Assembly (NCBI GenBank): GCA_036265815.1
Contig: DATAOI010000052.1
Span: forward strand, 124,001 to 188,000
DNA from: Gemmatimonadales bacterium
GTDB taxonomy: Bacteria > Gemmatimonadota > Gemmatimonadetes > Gemmatimonadales > GWC2-71-9
Length of the DNA stretch: 64,000 nucleotides
Direction: 5' to 3'
Of this stretch, positions 1 to 64,000 are shown piece by piece. A model generated the notes under the pieces. It saw nothing but the letters and a program-made list of their open reading frames with translations. It was not told the DNA's origin and ran no database searches. How positions within the stretch are numbered: position 1 is the first letter of the stretch; every line of letters begins with the position of its first letter. A program made the translations under genes and the position numbers.

Positions 1-1
1 T

Positions 2-52
2 CCCGCGTACACCGACTTCATTCACGCCGTGCGCCAGGGTCTGGTCGAGTGA
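2..52 (+). CDS. C-terminal end of an unidentified protein (partial)
   Basis: The last 16 codons of a plus-strand gene enter from the left edge and read [16 protein letters not shown] before TGA at 50-52. The stop overlaps the GTG start of the DUF2905 gene (GTGA), so the two are probably translationally coupled. Too little is visible to name a family. Confidence 0.5.
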
Positions 53-270
53 CCTCGGGGGGTGCAGGTCCGCTGCTCGTGGGTCTGGGTACCTGTCTGA
101 TAGTCGTCGGGCTGCTGGTCTGGTCGGGGGCACTCGACTGGTTTGGCCGGCTGCCGGGCGATATTCGGATCGAGCGGGAAGGCGTGCGGATCTATGTCCC
201 GCTGGTCTCGATGCTGCTCCTCTCCGCCACCCTGAGTCTCCTGCTCTACCTGCTGCGCCGGTTCCGCTGA
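49..270 (+). CDS. DUF2905 family small membrane protein
   Basis: A 73-residue protein with two hydrophobic segments, about residues 8-28 and 50-67. They are separated by the loop [19 protein letters not shown], which is the hallmark of DUF2905. The family is short, has two membrane helices and no established function. The GTG start overlaps the stop of the upstream gene. In other genomes DUF2905 genes often sit near ruvB and queA, so the cut-off upstream gene may belong to such a group, but nothing here shows that. Confidence 0.8.
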
Positions 271-336
271 CACAGCCGGTGCGCGCTGGCGCCCGGGTAT
301 CGTCTCCTTGGACGTGCTCGGCCGGGACCAGCCAGC

Positions 337-1428
337 GTGACGACGAGAACCAAAGCCTTCGCGGTCTTCCTCGCCTGGACCCTGGTGGCCCTGGTGGGGC
401 TGTGCCAGTGGTACCTTCTGCGGGTCTCCGCCGGAGTGCCTCTCCAGTGGGGCGGTTTCCTCGCCGGAACGCTCCAGAGCTGCTGGCTCTGGGCCGCCTT
501 CACCCCGGCCATCGTCGCCCTGGCGCGCCGGTTTCGGCTGGAGCGCGGCGCCTGGACCCGGAACCTCCTGCTCCACTTCGGGCTCAGCCTCGGGTTCGGG
601 TTCCTCGATACCCTGGTGGGCGAGGGGGTCGCCCACCTGCTTCCCTTCGGGACGCCACGACCCCTGCTTATCGCCTTCCTCGGCCAGTCGTTCCTCGAGA
701 TCTTCAGTTACTTCGCCGTCGTGGCCATCGCCCACGCCGTGGACTACTATGCCCTCTTTCATGAGCGGCAGGTGGCCGCCTCGCGCCTGGAAGCGCAGCT
801 GCTGAGCGCCCAACTCCAATCGCTGGAGATGCAGCTCCGGCCGCACTTCCTCTTCAACACGCTCCATACCGTCGCGTCGCTGGTTCGAACCGGTCGGAAG
901 CCGGACGCCGTGCGGATGATCGCCGGATTGAGCGACCTGCTCCGCGCTTCGTTGCGACCCGACGCCGCGGCGGAAGTGCCCCTTCGGGAGGAGCTGGCGT
1001 TCGTGCAGCGCTACCTGGAGATCGAGCGGATCCGCTTCCAGGACCGGCTCCGCACCAGGATCTCCGCAGGTCCGGAGGTCCTCGATGCGCTCGTCCCCAG
1101 CCTCATTCTGCAGCCCCTGGTAGAGAACGCGATCCGCCACGGGATCGAGCGCCGGGCTGCCCCCGGAGAGATCATACTCGAGGCCGTTCGCCAGAATGGA
1201 ACGCTCTGTCTTCGTGTGCAAGACTCCAGTTCGGGCGCGTCCATCGTGTCGCCGGGCAGGTCGGGGGGAGGCATCGGACTGAGCAACACGCAGGCCCGCC
1301 TGCGGCACCTCTACGGTCACCGGCAACACTTCGAGTTGGCGGCCGCCGCTCAAGGCGGCACGGTGGCCCGGATCGAGCTCCCGTTTCATCGAGAGCCGGT
1401 GAACCATGGACGACCCGCAAGCTCCTGA
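337..1428 (+). CDS. LytS-type sensor histidine kinase
   Basis: A 363-residue inner-membrane sensor kinase that should phosphorylate the LytTR regulator encoded next to it. About four hydrophobic segments fill residues 5-135. They are followed by a short coiled linker and the His_kinase domain (PF06580) with RPHFLFN, where His170 is the likely phosphoacceptor. The HATPase domain has an N-box LVENAIRHGI around Asn264 and a glycine-rich GGGIGLSN. There is no extracellular sensor domain, so the signal is probably sensed within the membrane. The GTG start is used because no better in-frame start precedes the first helix. The 3' end overlaps the regulator by 23 bases. Confidence 0.9.
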   Translation: MTTRTKAFAVFLAWTLVALVGLCQWYLLRVSAGVPLQWGGFLAGTLQSCWLWAAFTPAIVALARRFRLERGAWTRNLLLHFGLSLGFGFLDTLVGEGVAHLLPFGTPRPLLIAFLGQSFLEIFSYFAVVAIAHAVDYYALFHERQVAASRLEAQLLSAQLQSLEMQLRPHFLFNTLHTVASLVRTGRKPDAVRMIAGLSDLLRASLRPDAAAEVPLREELAFVQRYLEIERIRFQDRLRTRISAGPEVLDALVPSLILQPLVENAIRHGIERRAAPGEIILEAVRQNGTLCLRVQDSSSGASIVSPGRSGGGIGLSNTQARLRHLYGHRQHFELAAAAQGGTVARIELPFHREPVNHGRPASS

Positions 1429-2215
1429 TCGGCTGACCGCGCTGATTGTGGACGACGAGGCGCTGGCCCGCGCATCGCTCCGCGGCCTGCTGGGGCAGGA
1501 TCCCGAGATCGAGCTCATCGGCGAATGCCGTGACGGTATCGCGGCCGCCGCACTGATCGCGGCACGAATCCCCGACATTCTCTTTCTGGATGTCCAGATG
1601 CCGGAGGTGGACGGCTTCGAGGTGCTCCGCCGAATCGGGCAGGCCGGGATCCCCGCGGTCGTCCTGGTCACCGCCTTCGATGAGTACGCGCTCCAGGCGT
1701 TCGAGGCGGAAGCTCTGGATTACCTGCTGAAGCCGTTCGATGATGCCCGCTTCCACCGGAGCCTCTCTCGGGCCAAGAGCCGGGTGCGGGAGCGGCGGAT
1801 GAACCGGCTCACCCGCCGGCTGATCGCCGCCTTCGGGGCGCCGGCCGCCCGCGACACCCCCGCCGATCCCCCGCCGACCTACGCGGAGCGGCTCGCGCTC
1901 AAGAACGACGGCCGCATCTCGTTCCTCCCGGTGGGCGAGGTCGACTGGATCGAAGCGGCCGACTACTGCGTCCGGGTACACGCGGACGGGCGCTTCCACC
2001 TGCTCCGCGAGTCCATGCGCGAGCTCGAGGCCCGACTCGACCCGCGGCGCTTCTTCCGGGTGCATCGTTCCGCCATCGTCAACGTCTCCCGTATCCGCGA
2101 GCTCCAGCCGTACTTCCACGGTGAGTTCGTGCTGGTCATGCAGGACGGCGCCCGGCTCAAGCTGAGCCGGGGCCGGCGGGAACAGCTCACCACATTGCTT
2201 GGTCTCTCCGCCTGA
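1406..2215 (+). CDS. LytTR-family response regulator
   Basis: A 269-residue DNA-binding response regulator. The receiver domain (about 10-130) has VDDEALAR acidic residues, phospho-acceptor Asp62 in FLDVQMPEVDGFE, a Thr/Ala switch in LVTAFDEYA and Lys in LLKPF. A LytTR DNA-binding domain follows (about 165-265), with FRVHRSAIVN and LKLSRGRREQL typical of the family. It overlaps the kinase gene, so both come from one transcript. The family binds direct repeats upstream of its targets. No such site was identified here. Confidence 0.92.
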   Translation: MDDPQAPDRLTALIVDDEALARASLRGLLGQDPEIELIGECRDGIAAAALIAARIPDILFLDVQMPEVDGFEVLRRIGQAGIPAVVLVTAFDEYALQAFEAEALDYLLKPFDDARFHRSLSRAKSRVRERRMNRLTRRLIAAFGAPAARDTPADPPPTYAERLALKNDGRISFLPVGEVDWIEAADYCVRVHADGRFHLLRESMRELEARLDPRRFFRVHRSAIVNVSRIRELQPYFHGEFVLVMQDGARLKLSRGRREQLTTLLGLSA

Positions 2216-2354
2216 CGCTCGGCCTCTCCAATGGCGCATCTGGCCACGAGTTTGACGCAGTTCGCTGCAAATCGATTTCTCTTCGGGCGCTGCCGAGGCA
2301 GCGTGGTCGCTGGGGACATCTGTCCTCGATCGAGCGACTACTCCAGGAGGAATC

Positions 2355-3320
2355 ATGCGAACGATCGGCTGGGTGATGATGATCGCCATCGGTGCGGGAG
2401 CGTGCGCGGACCCGCAGGGAGTGCAGGACGTGCAATCCGGTACACCAGCGGCATCTCCGGCACTCGCCCGGGGAGCCGGGATCGACATTCAGGCGGAGCG
2501 GGCGGCCCTTTTCGCGGCGGACCAGGCCTTCGGCGCAGGGCTGGCCGCTCCCAACCTGACGGCTGGCGTGCTCGCGGGCCTGGCGGACAATGCCTATCTG
2601 CTCTTCCCGGGAGAGAACCTGGCCCAGGGACATGCCGCCGCCGAGGCCATCTTCACGGCGAACTTCGACGCCGGGTCGGCGTTCGTGTGGCAGCCCGCGC
2701 TGGCGGATGTGTCCGCCGATGGGGAGATCGGCTACAGCTTCGGCGCGTTCGAATTCACCGATGACGGCGCGCACGTCTTCTGGGGCAAGTACATCAGCGC
2801 CTGGCGGAAACAGAGCGACGGGCGCTGGCAGATCGAGGCGCTCAGCCTCTCCTTCTACCGAAACCCGGCCGGAGCGCTGCCGGCCAACTTTCCCCACCCG
2901 TTGGACAACGGCCGGGGACCGTTTACCCCGGTGGACGTGCCGGCTGAAGAGCAGGCGCTGCTGGGCGTGGATGCCGCCTTCTCGCAGGCGTCGGTGGATC
3001 TCGGCCAGGCCGAAGCATTCAAGCTCTACGCCGATCCCCACGCCATTGTGCTCGGCAATCCCGATTTTGTCATCGGACGGAAGGCGATCTTCGAGTCACG
3101 GCAGGGCGGTGCTCCCGGAACGGTGTTGAGCTGGACACCCCAGATCGCGGAGGTGGGGCCGCTCGGTGACCTCGGCTTTACTATCGGCACCTATCTCTTC
3201 ACCGCACCGGGCGTGGCGTCGAACGGCAAATACCTTACGATCTGGCGCAAATCCGCCAGCGGGACGTGGCGGTTCGTGCAGGATGGCGGCAGCGTCAGTC
3301 CGCCACCGGCCGCGCAGTAA
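2355..3320 (+). CDS. Lipoprotein with two NTF2/SnoaL-like (DUF4440-type) domains
   Basis: A 321-residue exported lipoprotein. A signal peptide ends in the lipobox AGAC with Cys17. Two similar alpha+beta halves follow (about 45-180 and 195-315), each with the pattern aaAaDxAF...A..GRxAI...W....GxxGYxxGxY.F...YxxxWRK that is typical of SnoaL/DUF4440 folds. No catalytic residues can be assigned; the fold is used by many small-ligand enzymes and binding proteins. A clear AGGAGG ribosome-binding site lies at the usual distance before ATG. The 139 bases upstream hold only a small hairpin (GCTGC/GCAGC, 2289-2302). Confidence 0.75.
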   Translation: MRTIGWVMMIAIGAGACADPQGVQDVQSGTPAASPALARGAGIDIQAERAALFAADQAFGAGLAAPNLTAGVLAGLADNAYLLFPGENLAQGHAAAEAIFTANFDAGSAFVWQPALADVSADGEIGYSFGAFEFTDDGAHVFWGKYISAWRKQSDGRWQIEALSLSFYRNPAGALPANFPHPLDNGRGPFTPVDVPAEEQALLGVDAAFSQASVDLGQAEAFKLYADPHAIVLGNPDFVIGRKAIFESRQGGAPGTVLSWTPQIAEVGPLGDLGFTIGTYLFTAPGVASNGKYLTIWRKSASGTWRFVQDGGSVSPPPAAQ

Positions 3321-3417
3321 CGGCGACCGGCGGGTGCCCGGTGCGGCGCGCGGCCCGCGCCGTACCGGGTGCTCGTCCCGCACCGCGATGCTCCGCGCAT
3401 GCCGGCTGTGAGCGGTG

Positions 3418-3423
3418 TAGCTT
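3418..3423 (+). promoter_or_regulatory. -10-like hexamer, candidate leaderless start of the DUF4112 gene
   Basis: TAGCTT lies 6 bases before ATG 3430. No Shine-Dalgarno sequence is visible, and no good -35 was found. Transcription from such a -10 would begin at about the start codon. Confidence 0.4.
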
Positions 3424-3429
3424 CCTCGC

Positions 3430-3951
3430 ATGGCTCGTTCGGATTCGGCCTCCCCCCTGGTGCCCGAGGTCGCCACCGTGGATCCCCGGCGGCTCGAGCG
3501 CCTCCGCCGGGTGGGGTACCTGCTCGACAACTCCATCCCCATTCCGGGAACCCGCTACCGGCTCGGCATCGACTCGCTGATCGGCTTGGTGCCGGGGCTG
3601 GGCGACATCATCGGCGGCGTGCTCTCGCTCTACATCATCGCGCAGTCCGCCCGGCTCGGCGCCCCGCGCAATCTCCTGCTGCGAATGGGGTGGAACGTCG
3701 CGATCGATACCCTGATCGGTGAGGTACCCATACTGGGTGATCTCTTCGATATCGGCTACAAGCCCAACCTGCGCAATCTCGCGTTGCTGGAGGCCTATCT
3801 CCGCCGGCCGGCGGAGCTCGAGCGCTCCACCACTCGGCTCGCGATCCTGCTCGGGGCCGGTCTGCTGCTGCTGACCCTGGGAGCGATCGCCGTGGCCGTG
3901 GTCTTCCTGCGATTTCTCGATGGACTCCTCAAGCACGGACTGCTCCGGTGA
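3430..3951 (+). CDS. DUF4112 domain membrane protein
   Basis: A 173-residue protein with the DUF4112 signature: LD-N-SIPIPGTRYRLGIDSL near the start, GLVPGLGDIIGG, then IGEVPILGDLFDIGYKPN. Hydrophobic segments occur at about 52-72 and in the C-terminal tail (about 140-165). The function of the family is unknown. The next gene starts inside its stop codon (GTGA), so it is probably co-expressed with the VOC protein. ATG is preceded by a -10-like TAGCTT instead of a ribosome-binding site. Confidence 0.85.
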   Translation: MARSDSASPLVPEVATVDPRRLERLRRVGYLLDNSIPIPGTRYRLGIDSLIGLVPGLGDIIGGVLSLYIIAQSARLGAPRNLLLRMGWNVAIDTLIGEVPILGDLFDIGYKPNLRNLALLEAYLRRPAELERSTTRLAILLGAGLLLLTLGAIAVAVVFLRFLDGLLKHGLLR

Positions 3952-4364
3952 CCACCCCACCCCCGTCCATGTACAGCGTGGCGATCTTCGTGCACGACAT
4001 CGGGCGCGCGGTGGAGTTCTATCGCGACCATCTGGCGCTGCCGCTCGCCAAGCAGGGAACGTTCGGAGCGGAGTTCTTTCAGGAGGGAACCCACATCGGG
4101 GTGCATCCGGCCGTGCACCCGGATGCCAAGGCGATGGTTGGCCGGCACACCGGCATCACCTTGCACGTCCCCCATCTGCTGCGCTACTGCGGCCAGCTCC
4201 ACGACCGGGGGGTTCGATTCATCACCGAGCCCGCGCAGCAGAGCTGGGGCATCATGGCCATGGTGGCCGATCCGGACGGCAACGTGCTGGCGCTGTGGGA
4301 GGATCGGGTGCCCGAGGGCGAGAGCCACACCGCCCACGTCGATCAGGCGGACGGCGCCTATTAG
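3948..4364 (+). CDS. VOC (glyoxalase/bleomycin resistance) family protein
   Basis: A 138-residue single-chain VOC protein built of two beta-alpha-beta-beta-beta modules. N-terminal module: SVAIFVHDIGRAVEFYRDHL. C-terminal module: LHDRGVRFITEP...MVADPDGNVLALWE, with the usual DPDGN turn and terminal Glu. Metal-binding His/Glu positions are plausible but the substrate cannot be told. The GTG start overlaps the DUF4112 stop by four bases. Confidence 0.8.
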   Translation: MTTPPPSMYSVAIFVHDIGRAVEFYRDHLALPLAKQGTFGAEFFQEGTHIGVHPAVHPDAKAMVGRHTGITLHVPHLLRYCGQLHDRGVRFITEPAQQSWGIMAMVADPDGNVLALWEDRVPEGESHTAHVDQADGAY

Positions 4365-4371
4365 CGGTCCC

Positions 4372-4842
4372 TCAGACCTCCTCCTCTGCTCCCGGCCGGA
4401 AGGGTGAGATGCCCCGAGCGGCGGAGTCACCGCGGAAGCAGTCCTCGACGATCTGCCCCTGCTGCTCCATGCCGTAGCTCTCGAACGGCTTCCCTGCCTC
4501 CAACTGGTAGGCGTACGGACTCTCACCGACGCCGAGCGTCCGGTGGAGCAGATCCCTGCACTGGGTAATCAGCCCTCGCCGGAGGTAGGCCCAGGCGCCC
4601 CAGGTCTGATACTGCCCGCAGTGGGTCAGCTCGTGCGCCAGCACCGGTACGTCGGCGGCGCAGCGATCAGGTAGAAAGATGTGATTGCCCAGGGTGACCG
4701 CGCGCCCCCGGCTGGCCCACAGCACCGCGCGGCGGATACCGTCGGGACGCTCTCCCCGGTGGAGCCGCACCCGTGAGAGATCCACCCGCGCGGCGAGCGT
4801 GCCGAGGACCACCTGCTCATTACGGTTCAGACGCACTGCCAT
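4372..4842 (-). CDS. DUF4157-like putative metalloprotease domain protein
   Basis: A 156-residue soluble protein. The central HELTHCGQYQTWG contains an HExxH zinc motif with following residues as in DUF4157 proteins (eCIS-associated peptidase-like domains). The upstream part, RAVLWASRGRAVTLGNHIFL, also fits that family. No signal peptide is evident. The ATG at 4842 is chosen because the reading frame upstream lies inside the AI-2E transporter gene on the same strand. It follows that gene after 11 bases and is probably in its operon. No contractile injection genes are present nearby, so a role there is not supported. Confidence 0.65.
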   Translation of the reverse strand: MAVRLNRNEQVVLGTLAARVDLSRVRLHRGERPDGIRRAVLWASRGRAVTLGNHIFLPDRCAADVPVLAHELTHCGQYQTWGAWAYLRRGLITQCRDLLHRTLGVGESPYAYQLEAGKPFESYGMEQQGQIVEDCFRGDSAARGISPFRPGAEEEV

Positions 4843-4853
4843 CGTCGGCTCGC

Positions 4854-6014
4854 TCAATCGCCCAGGAATTCTCCGATCGGTGCCAGCGACTCTATGTGGT
4901 CGCAGAATATCTTGAACGTCGCCAGGAGTGGGACGGCGATGAACGCACCGGCCACGCCCCACATCCACCACCAGAAGATGAGTCCCACCAGGATCGCGAC
5001 CGGGTTGAGCGTGAGCCGCCGTCCCAGAATCACCGGAGTGACGAGGTTGGACTGCACGATGTTCACCGCCAGATAGCTGGCCGGCACCAGCAGGGCATGG
5101 CCGGTGCTCGGAAAGGTCACCAGCCCGGCGAGCGCGAGAATCACGAGCAAGGTGGTGGATCCAAGATAGGGGATGAACTCGGCGAGCGCCGCGAGCGCGC
5201 CCCACAACACCGGGTTTGGCATACCGACGGCGAGCATGACCAGCGTCACGATCGTACCCAGCGCCAGGTTCACCAGAGTGACGGTGAAGAGGTAGGTCGA
5301 GATCGATGCCTCGGTTTCCCGCGCGATCGTGACCGCCTTCTTCTTGTCTTTGAACTGGGGAAGCACCCGGATCAGCTTCTGCAGGAACAAGTCTCCCACG
5401 GCCAGCAGGAAGTAGAGGAGCACCAGCGTCTCGAGCGCGCCCGCCACAAAACCCTGCGTGTTGCCGAACAGGCGTTCGCTGAGCCGTGGACCCCGGATCA
5501 CGACCTCGGGGGGACCACCCTTGCTCACCTCGGTTGCGGCCTCGACTTGCTCGGCAGTCCGGGTCACCTGCTCGACCGGCCTGCGAACCTGGCGGAGACG
5601 CATCTGTATCCGCTCCATGCTCTCGGGAGCCCGGGCCATCCAGGCCTGCGCCGGCTCCGCCAGACGGTAGGCTCCCCCACCCAGCGCGCCGAGCAGCGTC
5701 AGGATGACCAGTGCCGCTCCGACAGGCTCCTTGATCCGGAGCCGCTTCAACCCGCGAATCACCGGACTGAGAAGGAAGTCGAGCAGGACGGCAATGACGA
5801 TCGGGAGGAGGAGTACCCGGGCGAAGTACACCGTATAGAAGATGGCGAGAACGAACAGCCCGGTCATCGCGATCGAACGGATCTCCACCCGGTCCAGCGC
5901 CTCGCCCAAACGGCGGAGATCGGGCTGGCCGGCCGCGGCTCCTGCGGCAGCAGGCGCGGGCACGGTCACGTCGGGGGTGAAAGCCGAATCTCCGGAGTCG
6001 GCGGTCCTGGCCAT
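4854..6014 (-). CDS. AI-2E family (TqsA/PerM-like) transporter
   Basis: A 386-residue integral membrane protein. After a polar N-terminus, hydrophobic segments occupy about 48-90, then a soluble central region with charged helices (about 115-195), then a block of helices to the C-terminus. Family features include the N-terminal LLPIVIAVLLDFLLSPVIRGL and the C-terminal ILVGLIFWWWMWGVAGAFIAVPLLA. Members export small molecules or ions; the family name does not prove autoinducer transport. ATG 6014 is chosen over longer versions because the upstream frame is unlike protein. The gene is divergent from plsC with a 129-base spacer. Confidence 0.85.
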   Translation of the reverse strand: MARTADSGDSAFTPDVTVPAPAAAGAAAGQPDLRRLGEALDRVEIRSIAMTGLFVLAIFYTVYFARVLLLPIVIAVLLDFLLSPVIRGLKRLRIKEPVGAALVILTLLGALGGGAYRLAEPAQAWMARAPESMERIQMRLRQVRRPVEQVTRTAEQVEAATEVSKGGPPEVVIRGPRLSERLFGNTQGFVAGALETLVLLYFLLAVGDLFLQKLIRVLPQFKDKKKAVTIARETEASISTYLFTVTLVNLALGTIVTLVMLAVGMPNPVLWGALAALAEFIPYLGSTTLLVILALAGLVTFPSTGHALLVPASYLAVNIVQSNLVTPVILGRRLTLNPVAILVGLIFWWWMWGVAGAFIAVPLLATFKIFCDHIESLAPIGEFLGD

Positions 6015-6143
6015 TGGTCTATCCTTGGGTGAATGATCGGCCGCCCTTGTCCCCGGCTCCCGGCCGGCACTAAGGTTACCCGTTGCCGGCCGCGGCGGCT
6101 GTGCGCCAACACACCGGTAGCTTCTCGATCCCTGGTGGGGAGC

Positions 6144-6890
6144 ATGTCGCGCCTCTGGCAATCGGTGGTCTCGATCTGGGCCTGGCTGGTCCTGGTCGTC
6201 TGCGTGCTGCTCTGGCTGCCGCTCATGTTCCTGGCCCGGCTGGTCACGGCCCCGTTCGATCGCGGGAGATATTTCGTCGGCTATCTCTTCCGGCAGATCC
6301 CGGTGGTGATGGTCACGCTGAACCCCCTCTGGCGCTTCCGCTGCATCGGTGCGATGCCGCCCAACCCTCGCAATCCGTATGTGGTGGTCTCCAACCACGA
6401 GTCGTTCGTCGACATCCTGCTCATCAGCCATCTCCCCTGGGAGATGAAGTGGCTGTCCAAGGCCGAGCTCTTCCGGATTCCGGTGCTGGGCTGGCTCATG
6501 CTGCTGGCCGGTGATATTCCGATCAAGCGCGGCTTCGGGCCCAGCGCCATCGAGGCGATCGCCCGCTGCCGCGCCGCGCTGGCCAACCGTGTCTCGGTGA
6601 TGATCTTCCCGGAGGGCACCCGCTCACCCACGGAGGACATGCTGCCGTTCAAGGATGGGGCGTTCCGGCTGGCCATCGACGCCGGAGTGCCGATTCTTCC
6701 AATCGTAGTCCACGGCACCCGGACCGCACTCCGCAAGCACGACTGGCGCCTGGGGCGTTCGACGGCCGTGGTCCGAGTGCTGCCGCCGGTCGAGACCTCC
6801 GGCCTCACGGCCGAGGATGTGCCGGAGCTGAAGCAACGGGTCCGCCAGCTGATCCTGGACGCCCGCGCGGAGCTGACCGCCGGCGGGTAA
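6144..6890 (+). CDS. 1-acyl-sn-glycerol-3-phosphate acyltransferase (PlsC family)
   Basis: A 248-residue membrane-associated acyltransferase that should make phosphatidic acid from lysophosphatidic acid. An N-terminal hydrophobic anchor (about 10-35) precedes motif I NHESFVD (HX4D), motif II in IPIKRGF and motif III FPEGTRSP. VPILPIVVHGT corresponds to motif IV. ATG 6144 has a purine-rich GGTGGGGAG just upstream, unlike an earlier in-frame start at 6033. A TAGCTT hexamer lies about 23 bases before the start codon and could be a -10. Divergent from the AI-2E gene and convergent with the nucleoside transporter operon. Confidence 0.9.
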   Translation: MSRLWQSVVSIWAWLVLVVCVLLWLPLMFLARLVTAPFDRGRYFVGYLFRQIPVVMVTLNPLWRFRCIGAMPPNPRNPYVVVSNHESFVDILLISHLPWEMKWLSKAELFRIPVLGWLMLLAGDIPIKRGFGPSAIEAIARCRAALANRVSVMIFPEGTRSPTEDMLPFKDGAFRLAIDAGVPILPIVVHGTRTALRKHDWRLGRSTAVVRVLPPVETSGLTAEDVPELKQRVRQLILDARAELTAGG

Positions 6891-6909
6891 TTCCGGGCGC
6901 TGGGTCGCC

Positions 6910-7824
6910 TTACCCCCTCCCCAGGTCCGCCGGTGCCCGCATTCGCCCCACCGCGCCCGCCAGCGCCAGCAGCGTGAGCAGATACGGCAGCATGAGGAAG
7001 AGCTGGTAGGGGACCGCCAGGCCGAGCGACTGGAAGACGAACTGAAGCGCGGTGGCCACTCCGAACAGCAGCGATGCCACCGCGACGCCGGCTGGATGCC
7101 AACGGCCGAGCACCACGATCGCGATGGCCACGTACCCGCGCCCCGCCGTCATCCGCTCCGCGAACGAACCGACCTGCGCGAGCACCAGTGTGGCCCCCGC
7201 CAGTCCGGCGAACGCCCCACCCGCGATGGTGGCGCCGGCCCGCACCCACCCGGTGCGGATCCCGTTCGCTCGCGCCATGGCCAGAGACTCTCCGGTCGCC
7301 CGAAGCGCCAGTCCGGGGCGGCTCCGAAACAGCACCCACCACACGACCGGCAGCAGGAGGAAGGCGAGATACGTCGGCGCCGGCTGATCGAAGAGCGCCG
7401 GCCCCAGCAGGGGAATCCGGGCAAGTCCGGGGACTCGGATTGCCTGGAGCGTGGCGACCGCCGGACCGGCACCACCGGTGCCCAGTGCCTGCCGGTAGAT
7501 CATCCCCGTCAATCCGACTGCGCCAAGCGTGAGCGCCGTGCCCGAGATGATCTGATCGGCCCGGGCGCCGATCGCCACCAGCGCAAAGAGCGCCGCGAGC
7601 GCCATTCCGGCCAGCATGCCGAAGCCGACGCCGGTCCACGGTCCGAACCAGGCGGCGCCGAGCGCGGAGGCGAGCGCCCCAGCGAGCATCATTCCCTCGA
7701 GTCCGAGGTTGATGACCCCGGCCCGCTCGCTCACCGTCTCCCCTGTCGCGGCAAGGAGCAGCGGAGTCGCGACCCGCACCGACGCCGCTAGGAAGCCGCC
7801 GACCAGCCCCGGCGTATCGATCAA
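6910..7824 (-). CDS. ABC transporter permease, nucleoside/BMP type (second permease)
   Basis: A 304-residue permease of the BPD_transp_2 (RbsC-like) family, closest in layout to NupQ/YufQ. Several hydrophobic helices flank family motifs: ERAGVINLGLEGMMLAGA near residue 35, the cytoplasmic ALRATGESLAMARANGI, and GRGYVAIAIVVLGRWHP. It pairs with the permease encoded immediately upstream (four-base overlap, 7821-7824) to form the membrane channel of the importer. It is the last gene of the operon. Confidence 0.88.
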   Translation of the reverse strand: MIDTPGLVGGFLAASVRVATPLLLAATGETVSERAGVINLGLEGMMLAGALASALGAAWFGPWTGVGFGMLAGMALAALFALVAIGARADQIISGTALTLGAVGLTGMIYRQALGTGGAGPAVATLQAIRVPGLARIPLLGPALFDQPAPTYLAFLLLPVVWWVLFRSRPGLALRATGESLAMARANGIRTGWVRAGATIAGGAFAGLAGATLVLAQVGSFAERMTAGRGYVAIAIVVLGRWHPAGVAVASLLFGVATALQFVFQSLGLAVPYQLFLMLPYLLTLLALAGAVGRMRAPADLGRG

Positions 7825-8861
7825 GCCGGCAGGCGCATCGCTCGCGCCTTCCTGCCGGCCGTAGCCTCACGGCGGTCCACGTCCACTAGGAGCACCACCA
7901 GGATCACCACCGATTCCACCACATAGACCGCGACGGCGGGAACACCGGCGTCCCGCTGCATCGCCCCGGCACCCGCCTCCAGCGCGCCAAACAGTATCCC
8001 GGTGGCCACCACGCTTAGCGGATGGAGCCGCGCCAGCAGCGCGACGGCGATGGCGGTGAAGCCATATCCCGGGGAGAGATTCTGGAAGAGTGCGTAGGAG
8101 ACACCGCTCACCTCCACACCGCCGGCCAGCCCAGCCAACCCACCCGAGCCCAGGAGCGCCACCGCCGTGATCCGCCGTGCGTCGATGCGGCCGGTAATTT
8201 CCGCCGCCCGCGCTCCCGCGCCTACCGCGCGAAGCTTGAAGCCCCAATGGGTGCGCGCGAAGAGATACCAGAGCACCAGCGCCGCCAGCAGCGCAAGCGC
8301 GAAGCCGGCGTGCAGCCGGCTTCCGGGCAGCAACGGCAGCCGGGCGGCCGGAGCGATGGAATCGCTCTGGGGATAGATATGCTGCCGCTCCTGCAGCGGT
8401 CCCTGCACCACCAGGCTGACCAGCGCTTCCGCGACGAAGTTGAGCAGCAGCGTGCTGATCACCTCGAGCACGCCGAATCGGAGCTTGAGCAGGATCGGGA
8501 CGGCGACCCAGGCCATGCCGGCGAGGACGGCCGCCGCCCAGACGGAAGCGATGGCGACCGGAGCCGGATGGCCGGCGACGTGCAGTCCGACCCAGGTGGC
8601 CGCGATGGCTCCCGCGTAGAACTGGCCTTCGGCGCCGATGTTGAGAGCGCCGCCCCGGAAGGCGAGCGCGATACCCAGCCCGATGATGATGAGCGGGACC
8701 GACCGGACCAAAGTCGCGGAGGTGAGCGCGTACCAGGAGCCGAATGCCCCTTGCCAGAGGGAGCCGAGCGCGGCCGTCGCGTCGTAACCCGCCAGGTGCA
8801 GGCTCAACGCCAGGGCCAGGAGGCCCAGAGCCAGCGCCGCCGCCGAGCCGCTAGGCCGCAC
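7821..8861 (-). CDS. ABC transporter permease, nucleoside/BMP type (first permease)
   Basis: A 346-residue permease of the BPD_transp_2 family, NupP/YufP-like. Diagnostic segments are FRGGALNIGAEGQFYAGAI, FKLRAVGAGARAAEITGRID and GYGFTAIAVALLARLHP. Hydrophobic helices run throughout; the C-terminus is short and basic. The start lies inside the end of the ATPase gene (11-base overlap) and the stop overlaps the second permease gene, so all three are translationally linked. Confidence 0.88.
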   Translation of the reverse strand: MRPSGSAAALALGLLALALSLHLAGYDATAALGSLWQGAFGSWYALTSATLVRSVPLIIIGLGIALAFRGGALNIGAEGQFYAGAIAATWVGLHVAGHPAPVAIASVWAAAVLAGMAWVAVPILLKLRFGVLEVISTLLLNFVAEALVSLVVQGPLQERQHIYPQSDSIAPAARLPLLPGSRLHAGFALALLAALVLWYLFARTHWGFKLRAVGAGARAAEITGRIDARRITAVALLGSGGLAGLAGGVEVSGVSYALFQNLSPGYGFTAIAVALLARLHPLSVVATGILFGALEAGAGAMQRDAGVPAVAVYVVESVVILVVLLVDVDRREATAGRKARAMRLPA

Positions 8862-10344
8862 CCGTCACCATCAGCTCACCGATCAGTGACCGCGTCAGGC
8901 TGGTTCCGACGGAAAGGACCGCGCCTCGATTCATCACGACGATGCGGTGGGCCAAATGGAAAACCTCATCCAGATCGCTCGAGTGAATCAGTATGGCGGC
9001 CCCGCCGGCTGCCGCCTCGAGCAGTCTGGCGTGAATCTCGGCAGCCGCCCGGATATCGAGCCCGCGTGTCGGGTTCTCGGCCACGATCACCCGGGGTGCG
9101 CGGGCCAGCTCTCGTGCGGCCACCAGCTTCTGCTGGTTGCCTCCGCTGAGCGCGGAGGCGCGGGTTTGCGGACCGGGCGCGGCTACGGAGAAGTCCTGCA
9201 GGAGGACAGCCGTACGCCGGCGGGCGAGACGCCAATCGATCCGCCCATGCCGAAGCCAGGGATCGCCCGGCCGGGATCCCAGCACCACGTTCTCGGCCAG
9301 CGTGAGATCGGGAATCAATCCCTCGGTGGTCCGGTCCTCCGGAATGAAGGCGACCGGACCCGCCACGTCGAGTTTTCCTCTGATCGGAAGCAGACGCCCC
9401 GCTATAGCCCGCAGCAGCTCGCGTTGCCCATTGCCCTCCACTCCCGCGACGCCGAGAATTTCGCCGCCATGCACCACCAGCGATGCGTGGCGCACGGCGA
9501 TCCCGAATCCGCTCTCGCGGGGTACCTCGAGCGCCTCGATGCGCACCAATGCTGGCCCGGTGAAATCGGCGCTCTCCCGCGGTGTGGCGTCGGGGGGTGC
9601 GAGTCCCGGTAGAGCCTTGGACTCGCCGCCGATCATCGCCCGCGCCAACGACGCGGGCGTCTCCCCCGCCACCTGGCCGGTGTGGACCACCTTGCCCTGT
9701 CGAAGCACCGTCACCCGGTCGGCCGCGGCGAGCGCCTCGTCCAGCTTGTGGGTGATCAGCACGACCGATCCGCCGGAGGCGGTGAAGGTCCGCATTACCC
9801 GGAGCAGCTCATCGATCTCCCCCGGCGCGAGGACCGCCGTCGGCTCGTCGAGCAGGAGGATGCGCGCGTCGGCCGCGAGTGCCTTGACGATCTCCAGGCG
9901 CTGCTTCAGGCCCACGCTGAGACGCCCGGCCAGCAGGTCGGGATCGAGCGGCAGGCCCACCCGCTCGGCCAGAGCCTGCACCCGGCCGCGCAGCGGCTTC
10001 GGTGCAATCGGCCACCCCGCGGCGAGCGCCACGTTCTCCGCCACGCTGAGCGCCGGAATGGAGGTGAAGTGCTGATGGACCATGCCGATGCCGAGCCGAC
10101 GGGCGGCGCGAGGCGAGCCAACGTCGCGGGGAACTCCGGCCACCAGCACCTGACCCGCGTCGGGCCGGACCAGCCCGTACGCGACGTGCATCAGGGTGGT
10201 CTTGCCGGCTCCGTTCTCGCCCAGCAGGCCGTGCACTTCACCGGGTCCGAGCGTGAAATCGGCCCCCTGCAGAGCTTGCACGGAGCCGAAGCGCTTCTGG
10301 ATCTGGCGGAGCTCGAGCGCCGGTGCGGCCGGATCGACGGTCAC
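8851..10344 (-). CDS. ABC transporter ATP-binding protein with two nucleotide-binding domains
   Basis: A 497-residue double ATPase like NupO/YufO and RbsA. The first domain has Walker A GENGAGKTTL, signature LSVGLKQRLE (a variant of LSGGQ) and Walker B ILLLDEPTA. The second has a degenerate Walker A GVEGNGQREL, signature LSGGNQQKLV and a Walker B in which Asn replaces Asp (IVAENPT). These variations are usual in sugar/nucleoside type ATPases. A GTG start at 10344 overlaps the NIF3 stop (GTGA), which I prefer over an ATG 30 bases further up. It should power uptake by the two permeases downstream. Confidence 0.9.
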   Translation of the reverse strand: MTVDPAAPALELRQIQKRFGSVQALQGADFTLGPGEVHGLLGENGAGKTTLMHVAYGLVRPDAGQVLVAGVPRDVGSPRAARRLGIGMVHQHFTSIPALSVAENVALAAGWPIAPKPLRGRVQALAERVGLPLDPDLLAGRLSVGLKQRLEIVKALAADARILLLDEPTAVLAPGEIDELLRVMRTFTASGGSVVLITHKLDEALAAADRVTVLRQGKVVHTGQVAGETPASLARAMIGGESKALPGLAPPDATPRESADFTGPALVRIEALEVPRESGFGIAVRHASLVVHGGEILGVAGVEGNGQRELLRAIAGRLLPIRGKLDVAGPVAFIPEDRTTEGLIPDLTLAENVVLGSRPGDPWLRHGRIDWRLARRRTAVLLQDFSVAAPGPQTRASALSGGNQQKLVAARELARAPRVIVAENPTRGLDIRAAAEIHARLLEAAAGGAAILIHSSDLDEVFHLAHRIVVMNRGAVLSVGTSLTRSLIGELMVTGAA

Positions 10345-11138
10345 AGCCCGGTGGGATGGTCGTGGAACTCCCACTCCAGCTCGAACCGCTCGGCCAGATG
10401 CGAGGCCAGGGCCTGAACTCCCAGAGTCTCGGTGGCGTAGTGACCCGCGAAGATCACGTTGAGGCCCCCCTCCATCGCATCGAAGTAGGTGTAGTGCGCG
10501 CCTTCCCCGGTGATGAAGGTATCCAGACCCGCCTCCCGCGCGGCACCGACCATATTTCCCGCGCCGCCGGTGATGATCCCGATCCGGCCCACCCGCTCGG
10601 GTCCGCCGGGAATGAGCTTGCCACCGGTGCGGAGCGTCCCCAGCGCGTGGTTCACCTCGCCCAGCAGGGCCTCTCTCGGGGCCAGCCGAGCCGGGGCACT
10701 ACCCCAGACCCCGATGGGAGTGCCGCGGTAATCGCCGAACCATCCCTCGATTTCGATCCCGAGCCGCTCGGCCAGCACCACGTTGTTGCCGACCTCGGGA
10801 TGCAGGTCCAGCGGAATGTGAGCCGAGTAGAGCGCCACGTCGTGCTCCAGCAGGGCGGCGATCCGGCGGTAGCGTCGCCCCGTCACCGGAAGGTTGCCAT
10901 CCCAGAACAGCCCATGGTGCACCAGCAGGAGGGGCGGCGCACGGTGAGAGTCGGATTCATCCAGCACGCCATCGATGGTCGCCTGGCTGGCGTCCACCGC
11001 TGCCACGATGCTTCCGATCTTTCCTCGGTTCTCCACCTGCAGACCGTTGACCGCATTCCGTTCGTCGGGCACCTCCGCGATGCGGAGATAGCGGTCGAGG
11101 TACCCGACCAGGTCGCCGAGCTGGGCGGCGTCACTCAT
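10341..11138 (-). CDS. NIF3/DUF34 family dinuclear metal protein
   Basis: A 265-residue member of the universal NIF3-like (DUF34/YbgI) family, which forms hexameric rings with a dinuclear metal site. Metal-ligand motifs are visible: VHHGLFW, SAHIPLDLHPEVGNN, TGEGAHYTYFDA and AGHYATE. The biochemical role is unsettled (metal insertion and GTP cyclohydrolase-like roles have both been proposed). It lacks the inserted PII-like domain of longer members. It sits between the binding-protein gene and the ATPase gene of the ABC importer, with a four-base overlap to the latter. Confidence 0.88.
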   Translation of the reverse strand: MSDAAQLGDLVGYLDRYLRIAEVPDERNAVNGLQVENRGKIGSIVAAVDASQATIDGVLDESDSHRAPPLLLVHHGLFWDGNLPVTGRRYRRIAALLEHDVALYSAHIPLDLHPEVGNNVVLAERLGIEIEGWFGDYRGTPIGVWGSAPARLAPREALLGEVNHALGTLRTGGKLIPGGPERVGRIGIITGGAGNMVGAAREAGLDTFITGEGAHYTYFDAMEGGLNVIFAGHYATETLGVQALASHLAERFELEWEFHDHPTGL

Positions 11139-11141
11139 CCG

Positions 11142-12167
11142 TCAGGGACGCATCGCCTGCATGGAGGCGGGCCGGGGCGCGGCGAGCAGGGCGCCCGAGG
11201 CGATCGAATCGGCGGCCGCCTTGACCCGGGCCTTGAGGGCGGACGGGACCAGGCTGTCCAATCGGGGGTTGGGAACATACCGGAGGACGCCGCTGGCCAA
11301 GCCAAAAGCTTCCACTCGAGGGGTGAACTTCCCCGCCTTCACCTCTCTCGCCACCAGGAGCAGGGCCCGGGGAAGATCGATGACGGCACTCCCCACCACC
11401 CGGTCGGGGGCAAGGTTTGCCTGGTCGGCGTTGGCGCCGAAGGCGTAGACCCCCCGGGATTCTCTGACCGCCTGGAACATCCCCAGGGCGGCCGCATCCG
11501 CGTTGTGGTGGAACATGTCGGCGCCCACCCGGATGAGAGCCAGCGCGGCCTCCCGACCGGCCGCGGCGTCATCGAAGCTGTTCAGGTAGATCTTGCGGCT
11601 CCTCACCTTGGGGTTCACTGCGGTGGCACCATTGACCCAGCCCTGGTAGGCCGCTTCGATCGGGGGTAGCTCGATTCCGCCTACGAAACCCAACACGTTG
11701 CTCTTAGTCATCCCCCCTGCCACCATGCCTGCCAGGTAGCTGGCCTCTTCCAGCCGAAAGATGAGCGGGGCGACATTGCCCCGCGCTCGCGACCCCGAGG
11801 TGATGATGAACACCGTCTTCGGATACTGAGCCGACACTCGTTCGGCCGCGTCCTGAAACTCGAAGCCGTGGGCGAAGACCAGATCGAACCCCTGCGCGGC
11901 GTAGGTCCGAAGCGCCTCATCCTGTTCCGCTGGCGTCCGCGCCTCAACCTGGCTGATCGCCAGACCGAGGGAATCATGGATCTCCTTGAGCCCCTGGTAG
12001 GCACCGGAGTTCCAGGCCGCATCGGCGATGGATCCCGGAGTGATGAGGCCAACGCGGATCCCGGCCGGCGCAGCCGGTGCCGAGCAGGCCCCTAGAGCCA
12101 TCAGCACGGCAGCATGACGACACAATGGTCGCACAAGCGACCTCAACCACTTCGGAATCGTTTTCAA
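11142..12167 (-). CDS. BMP family ABC transporter substrate-binding lipoprotein
   Basis: A 341-residue lipoprotein of the basic membrane protein (Med/PnrA) family, which binds purine or other nucleosides. A positively charged N-terminus and hydrophobic stretch end in a lipobox LGAC (about Cys28). The body has the periplasmic binding protein fold with VGLITPGSIADAAWN, QGFDLVFAHGFEFQDAA, a GGIELPPIEAAYQGW hinge region and HHNADAAALG, as in PnrA-like proteins. The annotated start is TTG at 12167; a GTG 33 bases in would also leave a full signal peptide. First gene of the importer operon. The unusual placement of NIF3 next to it is noted separately. Confidence 0.88.
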   Translation of the reverse strand: MKTIPKWLRSLVRPLCRHAAVLMALGACSAPAAPAGIRVGLITPGSIADAAWNSGAYQGLKEIHDSLGLAISQVEARTPAEQDEALRTYAAQGFDLVFAHGFEFQDAAERVSAQYPKTVFIITSGSRARGNVAPLIFRLEEASYLAGMVAGGMTKSNVLGFVGGIELPPIEAAYQGWVNGATAVNPKVRSRKIYLNSFDDAAAGREAALALIRVGADMFHHNADAAALGMFQAVRESRGVYAFGANADQANLAPDRVVGSAVIDLPRALLLVAREVKAGKFTPRVEAFGLASGVLRYVPNPRLDSLVPSALKARVKAAADSIASGALLAAPRPASMQAMRP

Positions 12168-12200
12168 AGTAAATGATTGTCCACAACTTAGGGCGATTTA

Positions 12201-12623
12201 TCAACTCTTGTGGGAATCCGACGCCGGTTGCGCTCCGTCGGGTTGATCCATCTTGACCTCCCCGCTCACTTTGGCCCCTTCGACGATGGCGATGCGCGGC
12301 GTGAGGATGTCTCCGGTCACGATGGCGCTGGCCTGGAGCTCGACCCGGTCACGGGCGTGGATGGCCCCGCTCACCTGCCCCGCCACGACGGCTTCCTGGG
12401 TGTGGAGGTCGCCCTCGATCACGGCACCGGCGGCCACCAGCACCTGGGCCGCGGCCCGCACCGTTCCCCGGATCCGGCCCTCGATCCGTACGACGCCTTC
12501 GGTCTCCAGGTCCCCGATGACCGTCATGTCGCTGGCGACGATCGAAAACGGAATCTGGTCGGTGCGCCGGCGGCGGAGCTCGTTTCCCTGCTCGTCCCTC
12601 GCCGGGTTGGTGAAAATCCCCAT
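12201..12623 (-). CDS. Bactofilin (polymer-forming cytoskeletal protein)
   Basis: A 140-residue bactofilin (PF04519). A short basic N-terminal tail precedes a right-handed beta-helix made of repeated about 17-residue rungs: IGDLETEGVVRIEGRIRG, VIEGDLHTQEAVVAGQVSG and ITG-like DILTPRIAIVEGAKVSG. The C-terminus is polar. Bactofilins polymerise without nucleotides and position cell-wall enzymes or ParABS components in several bacteria. Its ATG overlaps the stop of the M23 peptidase gene by one base (TGATG read on the minus strand), placing it at the end of the parAB operon. Confidence 0.92.
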   Translation of the reverse strand: MGIFTNPARDEQGNELRRRRTDQIPFSIVASDMTVIGDLETEGVVRIEGRIRGTVRAAAQVLVAAGAVIEGDLHTQEAVVAGQVSGAIHARDRVELQASAIVTGDILTPRIAIVEGAKVSGEVKMDQPDGAQPASDSHKS

Positions 12624-13417
12624 CAGCCCCCCTCTTTGATCATGGTGCGCGGATCCAGTGAGACACCCTTTTGACGGATTTCGAAATGCAGGTGCGGCGC
12701 GCTCGATCGGCCGGTATTGCCGCTCAGGCCGATGACCTCACCGGGCGCGACCGCTGCGCCGGCCGTGACCAGGATCCGCGACAAGTGGCCATACATGGTC
12801 TGGTAGTCGTCGGGATGGCTCAGCAGGACGAAGAACCCGTATTCCGGATCCTCGCCGACCTGCTGCACCGTGGCGCCGCCGGCCGCGCGCACGACGCTTC
12901 CGATCGGCACGGCGACGTCGATGCCGGGATGAGCTTCATCGGCCGACCCCGTCCCGACCTGTCCTCGTGTGAGATAGCCCGCCTCGTCGAGAGGCCAGCG
13001 GCTTGGCAGGGTGAGCCCGTAGGCCGGCCCCGGGGCCGGGGCGGTAACCCGCGCCAATACCTGGGGAGCCACCGGCAGCGGCGCGCCCAGGGTGAGCGGG
13101 TCGCGCACGATGTCTCCACCCACCATCTGTCGCACCTGGGCATAACGGGATTCGAGGCTGTCGAGGGCAGCAGAGAGCTGGCGAATCTTGGCGTTGTCGG
13201 CCTGGAGCCGAGAGACTTGTCGCTCGAGGCCGGGCACTCGAGCCGCGGCTCGGAGCAGCGGCCCATAGAGCGCTGCCACCACGATCAGGGCGAACGCCGC
13301 GGTGCCGGCGAACGCCCCTGCGGCGCGGAGGACCCATAGCGGAACCCGGAGGGTCTGCGCCCGCGCCGTGCCATCCCGCTGGATGACGACGGTGACCGCG
13401 CGTGACCCGACCCTCAT
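12623..13417 (-). CDS. M23 family peptidoglycan endopeptidase (LytM domain), membrane anchored
   Basis: A 264-residue protein with a basic cytoplasmic tail, one hydrophobic helix (about 28-55), a coiled coil (about 58-95) and a C-terminal LytM/M23 zinc peptidase domain (about 160-255). Zinc ligands are in HPGIDVAVP (His and Asp) and HLHFEIR (His-x-His). It should cut peptide cross-links in the periplasm. ATG 13417 overlaps the parB stop (ATGA), and its own stop overlaps the bactofilin start. M23 peptidases paired with bactofilin are known from Helicobacter (Csd1 with CcmA), which supports a cell-shape role. Confidence 0.9.
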   Translation of the reverse strand: MRVGSRAVTVVIQRDGTARAQTLRVPLWVLRAAGAFAGTAAFALIVVAALYGPLLRAAARVPGLERQVSRLQADNAKIRQLSAALDSLESRYAQVRQMVGGDIVRDPLTLGAPLPVAPQVLARVTAPAPGPAYGLTLPSRWPLDEAGYLTRGQVGTGSADEAHPGIDVAVPIGSVVRAAGGATVQQVGEDPEYGFFVLLSHPDDYQTMYGHLSRILVTAGAAVAPGEVIGLSGNTGRSSAPHLHFEIRQKGVSLDPRTMIKEGG

Positions 13418-14307
13418 CCCTCGAAGGGTCGGCCGAGCATGAGCTCGAGCAGCCGAGCAAGATCGTCGTTGGAGTAATAGCTGATGGTGAGAAACCCGCG
13501 CCCCCTTCGCCGGGTCGTCACCCGTACGTCGGTACCGAGGCGCTTCCGGAGCTCGTCCTCCACCCGGCGGGCGTCGGCACTCACTGCGCGTGGGGCCGCA
13601 CGGGGGCGGCGGGGCCGGTCTACGGCCGGCACCTCGGCACTCACGTCGCCGCGCACCCGCGCCTCCATCTCGCGAACCGACCATCCCTGCTCCACGGCCT
13701 CCTGCGCCAGGCTGCTCATCCGGGCAGGATCCTCCAGTGCCAACAGCGCGCGCCCGTGCCCCTCCGAGAGCTTCCGCTGATGCAGCAGTGCCTGCACCTC
13801 GGGAGGGAGCTGAAGCAGGCGAAGGAGATTGGCTACCGTCGCCCGGTTCCGTCCCACCATCCGGGCGATCTCCGCCTGGGGCAGGTGGAACTCGGCGGCG
13901 AGACGCTGGTACCCGGTGGCTTCGTCGATGGGAGAAAGATCGTCGCGTTGCAGATTCTCGATGAGCGCCAGGGTCAGCAGCGTCTGATCGTCGACTTCCT
14001 TCACCACCGCCGGGATTTTGCCCCACCCGAGCCGCCCGGCAGCGCGCCACCGCCGCTCGCCCGCGATGAGCTCATACCCGCCGTTCCGCGGCCGCACCAC
14101 GATCGGCTGCAGCAGCCCGGAGGATTCGATCGATGCGACCAACTCGGCCAAGGCGGTCTCGTCGATCTCGCTCCGCGGCTGATAGGGGTTCGGCCGGACG
14201 CTCGCGATCGGCAGCTCGCGGAGTCCACTCGGCACCCCAGACTGCTCCCGCGAGACCGGCCCCAGCAACGCTTCGAGCCCGCGCCCCAACCGCTTGGTTT
14301 CGCTCAT
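13414..14307 (-). CDS. parB: Chromosome partitioning protein ParB
   Basis: A 297-residue CTPase/DNA-clamp protein of the ParB/Spo0J family. The N-terminus RLGRGLEALLG is the ParA-stimulating motif. The CTP-binding domain contains NPYQPR and GERRWRAA. The helix-turn-helix region is around SEGHGRALL and NRATVANLLRLLQLP. The C-terminal dimerisation domain includes RRRGRGFLTISYYSNDDLARLLELM. It should load at the two parS sites found upstream of parA and spread along DNA. It overlaps parA by four bases upstream and the M23 gene by four bases downstream. Confidence 0.97.
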   Translation of the reverse strand: MSETKRLGRGLEALLGPVSREQSGVPSGLRELPIASVRPNPYQPRSEIDETALAELVASIESSGLLQPIVVRPRNGGYELIAGERRWRAAGRLGWGKIPAVVKEVDDQTLLTLALIENLQRDDLSPIDEATGYQRLAAEFHLPQAEIARMVGRNRATVANLLRLLQLPPEVQALLHQRKLSEGHGRALLALEDPARMSSLAQEAVEQGWSVREMEARVRGDVSAEVPAVDRPRRPRAAPRAVSADARRVEDELRKRLGTDVRVTTRRRGRGFLTISYYSNDDLARLLELMLGRPFEG

Positions 14308-15119
14308 GTGGCCACCTCCGGGAGAGAGGCCGGCGGCTCGGCGAGCGCTCCGCTCTCCACTCGGCGAAGCAGCTCCTGACCGACGGCGAGGTAACTCTTG
14401 GCCCCGACCGACTGCACGTCGTACAACAGAATCGGCTTGCCGAAGCTCGGCGCCTCCGCCAGCCGCACGTTGCGCGGAATCGGCGTGGCGAAGACCTTGG
14501 CGCCGAAGTATTCCTTGGCGTCTTCCGCCACCTGGCGGCAGAGGTTCAACCGCGAGTCGTACATCGTGAGGAGCACGCCGGTGATGGCCAGTCCGGGATT
14601 GAAGTTCTGCTGGACCAGCCGGACGGTATTGAGGAGTTGCGAGATGCCCTCAAGGCCATAGTACTCGCACTGGATGGGGATCACGACTGCGTTCGAGGCG
14701 GCGAGCACATTCAGAGTCAGCAGACCAAGCGACGGTGGGCAATCCACCACGATGTAGTCATAGTCATCCTGCAGATCGGCCAGTATTCCGCGAAGCGCCG
14801 CCTCACGACCCTGGCGCTCGACGAGCTGCAGCTCGGCGCCGACCAGGTCCTGGGTCGCGGGCAAGACCGACAGATGAGGCAGCCCCGGAACCTGGACGAT
14901 GACTTCTTTGGCCGGCAGCCCCTCCACCAGTGCGTCGTAAAGCGATAACTCCAAGTCGTGTTTGGTGATACCTACGCCACTGGTGGCGTTCCCCTGAGGG
15001 TCGGCGTCCAGCAGCAGGGTGCGCCGCTCTGCCACGGCGAGCGAAGCGGCCAGGTTCACGGCAGTCGTGGTCTTCCCGACGCCACCCTTCTGATTGGCAA
15101 TCGCGATGATATGTGCCAT
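14304..15119 (-). CDS. parA: Chromosome partitioning ATPase ParA/Soj
   Basis: A 271-residue ParA ATPase. The deviant Walker A KGGVGKTTTAVNLA occurs at the N-terminus, the switch region DADPQGNATSG follows, and Walker B is YIVVDCPPSL. There is no N-terminal DNA-binding domain, so it is the short chromosomal Soj type that binds DNA non-specifically and moves ParB complexes. It is the first gene of the parA-parB-M23-bactofilin operon. The 5' region holds a parS site 130 bases upstream. Confidence 0.97.
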   Translation of the reverse strand: MAHIIAIANQKGGVGKTTTAVNLAASLAVAERRTLLLDADPQGNATSGVGITKHDLELSLYDALVEGLPAKEVIVQVPGLPHLSVLPATQDLVGAELQLVERQGREAALRGILADLQDDYDYIVVDCPPSLGLLTLNVLAASNAVVIPIQCEYYGLEGISQLLNTVRLVQQNFNPGLAITGVLLTMYDSRLNLCRQVAEDAKEYFGAKVFATPIPRNVRLAEAPSFGKPILLYDVQSVGAKSYLAVGQELLRRVESGALAEPPASLPEVAT

Positions 15120-15251
15120 GAAGGCTTTTCTTTAAGTTCTTGTGGGGTAATAGCTTAGATGTATTTTGCTATCGCTGGCCGGAAGGGGGTCTGGCCTAGG
15201 AACTGGCGACAAGGTGCAATATAGGCATGCAAGGCGTCAGCGCAAACACTG

Positions 15252-15267
15252 TGTTTCACGTGAAACG
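15252..15267. promoter_or_regulatory. parS: parS site 1 (15 of 16 matches)
   Basis: TGTTTCACGTGAAACG differs from the consensus ParB site TGTTTCACGTGAAACA only in the last base. It lies 130 bases upstream of the parA start. Confidence 0.93.
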
Positions 15268-16053
15268 CGATTGATTGAAGAAGCACCACGAGGGAGTCTA
15301 GTGCGCACGAGCGGAGTTGGAGACTGAGGCAGTGAGGCGGCGAGATACGTGGAAAGGAGCCGGAGCGAAAGGAGGAGAGGGGAGAGTGGGAGGAGGCACG
15401 GGAGAACGAGCCGATGAAGGGAGGGAGGCGGAGGGGGAGCAGGCGATGAGGGGGTGGAGAGCAGACGATGCGTATGGAGGCAGGACAAGGCGAGGGCCGG
15501 GGAAAGGAGAAGGAACGAGCCGGAGAGGGAGAGTTGCTGAGGCGGGAGAATGGGTGCCGGCCCGGGGCTTGAGCGCGGGGCTGGAAGGGAGGTCGGATCG
15601 CCAGCCGAAGTGATCGCCAAAGATCCCGCATCGAGGCTGGGGTCGGGAACCAGGAAGGAGTGCGAAGGAGCCGAATGAGTGAGGCCCGGAAGGGGGAGGG
15701 CTATCGGCAGGGGGTGCGGAGCCCCGTTGAACCAGGATGAGGAGGCCGATTCGGGGGGAGACGGAGGAGAGCAGACTGACTGGAACGAAGGCTCGATCGG
15801 TACACCGGTCTCAGCCGGCCCTGAGGAGGAGGCCGCGGCCGCAGGACTCGGACCTAAAGCGTGAAATCCGAGTACACTCGGCGGATCAGCAGTTTGGCGG
15901 GGGTTCTGTCGCGCGACAGTGGCGTGAGGCTGGAGACTCTACAGGGCGTCACATGTGCGAAGCCCACGAGGAGCTTGCAGCAGCTAACGGGGACGGCTAG
16001 GAAGAGGTGCGAAGAGGCTCTGCTGAGAGGCTATGCTGGAGAAGTTGGAGAAG

Positions 16054-16095
16054 TTTTGCTGACGAGGCTTTGCGGATGAGCTTTTGCTGATGAGG
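16054..16095 (+). repeat. Imperfect 14-base direct repeat next to parS site 2
   Basis: TTTTGCTGACGAGG and TTTTGCTGATGAGG match in 13 of 14 bases with starts 28 bases apart. A third, weaker copy (CTCTGCTGAGAGG) begins at 16018. Function unknown; they lie within 40-120 bases of parS site 2. Confidence 0.45.
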
Positions 16096-16132
16096 ATGTG
16101 TTGCTAACTCGATTGCCATGCCTGGCGAGCCC

Positions 16133-16148
16133 TGTTTCACGTGAAACA
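16133..16148. promoter_or_regulatory. parS: parS site 2 (perfect 16-base palindrome)
   Basis: TGTTTCACGTGAAACA is the exact consensus parS sequence. It lies four bases past the mnmG stop codon and 881 bases from site 1. Confidence 0.97.
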
Positions 16149-16152
16149 CACC

Positions 16153-18012
16153 CTACTGTTTATGAATCTTGAGTACCTCCATCACAAGACTCTGAACGTC
16201 ACTTGGGGACACGCCCGGAATCCGACTCGCCTGTCCGAGGGACATTGGGCGAGCCAGATGAAGTTTCTCCCTGGCCTCGAACGAGAGCGTGAGTAGACTC
16301 TCGTAGTCGAGATCGGCCGGAAGGCGGAACGCGTCCATTCGACTGAGATTCGAGGCTGCCGTCCTCTCCCTCCGCAAATATCCGGTGTACTTGAATTCGA
16401 TATCGGCCCATTCGGTCGTTTCCGGGTCAGCCGCGCAGCCCGCGGCCCGGAGTAGCCCCAGAGTCGAGACGCCTGGGCGCCGAGCCAGATCCGAGAGCCG
16501 TTGAGGCTCTGCTGTGGGGCTAAACCCCGCCTGTTCGAGGATCGGAGCCGAATCGGATGGACTCAGCGAAGTGGCCTCCGCAAAATCCCTTACCTCCTCT
16601 TCGGCCTTGAGTCTGACTTCAGCGGTACGCAGCTCGTCGGCCTCCAGGAGGCCGAGCCGCTCCGCCAGGGGGAAAATCCGGCGGAGCGCGTTGTCTTGGC
16701 GCAGTAGCAGTCGGTATTCCGACCGGGACGTGAACAGCCGATAGGGTTCATCCACCCCGCGGCTCACCAGATCATCGACGAGCACGCCGATGAACCCCTC
16801 GTCCCGCGCCACTACGACTGCTTCGTTGCCGAGCGCGGAAGCCGCGGCGTTCAAACCGGCGATGGCCCCTTGGCCTGCGGCCTCCTCATAGCCGGTTGTG
16901 CCGTTCACCTGGCCAGCCAAGAAGAGGCCCTCGATGTGCTTCAACTCGAGCGTGGGCCGAAGTTGAGTGGGCGGGAAATAGTCGTACTCGATCGCGTATC
17001 CGGGGCGAGTCATGCGGACCAGCTCCAGTCCCGGAATCGTGCGAAGGAACTCCAGCTGCACGCCGGCCGGCAACGAGGTCGAAAGCCCGTTGACGTACAT
17101 CTCCGTGGTATCGAGACCCTCGGGCTCGAGGAAGATCTGATGTCGCTCCGCCTCGGGAAACTTGACGATCTTGTCCTCGATCGAGGGGCAGTATCTCGGG
17201 CCGCGACCGCTGATCGCTCCGCCGTACAGGGCCGACTCTCGAAGGTGGCGAGTGATGATGTCCCGCAGCCGGCCGCCGGTGTGGGTCAGGTAGCAGGGAA
17301 GCTGCCGAGGATGGTGGGCGCGCTCATAGAAGGAGAACCAGAAGGGAGAATCGTCGCCCGGCTGCCGAGCCAGGGCGTCCAGGTTGACCGACCGCCCATC
17401 GATCCGAGGTGGCGTTCCTGTCTTGAAGCGTTCAGTCGTAACCCCAAGATTCTCAATCACTTGCGAGATTTCTAAGGATGGCGCCTCTCCCGCGCGACCG
17501 GCCGGGATCTGCGTGTCGAGCCCCAGATGTATCCGGCCTCGCAAGAAGGTCCCGGCCGTGAGCACAACTGCCGGCGCCTGAAACCGCCGGCCATCCAGCG
17601 TGGTGACGCCCTGAACCCGGTGACCGCTCATCAGAAATGTGGCGGCAGTGCCTTGGGCCGTGTCAAGATTGGCTCGGCGCTCGAGGAGCGAGCGCACCGC
17701 ACGACGATAGAGGCCGCGGTCACACTGGGCGCGAGGCGAGCGGACCGCGGGTCCCTTCGAGCCGTTGAGCATCCGGAATTGAATCCGCGCGAGGTCCGTC
17801 GCTCGGCCCATGATCCCGCCGAGCGCGTCGACTTCGCGCACCACGGTGCCCTTGGCAATCCCGCCGATGGCGGGATTGCACGACATCTGGCCTATGGTCT
17901 CGAGATTCTGGGTCAGAAGGAGGGTGCGCGCACCCGACCTTGCCGCCAGGGTGGCGGCTTCCGCGCCGGCATGTCCAGCGCCGATCACGATCACGTCGTA
18001 TCGATCGGTCAT
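16153..18012 (-). CDS. mnmG: tRNA uridine-5-carboxymethylaminomethyl(34) synthesis enzyme MnmG
   Basis: A 619-residue FAD enzyme (GidA) that works with MnmE to modify wobble uridine 34 of tRNAs. The FAD-binding [10 protein letters not shown] is at the N-terminus, followed by [13 protein letters not shown] and the family segments [20 protein letters not shown] and [16 protein letters not shown]. The C-terminal helical domain interacts with MnmE and tRNA ([18 protein letters not shown]). Length is normal for the family. It leads into the parAB locus as in many bacteria, but rsmG does not follow. A TATCTT hexamer sits six bases before ATG. Confidence 0.97.
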
Positions 18013-18018
18013 GGGGAG

Positions 18019-18024
18019 AAGATA
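18019..18024 (-). promoter_or_regulatory. -10-like hexamer, candidate leaderless start of mnmG
   Basis: On the minus strand TATCTT is followed by six pyrimidine-rich bases (CTCCCC) and then ATG. No Shine-Dalgarno sequence is possible in this spacing. The -35 region is not recognisable. Confidence 0.4.
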
Positions 18025-18105
18025 GAAGCCCTGGCGGGGAGGTGGGACCCTCTGGCACGGGCGGGAACCGCGTCCTATCTTAGCCCGACTCCCACCCCAA
18101 AGGCC

Positions 18106-18324
18106 ATGCCCTATCGCATCAAGATCGATCGCGCCCTGTGTAGTGCGTATGGCGAGTGCATCGGGCTCGCGCCCGGAGTCTTCCAGCTCGGTGACGACAA
18201 CGTGTCAGTCGTGCACGACGCGGAAGGTGAGGACGACGAGGCGGTACTCGACGCGGCCCGCGCCTGCCCGGTCGACGCGATCACCCTGATTGATGAGTTC
18301 GAAGAGCAGGTCTGGCCCGCCTGA
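18106..18324 (+). CDS. Small ferredoxin with three cysteines (3Fe-4S type)
   Basis: A 72-residue acidic ferredoxin. Cluster ligands are Cys12 and Cys18 in CSAYGEC and Cys54 in ARACPVDAI. The position that is the second cysteine in 4Fe-4S ferredoxins is Tyr15, so a [3Fe-4S] cluster or a 4Fe cluster with a non-cysteine ligand is expected, as in cytochrome P450 partner ferredoxins. ATG 18106 matches the usual N-terminus of the family; the longer open frame lies over mnmG. Its TGA abuts the stop of the last suf operon gene with no spacing (TGATCA). Confidence 0.85.
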
Positions 18325-18609
18325 TCACTGCGCCAGCTCGCCCAGGCGGGTAATCTTCGCGACTTCGTGCGCCGGCACGATCAGGTGCTTGTGCTCCGCG
18401 CGCACCCCGAACTTTGCACTTCGGCTGAGATAGTCATCCCTCGACGGTGCGCCGGCCGTGGCCTCGTGCACTCCCGCGTCCAGCAGGTGCAATCCCTGCT
18501 GATCTTCACTGTCGAAGCGGCCGACGTAAGTGCGCGGCCCGTGCGTCTCGATCACCACGGTGATGCCGTGCAGCTCGTGATGCCCCGGATGAAAGACCTG
18601 GCCCGTCAT
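18325..18609 (-). CDS. Unrecognised 94-residue protein at the end of the suf operon
   Basis: A soluble, His-rich protein (HPGHHELHG near the N-terminus) with an alternating strand-like pattern ITVVIETHGPRTYVGRFD and a charged C-terminus. No cysteine and no signal peptide. It begins 12 bases after the bacilliredoxin gene on the same strand, so it is probably co-transcribed with the suf genes. I do not recognise a family. The beta-rich middle could be a small barrel, and the histidines could bind metal, but both are guesses. Confidence 0.6.
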   Translation of the reverse strand: MTGQVFHPGHHELHGITVVIETHGPRTYVGRFDSEDQQGLHLLDAGVHEATAGAPSRDDYLSRSAKFGVRAEHKHLIVPAHEVAKITRLGELAQ

Positions 18610-18621
18610 CCCGGCCCCGCG

Positions 18622-19050
18622 TCAGACCGTGGCGCCACAGAATCGATCGAACGCCGACGTGAGGTCGGCGGCAATCGACTGCGGCGTGCGCCCCTCGATC
18701 TGGTGACGGTGGACGAAGTGCACCACCTCGCCATCCCGCAACAGCGCAATCGATGGACTGCTGGGCTGGTATTCGCTGAAATATTGCCGGGCACGCGCGG
18801 CCGCCTGCAGATCCTGTCCCGCGAAGACGGTTACGATCTGCTGCGGGCGCACCGCATGCTCCAGCGCGAGACGCAAGGCCGGGCGCGCATTCCCCGCCGC
18901 GCAGCCGCAGACCGAGTTGACGAACACCAGCGCGGTCCCCTTCTGGTCGCCCAGGACGCCATCGACCTCCGCCTCGGTGGTGAGCTCCTTGGCGCCCATG
19001 CGGGTCATCTCTTCGCGCATTGGCGCGACCAAAGCGGGATTGTACGGCAT
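18622..19050 (-). CDS. BrxA/BrxB family bacilliredoxin
   Basis: A 142-residue thioredoxin-fold protein of the YphP/YqiW family with the characteristic CGC active site in FVNSVCGCAAGNARP. Later segments VFAGQDLQAAARARQYF and PSIALLRDGEVVHFVHRHQIEG also match. In Bacillus the family removes bacillithiol from protein disulfides; whether this organism makes bacillithiol is not shown here. ATG 19050 fits the usual N-terminus MPYNP. It follows sufU by about 20 bases and is likely part of the suf operon. Confidence 0.9.
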   Translation of the reverse strand: MPYNPALVAPMREEMTRMGAKELTTEAEVDGVLGDQKGTALVFVNSVCGCAAGNARPALRLALEHAVRPQQIVTVFAGQDLQAAARARQYFSEYQPSSPSIALLRDGEVVHFVHRHQIEGRTPQSIAADLTSAFDRFCGATV

Positions 19051-19070
19051 GTGGCTGACTCCTGGCTGAA

Positions 19071-19517
19071 TTATTCGGTGGAGACGGTGTGGCCCGGCGC
19101 ATCCAGCGCCGCCTTGAGCGTGTGCCACGACAGGCTGGCGCATTTTACCCGGATCGGAAACTCCGACACACCGGAGAACACGGCGAGCTTCCCCAAGGTT
19201 TCCGCCTCGGCGGGCTCGAGCGTGCCGGTCACCAGGCGATGGAAACGCCGGAACAGCTCCTCCGCCTCCCGGCGGGTCCTCCCTTTCACGGCGCTGGTCA
19301 TGAGCGACGCCGAGGCCCTGGAAATGGCGCAGCCCGACCCCTGGAAGCTGGCGTCCTGAATCACGTCGTCGTTCACCCGCACCCAGACGGTGAGCTGGTC
19401 GCCGCAGAGCGGATTGTGCCCCTCCGCCTTCCGGTCGGTGTCGTCCATGGAGCGATAATTCCTGGGCGAGCGGTTGTGCTCCAGGATGACGTTCTGGTAC
19501 AGCTCGTTAAGGCTCAT
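19071..19517 (-). CDS. sufU: SUF system scaffold/sulfur acceptor SufU
   Basis: A 148-residue IscU-like protein of the SufU type. Metal/sulfur ligands are in NPLCGDQ, GSGCAISRASASLM and VKCASLSW, that is three cysteines and the family aspartate. The insertion between the second and third cysteines (about 20 residues more than IscU) marks SufU, which takes persulfide sulfur from SufS. The ATG overlaps the sufS stop by one base. Confidence 0.93.
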   Translation of the reverse strand: MSLNELYQNVILEHNRSPRNYRSMDDTDRKAEGHNPLCGDQLTVWVRVNDDVIQDASFQGSGCAISRASASLMTSAVKGRTRREAEELFRRFHRLVTGTLEPAEAETLGKLAVFSGVSEFPIRVKCASLSWHTLKAALDAPGHTVSTE

Positions 19518-20779
19518 CAGCCGAACACCTGGCGGACCCGGCGGAGTCCTCGAACCAGTGCGTCGACCTCCTCCAGGGTGTTGTAAGCCGCGAAGGATGC
19601 TCGCGCCGTAGCGGGAACCCCGAAGCGCTGCATCACCGGCTGCGCGCAGTGGTGCCCTGCCCGGATCGCGATGCCCTCATCGTCCAGCACCGTTCCGATG
19701 TCGTGCGGGTGGACGCCCTCCATCACAAAGGAGAGCACGCTGGCCTTGGCGGGCGCGGTGCCCACCAGCCGCACCCCTTCGATGTCGCCCACTCGCTGGC
19801 TGGCCACGGCCAGGAGCTCGTGCTCCCAGGCCGCGACGGCCGTGAGCCCCACCGCGCTCAGGTAGTCCACGGCAGCGCCGAGGCCGATCACCTCGGCGAT
19901 CATCGGCGTGCCGGCCTCGAATTTGGCCGGGACCGGCGCCCAGGTGGAACGCTCCAGTGTGACCGACGCGATCATGTCTCCCCCGCCCTGCCAGGGCGGC
20001 ATCCGCTCGAGCAGCGCCTCGCGCCCGTAGAGTACGCCCACACCCGTCGGGCCGAACATCTTGTGGCCCGAGCACGCGAAGAAGTCGCAGTCCAGCGCCT
20101 GCAGGTCGACTCCCAGATGGGGCGCCGATTGGGCGCCGTCCACCAGCACCGGAATCCCGCGTGCATGGGCGCGTGCCACCAGATCGCGGACCGGATTGAT
20201 GGTCCCCAGGGCGTTCGAGAGATGTGCCAGGGCCAGGAGACGGGTGCGCTCGCCCAGCAGGCGATCGAAAGCCTCGAGGTCCAGCTCGCCAGTATCCGTG
20301 ATGGGAATCGCGCGGAGCCGCGCGCCGGTCTGCTCGCAGACGAGCTGCCAGGGCACGATGTTCGAGTGGTGCTCCATGCCGGTGATCAACACCTCGTCTC
20401 CCGGCCGGAGCACGGCGCGCCCGAAGCTCTGGGCCACCAGGTTGATGCTCTCGGTCGTGCCGCGGGTGAAGATGATCTCGCGGGCCGAGCCGGCATTGAG
20501 AAAGCGGGCCACCTTTTCCCGCACCGCGTCGTACGCCAGGGTCGCCCGCTCGCTCAGGAAATGGACCCCGCGATGGATATTCGCGTTCTCGCTCGCGTAG
20601 AAACGAGTGACCGCGTCGATCACCACCTGCGGCTTCTGACTGGTGGCGGCGTTGTCCAGATAGACCAGCGGCTTTCCCCGCACCGGCTGGCCCAGGATGG
20701 GAAAGTCCGACCGCAGTCGCTCGACGTCGAGCGGGACAGGTACCGGTGTCGCGAGGGTGGGGACGGGAGCCGCGGTCAT
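19517..20779 (-). CDS. sufS: Cysteine desulfurase SufS
   Basis: A 420-residue PLP enzyme that releases sulfur from cysteine. The PLP-binding lysine is in [17 protein letters not shown]. The catalytic cysteine lies in the short loop [15 protein letters not shown], as in group II desulfurases (SufS). Other motifs are [11 protein letters not shown] and [10 protein letters not shown]. It sits between sufD (5 bases upstream) and sufU (overlapping), so the sulfur donor and acceptor are made together. Confidence 0.96.
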
Positions 20780-20784
20780 CGTGG

Positions 20785-22088
20785 TCAGATTCCGCCGAGG
20801 CGCTCCAGGATCAGACGGTCGAGCTCGATCCGCACCGGCTCCAATGCCACTTCATCCACCACCTCCGCCGCGAACGCGTAGAGCAGCAGCCGCTGCGCCG
20901 CGGCCGCCGGAAGTCCCCGGCTCCGGGCGTAGAACAGCGCCACGTCGTCGAGCTTGCCCACGGTGGCGCCGTGGGTGCATTTCACGTCATCGGCGAAGAT
21001 CTCGAGCTGAGGCTTGGTGTCGACTCGCGCGTGATCGCCCAGCAGCACGTTTCGGTTGGTCTGCTTGGCGTCGGTCTTCTGGGCCTCGGGCTTGACCAAC
21101 ACCTTGCCGTTGAAGACCCCTCGCGACCGGCCGTCGAGCACGCCCTTGTACACTTCCCAGCTCCGGCAGTTGGGCTGATCGTGGTAGATGGCCGTGTGAT
21201 TGTCCACCAGCTGCTCGCCCCGGGTGAGATAGAGGCCGTACATCAGGGTCTCGATGTTCTCGTCGTTGAGCCGGACGTGCAGGTTATGCCGGGCGAGCGC
21301 GCCACCCATGGCAAGCGAGAAGGATCGATAGTGGCTATCGCGCTGCTGGTCGACCTGGGTGAGGCCGACGTGGTAGGCCTGCTCGCTCTCCCGCTGGATC
21401 CGCGTGTGCTCCAGCCAGGCCGCGGCCCCGACCGCGACTTCGGTGACCGGGTTGGTCCAGTAGGTCTGACCCGGCGCCAGGGTGACGTAGCTCTCGATCA
21501 CCGAGGCGCGGGCCCCGCGCTCGACCACCAGCAGGTTCCGCGGATGGGTGACGGTGCCGCCCGCGTCCGCCGTGGTCACGAACACCAGGTGGACCGGCCG
21601 CGTCAGATCCATGCCGGCCGGAACGTAGACCAGTCCGCCTTCTCGCAGGAACGCGGTGTTGAGCGCCGTGAACGGGCTGCCGTCGATGGGGGCGTGCCGG
21701 GTGAGATGGCCCTGCAGCAGCGCGCCATCCGAGCGGAGCGCCTCGGACAAGCTGCCCACCCGAACGCCCGGCGGCAGCTCACCCGCGGTGCTGAGCCCCT
21801 CGTGATACGCGCCGTTCACGAAGACCAGGGTGGTCCACTCCGCGTGCCCGAAGATGAACGGATCGAGGTGAGCCCGAGCGACTTTCACCGGGGCCACCGC
21901 GGCCGGCCGCCAGTTTCCCTGCGTGATGGGCCCGATCGGCGTGAATCGCCACTCCTCGTCCCGGCTGGCCGGGAATCCGGTTCGGGCGAACCGCTCCATG
22001 GCCGACCGGCGCACCGGTTCCAGCCAGTCCGGCGACTCGGCGGTGGCGGTGCCGCTGAGCGCCTCGAACTCCTGCACGAAGCTCTCGC

Positions 22089-22092
<4 letters not shown>
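20785..22092 (-). CDS. sufD: Fe-S assembly complex subunit SufD
   Basis: A 435-residue beta-helix protein of the SufB/SufD family. The C-terminal half has the conserved [54 protein letters not shown] and [12 protein letters not shown]. The latter includes the His residue thought to join the nascent cluster site at the SufB-SufD interface. A GTG start at 22092 overlapping the sufC stop (GTGA) is preferred over a longer version reaching 22122. Confidence 0.94.
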
Positions 22093-24279
<2,187 letters not shown>

Positions 24280-24283
<4 letters not shown>

Positions 24284-24957
24284 AGGGTCTCCTGTGCGGG
24301 CTTGAACCGCACGTGATATTCGCAGGCGCTGCAGCCGTTGAGTATGTGCTCGCGGCGGTCCACGTCCGCCTGGAGCACCTCGGCAAGGAAGCGGGCCTCG
24401 GCGGCGCAGATCTCGGGGAACCGCTCGGCGACGGCGGGGATGGCGCAGTTGTGCTCGGTGAGGGTGGCGTCGGCCCCCTCACCGGACCCCTCCGCCATAT
24501 AGCCCTCCTCCGAGAGGGTGCGGGCCACCGCGCGGAGGCGCTCACCGGGACCTCGCCCTTGGAGCTCCTCCTGCAACCGATGGGTCAAGGCGGCGAAATA
24601 ACCCTCCAGCAAGGCCACCGCCGTTTCCCGTCCTTCTCGCGCCACCACGTGGTCCAGCACGACGGTCAGGGTCTCCGCGTACCGTCGGGGGAAGAGAGCC
24701 TGGCCGGCCTCCGTCAGGCGGTAGGCAAAGGCCGGCGCCCCGACCCCCCGGTGCTCGCGCTCGTACTCGACCAGACCCTCCGCTTCCAATTCCTTGAGAT
24801 GGTGCCGCGCGGCGTTCAGTGAGGTACCCAGCAGACCGGCAAGCTGCTTGGCGGTGAGCCGCTGCTCGCGTTTGAGCTGGCTCAACACGAGACCCCGTGG
24901 TCCGCGTTGACCGAGCGGCCCGTTGGAGCCGGGAGCGATAGGAAGCGGCGTACCCAT
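24280..24957 (-). CDS. sufR: SufR-type Fe-S cluster-sensing transcriptional regulator
   Basis: A 225-residue regulator with an N-terminal winged helix-turn-helix ([28 protein letters not shown] split over residues 33-60). The C-terminal domain carries cysteines at 171, 184, 209 and 212. The C-x12-C spacing followed later by CxxC agrees with SufR, which binds a 4Fe-4S cluster and represses the suf operon when clusters are sufficient. It is the first gene of sufRBCDSU. Its ATG lies six bases after a good -10, and a dyad sits at the -35, fitting autoregulation. Confidence 0.9.
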
Positions 24958-24963
24958 GCTCGA

Positions 24964-24991
24964 ATGATAGTGTTTTAGTCGGGATTGTCAG
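24964..24991 (-). promoter_or_regulatory. suf operon promoter (-35 CTGACA, -10 TATCAT), probably leaderless
   Basis: On the minus strand CTGACA (24991-24986) is separated by 16 bases from TATCAT (24969-24964); each differs from the sigma-70 consensus in one base. Only six bases follow before the sufR ATG, so the transcript should begin at or next to the start codon. No Shine-Dalgarno sequence is present. Confidence 0.65.
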
Positions 24992-25016
24992 TTCGCGCAA
25001 TATTCTTGGTGCGAAC
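24991..25016. promoter_or_regulatory. Operator-like dyad touching the suf -35 element
   Basis: GTTCGCGC (24991-24998) and GTGCGAAC (25009-25016) form an inverted repeat with seven of eight pairs across a 10-base spacer. The inner edge meets the -35 hexamer. Being just upstream of sufR, it is a candidate SufR binding site, but it is not the cyanobacterial CAAC-N6-GTTG sequence. Confidence 0.45.
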
Positions 25017-25115
25017 GCGCAGGTTTAGAATCTGCAACGTTTTATGGTGGCTGGAACAAGCGGAACGTAATGGGCTTTGGCAATCTCCGGGACCCTCGTG
25101 AACTGCAATAGAGTA

Positions 25116-25129
25116 GTAGCAGCTGCTAC
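25116..25129. promoter_or_regulatory. Perfect 14-base palindrome in the sufR-def spacer
   Basis: GTAGCAGCTGCTAC is self-complementary over all 14 bases. A regulator binding site for either divergent unit is possible; no match to a known operator is claimed. Confidence 0.35.
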
Positions 25130-25241
25130 CTTCGGCCATGGAAGCCAGGGTGCATCCGACTGCTGGCCCGGATGCCCGCATTTTCCCATATTGGGATCGG
25201 CAGATCCATCACGTACCTCGTTGTCGAGAGGCAAAGGCCCG

Positions 25242-25814
25242 ATGACCATTCATCGCATCCGGCTGCTGGGCGACCCTATCCTCCGGGCCAGTTGCGAGCC
25301 GATTACCCGGCCTCGATCCACGGCCGTCCGAGTCATCATGGACGATCTGCGTGAGACGCTGCAGGATTGGCAGTCCCGCTTCGGGAGCGGCCGGGGCATT
25401 TCCGCGCCGCAGATCGGCGCCCCCGTACGGATGGTCTACGTGGAGATGGACCGGCCGTGGCCCCTGATCAACCCGGAGATCGTGGACATCGGCACCGAGG
25501 ATTTCGAGGTTTGGGACGACTGCTTCTCGTTTCCCAATCTGCTGGTCCGCGTCTCCCGAGCCCACCATATCCGGGTCCGGTATCAGGACCTCAAGGGCGA
25601 GTGGGCCGAGGTGGAGCTGGAAGGTGATCGCGCCGAGCTGCTGCAGCACGAGATCGACCACCTCGACGGGGTGCTGGCGGTGGATCGGCCCCTCGGGCTC
25701 GACCCCTTCTGTCTTCGGGAGGAGTGGCACAGGCTGCACGGCCCGAGCTCACGGTATGGGTCGCCGGAAGCACGCAGCGCGAGCTACGCCACACCGCTCA
25801 CAGGTCTGCTCTAG
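25242..25814 (+). CDS. Peptide deformylase, divergent type
   Basis: A 190-residue deformylase-family protein that would remove formyl groups from nascent N-termini. Motif 3 QHEIDHLDG is intact with the two zinc His and the catalytic Glu. Motif 1 reads GRGISAPQIG in place of GxGxAAPQ, and motif 2 reads DDCFSFPN in place of EGCLS; the zinc-binding Cys is kept. The C-terminus is about 20-30 residues longer than usual after motif 3. ATG 25242 is preferred to a start at 25077 because the extra region contains the control palindromes. It may be a specialised second deformylase. Confidence 0.82.
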   Translation: MTIHRIRLLGDPILRASCEPITRPRSTAVRVIMDDLRETLQDWQSRFGSGRGISAPQIGAPVRMVYVEMDRPWPLINPEIVDIGTEDFEVWDDCFSFPNLLVRVSRAHHIRVRYQDLKGEWAEVELEGDRAELLQHEIDHLDGVLAVDRPLGLDPFCLREEWHRLHGPSSRYGSPEARSASYATPLTGLL

Positions 25815-25822
25815 CCGACGGA

Positions 25823-27892
25823 TCAGAACCAGCGGCCAAGGCGGACGAACAGCGCATCGCGGTCCCCCGTTGCGCGGCCATACTCCAGGCGAAGTGGTCC
25901 CAACGGCGTTTCGGCCCCGACACCCACCCTTGCGCCTCCTACCCACCCCTCAGCACCGAAGAGCGACCCCCCGGTGGCGGTCCGTCCGCCCGCGAGCTCC
26001 ACTCGACCGATCAGTGGACCCTTGAGCGGAAAGCTGAACAGGAGGCTGAGCATGGCCTCGCGGTCGCCGCGGCGCTCCCCGATATGGAGACCGGGAAAGC
26101 CATCGCTCCCACCCAGCGGAAATCCCGCCTGCAGCGGGAGATCTTCGCCCCAGCCCAGGCGCAGCCGGGGCAGCAGCCGCACCACTCCCAGCTTGGCCGA
26201 GAGCTGTCCCTCGAGCGCGGCGCGCTGGTAGAGACCCGTCCACAGGATCTCTCCATCGAACACCTTGCCACGGGAGCGGCTGGCGCGCACCACTCGGCCC
26301 ACCACCCCCAGAGTGCTGCGATCGCGCGGCCCCGGCTGGCGCCAGGCGTGTCCCTCGATGCCGAGCGCCAGCTCCCAGCCGCGCGACAACACCCGCTCCA
26401 CGCCCATGAACCCAATCGCCTCCCGGGTGAAGGCCTGGGACAGCTCATCGCCCTCGGGGTCGAACCGGCGCACATCCTCGTTCGCCAGACGGATCGTGAG
26501 CGTAGGGTTCACCAGCTGCCGGGCAAGCTGAAAGTTTCGGCGGAACCCGAGAGCGAGCTCGCGCCGTAACTCGCCCAGGAATAGTGCGCCGCTGGCTTCG
26601 ATCGCACGGCCCAGGAATCGGCGATCCACCAATCCCGCCCACATCCGGCCGCCGAGCTCGTTGTCGTAGGCGATGCCCAGACCGGCGACTCGGCGCGCCG
26701 CACGGCGCAGGGCGAGGGTGAACTCCACCGAGTCTCCGGCGCCGGAGGGATTGAGCCACACCGACTGGTAGGCCTCGGAGGCCGCCGCCAGCGTCCGCAC
26801 CCGGGTGAGGAGAAGCTGTTGGTCGAGTGAATCGCTCAGTCCCAGACCGAGGAGCCGGATGAGGGCGTTCCGCTCCGAGAGATTGGCACCAGGAACCCGG
26901 ACCCCGGCGAGGTAGTGCGGCAGGCCCGGCGGCGATATCGGAGTCGAGCCCTCGCGACAGGGGAGCCGGGGCAGCATGCTGTCGGCCGCGGCAAAGCCGA
27001 GCTGGAGCAGCCGCTCGACGTTTCGACGGGAGAAGTTGAGGCTGGCAAAACCTTCCACGGCAGGCCGGATCAACAGGTCGCGGCCGGTGAGGCTGTCCGC
27101 TCGCTGCTGAAACAGGAACTGGACCAGCCGGTCCGCCACGACGATGGGCGAACCCTGGGGAAGAGAATCGGCGGCATGCTCGGTGGCGTCGGACACGATC
27201 ACTCGCTCGGCGCCCGCGGCCCGAGCCACGGCGATCGGGATGTTGGCCGAGAGACCGCCATCGGTCAGGTAGCGCCCGCCACGCAGCTCGGGAGCGAAGA
27301 GGAGCGGCACGGCCGCGCTGGCCCGCGCCGCCTGAGCCAGATCGCCCGAGCGGAGGACGACCACGTCCCGGTGGGCGAGATCGGTGGCAACGGCCCGGAA
27401 GGGGATAGGAAGCGAGTCGAAATCGCCCCGCGCGCGCAGATTGCCCCGGAGCATGGCCGCGTTCATCAGCGCGTTCACCTCGGCCTCGACCAGGGCGGCG
27501 CTCTGGAGCGCAAAGTGGCCTTCACCCTGTTCCCAGACCACCAACGGCTGGAGAATGCCAAGCGAATGAGGAGCCAGCGGTTGGTAGGACCGGAAGAGAT
27601 CGGCGAGTGGGGTCGCCCGCGCCACGGAGTCGAGCTCGCGGCCGCTGTACCCGCTGGCATAGAGCGCCCCCACGATCGCTCCGATACTGGTGCCGACCAC
27701 CAGGTCGGGCCGGATGCCCAGGCTGTCCAGCACCCGGAGCACCCCGATGTGGGCGAGTCCCTTGGCGCCGCCGCCCGACAACACCAGCGCGGTCCGCAGG
27801 TGGGGGCAGGCTTGGGCGTGCAGCGGGGGTCCAGGGAACACGGCACCCGATACCAGGGCGAGCGCGAGTCCAAGATGGAGGGGAGGAAGCAT
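25823..27892 (-). CDS. Patatin-like phospholipase with outer-membrane barrel (PlpD-like, type Vd)
   Basis: A 689-residue exported protein. After a signal peptide ending near HAQA comes a patatin domain (about 30-280): oxyanion GGGAKG, nucleophile GTSIG and the Asp of [16 protein letters not shown]-like linker (about 300-390) precedes a C-terminal beta-rich region (about 390-689) of alternating strands ending in Phe (VRLGRWF), as expected of an Omp85-type barrel. This order is that of the PlpD/type Vd autotransporters. The ATG at 27892 gives a proper signal peptide; an ATG 39 bases upstream is possible. Convergent with the deformylase gene, 8 bases apart. Confidence 0.85.
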
Positions 27893-28013
27893 CGACAGGG
27901 AAGATACATGCACCCCTTGCGCCACCCCCATCGACCTTCGTATACCTACTCGCAGACGCGTCCGCTTCCGGGCGAACGTCGTGGCCGCTAGTCCTCGGAG
28001 GGAACCGACAGCA

Positions 28014-28277
<264 letters not shown>

Positions 28278-28297
28278 ATCCCGGTCTGGGGAATACG

Positions 28298-28331
28298 GCG
28301 ACCCTCCGCGGACCGGTCCGCGGAGGGTCGC
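28298..28331. terminator. Strong hairpin after the ferredoxin gene
   Basis: CGACCCTCCGCGGACC (28299-28314) is followed directly by its reverse complement, making a perfect 32-base palindrome; 28298/28331 also pair. There is no T-run. It lies between convergent genes, so it may stop transcription from both sides, or be a protein-binding palindrome. Confidence 0.55.
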
Positions 28332-28430
28332 TCGCATATGGAGAGCGGCCCCGGGATCGAACTGATTGGCCGCGACCCCGGAGCCTGTGTGGTAGGAAAT
28401 GACTCCGACGCGGCATGGCCGTCAAAGGTT

Positions 28431-29639
28431 TCAGCCGAGCTGGCGGAGGAACTCCTGCAGTGCCCTGGTGGTGGCGGCCGGACGCTCGACCGGGGGGAGA
28501 TGGCCGGCGCCAGGAATCACCACCAGGCGGGCTCCGGGAATTGCGTCCGCCATGCGGCGCGCCTCGTCGGGTGGAGTAGCCTGGTCCGCCTCACCCACCA
28601 GCACGAGTGTCGGCAGGTCGGCGAGGGTCGGCAGCAACGGCGTGCTGTCCGGACGATCCCGCATGGCCGCGAGGGCCCCGACGATGCCGGCGACGGGGAG
28701 CTCCGTGATCACGCCACGCACCCGGTCAGCCACCTCCGGCGCGCCCGTCAGGGTGTCCGGCGCCAGCAGCTTCGGCAGCATCGCCTCCGCGATGGCGGCC
28801 GCGCCCTTCTCCTTGGCCATGGCGGCGAACCCGTCCCGGCTGCGGCGGCCTTCGGGCGAGTCCGATTCTGCCCGCGTGTCGATCAGCACGAGCGCTCGCA
28901 CCCGCCGCCGCCAGCGACGCAGGAACTCGAACCCGATGTAGCCTCCCAGCGAGTGTCCGCAGAAGACCACCTGGTCGACTCCGAGATTGTCGAGCAAGGC
29001 CGCGAGGTCATCGGCATAGATCGACATCCCATAGCCCAGGTCGGGCGCATCGGACTGGCCCATGCCGCGCAGATCGGGCGCGATGCGGCGGAACCCTTCG
29101 AGCGTCTCCAGCTGATGCGCCCAGATGGTGCGATCGAGCGGATAGCCGTGGACGAAGAGAACGGCCGGACCCTCGCCGCGCACATCGACCGCGAGGCTGA
29201 CCCCGTGGACCGTCAGCCGCTCCACACTGCCCGGCCCGGACGGTCGGGTGGTGAGGAATTCACCGAACTCACGCGGCACCGGAACCGGCCGGCCTTCCCG
29301 ATTGATGCAGACGAAGACGAACTGCGCCGTGGCGATGAGAGTGTCATCCCTCACCCGGCGGGCGGTCTGCCGCATGGTGAAGCTAGTGCGCCCGTGATGC
29401 GTGAGCGCCTGCTGAAAGCGGAGGACATCACCCGGCAAGGCCGCGGCGTGATAGTCGATCACGGTCTTCCGGACCGCGGGCCACGCGCCGGCCCGGGTGA
29501 AGACGTCCATCCCCGGGCCCTGAATCAGCATCTCCCACCGGGCGCGCTCGAAGAGACTGAGAAACGACGCCTGGTTGAGATGACCGAAGGCATCGCATTC
29601 ATCGGGATAGACGGTGAGGTCGATCTCGGGATGGGGCAT
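28431..29639 (-). CDS. Fusion of hotdog thioesterase and alpha/beta hydrolase
   Basis: A 402-residue cytosolic protein of two enzymes. Residues 1-130 form a 4HBT-type acyl-CoA thioesterase, with the catalytic pattern DECDAFGHLNQASFLSLFE. Residues about 142-400 form an alpha/beta hydrolase: oxyanion HGYPLDRTIW, nucleophile elbow GHSLGG, a likely acid in VGEADQATPP and the His of GAGHLPPVE. The two domains are usually separate proteins, so the fusion suggests that they act one after the other on an acyl thioester or ester. ATG 29639 is chosen because upstream residues are Arg/Pro-rich and lie in the divergent promoter region. Confidence 0.85.
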   Translation of the reverse strand: MPHPEIDLTVYPDECDAFGHLNQASFLSLFERARWEMLIQGPGMDVFTRAGAWPAVRKTVIDYHAAALPGDVLRFQQALTHHGRTSFTMRQTARRVRDDTLIATAQFVFVCINREGRPVPVPREFGEFLTTRPSGPGSVERLTVHGVSLAVDVRGEGPAVLFVHGYPLDRTIWAHQLETLEGFRRIAPDLRGMGQSDAPDLGYGMSIYADDLAALLDNLGVDQVVFCGHSLGGYIGFEFLRRWRRRVRALVLIDTRAESDSPEGRRSRDGFAAMAKEKGAAAIAEAMLPKLLAPDTLTGAPEVADRVRGVITELPVAGIVGALAAMRDRPDSTPLLPTLADLPTLVLVGEADQATPPDEARRMADAIPGARLVVIPGAGHLPPVERPAATTRALQEFLRQLG

Positions 29640-29680
29640 GGGCGGCGGAGCTCTACGCGAGGGACACCGGGCGCGTCCGA

Positions 29681-29732
29681 CCGAGAGGCCCAAATCGGAC
29701 CAAGTAGATATACTACACCCTGGCCCTCTCGG
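29681..29732. promoter_or_regulatory. AT-rich divergent promoter region framed by an inverted repeat
   Basis: CCGAGAGG (29681-29688) and CCTCTCGG (29725-29732) are exact inverted copies. Between them is an unusually AT-rich stretch with TATACT (29709-29714, plus strand), a good -10 match, inside GTAG-ATATA-CTAC. It separates the thioesterase-hydrolase gene (minus) from the small ORF and RNase D (plus). Confidence 0.45.
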
Positions 29733-29775
29733 TTAGGCGTGCAACGAGCCCATCACCCGCTCTCCACACCATCCC

Positions 29776-29946
29776 ATGAAACCAGCCACCGATTACATCC
29801 GCCACGCCGCCAGACTTGCCCGCAAGCTGCACATGGACGCCGCGATGGGAGGCGCGCCGCAACCGGACGCCGAGTTCTTCAAGACGCTTTCCAAGGCACT
29901 GGATGAGATCGCGGCCGGTCTCGAGCTCGTCTCGAAGGCCGAGTAA
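29776..29946 (+). CDS. Small 56-residue hypothetical protein upstream of RNase D
   Basis: An ATG-initiated frame translating to a charged, mostly helical protein. It starts MKPATDYIRHAARLARKLHM and ends LDEIAAGLELVSKAE. There is no signal peptide or cysteine. It ends 8 bases before the GTG of the RNase D gene, so both are probably on one transcript from the promoter region upstream. No family is recognised. Confidence 0.55.
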   Translation: MKPATDYIRHAARLARKLHMDAAMGGAPQPDAEFFKTLSKALDEIAAGLELVSKAE

Positions 29947-29954
29947 CGCCGCGC

Positions 29955-31088
29955 GTGCAGCTGATTCAGACGACCCAGGAGTTGGAGGATCTCACCCGGC
30001 GTCTTCGCCTGGCGCCGCTGGTGGCGGTCGACACCGAGGCCGCCAGCTTTCACCGCTATGAAGACCGGATCTATCTCCTGCAGGTCTCGTCCCGCACAGA
30101 GACTGCGGTGATCGATCCGCTCGCGGTCGGAACGCTGGAGCCGTTGGGGAGCATCCTGGCCGACCCGGCTGTGGAGATCGTTTTCCACGATGCGGACTAC
30201 GACCTTCGCCTGCTCGATCGAGAGTACGGCTTTCATCCCAACAACATCTTCGATACCCGAATCGCGGCCCAGCTCCTGAACGAGCCCGGCGTCGGGCTCG
30301 CAGCGCTGCTGGAGAAACACCTCGGCGTACGGCTCGACAAGCGGTTCCAGCGGGCCGACTGGTCGGCCCGGCCGCTCTCCCGCGAGATGCTGGAGTACGC
30401 GGCCTCGGACACTCGACACCTGCCGGAGTTGCGAGATATCCTGCGGGAGCAGCTCGCGGCCCGGGACCGGCTTTCCTGGGCGGAAGAGGAGTTCAGGCTT
30501 CTGACCCAGATCCGCTTCACACCCGCGCCCGCGACCGAGCCGGGCTACCTCCGCCCCAAAGGCGCCAAGGCCCTTCGCGGACGGGAGCTGGCGGTCCTGC
30601 GCGAGCTCTGGGAATGGCGCGAAGCCGCCGCGCAGCGCGCCGACCGCGCGACATTCCGGATACTCAACAACGAGCCCATGCTGCTCATGGCCAAGAACCC
30701 GCCCACCGACGCCGCGGCCCTCAGGGGCATCCCGGGCATGAGCGCGGACCAGGTGGAACGGAGAGGGCGCGAGATCCTGGCGGCAGTGCAGCGTGGACTG
30801 GACGTGCCGGACCGCGATCTCCCCAGACTGGAGCGACCGCCTCGGCGGCCGGCCGACCCCGCGTTGGAGGCGCGGGTGGAGCGGCTCAAGGTTGTGCGGA
30901 ACGCGCTGGCGCTGCGCTACGATCTGCCTCCGGGCGTCCTGTGTCCCAACGGCACGCTGGAATCGATCGCCCGGAGTAATCCAGGGATGCGGGAGGAGAT
31001 GAGGGGGATTCCCGAGCTCCGGCAGTGGCAACTTCGGGAGTTCGGCGACGACCTGCTGACCGCCTTGCCCCAGCCGGCACTTCCATGA
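29955..31088 (+). CDS. rnd: Ribonuclease D
   Basis: A 377-residue 3'-5' exoribonuclease that trims structured RNA such as tRNA precursors. The DEDDy exonuclease domain (residues 1-170) has VAVDTEAASF (Asp, Glu), FHDADYDLRLL, FDTRIAAQLL and YAASDTRHLPEL (Tyr and Asp of the last motif). Two HRDC-like helical domains follow (about 200-280 and 300-370), as in E. coli RNase D. A GTG start is used. No Shine-Dalgarno sequence is obvious, so translation may be coupled to the small upstream ORF. Confidence 0.92.
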   Translation: MQLIQTTQELEDLTRRLRLAPLVAVDTEAASFHRYEDRIYLLQVSSRTETAVIDPLAVGTLEPLGSILADPAVEIVFHDADYDLRLLDREYGFHPNNIFDTRIAAQLLNEPGVGLAALLEKHLGVRLDKRFQRADWSARPLSREMLEYAASDTRHLPELRDILREQLAARDRLSWAEEEFRLLTQIRFTPAPATEPGYLRPKGAKALRGRELAVLRELWEWREAAAQRADRATFRILNNEPMLLMAKNPPTDAAALRGIPGMSADQVERRGREILAAVQRGLDVPDRDLPRLERPPRRPADPALEARVERLKVVRNALALRYDLPPGVLCPNGTLESIARSNPGMREEMRGIPELRQWQLREFGDDLLTALPQPALP

Positions 31089-31214
31089 GAAGTGGGGTCA
31101 GAAATGGCAATCCGGGCAATTGTCTGCCAGGATGGCTGGAATCGGTCGCACGGTTGGACGAGTGATTGAATGGTGTCAGCCTGGTGATTCCTCTGTCGCA
31201 CCACCCAACTGGTC

Positions 31215-31535
31215 TCAGAAGCCGAGGAACGCCCTGACTCTGGGATCCATCTTCTCCGGGGTCCAGTAGGGATCCCACACCAGCTCGACCTCGACGCTCT
31301 TCACGCCCTCCATGTCCGAGACCACGTGCTTCACATCGTCGATGATCTCGGTGCCAGCGGGGCATCCGGGCGAGGTGAGGGTCATGCGAACCTCTACCTC
31401 CCCGGCGGCTCCGACCTCGACATCATACACCAGGCCGATGTCGATGATGTTGAGGTTGAGCTCAGGGTCTTTGACGGCCCGAAGGGCCTTCCGAACAGAG
31501 TCTGGAGTCAACATGGGCGCCTCTCGTGTGTTCAT
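31215..31535 (-). CDS. SufT/MIP18-like Fe-S assembly factor (DUF59)
   Basis: A 106-residue protein of the MIP18/PaaD-like DUF59 family. Core motifs are VKDPELNLNIIDIGLVYDV and the cysteine of LTSPGCPAGTEI. Its C-terminal VWDPYWTPEKMDPRVRAFLGF fits SufT-type members, which help mature Fe-S proteins. It is not in the suf operon here but about 6 kb beyond it. TAGCTT lies 9 bases before ATG, but its TAG is also the stop of the DCC gene upstream, so the promoter reading is uncertain. Confidence 0.87.
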   Translation of the reverse strand: MNTREAPMLTPDSVRKALRAVKDPELNLNIIDIGLVYDVEVGAAGEVEVRMTLTSPGCPAGTEIIDDVKHVVSDMEGVKSVEVELVWDPYWTPEKMDPRVRAFLGF

Positions 31536-31547
31536 CGCCCCTGAAAG

Positions 31548-31913
31548 CTAACAGGTGGTAGGACCACAGCCGAAGCGGTGGCGCCGAGCGGCCACCCAGG
31601 CATAGACCCGGTCGGCGAGCCGCTGGACACCGGGCACTCGCATGAGAAGGGCCGGCACCCGGCCACCAGGGAGAAGCCGGAACAAGAGGGGAAGGGCCCG
31701 GGCCCCGGGGTAGACTCGACCGTCAGCTGTCACCAGGTGCATGGCCCGGTCGAGAGCGGCATCGGAGAGCTGGGGGAGTCCGGCGAACGCCCCGCGATCG
31801 GCTGCGGCCACATACTCCAGGGCGCCGTGGCGATCCCAGCGCCGCAGGCGGCTCACCCATCTCCGGCAGAACCCGCAGGCCCCATCGTACAGCAGGACCG
31901 GCCGGCTCAGCAC
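31548..31913 (-). CDS. DCC family thiol-disulfide oxidoreductase-like protein (DUF393)
   Basis: A 121-residue protein with the DCC signature YDGACGFCRRW near the N-terminus (CxxC in a thioredoxin-like setting). MHLVTADGRVYPGARALPLLFRLLP and the C-terminal AWVAARRHRFG follow as in the family. A GTG start at 31913 overlaps the stop of the serine hydrolase gene upstream, which is preferred to the long open frame reaching into that gene. Redox function is inferred from the motif. Confidence 0.82.
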   Translation of the reverse strand: MLSRPVLLYDGACGFCRRWVSRLRRWDRHGALEYVAAADRGAFAGLPQLSDAALDRAMHLVTADGRVYPGARALPLLFRLLPGGRVPALLMRVPGVQRLADRVYAWVAARRHRFGCGPTTC

Positions 31914-33091
31914 CTCGCAACCAGCTCCTGGGTGCAGCCGTGGGGGACCAGCCGGACAGCCGCGTCGGAGAGCGAGGCGCGCACCAGCTTGAGACCGTGC
32001 ATGGAGTCGGGCGCCCGCGGATCGAAGGTCCGGTTGGTCAGGAAGACGAGGAAGAGGTCGCGTGAGGGGTCGATCCAGAGCTCGGTGCCGGTGAACCCGG
32101 TATGGCCGTACGCCGCCCCGCTGATGAGGGTTCCGAACACACTGGGCTCGTCGCCGTTGAGCTCGGGAGAATCCCACCCGAGGAGGCGGGAGCCGCTGTT
32201 GGTGCCGCGCGCAAGGAACCGGCCCATGGTCGCGGCGCTCACCCATCGCCCGTGGGGCCCGATGCCGCCGCGAAGCCATGCCTGAGCGAATCGCGCCAGG
32301 TCCATGCCGGTCGAGAACACGCCGGCGTGTCCTGCCACTCCGCCGAAGGCGACGGCGTTCTGATCGTTCACCTCACCGGGCACCGCCTGGCCCCGCCAGA
32401 TCCCGCTGGGCACGATACGCCGGCGCAGCCCCACCGGCGGCCGGTACCTGGTCTGCCGCATGCCGAGCGGAGTGAAGACCTCCCGGCTGGCGAACCGATC
32501 GAGCGGCATCTTGCCGATCTTCTCCACGATCAGCCCGAGCAACAGCGCGTTGAGATCGCTGTACTCGGCCGACTCGCCAGGGGGCCGGAGCAACGGCTGG
32601 GCGTAGAGCAGGTCGATGGCCCGGGCGCGCCGCCCGTGCGCCTTGCGATAGATCGGGACGTAGCTCTTGAGACCACTGGTGTGGTCCAACAGCATCCGGA
32701 CGGTCACCAGGTTCTTGGGCCCGCCGGAGAAGCGGGGCAGATACCGGCGGACCGGCGCGTCGAGATTCAGCCGACCGCGGTCCACCAAACGCATGGCGGC
32801 GCTGGTGGTGCCGACCACTTTGCTGATGGAGGCAATGTCCCAGAGGGTCGAGTCGGGCTCAGGAAGGGCGGAGGCGGGGTCCCAGGTGAAATGACCGTAG
32901 CCCCGGGCGTAGAGGACCGAGTCACGCCGGCCGATCACCACCACGGCACCGGGGTAGAGTCCCGCCTCGATGCCGGAGCGCACGGCCCCATCGATCTCGG
33001 CGATGGACTGGGCCTCGCCCGAGGAAGCGCGCAGCAGCGTCATGGCGAGCAGTCCAGACAGCAGCCGGCATACTCGCGAGGTGGCACCCAT
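31907..33091 (-). CDS. Exported serine hydrolase, beta-lactamase/class C (PBP-like) family
   Basis: A 394-residue secreted protein with a signal peptide (about 1-26, ending near GEAQS). The catalytic SxxK is SISK in DIASISKVVGTT. The second motif reads YSDLN in place of YxN, and the third is HTGFTG. These place it with esterases and DD-peptidase-like proteins of PF00144 and do not predict antibiotic resistance. ATG 33091 has a purine-rich GGAGAGAG ahead. The gene overlaps the DCC gene at its 3' end. Confidence 0.85.
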   Translation of the reverse strand: MGATSRVCRLLSGLLAMTLLRASSGEAQSIAEIDGAVRSGIEAGLYPGAVVVIGRRDSVLYARGYGHFTWDPASALPEPDSTLWDIASISKVVGTTSAAMRLVDRGRLNLDAPVRRYLPRFSGGPKNLVTVRMLLDHTSGLKSYVPIYRKAHGRRARAIDLLYAQPLLRPPGESAEYSDLNALLLGLIVEKIGKMPLDRFASREVFTPLGMRQTRYRPPVGLRRRIVPSGIWRGQAVPGEVNDQNAVAFGGVAGHAGVFSTGMDLARFAQAWLRGGIGPHGRWVSAATMGRFLARGTNSGSRLLGWDSPELNGDEPSVFGTLISGAAYGHTGFTGTELWIDPSRDLFLVFLTNRTFDPRAPDSMHGLKLVRASLSDAAVRLVPHGCTQELVARC

Positions 33092-33168
33092 GTCTCTCTC
33101 CGCCTGGCGGACGTCATTGGTCCAAACCTTCAGATCCAGGGCAACGATCGTGCCCACAGCGGGCAGCC

Positions 33169-33951
33169 TCAGTGGCCGTCCGCCAGCACGTCGCGCACCG
33201 GCCCAGGCGGCAGGCGGTAGAGCACCGCCGCCGTCCGACGATCCCGGTCCGAGAGCGTGCCGGTCCGGGTCGCGGGAAACATGACGTCGTTGGAGTCGGA
33301 GGAGTGGGGGAGGCCGAGGGCGTGCCCGGTCTCGTGGACCGCGACCGCGAGCAGGGCAGCGTCCGGCAGCGATACCGCGGCGTTGGTCCTGAGCGCGAGG
33401 GAGATGAAGGCCCGGCGTACCCGCCCGGACTGGTCCCAGGTGAGATCGGTCTGCCCCGCGCGATCGAAGTCGAAGTGGTCGATCCAGCGCACGACCACGT
33501 CGGCGGCGGCGGTATCGGTCACGACCCAGAAGCGGATCCCGATGCCGGTGGCTTCCCATCGGTCGAGTGCCTCGTGCACGTAGCCGGCCATCCTGGAGTC
33601 GTAGCCGTCCACCCCGCCCTCGACGATGGCGACCCGGATCGGCTTGCCGAAGCGGTCCGGCCATCGCCGGACGACGGAATCGGTGCTCAGAATCAGCGAG
33701 TCGAGATAGGTGGCGGCGGCTTCCCGGGTGAGCTGCTGCCGGGCGGCCAGGCGGGCGAGCCGGTCCTCGCCGGGCGTGCCGGCTCGTGCATTCTGCCTGC
33801 TGGCCCGGACATCGGGGGTGGCCGTACCGGTTGCAGTGGATTGCACCCCCGCGCCGCGCTCGCCGATCTGCCGGAACACGGGGGAGATCCGGTCGACCAA
33901 GACGAGGAGCAGGAGTCCGAGGGTGACGACCGGAAGGACGAATCGGCGCAT
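33169..33951 (-). CDS. Matrixin-like zinc metalloprotease
   Basis: A 260-residue exported protease. An N-terminal hydrophobic helix (about 4-21) is followed by a variable region and a metzincin catalytic domain (about 95-245). The zinc motif is HETGHALGLPH (HExxHxxGxxH), with a downstream Met-turn-like SNDVMFP. The C-terminal tail has LSDRDRRTAAVLYRLP as in M10A peptidases. It is probably membrane-anchored outside the cytoplasm. The gene is divergent from the MMPL exporter gene. A CATATT hexamer lies six bases before ATG. Confidence 0.85.
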   Translation of the reverse strand: MRRFVLPVVTLGLLLLVLVDRISPVFRQIGERGAGVQSTATGTATPDVRASRQNARAGTPGEDRLARLAARQQLTREAAATYLDSLILSTDSVVRRWPDRFGKPIRVAIVEGGVDGYDSRMAGYVHEALDRWEATGIGIRFWVVTDTAAADVVVRWIDHFDFDRAGQTDLTWDQSGRVRRAFISLALRTNAAVSLPDAALLAVAVHETGHALGLPHSSDSNDVMFPATRTGTLSDRDRRTAAVLYRLPPGPVRDVLADGH

Positions 33952-33957
33952 GGGATC

Positions 33958-33963
33958 AATATG
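33958..33963 (-). promoter_or_regulatory. -10-like hexamer, candidate leaderless start of the matrixin-like gene
   Basis: Minus-strand CATATT is followed by GATCCC and ATG, a 6-base gap with no ribosome-binding site. No clear -35. Confidence 0.35.
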
Positions 33964-34093
33964 GGCAAGGGATGCGCCACCCCGCTAGCTGACCCGCTGG
34001 CGCCAACCGCCGCAGCCATCTAACATTTGCCACCGCGCCCTCCACACCGCGAGTGGCCGCGCCGGCTTGGAGTCGGAGGGCTCACTGAATCTG

Positions 34094-36367
34094 ATGGATC
34101 GATTCGCCCAGGCGCTAGTGCGCTGGCGTTGGGTGGTGTTAGGGGTGTGGGCCGTCATCGGCGCGGTGGCGGCGGTACGGGCACCCGCCACGCCCGGGCT
34201 GCTCAACATCCGTGGCGGCAGCGCGCGGGAAACCGAGGCCTCCCGGACCGAGGATCTGCTGAATTCGCGCTTCAGCCGGCCGATCGGCGAGTTCTACGCG
34301 GTCACGCTGGAGGGGCCGGCCTCGTTCGAGGCACCCGGGCCACGCCTCGCGCTCGACAGCCTGCTTGCCGCCCTCAGGCGCCAGCCCTACATCCGCGGCC
34401 TAGTTTCATACGTTTCCACCAACGACACCACGTTCCTGAGCCGCGACCGCCGCGCCACCTTCGTCATCGTGGCGCTCAAGGCGGCTCGGGGAGACAGTGC
34501 CGGAGCCCTGGTGACCCCGGTGCGCACGCTGGTGCAGGCCACCCTGGCCCGAACCCCCGAAGCGGCCGGGATCCGGGCGCGGGTCACCGGCCGGGCACCG
34601 CTGGACCTGGACGTGCGAACAGTGGTGACCCGCGACAGCGCCAAGGGCGAGGAACGGCTGCTGCCGCTGACACTGGTCATCCTGGTGCTGGCGTTCGGCG
34701 CGCTGGTGGCGGCCGCGCTGCCCCTGATCGTCGGGGTCATGGCCATCGCGATCTCCCTCGCCATCATCGGCGTCGTCGCGCGGTTCACCCCGATGTCGGT
34801 GTTCGTGCTCAACATGACCACCATGATCGGGCTGGGCGTCGGGATCGACTACTCGCTCCTGGTGGTCACCCGGTTCCGGGAGGAGCTGGCCCGCGGAACC
34901 CGCAGGCGGGAGGCCGCCGCACGCACCCTGGCGACGGCGGGCCGCGCGGTGATCACCTCGGGCCTCACCGTCGTGGTGGGCTTCGGCGCCTTGCTGCTCA
35001 CGCCTCTCATCGAGACCCGGAGCGTCGGCATCGGCGGTCTCATCGTGGTGGCCGTGGCGGTGCTGCTCTCGATCACCCTGCTCCCCGCCCTGCTGGCCGT
35101 GCTGGGCCGGGAGATCGACCGGCCGCGCTGGCTGGCGCGGCGGCTCGCCTGGTACCACGCACCCCAGACGTGGGAGAAGTGGGCCCGCACGCTGGCCAGA
35201 CACCCGGTACGGGCGCTGCTCTACGGCGGCGCCGTGATCGGCCTGCTCACCCTGCCGGTCTTCTGGATCAGGATCGGCCTTCCCTCGCGCCACTGGTGGC
35301 CCGTCGGCACCGAGGCCGGCGAGGGGCTGGACGCACTCTCCCGGATGGGGGTGGCGGGCTACATCCAGCCGATACGGGTGCTGGTGGAGCTTCCGGAGGG
35401 TCGGAGCGCCGTGACGGCGACCTCGCTCCGGGGATTGATGACGGTGGCCGACTCGCTGCGGGCGGACCCCAGAGTGCGGGAGGTGCGCAGCCTGGTGAGC
35501 GTCCAGCCTAACGGCTCGCTGCTGGGCTATTCGGTGCTCTACAGCGACCTCGCCGCCGCCCGCGCCAGGTATCCGGACCTGCTGGACGCCTACCTCAGCT
35601 CCGACCGGCGGCTCACATTGATCGACGTGATCCTGACCGACACCACCTCGCTGACCTCCGCCACCGACGTGGTGACCAGGGCCCGCCAACTGGCCAAGGA
35701 AAAGCTCCGCGGCACCAAAGGGATGGAGATCCGAGTGGGGGGCTACTCCGCCGCCGCGCTCGACTTCCAGCGCGACCTGCTGGCGCGGTTTCCCCTGCTG
35801 GTCCTGCTCATTTTGGGGGCCACCGGGCTCATGCTCGCCGTGGCCTTCCGGTCGGTGCTGGTGCCGATCAAGGCCATCATCATGAACACCCTGTCGGTGA
35901 GCGCGACGTTCGGGCTGATCGTGCTGGTGTTCCAGTACGGGATCGGATCGAGACTCTTCGGACTGGACGGGCCCACCTCGGCCATCTTCGTGGCCGTGCC
36001 GGTGCTGGTCTTCGCGGTGGTGTTCGGGCTCAGCATGGACTACGAGGTGTTCCTGCTGAGCCGAATCAAGGAGGCGTTCGACCGGAGCGGCCGCAACACC
36101 GTCGCCACCATGGAGGGCCTGAGCGCGACGGCCTCGGTCATCACCTCGGCGGCGCTCATCATGATCCTCGTGTTCGGGATCTTCGCCTTCTCGCGAGTGC
36201 TTCCGATGCAGCTCATGGGGTTCGGGCTGGCGGTGGCGGTGTTGCTGGACGCCACCGTCATCCGGATGGTGTTGGTTCCCGCGATCATGCAGGCGATGGG
36301 ACGGTGGAACTGGTGGCCCGGGGTGCGCGCGGCGCCGCGCAGATCGGCCGAGTACCCGAGACCCTAA
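34094..36367 (+). CDS. MMPL/RND-superfamily membrane exporter
   Basis: A 757-residue transporter. It consists of two similar halves, each with one helix, a large extracytoplasmic loop and a block of five helices. Helices are visible near 12-32, 195-330 and 365-385, then 545-700. Sequence features are VLNMTTMIGLGVGIDYSLLVV (split) in the first half and FGLSMDYEVFLLSRIKE in the second, including the membrane Asp-Tyr pair that carries protons in MMPL proteins. Substrates are usually lipids or hydrophobic compounds. ATG 34094 is chosen over a TTG 27 bases up. A TAACAT hexamer about 70 bases upstream may be the -10. Confidence 0.9.
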   Translation: MDRFAQALVRWRWVVLGVWAVIGAVAAVRAPATPGLLNIRGGSARETEASRTEDLLNSRFSRPIGEFYAVTLEGPASFEAPGPRLALDSLLAALRRQPYIRGLVSYVSTNDTTFLSRDRRATFVIVALKAARGDSAGALVTPVRTLVQATLARTPEAAGIRARVTGRAPLDLDVRTVVTRDSAKGEERLLPLTLVILVLAFGALVAAALPLIVGVMAIAISLAIIGVVARFTPMSVFVLNMTTMIGLGVGIDYSLLVVTRFREELARGTRRREAAARTLATAGRAVITSGLTVVVGFGALLLTPLIETRSVGIGGLIVVAVAVLLSITLLPALLAVLGREIDRPRWLARRLAWYHAPQTWEKWARTLARHPVRALLYGGAVIGLLTLPVFWIRIGLPSRHWWPVGTEAGEGLDALSRMGVAGYIQPIRVLVELPEGRSAVTATSLRGLMTVADSLRADPRVREVRSLVSVQPNGSLLGYSVLYSDLAAARARYPDLLDAYLSSDRRLTLIDVILTDTTSLTSATDVVTRARQLAKEKLRGTKGMEIRVGGYSAAALDFQRDLLARFPLLVLLILGATGLMLAVAFRSVLVPIKAIIMNTLSVSATFGLIVLVFQYGIGSRLFGLDGPTSAIFVAVPVLVFAVVFGLSMDYEVFLLSRIKEAFDRSGRNTVATMEGLSATASVITSAALIMILVFGIFAFSRVLPMQLMGFGLAVAVLLDATVIRMVLVPAIMQAMGRWNWWPGVRAAPRRSAEYPRP

Positions 36368-36374
36368 GCGACGC

Positions 36375-36869
36375 TCAGTGCGCGCTCACCCGTTCGACGG
36401 CGGTCGCAGCGAGATCGGCGAGCCGGGCGGCGAAGATCACGACGGCGGCGCCCACCAGGGCCAGGAGCAGCAGACCCCAGAGCAGCGCGGCCACGGCGAT
36501 CGGCCGCGAACGGCTTCCGGCTTCCGGCCGGCGCCGCGGGGCGCCGGCACGCACCGCGGCAAAGGCGGCGCGGCGCCGCTCCCGCTGGTCGTCCGCTTCC
36601 GGAAGGGCCCGGACGATGGCGGTGATCGAGGGCAGCTCGGGCAGGGAGAGCCCTCCGATCGGCTGATAGCGACTCCGGGCAGCCCAGGCCGCCCGAATCT
36701 CCGGATGAGTGCCCAGCGGCTGCATGCTCTGCCGCACGGCATCGAAGAGTGGGCTTCCGGCGCTCACCAGACCGGCTTCGAGCGCGTCGAGCACCGCTTC
36801 GACGTCGCTGAACTCGAAGTCCCCCGCCTCGGGGTCGCTGCAGGTGAACCGCGCTGGCGCCGGCGTCAT
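36375..36869 (-). CDS. Unrecognised 164-residue membrane protein coupled to polA
   Basis: The N-terminal 75 residues are soluble and have a pattern [21 protein letters not shown]...DAVRQSMQPLGTHPEIRAAW. This resembles small GYF_2/DUF4339-like modules with a threshold-helix and a trailing Trp, but I cannot assign it. A basic Arg/Pro-rich linker (about 95-120) leads to one membrane helix (about 125-148). The ATG overlaps the polA stop (ATGA), so it is translated with polA. Function unknown. Confidence 0.6.
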   Translation of the reverse strand: MTPAPARFTCSDPEAGDFEFSDVEAVLDALEAGLVSAGSPLFDAVRQSMQPLGTHPEIRAAWAARSRYQPIGGLSLPELPSITAIVRALPEADDQRERRRAAFAAVRAGAPRRRPEAGSRSRPIAVAALLWGLLLLALVGAAVVIFAARLADLAATAVERVSAH

Positions 36870-39778
36870 CGCTTGGCATCCAGCCAGTCTGGGCCGACGC
36901 CGATGTCCACCACCAGCGGCACCCGCAACTCCACCACGCCCTCCATGTAGTCGCAGACCAGCGACCGCAACGGCTCGATCTCGGCGGGCGGGGCCTCGAA
37001 GACGAGCTCGTCGTGCACCTGAAGCAGCATCCGGCTCCGCAGCCCCTGGTCTCGAATGGCGCGATGAATCCGGATCATGGCGAGCTTGATGAGGTCGGCG
37101 GCCGAGCCCTGGAGCGGCGAGTTCTGGGCGTTGCGCTCGCCGTAGGCGCGCATGTTGAAGTTGCGGTCCTTGATCTCGGGAATGTAGCGGCGCCGCTGGA
37201 AGATGGTCTCCACGTAGCCGAGATCGCGCGCCAGCTGCACTTGGCGATCGAGAAAGGCGCGCACTCCGGCGAACCGCTCGAAGTAGCGGGTGATGAAGCT
37301 CCGCGCGTCTTCCTGGGAGATCCCCAGCTGGCGGCTCAGCGCGAAGGGACCCTGCCCGTAGATGGTGGCGAAGTTGATGGTCTTGGCCCGGGCCCGCATC
37401 TCGCCGGTCACCTGGTCCAGGGGGCAGTTGAAGATCAGCGAGGCGGTCTGCCGGTGGATGTCGCCGCCCTGCCGGAACGCCTCGATGAACAGCGGGTCGC
37501 CCGAGAGATGGGCCATGAGCCGGAGCTCGATCTGGGAGTAGTCGGCCGCCAGGAACGACCAGCCCGCCCGGGGAACGAAGCCACGGCGAATGGCTTCGCC
37601 CCGGGGAGTGCGCACCGGAATGTTCTGCAGGTTGGGCTCCGAGGAGCTGATCCGCCCGGTGGCGGCGCCGATCTGGTTGTAGCTGGTGTGGATCCGCCCG
37701 GTCTGCCGGTTGACCCGCGCGGGTAGGGTGTCGACATAGGTGCTCTTGAGCTTCTGGAGCTCGCGATACTCGAGGATGAGACGGGGCAGCTCATGACCCA
37801 TGACGGCGAGCTGCTCGAGCACGTCGGCGTCGGTGGAGGGGCCGCTCTTGGTCTTCTTCAGCACCGGGAGCTGCTGCTTCTCGAACAGGATGGCCGCGAG
37901 CTGCCTGGGAGAGTTGAGGTTGACCAGCTCGCCGGCAATCGCGGCGATCTCCCCTTCGAGCCTGCGGAGCTCGACGCCGAGCTCCTGACCCAGCCTGGCG
38001 AAGACGCCGGGGTCGATGGCCACCCCCTCCCACTCCATGTCGGTCAGCACCTCGACCAGCGGCAGCTCGATGTCGCGGAGCAGCGGCTCCGCCCCCATCT
38101 CCCGCAGCGCCGGAGCGAAGAACTCGTGCAAGGCGAGCACGGTCGCGCTGTCGGCACCGCAGTAGGCAGCCGCGGAGGCACAGGGCACTTCGGCGAACGA
38201 AATCTGCGTCTTCCCCTTCCCCGCCACCTCGTCATAGCTCTGCATGGTGCGTCCGAGGTGCTCCAGCGCGAGCGTGTCGATGGCATGGGAGCGGCGGCCC
38301 GGGTCCAGCACGAAGCTCGCGAGCATGGTGTCGTAGGCCACGCCCGCGAGCTCCACCCCTGCCCCGCGCAACACCTGCCAGTCGTATTTGATGTTGTGCC
38401 CCGCCTTGGGCACCGCCGGATCGCTGAGCAACGCCGTCAGGGGAGCGCAGGCGAAGTCTCGGATCGGGGGTAGGTTCCGGACCGGCGTGGGGGCGGCGAG
38501 CTCCCCGGCGAGCGGGCGATGCCCGAACGGGAAATACCAGACCTCGGTCGGGCTGCCCGCGAGCGAGAGACCGATCAGCTCGGCGTCGTGCGGCTCGATC
38601 GAGGACGTCTCGGTGTCGATGGCCACGAGCGGGGCAGCACGGAGCCGCTGGACCACCGCGGCCAGGTCGTCAGGATCGTCGACCACCACGACGTCCAGGG
38701 CGGGCGTCTCATCCAGTGCGAGCCAGTCGGCCGCGGTGACCGGTGCCTGGTCGGTGAGGAGCGCGGGGCCGGCGCCCGCATCGCCCTGATCCAGGACGGC
38801 GACGGAGCCCCCCGGCGAGACCGCGCCGGCCGGGGTCCGGCCCTCCGCTTCCACCAGGGTGGCGGACGCGATCTCGCTCTGGCTGCCCAGGCGGCGCGCC
38901 AGCGTGAAGAACTCGAGCTCGGTGAGAATGCGGATCGAGGCCTCCCGGTCGGGCTCGCGGAGGACCATGTCCTCGATGGCGAAGTCGATCGGCACATCGC
39001 ACTTGATGGTGACCAGCTCCTTGGAGAGCCGGGCGTTGTCGGCCTGGGCGAGGAGCGCCTCGCGGCTCCGCTTCGCGGTGATGTCGGCGGCGTGGACGAG
39101 GATGTTCTCCAGGTCCCCGTATTCGGCCAGCAGCTTCTGGGCGCCCTTCTCGCCGATTCCCTTGACGCCGGGGATGTTGTCGGAGCTGTCCCCCACCAGT
39201 GCAAGAAAGTCGACCACTTGCCGGGGACCCACGCCGAGCCGCTCGGCGGCGTTGGATTCGTCGATCCAGGTCTCGTCCACCGCTGCTGGACCACCCCGTC
39301 CCGGGTTGAGCAGGGTGATCCCGGGACCGATGAGCTGGTAGAAATCCTTGTCGCCCGAGACGATCACCGACTGAAGCCCTCGGCTGGCGCCGGCGGTGGC
39401 GAGGGTGCCGATCACATCGTCCGCCTCGTACCCGCGGACCGACACGAGAGGGATGCGGAAGGCCTCGAGCATGGCGCAGATCCGCTCCAGCGCGCGGTCG
39501 AAGTCGGCCTGAAGCTCGTCGTCCAGCTTCTCCCGGGTGGACTTGTAGTCGGGGTAGCGCTCCTCGCGGAACGAGGTGCCCGCGTCGTTGATCCAGGCGA
39601 CGAAGTCGGGGCGGTATTTCTCACGCAGGCGGAGGAGAAAATTGGCGACGCCCCAGGCGGCGGAGGTATTCTCTCCCTTGCTGGTCCGGAGCGGCCGGGC
39701 GATCATCGCGTAGAAGGCGCGATAGATCAGCGCGTAGCCGTCGATGAGGAAGAGCTGCGGGGGGGTGTGATTGGCCAT
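36866..39778 (-). CDS. polA: DNA polymerase I
   Basis: A 970-residue three-domain polymerase. The 5' nuclease domain (1-about 300) has FLIDGYALIYRAFYAM and GDKDFYQLIGPG. The 3'-5' exonuclease domain (about 350-540) is intact, with VAIDTETSS, HNIKYDWQVLRG and the YCGADSATV motif carrying the last Tyr and Asp. The polymerase domain has motif A DYSQIELRLMAHLSGD, O-helix RAKTINFATIYGQG and motif C LLQVHDELVFEAP. The protein is slightly longer than E. coli Pol I, with a Gly/Ala-rich segment near 315-350. A TAACTT hexamer lies five bases before ATG. Confidence 0.97.
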   Translation of the reverse strand: MANHTPPQLFLIDGYALIYRAFYAMIARPLRTSKGENTSAAWGVANFLLRLREKYRPDFVAWINDAGTSFREERYPDYKSTREKLDDELQADFDRALERICAMLEAFRIPLVSVRGYEADDVIGTLATAGASRGLQSVIVSGDKDFYQLIGPGITLLNPGRGGPAAVDETWIDESNAAERLGVGPRQVVDFLALVGDSSDNIPGVKGIGEKGAQKLLAEYGDLENILVHAADITAKRSREALLAQADNARLSKELVTIKCDVPIDFAIEDMVLREPDREASIRILTELEFFTLARRLGSQSEIASATLVEAEGRTPAGAVSPGGSVAVLDQGDAGAGPALLTDQAPVTAADWLALDETPALDVVVVDDPDDLAAVVQRLRAAPLVAIDTETSSIEPHDAELIGLSLAGSPTEVWYFPFGHRPLAGELAAPTPVRNLPPIRDFACAPLTALLSDPAVPKAGHNIKYDWQVLRGAGVELAGVAYDTMLASFVLDPGRRSHAIDTLALEHLGRTMQSYDEVAGKGKTQISFAEVPCASAAAYCGADSATVLALHEFFAPALREMGAEPLLRDIELPLVEVLTDMEWEGVAIDPGVFARLGQELGVELRRLEGEIAAIAGELVNLNSPRQLAAILFEKQQLPVLKKTKSGPSTDADVLEQLAVMGHELPRLILEYRELQKLKSTYVDTLPARVNRQTGRIHTSYNQIGAATGRISSSEPNLQNIPVRTPRGEAIRRGFVPRAGWSFLAADYSQIELRLMAHLSGDPLFIEAFRQGGDIHRQTASLIFNCPLDQVTGEMRARAKTINFATIYGQGPFALSRQLGISQEDARSFITRYFERFAGVRAFLDRQVQLARDLGYVETIFQRRRYIPEIKDRNFNMRAYGERNAQNSPLQGSAADLIKLAMIRIHRAIRDQGLRSRMLLQVHDELVFEAPPAEIEPLRSLVCDYMEGVVELRVPLVVDIGVGPDWLDAKR

Positions 39779-39783
39779 GCTGA

Positions 39784-39789
39784 AAGTTA
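39784..39789 (-). promoter_or_regulatory. -10-like hexamer, candidate leaderless start of polA
   Basis: Minus-strand TAACTT is followed by TCAGC and the polA ATG. The whole gap to the upstream gene is only 30 bases; the spacer upstream of the hexamer is a G-run with no recognisable -35. Confidence 0.35.
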
Positions 39790-39808
39790 GCCCCGCCCCC
39801 CTGCCCCG

Positions 39809-41152
39809 CTATGTCTGGTTTCGCCGGAGCCGGGTCAGCACCCGCTCGTATTCGGCCCGGGAGCCGGGCGTCAGGCGGACCCGGCCGAACCCGGTCTCGT
39901 CCTGGAAGTAGAGCTCCAGCCGGTAGTTGGTATAGCCCCAGCGGATCACTCGCCGGTCGGCGGTGCCAGGGGTGTTCTCGATGATATCGTCGGGCTGGCC
40001 GAGGTTGATGAGGACCTCACCCCGGTCGGTGCGCCAGCCGGGGACCCCCTCATCCGTGAAGCGGGCGTTGGCGGCGCTCACCCGGCTGAAGTAGACATTG
40101 AGCGCCTCGTTCTCGGGAGTGGCGGTGTTGGGATCGGTGGAAGTGTAGAACTCCCGCCAGAGCCGGGAGCGCTCGGAGGGCGGCGCCTTCCGCATGGCGT
40201 TGAGCTTCTCGTCCTGTCCGAAGTAGCGCAGCAGGTCGAGCATCTCGTCGAAGTTGGTCACGATCCAGGCCTGGGTGAACGACACCAGGGCCGAAGTAGT
40301 GCGCTCCCCCTGCCCGCTTCCCACCACCAGCCGGAGCTCGCCGAGCGAGATGCTGTCGGGCGCCACCCGCACGACCTGGCTCTCGACCGAGCGGCCACCG
40401 CGGAAGTGGAGTGAGTCGGAGTAGACCACTTTCTGCTGCTCGTCGTGCACCTCGAACGGCACGGTGGTAGGCGCCGTGAACTGGTACCCCTCGATGTATG
40501 CCAAGAGGGTGTCGCTGCCGTACCCGACCGCTCCCCGCGGGTTGAGCACCAGGGAGAGCGGATCGGCCAGGCTTCCCCGCCCCGTCGCCTGGTACACCAG
40601 GATGGGCGCGGAGATGCTGCCGGTCGCGAAGGCCGGCGCGGTGAAATCTCCGGTGGCCCGGCTCTCGGACGTGGAGCTGGCATCGCGCAGAGCCACGCTG
40701 ACCTTGTAGGTGCCGGGCGTCATCCTGAGCACCTGCTGGAACAACACGCTCTCGTCGGCGCGCTGGGTCTCCTGGAAGGTCGGCACCCGGACGATCTCTT
40801 CTCGCGTCAGATCGACCGAGCGAGTGCCTGGCCGCTGAAAGGAGATGGCGACGCGGTACCGGGCGACGAAGACGTTGCCTTCCCGCTGGAAGGCCAACGC
40901 GCGATTCTCCAGAGACAGGCCGAGCACGGCGATGACAGAGTCGGCGGGCGCCGCGGCGAACGCAACGGTACCGACGAATGGGAGCGGGTCGCCCGCGGCG
41001 AGGCGTCCGAGCCGTTGATAGAATTGCGCGGTGTTGAGGAGCGCGGTGAGCTGGTCGGAGGGCGCGGGGGCGGCCTGGGTGCCGACCCGCTTCCAATTGC
41101 CGCACCCGAGGGCGGCGCTCAGGAACACTGCCGAGAACACGAGCCGACGCAT
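39809..41152 (-). CDS. GWxTD domain lipoprotein
   Basis: A 447-residue exported lipoprotein. The signal peptide ends in ALGC (about Cys17). Most of the protein is beta-rich and unassigned. The C-terminal GWxTD domain is clear: GVPGWRTDRGEVLINLGQPDD (split) with the exact GWRTD, followed by WGYTNYRLELYFQDETGFGRVRL. The family is common in Bacteroidetes and Gemmatimonadota and has no known function. ATG 41152 starts a good signal peptide; the open frame further upstream is not protein-like. The nearest divergent gene is the small Ser/Thr kinase. Confidence 0.85.
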   Translation of the reverse strand: MRRLVFSAVFLSAALGCGNWKRVGTQAAPAPSDQLTALLNTAQFYQRLGRLAAGDPLPFVGTVAFAAAPADSVIAVLGLSLENRALAFQREGNVFVARYRVAISFQRPGTRSVDLTREEIVRVPTFQETQRADESVLFQQVLRMTPGTYKVSVALRDASSTSESRATGDFTAPAFATGSISAPILVYQATGRGSLADPLSLVLNPRGAVGYGSDTLLAYIEGYQFTAPTTVPFEVHDEQQKVVYSDSLHFRGGRSVESQVVRVAPDSISLGELRLVVGSGQGERTTSALVSFTQAWIVTNFDEMLDLLRYFGQDEKLNAMRKAPPSERSRLWREFYTSTDPNTATPENEALNVYFSRVSAANARFTDEGVPGWRTDRGEVLINLGQPDDIIENTPGTADRRVIRWGYTNYRLELYFQDETGFGRVRLTPGSRAEYERVLTRLRRNQT

Positions 41153-41288
41153 GACACCACCCCCGGCAGATTCGTGGGTTTCCACCCCTCTCGCGAACGG
41201 GCGGAAGGTTAGCGGCGGCGGTCGAGAGACGTCAAGCATCGTGCGCCGTCGCACAATCGCGCAACTTGCTGGCTGATCGAAGATTCGG

Positions 41289-41294
41289 TAGCTT
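41289..41294 (+). promoter_or_regulatory. -10-like hexamer of the small Ser/Thr kinase gene
   Basis: TAGCTT lies 9 bases before ATG 41304. TTGCTG 17 bases upstream is a partial -35 match. No Shine-Dalgarno sequence. Confidence 0.4.
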
Positions 41295-41303
41295 GGCCTA
41301 GCC

Positions 41304-42203
41304 ATGAGCACAGATAATCTGGTCGGCCGCACGGTGGCGGGATACCACCTCGCAGAGTACATCGGCGAGGGTGGCACCGCTACGGTCTATCGGGCCGAGC
41401 ATCCGCAACGCGGAACCGCGGCGGTGAAGATCCTGCGGCCGAAGCTGGCGCAGGATCCGGTGGCCGTGAAGCGCTTCCTGCGCGAGGCCGAATACGGCGC
41501 CCGGGTCAAGCACCCGTCCATCGTGCAGACCTACGACTTCGGGGCCACCGACGGATTGCACTATCTGGCGCTGGAATGGGCGCCGGGGGAGCCACTAGCC
41601 AAGTTCTCCAGCCGCTCAGGGCGACTGGCACCCACGCTGGTGGCTACCATCGTGGAGCAACTCACGGCGGCCCTGGCGGCGTCGCATAAGGCCGGGATCA
41701 TCCATCGCGATCTCAAGCCGGAAAACATCATGTATGACCCGGCGACGCAGAGCGCCAAGCTGCTGGACTTCGGGATCGCTCGGGACGCGGAGCTCAGCCC
41801 AGAGGAGCGGCTCACCCGGGCTGGCTTCTTCGTGGGCTCGCTCCAGTACGTGGCGCCGGAGACGCTGAGCGGCGAGCTGGTGAACGAGCAGGCAGATGTC
41901 TACAGCCTCGCGACGATCACCTACCATCTGCTGACGGAGGCGTTCCCGTTGACGGGCCGGAGCCCGAGAGAGTTGTTCCAGCAACTACTCTCTCAACCGC
42001 CTTTGCCACTCAACCAAGCGGTGAAGGGGCTCAAGTTCGCGCCGGCAATCGAGGCGGCGGTGATGCGTGGGTTGGAGCGCGATCTCTCCAAACGTTCCAA
42101 GACAGTGGACGAGTTCGCGCGGGAGTTCTGCACGGCGGTACGGCAGGAGGGCTCCAAGAAGGGCGGCTTCCTGGCGTCGCTCTTCCGCAAGGGCGGCGAT
42201 TGA
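41304..42203 (+). CDS. Ser/Thr protein kinase, soluble Hanks type
   Basis: A 299-residue protein that is almost only a kinase domain. The glycine loop is IGEGGTATVYRAEH, the ATP lysine is in AAVKILRPK, the catalytic loop is HRDLKPENI, followed by DFGIAR and an APE motif in VAPETLSG. There is no membrane helix or sensor domain; the C-terminus ends in a basic tail, EGSKKGGFLASLFRKGGD. It overlaps the TTG start of pyrE by four bases, an unusual kinase-biosynthesis pairing. Substrate unknown. Confidence 0.92.
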   Translation: MSTDNLVGRTVAGYHLAEYIGEGGTATVYRAEHPQRGTAAVKILRPKLAQDPVAVKRFLREAEYGARVKHPSIVQTYDFGATDGLHYLALEWAPGEPLAKFSSRSGRLAPTLVATIVEQLTAALAASHKAGIIHRDLKPENIMYDPATQSAKLLDFGIARDAELSPEERLTRAGFFVGSLQYVAPETLSGELVNEQADVYSLATITYHLLTEAFPLTGRSPRELFQQLLSQPPLPLNQAVKGLKFAPAIEAAVMRGLERDLSKRSKTVDEFAREFCTAVRQEGSKKGGFLASLFRKGGD

Positions 42204-42748
42204 CCGACGAAGATGCGCTCCGGCGCCTGCTCCTCGCGCGGTCGGTACGGCATGGCGATTTCGTTCTCTCCTCTGGGCAACGCTCTTCCTATTACATAGA
42301 CTGCCGGCTCAGCACGATGAGCGCCGAGGGGATGGTGCTGATCGGTCGGATGGGGCTGGCGGCGATCCGGCGCGCGGGGTGGGCTCCCAAGGCCGTGGGC
42401 GGGCTGACAATGGGCGCCGACCCGGTGGCGTACGCCATCGCGGCGGCGAGCCATGGGACGGACCTCGAAGTCGATGCATTCAGTGTGCGGAAGGAGCCGA
42501 AGGCGCACGGGATGGGGCAGCAGATCGAAGGCAACTTCAGGGCAGGGGACCGAGTCGTGATCGTGGAGGATACGATCACGACGGGAGGGTCGGCACGGCG
42601 GGCGATCGAGGCGGTGGAAGCTGCTGGGGGGAAGGTAGTTGGGGTGTTGGCGGTGGTGGATAGAGAGGAGGGGGGGAGGGAAGTGTTGGAGCGCGCTGGC
42701 AGGGAGGTGGTAGCCATTACTACTGCTAGTGGATTAGCGCTACGTTAG
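42200..42748 (+). CDS. pyrE: Orotate phosphoribosyltransferase
   Basis: A 182-residue enzyme converting orotate and PRPP to OMP in pyrimidine synthesis. The PRPP-binding motif is VVIVEDTITTGGSA. The N-terminal FVLSSGQRSSYYIDCR and AFSVRKEPKAHGMGQQIEG (the catalytic Lys loop) are characteristic of PyrE. The length is that of the short form. A TTG start overlaps the upstream kinase stop (TTGA). The 3' end is G-rich. Confidence 0.95.
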   Translation: MTDEDALRRLLLARSVRHGDFVLSSGQRSSYYIDCRLSTMSAEGMVLIGRMGLAAIRRAGWAPKAVGGLTMGADPVAYAIAAASHGTDLEVDAFSVRKEPKAHGMGQQIEGNFRAGDRVVIVEDTITTGGSARRAIEAVEAAGGKVVGVLAVVDREEGGREVLERAGREVVAITTASGLALR

Positions 42749-43424
42749 AGTCCGGAAAAGGCTCCGGTAGTAACCGGTGCTAAAGTGACGCCCGCGGGTA
42801 CGCGGATAAATCGAACTCACGTCTGCAGGGCTTCCCGTAGCTTGATGGACCCGCTGGACCCCAGTCGCCCCTTCCAGATCAGCTTCATGCCCGGGACTTC
42901 CCCCCGACCGGCAACCCAAGACATAGACCCGGTGGCCACACCAACGCCCCCGCAGTTGCGGCGTCTCGGGCAAGACTCGAAGAGTCAAGTCGACAGATCA
43001 AAGCGCTGCAGGCATTCCTTGGGTCCGAAGGAGCGATTTGAATCTTCCGTACAACCCATTGGGTTGGAGAGCTGGCTGGAAGTGCAATGGGATGCGGATC
43101 AACGCGCCAATGGCGCACTCACGCCCACGCCGATCGCGGAGCGATGCGACGTTCGAAGCCCCAGCGTCTGAATTGATCCCCGGCAGCCCTCGAGCAGCAT
43201 TTCAGGTAAACCGTAGGTGTCTGGCCCACTCCCGCCAGACCGTACCCGCCGTACCGCTCCCCTATTCGTCGCCGCCCTGTAGTCCCGCTACCTACGAAGT
43301 GACCCGCCAACTCCCTCCCTCAAGGTCAGCGCCCCACTGATTTCTACCCACCCGGACGAGGCCTACTGTTCACGCGTCTCGTTGAGGCAGGTCCGGAAGC
43401 AGCAGTACCAGGGGAGAAGTCGCC
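42749..43424. other. 676-base region without a convincing gene
   Basis: Base use here is less GC-rich and less codon-structured than in the neighbours. A small hairpin CCGGT-AGTA-ACCGG (42764-42777) follows pyrE. Short minus-strand frames exist (for example 42885-43118 and 42740-42988). In one of them MKLIWKGRLGSSGSIKLREA could be read after a frame change, which may hint at a decayed gene, but no family is recognisable. No RNA gene was identified. Confidence 0.45.
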
Positions 43425-43550
43425 ATGACCAACAGAACAGAAGGACGCAGGCTTCACCGGGCGCTGGTGCTTACCGCCGACCTCGCCTACGTCTGCAGCG
43501 TTCACGCATCCCCGACCGACGGGATGCGCTTCACCGTCGTGGTGCAGTGA
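43425..43550 (+). CDS. Possible 41-residue peptide coupled to the barrel-like protein
   Basis: ATG 43425 follows AGGGGAG at the right distance. The peptide begins MTNRTEGRRLHRALVL and ends RFTVVVQ. Its TGA overlaps the next ATG (TGATG), so it could serve as a leader that couples translation of the downstream gene. No hydrophobic segment or known family. Confidence 0.4.
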   Translation: MTNRTEGRRLHRALVLTADLAYVCSVHASPTDGMRFTVVVQ

Positions 43551-44392
43551 TGTGGCGCGCGGCTGCGGCACTCGCGCTCGGCGTCGGGCTCCCGGCCGCG
43601 GCCTGGGCGCAGGGCGACTGCTTCCCCGGAGCCAGCTCGCACGAAGCGAAGGCGTTCGCGATTTTCGCCGTGCCTCTGGCGTTCAGCCCGGCGGGCGCGC
43701 CGGACCTGTTGCCGGGGTTCCGGTTCGGATTGGAGGCGGCGTCGCTGCCTAATATCGACGACGCGACGGCCACTCCGACGATCTGCCGGCCGGGGAAGGG
43801 GCCGGAACACACCGATCTCCTTCCCGCGCTTCCTCGGCCGCGGTTCACCATGCCGCTGCCCCTGGGACTGGCACTGCAGGCGAGCTGGATTCCACCGATC
43901 CGAGTCAACGGGGTGAAGGCGAACCTCTTCGGCCTGTCGGTGGGGAAGAGCTTCGGCCGGCTCGGGGGTGTGGTGGTCGCGGTGCGGGGCCATGCCACCT
44001 TCGGCTCGCTCCGAGCGCCCATCACCTGCGATGACGACGCGCTGGCCGATGCCAAAAGCGAGTGCTTTGGCGGGCAGCGCTCGGACGACAAGCTCCGGCC
44101 CAACATCATGGGCGCCGACGTCTCCGTGGGATGGAGCGTAGCCGAGGGCCGGCTCCGCCCGTATGTCGGCAGCGGGTACAACCGGCTGCAGCCACGCTTC
44201 CAAGTCAACTTCACCAATCAGTTCGGCGCGCTGGACAACCGGCGGGTCGCAGTCAACCTCGACCGCATGGTGGTGTTCGGCGGAGCGACGTGGGACGCGA
44301 CGCCGCGGCTCGCGCTGGCGGGGGAGCTGTACGCCGCCCCGGCCGACGCCGTCACCGGACGAGTCGTCGTTCGAGCCGCAGTCGGACCCTAA
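43550..44392 (+). CDS. Exported protein, probable outer-membrane beta-barrel
   Basis: A 280-residue protein with a signal peptide (about 1-22, AAAWAQG). The mature part alternates short amphipathic strands such as LPLGLALQASWIPPI, VVVAVRGHATFG, MGADVSVGWSV and MVVFGGATWDAT, and ends ELYAAPADAVTGRVVVRAAVGP, as in small porin-like barrels. Four cysteines occur in the loops. No specific family is recognised. ATG 43550 is chosen because the signal peptide starts there. It is followed by yceI after 23 bases. Confidence 0.7.
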   Translation: MWRAAAALALGVGLPAAAWAQGDCFPGASSHEAKAFAIFAVPLAFSPAGAPDLLPGFRFGLEAASLPNIDDATATPTICRPGKGPEHTDLLPALPRPRFTMPLPLGLALQASWIPPIRVNGVKANLFGLSVGKSFGRLGGVVVAVRGHATFGSLRAPITCDDDALADAKSECFGGQRSDDKLRPNIMGADVSVGWSVAEGRLRPYVGSGYNRLQPRFQVNFTNQFGALDNRRVAVNLDRMVVFGGATWDATPRLALAGELYAAPADAVTGRVVVRAAVGP

Positions 44393-44415
44393 CTCACGAA
44401 GAGAGAGAGCCTCCA

Positions 44416-45042
44416 ATGCAATCGTTGCGCATGATGGTGCTGCTGTTCGCCGCCTGGAGCCCGATCGCGACCGCCGACTTGGCCGCGCAGCGCCCCATAC
44501 CCAGCGGCAGCATCAAGGAAGGCGTCCTGAGCTTCGATGGCCGGGCGACCGTGGGCTCCTTCACCGGCAGGACCACCACGATCACCGGCGAGCTGACCGG
44601 CGGCGCGGACCTGTCGGCGGTGAAAGGCTGGGTCGAGGCGCCGGTCACTACCCTGGTCACCGGCAATGGAAAGCGGGACAAGGACCTTAACAAGTCGATG
44701 GAATCGGAGAAGTACCCGACCATCCGGTATGACCTCGACGCGGTGGTTCCGGGGGAGGTGCGGGGCGATATCGCAGCGGTCACCCTCGACGGGTACTTCC
44801 AGATCCACGGCGTGCGGCAGCACGTGGCCATCCCGGCGACGGTGACCTTCCTGCCCGACGGCGTCCGGGTGCAGGGCAAGATCCCCATCAGTCTCAAGAG
44901 CTACAAGATCGGCGGCCTGACCAAGATGATGGGCATGCTCAAGATGTACGACGAGATCCTGACGCATGTGGATCTCACCTTCGGCTCCGGCAACCTGCCC
45001 AGCGCGCACGCTGAAGCGGGGACAGCCAGGAGCTCGGACTGA
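44416..45042 (+). CDS. YceI family lipid-binding-like protein
   Basis: A 208-residue exported protein. The signal peptide ends near DLAAQ. The YceI lipocalin-like barrel follows (about 30-195): LSFDGRATVGSFTG near the start, NKSMESEKYPTIRYDLD in the middle and GYFQIHGVRQHVAIPATV near the end. Family members bind isoprenoid chains in the periplasm. Here the ligand is not shown. A purine-rich GAGAGAGAG precedes the ATG. It lies between the barrel-like protein and a lipoprotein, all in one direction. Confidence 0.85.
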   Translation: MQSLRMMVLLFAAWSPIATADLAAQRPIPSGSIKEGVLSFDGRATVGSFTGRTTTITGELTGGADLSAVKGWVEAPVTTLVTGNGKRDKDLNKSMESEKYPTIRYDLDAVVPGEVRGDIAAVTLDGYFQIHGVRQHVAIPATVTFLPDGVRVQGKIPISLKSYKIGGLTKMMGMLKMYDEILTHVDLTFGSGNLPSAHAEAGTARSSD

Positions 45043-45105
45043 GCGGGAAGGATCACCGATTTCTCTCGAGGAAGCGCGAACAACCTACGCCACAAGGAGA
45101 CCACC

Positions 45106-45681
45106 ATGATGAGCCGCAGACTGTACTTTTCGCTTCCACTTCTTGCCCTGAGCCTGGTGCTCGCCTGCGGTGAGGGGAGCGCGCCCACCCAGTCGCTCGA
45201 GCCCACCTTTTCGGCCGGCGGGACCAGGCAAGGGTTCGGCTTCAACGGTACCGCCAGTGGATTCCCGGCCGGGGTCGTCTTCCTGACGGGCGGCGGGTCG
45301 TTCGACCCGAGCACGGCCTCGAACACCATTCCAGCGGTGACGTCCGTGGCCTCGGGCGGCGGGTTCCGGTGCATCGATGCGGTGGCCCAAGGGCTGCTGC
45401 TCGGATGCGGGAAGGGCGAAGGCGTCCGCTGGGATACCGCCCAACTCCTCAGCTCCACCGGGTTCAAGTGCAGCCTGAACGATGTGGGGAGGACCGCCAC
45501 AACCGGTGCCGGGACCGTCGTGCTGCTCGCCGATTTCTACCGGGCGGGTGACGGGGACGACGAATCGTTCACCGCGCCGATGATCGTGTCGGAGAGCGAC
45601 CTCGCGCCGGACCTCCCCGGTCTCCAGCACCTGTGGATTCAGGGCGTGGGCTGTGGGTCGGCGGTAGTGCACTTCAACTAG
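45106..45681 (+). CDS. Unrecognised lipoprotein
   Basis: A 191-residue protein with a lipobox LVLAC (Cys21) after a hydrophobic stretch. The mature part contains a Gly/Ser/Thr-rich strand region (FGFNGTASGFPAGVVFLTGG) and four more cysteines (in FRCID, LLGCGKG, FKCSLN and GVGCGSA), which could form two disulfides outside the cytoplasm. A purine-rich ACAAGGAGACC site precedes ATG. No family recognised. Confidence 0.65.
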   Translation: MMSRRLYFSLPLLALSLVLACGEGSAPTQSLEPTFSAGGTRQGFGFNGTASGFPAGVVFLTGGGSFDPSTASNTIPAVTSVASGGGFRCIDAVAQGLLLGCGKGEGVRWDTAQLLSSTGFKCSLNDVGRTATTGAGTVVLLADFYRAGDGDDESFTAPMIVSESDLAPDLPGLQHLWIQGVGCGSAVVHFN

Positions 45682-45702
45682 GTGGAGAGAGGGGAATGGG
45701 GA

Positions 45703-45741
45703 GCGGCGAGTCATGCCTGGCGTGAGTGGTCGGCTCGCCGC
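45703..45741. terminator. Hairpin downstream of the lipoprotein gene
   Basis: GCGGCGAG (45703-45710) pairs perfectly with CTCGCCGC (45734-45741) over a 23-base loop. There is no T-run. It lies 22 bases after the lipoprotein stop and before the DUF899 gene. Confidence 0.3.
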
Positions 45742-45809
45742 GGGCGGGGATCAGGTGATACCTTCCCGTGGTACGGTGGTGCGCCGGGCCGCTGACCCCT
45801 GGAGGCGAT

Positions 45810-46508
45810 ATGCCGAAGACGATGGAGAAGCCGTTGCACTCGGTGCGGTTCCCGGGTGAGACCCCGGAGTATCGATCGGCCCGGGACCGGCTGCTGAAGG
45901 CGGAGCTGGACCTCAGAAAGCAGGTGGAAGAGGTCATCGCGCTGCGGCGCCGCCTGCCGTTGGGTGGACCACTCAAGCAGGATTATGTCTTCGACGAGGA
46001 CGATGGCAAGCCGGTGCCTTTCTCCGAGTTGTTCCGCCCCGGCAAGGACAGCCTCCTGATCTACAACTTCATGTTCGGACCGGAGATGAAGCACGCGTGT
46101 CCGTCGTGCACGTCGATTCTGGACGGGCTCGACGGCAGTGCCCTTCACGTGCTGGACCGGATCAACTTCGCCGTGGTGGCCAAGTCACCGATCGAGGGGA
46201 TCCGGTCGTTCGCTCGGGAGCGGGGATGGCGCAATCTCCGGCTGCTCTCCTCCGCCCACAACAGCTACAACCTGGACTACCACGGCGAGACGGCGGAGGG
46301 CGACCAGCTTCCCGCGCTCAACGTTTTCGTGCGCCGCGACGGTCGGATCCATCACTTCTACAGCACCGAGCTGCTCTACATCCCATGGCCGCGTGGCGAA
46401 GAACCCCGGCACGTGGACTCGATCTGGCCGGTCTGGAGCCTGCTCGATGTGACGCCGGAAGGGCGGGGAACCGACTGGAACCCCCGGTTGAGCTACGCTG
46501 CCGGCTGA
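45810..46508 (+). CDS. DUF899 family thioredoxin-like protein
   Basis: A 232-residue soluble protein of DUF899, which has a thioredoxin-like fold. Family marks are the N-terminal helix RLLKAELDLRKQVEEVIALR, YVFDEDDGKPVPFSELF, YNFMFGPEMKHACPSCTSIL with a CxxC, and VWSLLDVTPEGRG. Redox activity is plausible from CPSC but not proven for the family. ATG 45810 is preferred to an upstream GTG-type frame because it begins the conserved region. Confidence 0.85.
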   Translation: MPKTMEKPLHSVRFPGETPEYRSARDRLLKAELDLRKQVEEVIALRRRLPLGGPLKQDYVFDEDDGKPVPFSELFRPGKDSLLIYNFMFGPEMKHACPSCTSILDGLDGSALHVLDRINFAVVAKSPIEGIRSFARERGWRNLRLLSSAHNSYNLDYHGETAEGDQLPALNVFVRRDGRIHHFYSTELLYIPWPRGEEPRHVDSIWPVWSLLDVTPEGRGTDWNPRLSYAAG

Positions 46509-46516
46509 CGCGGGAG

Positions 46517-46807
46517 ATGCGGCGGCAATGGCGCACGGCTGAGCCAGCGCCGCCCAAGCCCGGCAGGGCGCGTCAGGTCGCCACGGAGACCCACTTGTAC
46601 GTGGTCCGGAATCGGGGGGACGTCGAGGTGTTCGGCAAAACCCAGCGGCGGGCCTGGGTGGGCGAGGATCGCAACGCGGACGGATCCATCCTGTTGGGGC
46701 GCATGTGGATCATTGACCAGCTGCCCCGGCTGGTGCGGTGGACGATTACCCGGCCTGACGGCAGCGGGGTTCAGATCGACCAGGAGCTCGTCGCGCCGAA
46801 GAGCTGA
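46517..46807 (+). CDS. Hypothetical 96-residue protein
   Basis: A small basic protein that starts 8 bases after the DUF899 gene. The second half alternates strand-like segments: HLYVVRNRGDVEVFGKTQRR, MWIIDQLPRLVRWTI and SGVQIDQELVAP. No cysteine, signal or helix through the membrane. It is followed by a strong hairpin, so it may be the end of a transcript. No family recognised. Confidence 0.45.
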   Translation: MRRQWRTAEPAPPKPGRARQVATETHLYVVRNRGDVEVFGKTQRRAWVGEDRNADGSILLGRMWIIDQLPRLVRWTITRPDGSGVQIDQELVAPKS

Positions 46808-46819
46808 GATCCTTCCCTG

Positions 46820-46858
46820 ATCCCGGGCGCCGCGCCGGCCGAGGCCGGCACCCGGGAT
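46820..46858. terminator. GC-rich two-part hairpin after the 96-residue gene
   Basis: ATCCCGGG (46820-46827) pairs with CCCGGGAT (46851-46858), and an inner GCCGGCC (46834-46840) pairs with GGCCGGC (46843-46849). There is no T-run, but the structure is stable and lies 13 bases after a stop codon. Confidence 0.5.
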
Positions 46859-46952
46859 GCAGCCCCCATTTGCCCCCCCATCATCCATCGCGTAAGTTGG
46901 TTCACCAACCTGCCATCCAGCGCTTCACGGTCACTTGTCAAAAGGAGGTGCG

Positions 46953-47435
46953 ATGCGCCTCGTCCTTGCGTGCTGCGGCGCGGCCGTCCTCATCGGTTGC
47001 ACCAAGTCCGACAAGCAACCCGCCGCGGATACGACGGCGGCGGCCGCACCCGCGGCAGAAGCCACCCCGGCGCCGCCGCGCGCGCTCTCGCTCTCCGATC
47101 TCGCCGGCAAGTGGACCGTGCGCACGATGGCGGAAACCGGCGACAGCACGCTGCTGACCTACGAGCTGCTCGCCACCGCGGACAGCTCGGGTTGGAAGCT
47201 GACGTTCCCCAAGCGGAAGCCCATTCCGGTGCGGGTTGTCGCGGTGGAAGGCGACAGTCTGGTGACCGAGGCCGGCCCGTTCGAGAGCGCGCTGCGGAAG
47301 GGTGTCCAGGTCAGGACCCGCATGGTCAGTCGGCTCGAGGACGGCAAGCTGGTGAGCAAGACCGTGGCGCGATATGCAACGAGCGGCCCCGACTCGGTGC
47401 GCAACCTGCGGTCCGAGGGCACCCGCGCGCCGTGA
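46953..47435 (+). CDS. Unrecognised small lipoprotein
   Basis: A 160-residue lipoprotein with lipobox LIGC (Cys16), an Ala/Pro/Thr-rich linker (about 22-44) and a beta-rich domain (about 45-160) such as LAGKWTVRTMAETGDS and FPKRKPIPVRVVAVEGDS. An AAAGGAGG ribosome-binding site fixes ATG 46953. It is the gene before the large kinase. No known family; a fold like small calycin/heat-shock lipoproteins is possible but not shown. Confidence 0.6.
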   Translation: MRLVLACCGAAVLIGCTKSDKQPAADTTAAAAPAAEATPAPPRALSLSDLAGKWTVRTMAETGDSTLLTYELLATADSSGWKLTFPKRKPIPVRVVAVEGDSLVTEAGPFESALRKGVQVRTRMVSRLEDGKLVSKTVARYATSGPDSVRNLRSEGTRAP

Positions 47436-47483
47436 TCGACGTGATGGCCATATTAGGGGGTCGCCATCTAACCGGGATCCTTT

Positions 47484-50400
47484 CTGCCCAGCCCTGAACA
47501 GCGGCTGACTACCGCGCTGGCCGACCGCTACGCCATCGACCGCCAGATCGGGATGGGCGGAATGGCCACGGTGTACCTCGCAGAGGACGTGAAGCACCGT
47601 CGAAAGGTCGCGGTAAAGGTGCTCCGGCCCGAGCTGGCCGCGACCTTAGGCAACGATCGGTTCTTCCGCGAGATCGAGATCGCCGCGCAACTGCAGCATC
47701 CCCACATCCTGCCCCTGCTCGACTCCGGCGAGGCCGGCGGGTTCCTCTATTACGTCATGCCGTTCGTGGATGGCGAGTCGCTGCGCGAGCGGCTGGCCCA
47801 CCACGGCGAGCTGCCGATCCCCGAGGCCATCAGGATCCTGGTGGAGGTCGCGGACGCCCTGGCGCATGCTCACCGGCGCGGGGTGGTGCACCGGGACATG
47901 AAGCCCGACAACGTCATGCTGGCCGAACGCCACGCCTTGATCACCGACTTCGGAGTGGCCAAGGCCGTGAGCGAGGCCACCGGCCGGCAGCAGATGACCA
48001 CCGCTGGCGTCGCGCTGGGCACGCCGGCCTACATGGCACCGGAGCAGGCGGCGGCGGATCCCAACGTCGATCATCGGGCCGACATCTACGCCGTCGGGGC
48101 GATGGCCTACGAGATGCTGACCGGCCGACCGCCGTTCACCGGCATGAGCAGCCAGGAGATCCTGGCCGCCCACGTGACCCAGGCTCCGCAGCCGCTGACT
48201 TCCCTCCGCCCGGCCTGCCCGCCGGCGCTCTCCGCCGTGATCATGAAGTGCCTCGAGAAGCGCCCAGCCGACCGGTGGCAGACCGCCGAGGCGCTGCTGG
48301 CGCAACTGGAGCCGCTGGCGATGTCGAGCGGCGGGATCACCCCAACCCAGACGCAGCCGACCACAGCGGTTCGTCCCGACCACCGATACGGTCATCCGCT
48401 CCGGGTCGGAGGCCTGTTCCTGCTGGTGTCGGCCGCGGTGCTGGGCCTCGTGTACTTCCTGACCATTCAGCTCGGCCTACCCAATTGGGTGCTGGGAGGA
48501 GCCGGGCTGCTGTTGCTGCTCGGTCTCCCCATTATGATCGGCACGGGCATTGTCGAGCGCCGCCGGGCGGTGGGTCGGACTAGGGGGATGCTCACGGCCA
48601 CCGGTGAGCAGGGTCTCGAGCGCCACGTCACCTGGCGGAGAGCCGCGCTGGGTGGTGCCGCCGCTTTCGGGGTGCTGACGACCGGCACAGTGATCTACAC
48701 CGCCATGCGGCTCCTCGGTATCGGCCCCGTGGGGACCCTGGTGGCGTCCGGCAAGCTGGCGCCCAGGGACAAGCTCATCGTGGCCGATTTCGCCAGCCAT
48801 GCCGCAGACTCGACGCTGAGCCAATCGGTGACCGAGGCGTTCCGGATCGATATCGCCCAGTCGCCGGTAGTCAGCGTGCTGGGGAGCTCGACAGTCGGCG
48901 ATGCGCTGGCCCGGATGAACCGGGACTCCCGGCAGCCGCTCGACGCGGCCGCCGCGCGCGAAGTGGCGTTGCGGGAGGGCGCCAAGGCCGTCGTGGTGGG
49001 AGAGATCAGTCCCATCGGCAAGGGCCTGGTACTCTCGGCCAAACTGGTGGCGGCCGTGGATGGAGCCGAGCTGGCGGCGGTGCGGGAGACGGCCAACGAC
49101 GAAGGGCAAATCCTCCCGGCGATCGATCGGCTGAGCAAGCGGGTCCGGGAGCGGATCGGCGAGTCGCTCAAGAGTATTCGCGCCAACGAGCCGCTGGAGC
49201 AGGTGACGACCAGGTCGCTGGAGGCGTTGCGGCTCTATTCCGAGGGCGCCCGGGCCAGCGACAACGGCGAGTCGGACCGGGCCATCACCCTGCTGCAGCA
49301 GGCAATCGCGCTGGATACAAGCTTTGCCATGGCCTGGCGGAAGCTGGCGGTGGCGCTGGGTAATGCAGGCGGCAGTAAGGCCCAGCGGGTGGCCGCGACG
49401 ACGAGGGCGTACGAGCACCGCGATCGACTGACCGAGATCGAGCGCTACCAGACCACCGCGTACTACTTCGACGAGGTGAATTTCGACCCGGACAAGGTGA
49501 TCAGTGCGTATCGGGCCATTCTCGAGCTCAAGCCGGACGATCCGATCGCCCCCAACAACCTGTCTTACGTGCTCAGCAGGCGCCGGCGCTGGGCCGAGGC
49601 CGAGCCGATCGCCAGGCGGTACATCGAGGAGCAGGGGGGCACGGGCAACATCTACGGCCAGTTGATTCAAGCCCAACTAGGCCAGGGCAAGTTCAAGGAG
49701 GCGCGAGCCTCGCTGGCGGAGTTTGCCCGCCATGATTCGGCCAGCATTTTCCTGCACCGAGTGGGCGTCGGCGTCTTCGCGTCACTCGGCCAATACGACA
49801 GCGCGCGCGCCGAGCTGCGGCGGTTTGCGGCCCTGTCTCATGATCCGTCGGACCAGTCCGCCGTGGCCCTGGCCGGAAGCGCCATCGCGCTGACCCAGGG
49901 GCGGCTGGCCGAGTCCGAACAGGCGATGCGGGATTTCATGGCGGCGGGAGAGCGACGGGGACTGCCGAACGACTATCTCAAGGGCGCAGCCGACTTGGCC
50001 AGGGCCCGGGCGGTTTACCGGGGTGATCAGGCCGGCGCCGTCCACCTGCTCGATCAGGCACTGGCCCATTACCCACTGGCGAGCATGCCCGCCCTTGATC
50101 GGCCTTATCCAGAGGTCGCGATAGCCTATGCCGTGGCCGGCCAAGCAACCAAGGCTCGGGCACTGCTCAAGGAGTACGATGCGCTGGTGCCGGTCGGGCA
50201 GCGCCGGGGGGAACCGTTCGGAGGTACTGCCACCGGCTATGTCGCGCTGGCCGAAGGACGGCCACAGGATGCGGTGGCAGCATTCCGGCTGGCCTGGGAT
50301 AACTCCGGCTGCACCAACTGCACCCTGGCGGACCAGGGCCGGGCCTACGATCTGGCCCGCCAGCCCGACTCGGCGCTGGCGGTCTATCAGCGTGCGGCCG

Positions 50401-50627
50401 ACAACCCGAGGGGTTTGCAGTCAATTACAGGAGACCAGTGGGACCTGGCCCACTCCTACCAGCGGCTGGGCGAGCTGTACGAAGGCAAAGGGCAGAAGCA
50501 CAAGGCGCTGGAGTACTACGGCCGTTTCATCCGGCTCTGGCAGGACGCCGATGCCGAACTGCAGCCCCAGGTGAAAGAGGTGAAGCAGCGGATGGCCGCC
50601 TTGGCGGGTGAAACCGGAGCCCGCTGA
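47484..50627 (+). CDS. Membrane Ser/Thr kinase with TolB-like and TPR extracytoplasmic region
   Basis: A protein of about 1047 residues. The kinase domain has glycine loop IGMGGMATVYLA, lysine in VAVKVLRPE, HRDMKPDNVM, DFGVAK and GTPAYMAPEQ. Two or three membrane helices follow (about residues 310-395), then a TolB N-terminal-like domain (KLIVADFASHAADSTLS) and about ten TPR-like repeats (about 560-1035). This layout is frequent in Gemmatimonadota and Acidobacteria. The start is a problem: an in-frame stop at 47469 is followed by no ATG, GTG or TTG until 47553, which lies inside the glycine loop. The family N-terminus LTTALADRYAIDRQIG needs a start further up; CTG 47484 is used here as the best guess. 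Confidence 0.85.
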   Translation: MPSPEQRLTTALADRYAIDRQIGMGGMATVYLAEDVKHRRKVAVKVLRPELAATLGNDRFFREIEIAAQLQHPHILPLLDSGEAGGFLYYVMPFVDGESLRERLAHHGELPIPEAIRILVEVADALAHAHRRGVVHRDMKPDNVMLAERHALITDFGVAKAVSEATGRQQMTTAGVALGTPAYMAPEQAAADPNVDHRADIYAVGAMAYEMLTGRPPFTGMSSQEILAAHVTQAPQPLTSLRPACPPALSAVIMKCLEKRPADRWQTAEALLAQLEPLAMSSGGITPTQTQPTTAVRPDHRYGHPLRVGGLFLLVSAAVLGLVYFLTIQLGLPNWVLGGAGLLLLLGLPIMIGTGIVERRRAVGRTRGMLTATGEQGLERHVTWRRAALGGAAAFGVLTTGTVIYTAMRLLGIGPVGTLVASGKLAPRDKLIVADFASHAADSTLSQSVTEAFRIDIAQSPVVSVLGSSTVGDALARMNRDSRQPLDAAAAREVALREGAKAVVVGEISPIGKGLVLSAKLVAAVDGAELAAVRETANDEGQILPAIDRLSKRVRERIGESLKSIRANEPLEQVTTRSLEALRLYSEGARASDNGESDRAITLLQQAIALDTSFAMAWRKLAVALGNAGGSKAQRVAATTRAYEHRDRLTEIERYQTTAYYFDEVNFDPDKVISAYRAILELKPDDPIAPNNLSYVLSRRRRWAEAEPIARRYIEEQGGTGNIYGQLIQAQLGQGKFKEARASLAEFARHDSASIFLHRVGVGVFASLGQYDSARAELRRFAALSHDPSDQSAVALAGSAIALTQGRLAESEQAMRDFMAAGERRGLPNDYLKGAADLARARAVYRGDQAGAVHLLDQALAHYPLASMPALDRPYPEVAIAYAVAGQATKARALLKEYDALVPVGQRRGEPFGGTATGYVALAEGRPQDAVAAFRLAWDNSGCTNCTLADQGRAYDLARQPDSALAVYQRAADNPRGLQSITGDQWDLAHSYQRLGELYEGKGQKHKALEYYGRFIRLWQDADAELQPQVKEVKQRMAALAGETGAR

Positions 50628-50685
50628 CGGCGTCTGGCCGACCCGCGGCGTGTTAGGCTGCCCCTGCCAGGAGGTACCGTCAGCG
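50622..50685. terminator. Inverted repeat holding both stop codons of two convergent genes
   Basis: CGCTGACGG (50622-50630) and CCGTCAGCG (50677-50685) are exact inverse complements. The TGA of the kinase lies in the left arm and the TGA of the M3-like peptidase (minus strand) in the right arm. It may form a bidirectional stop structure. Confidence 0.35.
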
Positions 50686-52377
50686 TCGCATCCGGCGCAT
50701 GTCCTCCAGCAGCGCCGCCGGCGTGACCGGGCCGCCGAGAAACGCCTCGATCACCTCGCGACAGGGGCGCTCCAGGCCGAAGCGGTAGAGTCGCGGGGCT
50801 AGCCATCCGTACCAGGTCGAATCGCCGGTGACGAAGGGCCCGTGCAGCTCTCGAGTGCGGGCGCGGATGGCCGCGATCAGTATGGCCCCCGCCGCGTAGT
50901 TCATCATGTACCCTGGCGCGTCCACCAGTTGCCCCCGCATGGCCCACCAGGACAGCTCGGAATGCGGCCTGATCCGCAGATAGTCGCGGGTGAGGTGAGT
51001 CCACACCTCGTTCGGGTCCGCGCCGGGCTCGCGCAGCATCCGCCGCTCGAACAGCGCCCAGGCTACGTCCAACACGATGCCGCCATACCGCCCGCGGATC
51101 GCATCGGCCAGGGGCACCGAATCGCCCAGCCAGCGCTGTTGCCAGGCAGGCTCGTACACGTCCAGTGCGATGAAGTCGCCCAGGGCCTCGGAGAACGGAT
51201 CGCTGTCGGGCCAGTCCAGGAACGCCGGGCGGGTGCGGATCGCCGCGAGATGGACGGCGTGACCGGTCTCGTGCAGCAGCTCGTTGAGGTTGTCGAGGCC
51301 GCCGGCGCGGTAGGTGGCGAACACCCATGGTTGGATGCTGGGATATCGTCCGCCGAAGGTGGTGAACGCGACCGGCGTCTTTCCCTCGCGCGACTCGAGA
51401 TCGTACCGGACGCGAAGCGCCTGGAGATCGGCCCCCAGCGCGCGGTACACCGCCGCGTTGAGCGGAGCCAGCCGCTGGCGCGGAATCCGAGGGCTGAGCG
51501 CCCGGCTGGTGCGGCCGGTCTCGTAGTACCAATCCCACGGCTCGACCAAGGAATCGGCGGTTGCGTCACGCCAGGTCTGGAGAATCGCCAGCAGCCAGCG
51601 CTCCAGCGAGTCGGGCGGCACGCCGGCCCCGCGCGCCTGCTCAGCCTCCGGAGACTCGCCGCCCTGCCGTGCCTTGGCCTCCAGCGCGATGAGCCGGCGG
51701 TAGGGGCTCGCCGGGGCGCCGGCGGCGTTGATGCTGCGCCACACGGGCTGCAGGGAAAGGAAAAGCTCCCGCCGGCGCGCCGGGTCATCGGTCCGGGCGA
51801 GCATTCCTAGTATCGAGAGTCGGTCGAGCGTGTCGGCACCCAGCACCACATGGGACTGGGCCCACCCGTAGCAGGCGTAGAGACGCAAGCGGAGCCAATC
51901 GAGGCCGTTGGGAAGTGCGGCGATGGCGCCGGCATCGTAGGCGCAGTCGGGGCGCCGCGGGGCGGAGTCAGCGTCGGGCAAACCGGTTGCCGACAGAGGC
52001 CCGAGATCGTTCGCCAGCGCCCGGCGCATGACGCCGAGCGCGCGGGCGTCTTCGCCGGTGAGCGCCGTCGAGTCGAGCGCGGCCAGACGGCCGGCGACCC
52101 GCTCCCGGAGGGAGTCGTGCCGCAACATGAGCGCGGCGAGCGACGCCCCAGCGGCGGCTCTACCGCCCGCCGACTGCGTGACGTCGATGTGGTCGCGCAG
52201 ATCTCGCAAGGCGGCGTAGGCCGACTCGGCCGCGGCGAGGGTTGCGCGGGCGGGCAAGGGCGGGGCGGGGGGCGCGGAGCAGGCGCCAAGCGATGTCGCG
52301 AGCAGGATACCGCGCGATCGTTTGGTCCAGCGCCGCACACGATCTCTCACGTTCTCGTCCCGTCGCGATTGCATCAT
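50680..52377 (-). CDS. M3-like (oligoendopeptidase-related) zinc peptidase, lipoprotein
   Basis: A 565-residue exported protein with a basic start and lipobox LGAC (about Cys33). The mostly helical protein carries the zinc motif HETGHAVH (HExxH) and a downstream Glu in SEALGDFIALDVYEP, as in the gluzincin M3/M2 group. The C-terminal helical part, which includes YMMNYAAGAILIAAIRAR, is also typical. ATG 52377 (a second ATG follows directly) has GAAGGAG upstream. The N-terminal 200 residues are poorly conserved. Substrates should be short peptides outside the cytoplasm. Confidence 0.8.
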   Translation of the reverse strand: MMQSRRDENVRDRVRRWTKRSRGILLATSLGACSAPPAPPLPARATLAAAESAYAALRDLRDHIDVTQSAGGRAAAGASLAALMLRHDSLRERVAGRLAALDSTALTGEDARALGVMRRALANDLGPLSATGLPDADSAPRRPDCAYDAGAIAALPNGLDWLRLRLYACYGWAQSHVVLGADTLDRLSILGMLARTDDPARRRELFLSLQPVWRSINAAGAPASPYRRLIALEAKARQGGESPEAEQARGAGVPPDSLERWLLAILQTWRDATADSLVEPWDWYYETGRTSRALSPRIPRQRLAPLNAAVYRALGADLQALRVRYDLESREGKTPVAFTTFGGRYPSIQPWVFATYRAGGLDNLNELLHETGHAVHLAAIRTRPAFLDWPDSDPFSEALGDFIALDVYEPAWQQRWLGDSVPLADAIRGRYGGIVLDVAWALFERRMLREPGADPNEVWTHLTRDYLRIRPHSELSWWAMRGQLVDAPGYMMNYAAGAILIAAIRARTRELHGPFVTGDSTWYGWLAPRLYRFGLERPCREVIEAFLGGPVTPAALLEDMRRMRR

Positions 52378-52407
52378 GGCTCCTTCGGGGACTGGCCGAC
52401 CTCCCGT

Positions 52408-52425
52408 CTCCATCATAAGATGGAG
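52408..52425. promoter_or_regulatory. Inverted repeat in the M3 peptidase-methyltransferase spacer
   Basis: CTCCATC-ATAA-GATGGAG is a perfect 7-base inverted repeat with a 4-base centre. The minus strand contains TATGAT, a good -10 for the peptidase gene. It may be an operator or a small hairpin. Confidence 0.4.
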
Positions 52426-52470
52426 CCGTCCCACTCCTAGCGATGGTCCGCGCGGTGCATCAGGATCTGG

Positions 52471-53319
52471 ATGGCCATGGCAGCTGATCTCGCGTCCGCT
52501 GGAGATACCGTGCCCCACGGCTCGATCAATCTGTACGACAACGTGTATGCTGATTTCGCCAGCAGCGCCGAGGCGGCGGTCCGCCAGGAAACCTATGGAG
52601 AGGACCTCGGCCAGAGCAGCTGGTTGACCGCCCGGGAGTGGCTCGGATTCGCGGACCAGCTCGGGATTGGGGCCGGGTCGGAGGTCCTGGAGGTTGGCAG
52701 CGGATCGGGGGGTCCAGCGGTCTACCTGGCCCTTGCGCGCGGCTGCCACATCACAGGAGTCGATATCAACGAGCACGGGGTTCGGAACGCCATCGGGCTC
52801 GCCGATTCTCGCGGCATCGCGGCACGGGCCCACTTCCAATCGGTGGATGCCAGCCGCCCGTTGCCCTTTCCCGAGGACCGGTTCGACGCGATCGTCTCCA
52901 ACGACGCGATGTGCCACATCGGTGGACGCCTCGCCACGCTTCGCGACTGGTACCGGGTGTTGCGCCCCGGTGGGCGCGCTCTCTTTACCGACGCGATGGT
53001 GCTCACCGGAATCGTATCCCATGAGGAGCTGGCCACCCGGAGCTCGATCGGCTTCTACCTCCTCGTTCCTCCGGGGGAGAACGTAAAGCTGCTGCGCCAG
53101 GCCGGCTTCGTCATCCGGAACACGGAGGACGTGACCGCCAATGCCGCCGAGGTGGCCGAGCGCTGGCACGATGCGCGAGACCGACACCAGGAGGCGCTGG
53201 TGGCCAGAGAAGGACAAGCCACCTTCGCTGGTCTGCAGCGGTTTCTGCGGTGCGTGCACACCCTGTCCGTCGAACACCGCCTCTCGCGGTTCGCCTACCT
53301 GGCCGAGAAGCCCACCTAG
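52471..53319 (+). CDS. SAM-dependent methyltransferase, class I
   Basis: A 282-residue methyltransferase. The SAM-binding motif I is VLEVGSGSGGPAVYLA, the acidic residue of motif II is in ITGVDINEHG, and motif IV is FDAIVSNDAMCHI. Motifs LRPGGRALFTDAMVL and FYLLVPPGENVKLLRQAGF resemble small-molecule methyltransferases of the sarcosine/phosphoethanolamine or UbiE-like group. The substrate is unknown. A later ATG (two codons in) could also start it. Divergent from the peptidase gene. Confidence 0.88.
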   Translation: MAMAADLASAGDTVPHGSINLYDNVYADFASSAEAAVRQETYGEDLGQSSWLTAREWLGFADQLGIGAGSEVLEVGSGSGGPAVYLALARGCHITGVDINEHGVRNAIGLADSRGIAARAHFQSVDASRPLPFPEDRFDAIVSNDAMCHIGGRLATLRDWYRVLRPGGRALFTDAMVLTGIVSHEELATRSSIGFYLLVPPGENVKLLRQAGFVIRNTEDVTANAAEVAERWHDARDRHQEALVAREGQATFAGLQRFLRCVHTLSVEHRLSRFAYLAEKPT

Positions 53320-53348
53320 AACTGGTTCATCCCCACGAGGTGAGGGCC

Positions 53349-54437
53349 ATGTCGAGAGCGAAGCAGGAAAAGCCCGCGCGACCGGCTGCAGATGGCACGC
53401 CCAGCTCGACCGGCAGACCCGGAACCGTGCTTAAATGGGTGGGTGGCGCCACCGCGGTCCTCTCGCTCGTGTTCGGCCTCCGCCAGCTCAGCGTCCTCAT
53501 CTCCGAGAGCCGTGACCGCCAGCGCCAGGTCACGGAGCTGATCGCGACGGCGAAGCTGCAGCGGGAAGCGAAAGACTATCGGTCGGGGTGGCTCAGCCTG
53601 GAGAAGGCAGCCGAACTGCGCGCGAGCGAATCCAAGGTTCGGACAGCCCAGGAGGACCTCGCCATGGCGTGGCTCGACGACATCCACGGCACCAAGGAGG
53701 CTACGCCGTTCACCGCGATCGTGGACCTGCTGGTCCCGGTACTGAGCCGCGGCGCCGTCACTTCAGCAGGCACCAGGAAGGCCGATCTTCTGGCGCACCT
53801 TGGCTGGGCCGATTTTCTCCGCTGGCGTGACGGCCAGAATGGCCTCGACCCCGCCGCGCGCTACACCCAGGCCCTGGCCGCGGACTCTCAGAACGTGTAC
53901 GCGCACGCGATGCTGGCGCATTGGATGATGTGGAACCACGGAGAGCTGGAGGACGCGAACCGGCACTTCGCGGCTGCCCTCAAGACCGCAAGGGAGCGCG
54001 CGTATGTCCGGGGGCTGCAGCTCGCCGCGCTCCAGGAGATGCCGGAGGGGACGGGAGATCCCGAGATGATCCGGGTAGCCAACGAAATGAGGAAGGCCAA
54101 CGAGCCGATCGATCCCAGCGACCTGGGCCAGATCTGGTACGCTTACTACTGGCGCTTCGTCTCCTCGCCCAATGAGTCGGTCGGCCCGCTGTTCGCGGCC
54201 GTCCCGCCGCCCGAGCAGGTGGCGACGTACCGCTGGGCCTTCCAGAACACCGACTATCCGGGATCGAAGGGTTTCCTCTACGAGTACCACCTGGCCCGGC
54301 TGGAGGATGCTGCCGGCCAGCAGGTGGAGGCGCTCGAGACGTACCGATCGGTGCGATCGAAGATGACCCCCGATACCATCGCCCGGCTTCGACGCCGGGT
54401 CGACTCGGCCATCGTGCGGCTCGGCGGGAAACACTGA
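53349..54437 (+). CDS. TPR-like protein with one membrane helix
   Basis: A 362-residue protein. A polar N-terminus (1-27) precedes a membrane helix (about 30-50), a charged coiled segment and a mostly helical region with TPR-like units, for example DPAARYTQALAADSQNVYAHAMLAHWM and HLARLEDAAGQQVEALETYRSV (each shown in part). No enzymatic motif is seen. It starts 29 bases after the methyltransferase gene, so both may be co-transcribed. GAGGTGAGGG precedes the ATG. Confidence 0.65.
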   Translation: MSRAKQEKPARPAADGTPSSTGRPGTVLKWVGGATAVLSLVFGLRQLSVLISESRDRQRQVTELIATAKLQREAKDYRSGWLSLEKAAELRASESKVRTAQEDLAMAWLDDIHGTKEATPFTAIVDLLVPVLSRGAVTSAGTRKADLLAHLGWADFLRWRDGQNGLDPAARYTQALAADSQNVYAHAMLAHWMMWNHGELEDANRHFAAALKTARERAYVRGLQLAALQEMPEGTGDPEMIRVANEMRKANEPIDPSDLGQIWYAYYWRFVSSPNESVGPLFAAVPPPEQVATYRWAFQNTDYPGSKGFLYEYHLARLEDAAGQQVEALETYRSVRSKMTPDTIARLRRRVDSAIVRLGGKH

Positions 54438-54451
54438 CGATTCGGGAGCGG

Positions 54452-54748
54452 CTAGCCGCCGGCCACCGCTCCCACGACCATCAACGGCTCCGCCCCCGAG
54501 GCGACCGCATCGGGCAGCGACGCGTCCGGCGGCTCCAGGGAGAGATCCTGCTCGCAAGCGAAGAAGCGCAGAAAAGGCCTCCTCCGGTGGGTGCCATGAT
54601 CGCGAATCGTGCCGCGCAGCATGGGATAGCTCGCCTCGAGCGCGTCGAGCACGGCGCCAAGCGTGACCGCACCCGGAACCTCCAATCGTACTTCGTCACC
54701 GACCTGCGCCAGGGTCCGCAGATGGTAGGGAAGCGTCACCCGGATCAT
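54452..54748 (-). CDS. MoaD/ThiS-like ubiquitin-fold protein
   Basis: A 98-residue protein with a beta-grasp pattern and the C-terminal Gly-Gly (VVGAVAGG) needed for adenylation and thiocarboxylation by E1-like enzymes. The first strand and turn [23 protein letters not shown] are longer than in classical MoaD, and a loop [19 protein letters not shown] matches the subgroup found next to BNR-propeller genes. It overlaps that gene by four bases (ATGA). No moeB/thiF or molybdopterin genes are in the window. Confidence 0.83.
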
Positions 54749-55860
54749 GCCAGTGTCTGGACCTCGACCGACAGCACGGCCGGAAGATCCCGTACGATGG
54801 GTGCCCAGCTATCGCCCGCGTTGGCCGAGGCGTAGACCTGCCCGCCGGTGGTGCCGAAATAGACGCCGCAGGGATCGAGCGAATCGACCGCCATCGCGTC
54901 GCGCAGCACGTTGACGTAACAGTCCTTCTGTGGGAGACCCTGGGTGAGCGCCTCCCATTCGTTCCCGCCGGTACGACTCCGGTAGACCCGCAGCTTGGCC
55001 TCCGGCGGATAGTGCTCGGAGTCGCTCTTGATGGGGACGACGTAGATAGTCTCGGGCTCGTGGGCGTGCACGTCGATGGGGAACCCGAAGTCGGTGGGCA
55101 GGTTGCCGCTCACCTCCTGCCACGACTCGCCGGCGTCGTCGCTCCGCATCACGTCCCAGTGCTTCTGCATGAACAGCACGCCTGGTCGTGACGGATGCAT
55201 GGCGATCCGGTGGACACAATGGCCGACATCGGCGTTCGGATCGGGAATGTACTGCGACCGCAAGCCCTGATTGACCGGCCGCCAGGTGGCGCCGGCGTCA
55301 TCGCTGCGGAACACCCCGGCCGCCGAGATGGCAATGAATATCCGGCCAGGATGGGTTGGATCCAGCAAGATGGTGTGCAGCCCCATGCCACCCGCGCCGG
55401 GCATCCAGCGAGGTCCCGAGGGATGGCCCCGGAGCCCGGCCAGCTCCTGCCAACTCCGCCCGCCGTCGACCGTGCGGAACAACGCGGCGTCTTCCACGCC
55501 GGCATAGACCGTGTCCGGATCGCTCAACGACGGCTCGAGATGCCAGACTCGCTTGAACTCCCAGGGATGCTGGGTGCCATCGTACCATTGGTGGGTGCCG
55601 GGAACGCCGTCGTAGGCAAACTCGTTGCCCACCGGCTCCCAGGTCGTCCCGCCGTCGTCCGAGCGCTGGAGCAGCTGCCCGAACCAGCCACTGGTCTGAG
55701 AGGCGTACAGCCGATTCGGATCGGCGGGCGACCCCTTGACGTGGTAGATCTCGAATCCGGCGAAATAGGGTCCGCTCACGTCCCACCGATCACGGGTTCC
55801 GTCCGAGGTCAAGACAAATGCGCCCTTCCGTGTACCGACCAATACCCGTACGCCGCTCAT
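54745..55860 (-). CDS. BNR/Asp-box beta-propeller protein (sialidase/sortilin-like fold)
   Basis: A 371-residue soluble propeller. Five Asp-box turns are visible: [32 protein letters not shown] and SANAGDSW. Other conserved segments are [16 protein letters not shown] near the N-terminus and [23 protein letters not shown] in part. No signal peptide is present, so it is likely cytoplasmic and not a true secreted sialidase. An AAGGAG site fixes ATG 55860. It overlaps the MoaD-like gene, a pairing seen in many genomes whose function is unknown. Confidence 0.82.
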
Positions 55861-56022
55861 CGATTGCTCCTTGCTGAGCCTCTGAAGAGTGTCCGTGAGC
55901 ACCGGCAGTCCTAATGTCTCGTCGAACGGGCAGGTGTCAAATCGACATTGCGATCAGGAACCGACGCAGGGGGGCCGGGGGCACCGGTCGGCCCCACGCT
56001 GACGGGGCCGGGGCAACGAGCA

Positions 56023-56028
56023 TAAGTT
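56023..56028 (+). promoter_or_regulatory. -10-like hexamer, candidate leaderless start of a methyltransferase gene
   Basis: TAAGTT lies seven bases before ATG 56036. CTGACG 18 bases upstream is a partial -35 match. No ribosome-binding site. Confidence 0.4.
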
Positions 56029-56035
56029 GCGAGCC

Positions 56036-56764
56036 ATGATACCCGAGCTGCCCCGCCTGTACGACGATCTCGCCGGCTGGTGGCCACTGCTCTCGCCGCC
56101 CAGCGACTACGAGGCGGAAGCGGCCGACCTGCTCCTCCGCCTGGACACAGCCCCGGACGCACGGCCGGCCACCTTGCTCGAGCTCGGCGCAGGCGGGGGA
56201 AGCCTGGCCTATCACCTCAAGCGCCACTTCCGGCTGACCCTGACCGACCGGGCACCGGCCATGCTGGCGGTGAGCCGGGCGCTCAATCCCGAATGCGAGC
56301 ATCTGCTGAGCGACATGCGATCGCTCCGGCTTGCCCGGGAGTTCGACGTGGTGCTCATCCACGATGCGATCATGTACGCCACCGAGCCCGCGGACGTTCA
56401 GGCAACGCTGGACACCGCGGCGCGACATTGCCGCCCCGGAGGCACGGTGGCCGTCATCCCCGACCATGTGCGGGAAACCTTCGCTCCGGGATCGGACCAC
56501 GGGGGCCACGACGCCGTGGACGGGCGAGGGCTCCGTTATCTGGAGTGGTCGTGGGACCCCGATCCGGCGGACGACACCTATCTCGTCGACTACGCCTTCC
56601 TGCTCCGGGCCGCCGATGGGACGGTCACCGCGGCGTACGACCGGCACGTGGAGGGCCTCTTCGCGCACGCCCAATGGCTTCAGTGGCTGGCCGACGCCGG
56701 GCTGGCCGCGCGCAGCTCGGTCGACCTGTTCGGACGGGAGATCTTCCTCGGCACCCGGCGGTAA
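56036..56764 (+). CDS. Class I SAM-dependent methyltransferase
   Basis: A 242-residue methyltransferase beginning MIPELPRLYDDLAGWWPLLS. SAM motif I is LLELGAGGGSLAYHL, followed by LTLTDRAPAMLAVSRALNPE. The motif IV region is FDVVLIHDAIMYA and the post-I strand is HCRPGGTVAVIPDH. The remaining beta-sheet contains YLEWSWDPDPADDTYLVDYA. The substrate cannot be inferred. ATG 56036 is preferred over TTG 56027 because of the spacing to the -10. It converges on the DUF5916 gene, 58 bases apart. Confidence 0.87.
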   Translation: MIPELPRLYDDLAGWWPLLSPPSDYEAEAADLLLRLDTAPDARPATLLELGAGGGSLAYHLKRHFRLTLTDRAPAMLAVSRALNPECEHLLSDMRSLRLAREFDVVLIHDAIMYATEPADVQATLDTAARHCRPGGTVAVIPDHVRETFAPGSDHGGHDAVDGRGLRYLEWSWDPDPADDTYLVDYAFLLRAADGTVTAAYDRHVEGLFAHAQWLQWLADAGLAARSSVDLFGREIFLGTRR

Positions 56765-56822
56765 CGAGACCTTCCGCGGCTCAGCGACCGATTTCTCGGC
56801 GGGCACTCTGATCTGCCGAGCC

Positions 56823-59081
56823 CTACCGCCTCACCTGATATGCCAGCTTCACGAAGAAGCCATCGTTCACCCGCTCCAGCCGGGACCAGTTGAACGGCCG
56901 GTCGCTCTCGAGCGAGCTGCCGTAGCCGAGGAAGGCAACCGTACCCGGCGTCGGCTCGAACGAGGCCAGAAGGTCGAGCCGCAGGCCGTTGAAGTCGGTG
57001 GCCGGCTGGGGCACGCCCGAGACGAGGAGCGAGCCACCGGTGACGGGGTCGAGGAGCGCGGCCTGGCGCTCCGAGCGATACTCCCCGATCACCCGGAAGA
57101 AGAGGGCCCGGTTTGGCTGGTACTCCAGCTTGAGGCGGGGGATGATCGAGCGGGCGAACTCGCTGCCGTCGAGGCGAAACAGCCGGAAGGCCGTTCCCGT
57201 GGCCGTGACCCGCACGGTAGACGTGGGGCGGAGATCCATCTCGCCGATCAACTGCCAGCCACGTCCCGTGGCCCCCTCTTTGAATATTGCGGCCCGCCCG
57301 CTCCGGTACATCAGGTTGGCGCCTGCCTGGCGCCACGTGGGGGTGGTGACCTTTGCCTGCCATACGAAACCGGAGAAGTCGTCGGCCGGGCGATAAGCGG
57401 GCCCCGCGGCGCTGCCCACCGTGTAGCTCGCGAAGGTGCTGTCCTGAAAGTCCACGAAGTCGCGCTCAAGGTGGCCGTTCAACTCCCACCCGCCCCGGAG
57501 CTGGAAGGTGGCATCGAATTGCTCGTTGCCCTCCAGTCCGGGCTCGAAACCGAAATGATCGTACAGCCAGATCCGTTGGGGGCCGAAGAAGACGGTGAGG
57601 TTCTCCAGCGGCGCGCCGCGGGCGCCGTACAGGGTGAAGCGGTTGTACGCGTGGGCAGTGACGACTCCACTACGGAGCCGGTTGACGAAGCCCGCCTGAT
57701 CGTCGAATCCGTCACCCAGGCCGTTCACCAGATAATTGAAGCCCCATGAGCGGCCAGTGCGGTCGAACTCGGCTTGCCAGATCGGCGCCCGGAGGGTGCC
57801 GCTATCGCTGCTGGTCCAGGACGCGCCGTACTGGAACTGGGTGTAATAGAGGCTCCAGACATAGCGAAAGTCGCCCGCCAAGACCCGGTTGTGAGCGTCG
57901 GACTGGTCGCGGTTGGTGAAGGTGACGCCGGCGATGGAGTTGCTGCCGAAGTCCCGGCGGAGACGGGTGATGTTGAACCAGGCGTCACCGGCGTCGGTCT
58001 GGTCCACCGCGGTCAGGTGGGCGACACCGAGTTGGCCGAACTTTCCGGTGAGCTTGGCCCCGGCCTTCGGGTTGAGGATCCGGCGGGTATACACCAGCGT
58101 CTGGGGCGAGCCGAAGAGCTCGATGCCTTCGAGAAAGAACGGCCGCTTCTCAGGGAAGAAGAGCGCGAATCGCTCGTTCACGGTCACCTGACCCTGATCG
58201 CTCTCCACCTGGCTGAAGTCCGGGTTGAGGGTTGCGTCGAGGGCGTAGCTGGTGAAGCCGAGGCGGAGGTTGAGTCCGGCGTCGGGGTTGATGTTCTCCC
58301 GGTCGAACGCTCCGCTCACGGCAACACGACTTCCGTTGGCCGTGGCGGTCACGAAGGGCTGGGCCTCCACCGCGACCCCACCCCTCAGGTCGTGAAGCCC
58401 GCCGATCGCGCCCTCCTGGCCGAGCAGGCTGGCGTTGGCCCGGCGTAGATTGGTCCACGCATCGACGTAGCCGGTGCGCTTGGTCACCCGCTGGACGTTG
58501 AAGCCCCAGGTCTGCGGTCCGCTGCCTGGATAGCGCAGGCTCTTGAACGGGATGCGGATCTCGACCTGGTACCCCTGATCGGTGATGCGGCCCTTCGACT
58601 CCCACGTGAAGTCCGGGTTGGCGTCGACGCTGCCGGGTATCAGGCTGCTGACCTGACCGGCGCCCTCGCTCCGGACCCCGTCGCTCTGCACGCCCAGCGG
58701 GTTCACTCCGAAGAAGAAGGCCCGCCGACGGTCGTGGAAGGTATCGATGTCCATGACTACGTGGTCGTCGTTCCCGATATTGTCCCGGTCGGCGACGGTG
58801 GCGCGGATGGCGGCTGGATTCTTATCGTGGGCGATGATGCCGAAATAGATCGCGTCCGGCGCGTACCAGGCCAGGACCTCGGTCTCCTCCTCGGCGGAGC
58901 GGCCGTCGACCGGCTGATATTGCCAGAACCCGGTCAGCCGGGTGGCTTGCGTCCAGGCCGATTCGTCGAGACTCCCGTCGATCTGGATCGAGGTCTCCAG
59001 GCGGGGGATGTTCGCGGTGGGCGACCCCTTGCCCTCGACGACGGCGCCAGGATCCTGGAGGAGCAGGAGGAGCGCGAGCAC
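56823..59081 (-). CDS. DUF5916 family protein with N-terminal CBM9-like domain and C-terminal barrel
   Basis: A 752-residue exported protein. The N-terminal carbohydrate-binding-like domain (about 25-215) shows IDGSLDESAWTQATRLTGFWQ and EVLAWYAPDAIYFGI. The rest is the DUF5916 region with FFPEKRPFFLEGIELFGSP, followed by many alternating strands ending in a typical outer-membrane terminus (GFFVKLAYQVRR). Members are predicted outer-membrane proteins of unknown role in carbohydrate or hydrophobic compound handling. The start is GTG 59081; only part of a signal sequence remains (LALLLLLQDP), so the true start may lie a little upstream. Confidence 0.85.
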   Translation of the reverse strand: MLALLLLLQDPGAVVEGKGSPTANIPRLETSIQIDGSLDESAWTQATRLTGFWQYQPVDGRSAEEETEVLAWYAPDAIYFGIIAHDKNPAAIRATVADRDNIGNDDHVVMDIDTFHDRRRAFFFGVNPLGVQSDGVRSEGAGQVSSLIPGSVDANPDFTWESKGRITDQGYQVEIRIPFKSLRYPGSGPQTWGFNVQRVTKRTGYVDAWTNLRRANASLLGQEGAIGGLHDLRGGVAVEAQPFVTATANGSRVAVSGAFDRENINPDAGLNLRLGFTSYALDATLNPDFSQVESDQGQVTVNERFALFFPEKRPFFLEGIELFGSPQTLVYTRRILNPKAGAKLTGKFGQLGVAHLTAVDQTDAGDAWFNITRLRRDFGSNSIAGVTFTNRDQSDAHNRVLAGDFRYVWSLYYTQFQYGASWTSSDSGTLRAPIWQAEFDRTGRSWGFNYLVNGLGDGFDDQAGFVNRLRSGVVTAHAYNRFTLYGARGAPLENLTVFFGPQRIWLYDHFGFEPGLEGNEQFDATFQLRGGWELNGHLERDFVDFQDSTFASYTVGSAAGPAYRPADDFSGFVWQAKVTTPTWRQAGANLMYRSGRAAIFKEGATGRGWQLIGEMDLRPTSTVRVTATGTAFRLFRLDGSEFARSIIPRLKLEYQPNRALFFRVIGEYRSERQAALLDPVTGGSLLVSGVPQPATDFNGLRLDLLASFEPTPGTVAFLGYGSSLESDRPFNWSRLERVNDGFFVKLAYQVRR

Positions 59082-59192
59082 GATCCACTGGGTTGGAGTC
59101 GAAAAGGGGCCGAATGGCGACCGCAGAGAAAATAGCGCTGCTGCAAACTACGGGAAGACTGAGGGGTGGGTTTCCTGCCTGATGACGACACG

Positions 59193-59762
59193 TCAGTGCT
59201 TGCCATGCCTTTGAAAAAGAATGTCGAACACCAAGCTCCAGGTCTTCCCCCCGTCGGTCGAGCGGTCCACCGTCTCCCGCACGGCCGCGCCCGCGCGATA
59301 CCACACACCGCGGAGCAGCGACTCAGTTCCCGCCGGCGACGTCTGGGTGGCGGTCAGCCTCATGCGATCTCCCTCGAAGCCACCGTCCAGCAGCAACAGC
59401 GTGCCGCGGTTGGTGACCCAGCTCTGGTGCCAGCGGCCCCGCGACGCGTCGTAGGTGCTGAAGCTCTCGCCCACCAGACCGTCGCTCTGCCGATAGACCT
59501 CGCGCACGGCGCAGCCGCCGAGCATCGGGGTGACCTGGTTCCGGGCCACCAGCTTGCCCGGCTCGGCGGCGTCGAAGGCGTCCCAGTCGCCGAGCCAGAA
59601 ATCGAACTGGTGAAACTCAGGAGCGCCACAGGGTGCGGCTGGTTTGCCGGGGGTGCTGTCCTGCGCCCGCCCCGCGGTCACCGCCATCGACGTGGCCAGC
59701 AGCGCGAAGGCGAGTCCGGCGCGGCATGTGGCCGCTGGGCGAACGTCTCTACGCTTCGGCAC
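59193..59762 (-). CDS. Exported DUF1579-like protein
   Basis: A 189-residue protein with a signal peptide (about 1-32, ending VTAGRAQ). The mature domain reads FHQFDFWLGDWDAFDA, then CAVREVYRQSDGLVGESFS, then SRGRWHQSWVTNRGTLLLLDGG, a pattern shared with DUF1579 and other small lipocalin-like families. Function unknown. A GTG at 59762, eight bases after the PD40 gene, is chosen as start since the frame further up lies inside that gene. It belongs to the same minus-strand run as the PD40 and HAF genes. Confidence 0.65.
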   Translation of the reverse strand: MPKRRDVRPAATCRAGLAFALLATSMAVTAGRAQDSTPGKPAAPCGAPEFHQFDFWLGDWDAFDAAEPGKLVARNQVTPMLGGCAVREVYRQSDGLVGESFSTYDASRGRWHQSWVTNRGTLLLLDGGFEGDRMRLTATQTSPAGTESLLRGVWYRAGAAVRETVDRSTDGGKTWSLVFDILFQRHGKH

Positions 59763-59770
59763 CGCTGGCC

Positions 59771-60751
59771 TCACTGAGCCAACCCGAGGTCCCGCGTCGG
59801 GATGCGGTAGATGTCTCCCTTTCCGTTGCCGATGCCCGCGACGTTCGCCTCGTCCCGTGGCACGTCGAATCGCTCGCCCAGTGGGCCCCCGTACGGCCGC
59901 GTGCTGCTGAAGTAGAGCCACTGCCCGTTGGGCGAGACACTCTGGTTGAACTCGTTCCAGCGGGTGTTGACGCCGGAAAGCGGCACCGGCCGCTGCCAGG
60001 CTCCGCCCGAGCGGCGGCTCAGGTAGAGATCGTAGCGGCCGGTGCTGTCGGAGCGTCCGAGGGCGCTGAAGATGAGATAGCTCTCGTCCGGCGCGATCCA
60101 GGGCTCCACCTCGCCTGAGGCCGAATTGATCGTGGAGCCCAGATTCTCCGGCGTGTGATAGACCCCCTTCACCCGACGAGCGACATAGAGATCGAGGCCG
60201 CCGCTGCCACCAGGCCGGTCACTCCCGAAATAGAGATCCCCGTTCGCGGCCACCGAAGGAGACCACTCGTCAGCATCAGGCAGGCTGATCGGAGGCCCCA
60301 GCCGGCGTGGCTCCGACCAGCGACCGCCGGACTCGAGCGTTGCGGTCCAGATGTCGTAGGTCTTGGAGGGCACGGAATCGCCCGGCCCCGGACGGTTGGA
60401 GATGAAAAACAGGGTGCGGCCGTCCGGCGAGATATGCGGGTCGGCGTTGCTCCACGACGTCGCGAACGCGGGTTTGGCCGGAGCCCGCCAGGGCTCGCCG
60501 GCGTCCCGCCCGGTCTCATAGATGTCGTACGCGCTGAAATCATCGTTGGCCCGGCAGAAGAGCACCAGCCGCTGGTCCGGCGAGAAGGCCATGAAGAAAT
60601 CCCACTGCCCGGTGGAGAAGAGACCGGCGCCATAGAGCTCGGGACCGGATGCGCGAGGCGTGCCCCCGAGAAGGAGTGCGACGGCTCCAAGGGAGGAGGC
60701 ACGAACGCCCCGCCGAAAGAACTGGGGAGACCACAGGGATCCAAAGCTCAT
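59771..60751 (-). CDS. Exported PD40 (TolB-like) beta-propeller protein
   Basis: A 326-residue protein with a signal sequence (about 1-36). The propeller blades carry PD40/WD40-like repeats: FSPDQRLVLFCRANDD, SPDGRTLFFISNRPG, VAANGDLYFGSDRPGG, IAPDESYLIFSALG and VSPNGQWLYFSSTRP. Such domains bind peptides or proteins in the envelope. No catalytic domain is fused. The ATG overlaps the end region of the HAF-repeat gene (1-base spacing), so they are co-transcribed. Confidence 0.82.
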   Translation of the reverse strand: MSFGSLWSPQFFRRGVRASSLGAVALLLGGTPRASGPELYGAGLFSTGQWDFFMAFSPDQRLVLFCRANDDFSAYDIYETGRDAGEPWRAPAKPAFATSWSNADPHISPDGRTLFFISNRPGPGDSVPSKTYDIWTATLESGGRWSEPRRLGPPISLPDADEWSPSVAANGDLYFGSDRPGGSGGLDLYVARRVKGVYHTPENLGSTINSASGEVEPWIAPDESYLIFSALGRSDSTGRYDLYLSRRSGGAWQRPVPLSGVNTRWNEFNQSVSPNGQWLYFSSTRPYGGPLGERFDVPRDEANVAGIGNGKGDIYRIPTRDLGLAQ

Positions 60752-61981
60752 CTATGGCTGGACCGTGATCGGAGTCGCCACAAAGGCGAGGGTATGACCG
60801 GTGGGAGCATCGAGGACCCTCCCCGTGATCTGCCCGGCATCGTTGATGTCCTGAGCGGACAGGAAGATGTCACCGTTCCCAGTGTCCAGGAAAGAGTTGA
60901 GGTCCGTCATGCCACCATTCTCGTAGAGGAAGCCGTGGGACCCGTTGAGGCCGCCAAAGGAGACACCGACCACCTGCCCGTGGGAGTTGATCGCAAGCGC
61001 TTCGCTCAAGGCGTCGCCGGGAAGCGTGTGGAGGTCCTGCGCCGTGGCGGCTCCGTTGATCCAGAGGAAGGCGTGCGCGATGAAACTGCCCAGCGGGCTC
61101 TCTCCGGGCGGATTGGAGAATCCTACGACATCGCCCTGGGCGTTGATGTCCATCGGGGTATGCCAGGTGACCCCGCCCAGATTGGGGATCTGGATCGCCC
61201 TGCCGTTCTTCTCCCAGAGCACCGCGTGAATGGCGCTGAACCGCCCGACCCCCTGGTCGCAGTCTCCCGAAATGCCCACCGCCTGTCCGGCATCGTTGAT
61301 CGCCGTGGCCGCCGAGGTCGAGTCGCCGGGGAAGGGCTGGAGCTGCCGGGTCTTGGTGGTGTTCTTCTTGGGCTCCCATACGGTCGCGCGGAACTGGAGG
61401 ACCTGCCCGTCGGTCGGCGAGCAGGTGGGATCGTGCACCGGAGTCTCTCCCCACCCGACCACCTGGCCCAGGTTGTTGACGCCGGTCGCGAAGCTGTGAT
61501 AGCCGCCGAGCGGGGGAAGTTCCCGCATCACCCCATCCGTCACGGCAAACCCGCGACAGATGAGGTTCGTGGTCGCCGGCAGAAAGCCTCCGGCCTCGCA
61601 GGCCCACGGCTCGTCCAGCGGGTCCACCAGGCTGGTGTGGGAGATCCCCACGACCATGCCCTGGTCATTGAGCCCGGGCCAGGGCACGGTGCTGCTGCTC
61701 CCGGGGCCGCCGAGCGTGCCCAGGTTGAGAATCGAGGTCTCATTCTGCCACAGCACCGCTCGCCGGGTGCCATCCGGCAGGTTGGACCAGCCCGCCACCC
61801 AGCCTTGGCTGTTGATGGCCATCCCTCGGCTCAGCGTCCCACCGAGTGACGGGAGCTTGACGACATGGTATTGTGGGGTTGCCTGGAGCTGGGACCGGGA
61901 TTCGATCGGTTGGGTGATCCGGCTTTCGCTGCCACAGCCGCCGAGGGCGGCGATCACGATGGCGCACGAGATGTATCGCAT
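60752..61981 (-). CDS. HAF repeat lipoprotein
   Basis: A 409-residue exported lipoprotein, lipobox LGGC (Cys16). It contains about six HAF repeats, which alternate a header like LPSLGGTLSRGMAINSQGWV, LGTLGGPGSSSTVPWPGLND and LPPLGGYHSFATGVNNLGQV (each shown in part) with a strand such as AVLWQNETSILN. The repeat is extracellular and of unknown function. The GGAGAAAG site precedes ATG 61981. Divergent from the Ada-AlkA gene. Confidence 0.87.
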   Translation of the reverse strand: MRYISCAIVIAALGGCGSESRITQPIESRSQLQATPQYHVVKLPSLGGTLSRGMAINSQGWVAGWSNLPDGTRRAVLWQNETSILNLGTLGGPGSSSTVPWPGLNDQGMVVGISHTSLVDPLDEPWACEAGGFLPATTNLICRGFAVTDGVMRELPPLGGYHSFATGVNNLGQVVGWGETPVHDPTCSPTDGQVLQFRATVWEPKKNTTKTRQLQPFPGDSTSAATAINDAGQAVGISGDCDQGVGRFSAIHAVLWEKNGRAIQIPNLGGVTWHTPMDINAQGDVVGFSNPPGESPLGSFIAHAFLWINGAATAQDLHTLPGDALSEALAINSHGQVVGVSFGGLNGSHGFLYENGGMTDLNSFLDTGNGDIFLSAQDINDAGQITGRVLDAPTGHTLAFVATPITVQP

Positions 61982-62154
61982 GACTTTCTCCGGTGGTGGG
62001 AACGGAGCGGAGGCCGTCCGACGGGCGGACGCTCCCGCGTTCCACCACCGTATCGAGCGCCCGAGCCCCGCGCTGGCCGCATACGGACTTCGAATCCACC
62101 GGCTGCCGGAATTGCAGGTCCGATTCCGGCCAGCCAGGCGGCTCGCGCGAGGGG

Positions 62155-62160
62155 TACATT
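62155..62160 (+). promoter_or_regulatory. -10-like hexamer, candidate leaderless start of the Ada-AlkA gene
   Basis: TACATT lies 7 bases before ATG 62168. There is no ribosome-binding site at the right distance; GAGGGG is too far upstream. No clear -35. Confidence 0.4.
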
Positions 62161-62167
62161 ATCCCTC

Positions 62168-63673
62168 ATGACCACCGCCGCCGCGCCCCTCACCTACCTG
62201 ACGCCGGATGTGTGCGAGCGCGCGCTCGACGCCCGCGACGCCCGCTTCGACGGACTCTTCTTCGTGGGCATCACGACGACGCGGATCTACTGCCGGCCGG
62301 TCTGCCCGGCTCGTGTGTCGTATCACGACCGCCGCCGGTTCTTCCAGTCCGCGGCCTCCGCCGAGCACGCAGGGTTTCGGCCGTGCCTGCGCTGCCGCCC
62401 CGAGCTGGCGCCTGGACGGGCGCTGATCGACGCCGTGCCGCGGCTCGCGCGGGTGGCGGCGCACCGGATCAGCGCGGGCGCGCTCAACGGCCGGGGGGTG
62501 ACCCAGCTCGCCCGCGAGCTGGGCGTGAGCGACCGTCATCTCCGCCGCGTGCTCGAGCGCGAGCTGGGCGTGTCGCCGGTCGAGCTGGCGCAGACCCACC
62601 GCCTCCTGCTAGCAAAGCGGTTGCTGGCCGACACCTCGCTGCCGGTGACCCGAATCGCGTATGCCAGCGGCTTCCAGAGCCTGCGCCGGTTCAACTCCAT
62701 CTTCCGCGAGCGATACCGGCTGAGTCCCAGCGCGCTGCGGCGGGGCCCCCGCGCCGGCGCGCGCCAAGAGGCACTCGACGGCCCCGCGGGCGACCTGGTA
62801 CGGTTGACACTCGCCTACCGGGCGCCGCTCGCCTGGGATACTCTGGTTGCGCTCCTCGGGCGGGACGCGCTTCCGGGCGTGGAGCTGGTCGAGGGCGGGC
62901 GCTATGCTCGTACCATACAGCTCGAAGGAAGGCGAGGCGTGGTGTACGCCGCGAACGCCGCGGGGGAGGGTCGCATGCACCTCCGAGTGGACGTCTCCCC
63001 GTCACTCCTGCCCGTGCTCATGCCGCTGCTGGCGCGGCTCCGTCATCTGTTCGACCTCGACGCCGAGCCGGTCGCGGTGGACGGACATCTCCGGCGCGGT
63101 GGACTCGGTGCGCTGGTGGCGCGCCGGCCCGGGCTCAGGATTCCAGGCGCGCTCGACGGATTCGAGGCCGCGTTCCGCGCGGTGCTCGGCGGCCGGACTG
63201 GCCTGGCCGCTTCCGGGCCGGCGCGGCGCGTGATCGAGGCGCTCGGTGAGCCGATCGATTCGGAGTATCCCGGTCTCTGCCGGATCGCGCCGGACGCCGG
63301 GCGCGTAGCCGCGGCGGGCGCACCGAGGCTCCTGGCGCTCGGCGTGCCCCGGCGGGCGGCTGAAATCCTCACCTCGCTGGCGCGCGCTCTGGCAGGAGGC
63401 CCGCTCTGGCTCGACCCCGGCAGCGATGTCGGCGCGGCGCACCGCGCCCTGCGGGCGATCGAGGGAATCGGCGAGCGGCTGGCGACCACCATCGTGATGC
63501 GCGCGATGTACTGGCCGGACGCCTTCCCCGCCTCGGACGCCGTGCTGCAGCGCGCCGCGGGCGAGGCCAACCCCCGGATGCTGCGGGCGCGAGCGGAGGA
63601 GTGGCGACCCTGGCGGGCGTACGCGGCACTCCACCTCTGGTTACACGCCGAGGGACCGGGTGCGGCCGCATAG
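62168..63673 (+). CDS. Ada-type regulator fused to AlkA-type DNA glycosylase
   Basis: A 501-residue protein with three parts. (1) An Ada zinc-binding domain (about 15-85) whose four cysteines occur in YCRPVCPARVSYHD and FRPCLRCRPE. The metal-bound Cys38-equivalent should be the methyl phosphotriester acceptor. (2) An AraC-type helix-turn-helix (about 90-190, LARELGVSDRHLRRVLERE). (3) An AlkA_N domain and an HhH-GPD 3-methyladenine glycosylase with IEGIGERLATTIVMRAM and the catalytic Asp in PASDAVLQR. There is no O6-methylguanine methyltransferase domain. It senses alkylation and repairs bases in one protein. It overlaps no neighbour. Confidence 0.93.
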   Translation: MTTAAAPLTYLTPDVCERALDARDARFDGLFFVGITTTRIYCRPVCPARVSYHDRRRFFQSAASAEHAGFRPCLRCRPELAPGRALIDAVPRLARVAAHRISAGALNGRGVTQLARELGVSDRHLRRVLERELGVSPVELAQTHRLLLAKRLLADTSLPVTRIAYASGFQSLRRFNSIFRERYRLSPSALRRGPRAGARQEALDGPAGDLVRLTLAYRAPLAWDTLVALLGRDALPGVELVEGGRYARTIQLEGRRGVVYAANAAGEGRMHLRVDVSPSLLPVLMPLLARLRHLFDLDAEPVAVDGHLRRGGLGALVARRPGLRIPGALDGFEAAFRAVLGGRTGLAASGPARRVIEALGEPIDSEYPGLCRIAPDAGRVAAAGAPRLLALGVPRRAAEILTSLARALAGGPLWLDPGSDVGAAHRALRAIEGIGERLATTIVMRAMYWPDAFPASDAVLQRAAGEANPRMLRARAEEWRPWRAYAALHLWLHAEGPGAAA

Positions 63674-63742
63674 CTGGCGACTGCGTCTCCTGCGCGTCCA
63701 CGGGATCTACACCACCCGGATGAGCTCCCTGAGATCCGACGA

Positions 63743-64000
63743 GTGACGCCCGCGGCCGTGAGGCATCGGCGAGCCGGGCCACTCACCCGGTCTCGCGCCG
63801 GCCTGACGACCGCCCTGGCGCTGGCGGCCATGGCGACACGGTCCGCCAGCGTCGCCGCGCAGGTGCCCGCGCCGGCGCCGGCGCGGCCTAACGTCGTGGT
63901 GCTCGTCGCGGACGATCTTGGCTGGCGCGACACCGGGGCGTACGGCAACGCCGCCGTTCACACTCCCAACATCGACCGGCTGGCGCATTCGGGGATACAG
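63743..64000 (+). CDS. Sulfatase family enzyme (N-terminal part, cut by window end)
   Basis: The first 86 codons of a secreted sulfatase: a basic start and hydrophobic segment ending near SVAAQV, then the start of the alkaline-phosphatase fold: PNVVVLVADDLGWRDTGAYG (metal-binding Asp-Asp) and TPNIDRLAHSGI. The formylglycine-bearing CxPSR motif lies beyond the window. GTG 63743 follows an 8-codon open frame that ends there; an internal ATG could also be the start. Confidence 0.85.
   Translation, partial: MTPAAVRHRRAGPLTRSRAGLTTALALAAMATRSASVAAQVPAPAPARPNVVVLVADDLGWRDTGAYGNAAVHTPNIDRLAHSGIQ

Follow-up and report, generated by a model that had tools for sequence, protein, structure and literature searches.

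The window analysed here, 64,000 nucleotides of a fragmented MAG assembly (the genome under study, G000), carries mnmG, parA and parB on the minus strand in the order mnmG, parS2, spacer, parS1, parA leader, parA, parB (Table 1). The initial annotation had recognized two ParB sites, one perfect and one with a single change, and both were recovered where it had placed them. They match the 16-bp parS palindrome TGTTTCACGTGAAACA and are the sole sites with at most two mismatches in the 4.59 Mb genome scanned; the chance expectation at up to three mismatches is 0.04 sites in the 64-kb window. Adjoining parA and parB genes encode products with the family domains, and ParB carries the GERRxRA motif. 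The locus is an ordinary chromosomal centromere (parABS), here of a Gemmatimonadota bacterium; what is unusual is its spacer, which is species-specific. The purine-rich kilobase considered below is the intergenic gap between mnmG and parA. We found no paper describing this locus in Gemmatimonadota.

Table 1. Features of the mnmG-parAB region; positions are numbered from the first base of the window
Feature	Position	Strand	Remarks
parB	13414..14307	(-)	ParB_N, HTH_ParB, ParB_C; GERRWRA CTP-binding motif
parA	14304..15119	(-)	AAA_31/ParA ATPase
AATATA on + (TATATT on -), -10-like box, putative parA promoter	15218..15223	(-)	basis: position and sequence
parS1, parA-proximal	15252..15267	.	TGTTTCACGTGAAACG, 1 mismatch
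Inter-parS spacer, non-coding, 865 bp	15268..16132	.	66.9% purine on +
Purine-bias core	15361..15540	(+)	148 purines, 32 pyrimidines
Cryptic 9-, 13- and 14-base tandem micro-repeats, mnmG-side end of spacer	16013..16094	(+)	
parS2	16133..16148	.	TGTTTCACGTGAAACA, 0 mismatches, 4 bp past mnmG stop codon
mnmG/gidA	16153..18012	(-)	GIDA, SAM_GIDA_C

The locus resembles known chromosomal parABS centromeres in its canonical parS 16-mers beside parAB, its ParA, and a ParB with ParB_N, HTH_ParB and ParB_C domains and the GERRxRA motif. It differs from them in that there are two parS sites, each tied to one flanking gene, and in that the DNA between them is of very variable length and, in three species, purine-biased. 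Additionally, it can be compared with the classical order mnmG-rsmG-parA-parB, in which rsmG follows mnmG. As in that cluster, mnmG stands directly upstream of parA and parB and all are co-directional; unlike in that cluster, no rsmG was detected in the genome or its order, and the corresponding slot is occupied by a non-coding spacer or by unrelated cargo. At the parA end, the AATATA box lies 28 bp from parS1 in G000 and is probably the -10 element of the parA promoter, a spacing that would place parS1 just upstream of the -35 element; a consensus promoter scan returned no parA promoter. The box occurs in the parA leaders of 72 of 87 relatives vs 4.7% of shuffles, most commonly 27-30 bp from parS1, and parS2 lies a median of 29 bp past mnmG in the relatives. 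To judge from these positions, parS1 usually belongs to the parA side and parS2 to the mnmG side.

On the plus strand, the base composition of the spacer is A.235, C.198, G.435 and T.133, and across the whole interval from parS to parS (15252-16148; G 383, C 177, A 212, T 125; 66.3% purine) both skews run in the same direction, G over C and A over T. The A/G-rich stretch of the initial annotation is therefore real, and only its count of 31 pyrimidines at 15361-15540 needs amendment, to 32. Because the bias is densest at 15300-15600, with peak 100-base windows of 86% purine, and drops to 56-66% toward mnmG, the description "mostly A and G" holds most strongly in the parA-side third. Rarity was judged on 666 of the 4590 kb of the genome: on the 303 kb contig purines reach 68.1% in the top 865-base window and 58% in the runner-up (contig SD 2.3 points), and a further 363 kb contains no departure from 50% at the 865-base scale exceeding 8 points. 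The spacer is the most purine-biased kilobase of the 666 kb sampled. Second within the window is a coding sequence, the 3' half of a pyrE-like gene (42200-42748), with 71% purine over 180 bases. For the spacer itself the earlier statement that the bias has no coding explanation holds: a contig-trained codon model scored no ORF as coding, and Pfam had no match for the two ORFs tested, those that looked longest.

The mnmG-parA gap was gathered from about 95 relatives (Gemmatimonadales or Gemmatimonadetes MAGs, designated by the other G numbers) and measured in 78 family genomes, where it spans 121-1478 bp (median 210) and holds the parS pair, usually as two sites. The inter-parS spacer ranges from 6 to 1243 bp across the relatives, many of which have the same locus with just 6-30 bp separating the sites. 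Within the genus it is 19-23 bp in G004, G005 and G008, which have the same parABS, 275-288 bp in G009 and G007, and 825-865 bp in G001, G006 and G000. Four relatives carry a cargo gene in the slot, encoding a lipoprotein-like protein of 372-392 aa in G032, G100 and G101 (with a PD40 repeat in the one scanned) and a protein unrelated to these in G124. Since the spacer varies so widely in length, down to 19-23 bp in congeners, and gives way to gene cargo in some genera, the kilobase is dispensable for the locus; the comparison shows the inter-parS DNA to be a dispensable spacer that grows, shrinks or gains cargo between species. Among other possibilities, the initial annotation had suggested a partition/origin element with ParB clamps at its two ends, a reading that by its own account would be refuted by a normal gene here in relatives or by loss of the bias in them. 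Some relatives do have such a gene, others have only 6-30 bp, and several lack the bias, so that the proposal is left unsupported; by this comparison the purine kilobase is not a required or conserved partition or origin element. An origin of replication at the spacer was rejected as well. No DnaA boxes occur close to it, and dnaA is on the same contig but at a distance of 143 kb. Neither a DnaA-box cluster nor a clear GC-skew minimum was found in the contig, so that oriC is not placed here by these data.

Composition behaves differently from length. The strong purine bias recurs in two congeners only, G001 (825 bp; A.224, C.192, G.434, T.150) and G002 (244 bp present on its contig; A.193, C.234, G.426, T.148), in the same orientation and with near-identical composition. 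Homology among these three spacers is undetectable, alignments being no better than those of shuffles or reversed sequence; they have no common motif, and those of G000 and G001 have no k-mer in common beyond composition expectation. An array of protein-binding sites was ruled out on this ground and for want of any over-represented k-mer. The 850-bp spacer of G006, sister to G001 in an mnmG tree with weak support within the genus, is unbiased, as is the long spacer of G007 in the same place. In G003, which is perhaps the nearest relative and whose MnmG matches at 91% over 57 aa, the locus is broken at contig ends. Across the family the gaps lean only weakly in this direction, with a mean purine fraction of 0.529 and values above 0.5 in 62 of 78 genomes, the species not being independent. 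In the cross-genome comparison for which the initial annotation called, the bias recurs in two congeners and is absent in others, and no sequence is conserved. Recurrence at the same place and in the same orientation in two congeners suggests that the bias may not be the pure accident of one genome.

An interpretation emerges when the spacer is read in the sense of mnmG and parA, that is, on the minus strand, where C is.435 and G.198. By a RhoTermPredict-like rule, which seeks 78-nt windows with C>G and a C every 11-13 nt (PMC6407284), 770 of the 788 windows of the spacer pass on the sense strand and 0 on the other. A C/G ratio of at least 3 is found in 32% of its 78-nt windows vs 0.08-0.18% contig-wide, the gap has the top whole-gap C-over-G excess among 50 gaps in the contig, and the G001 spacer bears the same rut-like signature. 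Folding of the spacer RNA is better than that of shuffles on neither strand (z +2.2 for plus, +1.1 for the other), and no intrinsic terminator was found in the mnmG-parA gap of G000. Rho is encoded in the genome; two proteins with a Rho RNA-binding domain are found in it (G000:C37:16974-17195 and G000:C9:21752-21967). Because the sense RNA would be C-rich, G-poor, weakly folded and rule-passing, with no intrinsic terminator and with Rho encoded, a terminator acting through Rho in the mnmG-parA gap is the reading of the bias that we tentatively favour. In the scheme that we propose, ParB, whose clamps slide on DNA (reviewed in PMC7333895), would enter at either parS and, as ParB biochemistry suggests, move across the spacer regardless of sequence. 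In this scheme parS1 would sit just upstream of the parA promoter, parS2 lies just beyond the mnmG stop codon, and the non-coding sense RNA of G000 and the two congeners would act as a long Rho-utilisation (rut) region, ending mnmG transcription before the parA promoter is reached. The whole proposition, a parABS centromere with a dispensable spacer whose purine bias reflects such a rut region, is offered as tentative, with a likelihood somewhat below even; should the rut part prove correct, the centromere would contain a transcription barrier made by base composition and not by any conserved sequence.

The likeness to known Rho-dependent terminators lies in a C-rich, G-poor RNA of regular C spacing and weak structure that follows a stop codon, with an intrinsic terminator absent and Rho present. 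There are also differences: the spacer is about ten times the minimal length, is not conserved across the family, and is a predicted terminator. Other points count against the rut reading. A rut requires about 80 nt rather than 800; the excess of C over G behind stop codons is only weak across the contig; and the bias includes A>T, for which Rho has no need. Moreover, the 850-bp spacer of G006 is unbiased, and most of the short-gap species lack an intrinsic terminator too, so that a terminator is not generally needed here. In two relatives, G030 (L094) and G024 (L100), the gap has one parS, which forms part of a longer, perfect hairpin with a T-rich tract behind it on the mnmG-sense strand. 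There parS seems to serve also as a structure like an intrinsic terminator for mnmG; these hairpins suggest that ending mnmG transcription in the gap can matter.

The main rival to the Rho reading is that the spacer is non-functional filler, grown by slippage and duplication of purine-rich DNA between the parS sites, its bias accidental and without a role. We regard this as a real possibility, though on balance improbable. A spacer that is dispensable and unconserved is what it predicts, the micro-repeats at the mnmG-side end are a sign of local slippage growth, and distinct k-mers are fewer than in shuffles (6- to 8-mers in G000, 7- and 8-mers in G002; z ~ -3). However, the G001 spacer shows no such simplicity and yet has the same base composition, and neutral DNA stripped of its homology should have lost its strand bias too, unless the spacers arose separately. 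The inter-parS DNA of a subset of the genus may be selected for composition alone, as an insulator parting mnmG transcription from parAB and perhaps barring the transcription machinery from the ParB-loading zone; this we consider unlikely.

More doubtful still is strand-asymmetric mutation (for example, G-to-T on the mnmG-sense strand) arising from transcription or ParB occupancy. Both skews carry the sign expected of asymmetric G-to-T/C-to-A change, as does the weak family-wide bias of the gaps described above. Against it, the congeners G006 and G007 have long spacers in the same place that are unbiased, and the four-fold sites of the flanking mnmG, parA and parB show no skew in this sense. 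The bias is therefore confined to the spacer, and mutation asymmetry acting regionally was ruled out.

About as doubtful is a selected role for the composition as such, independent of sequence, within the partition complex, whether through stiffness, through retention of ParB clamps or through loading of SMC between the parS sites. It would accord with the most biased kilobase in 666 kb being bounded by both parS sites, and with three congeners having the same composition without homology; it sits poorly with G004, G005 and G008, in which the same parABS has 19-23 bp there, and with a spacer that lacks any enriched motif, mirror repeat or strict G4. The family offers a natural series of centromeres, with inter-parS distances from 6 bp to >1 kb, and with it a ready test of whether ParB loading depends on the DNA between its sites. 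The unusual DNA structure that the initial annotation had entertained fares no better: the spacer contains no strict G4 (G3+N1-7 x4), its longest purine run is 20 bases and its longest mirror arm 7, and G-quadruplexes and triplex/H-DNA were ruled out for lack of a strict G4 and of a long homopurine mirror repeat.

A purine-rich RNA transcribed from the plus strand, also among the earlier suggestions, is very improbable: purine loading is common in RNAs, but the spacer has no Rfam match, no promoter-like site for such a transcript and no sequence conservation, and the plus-strand RNA folds worse than shuffles. With Rfam silent and folding as reported above, a structured RNA was dropped.

Finally, the reading of the spacer as a remnant of rsmG or of another gene lost from between mnmG and parA is close to refuted: the classical gene order, the failure to find GidB in G000 and the cargo genes in some genera speak for it, but RsmG (GidB, PF02527; the 16S rRNA m7G527 methyltransferase) passes the Pfam cut-off in 0 of 61 genomes (G000 and 60 others of the order), so that rsmG was not lost recently here, and the cargo proteins have no match to the G000 spacer. 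A decayed rsmG was ruled out on the former ground, no close relative having rsmG at this place, and a remnant of the beta-propeller cargo gene on the latter, tblastn giving no match in the spacer. The slot shows two further peculiarities among the relatives. The inter-parS spacer of G011 (L077) has a palindromic repeat of the TCATTGCGAGCGCAGCGAAGCAATCT type. The cargo genes of G101 (L165) and G124 (L177) start on parS itself, (A/G)TG TTT CAC GTG AAA being read as the N-terminus M/V-F-H-V-K, and the cargo protein of G100 (L179) likewise has an FHVK motif near its N-terminus.
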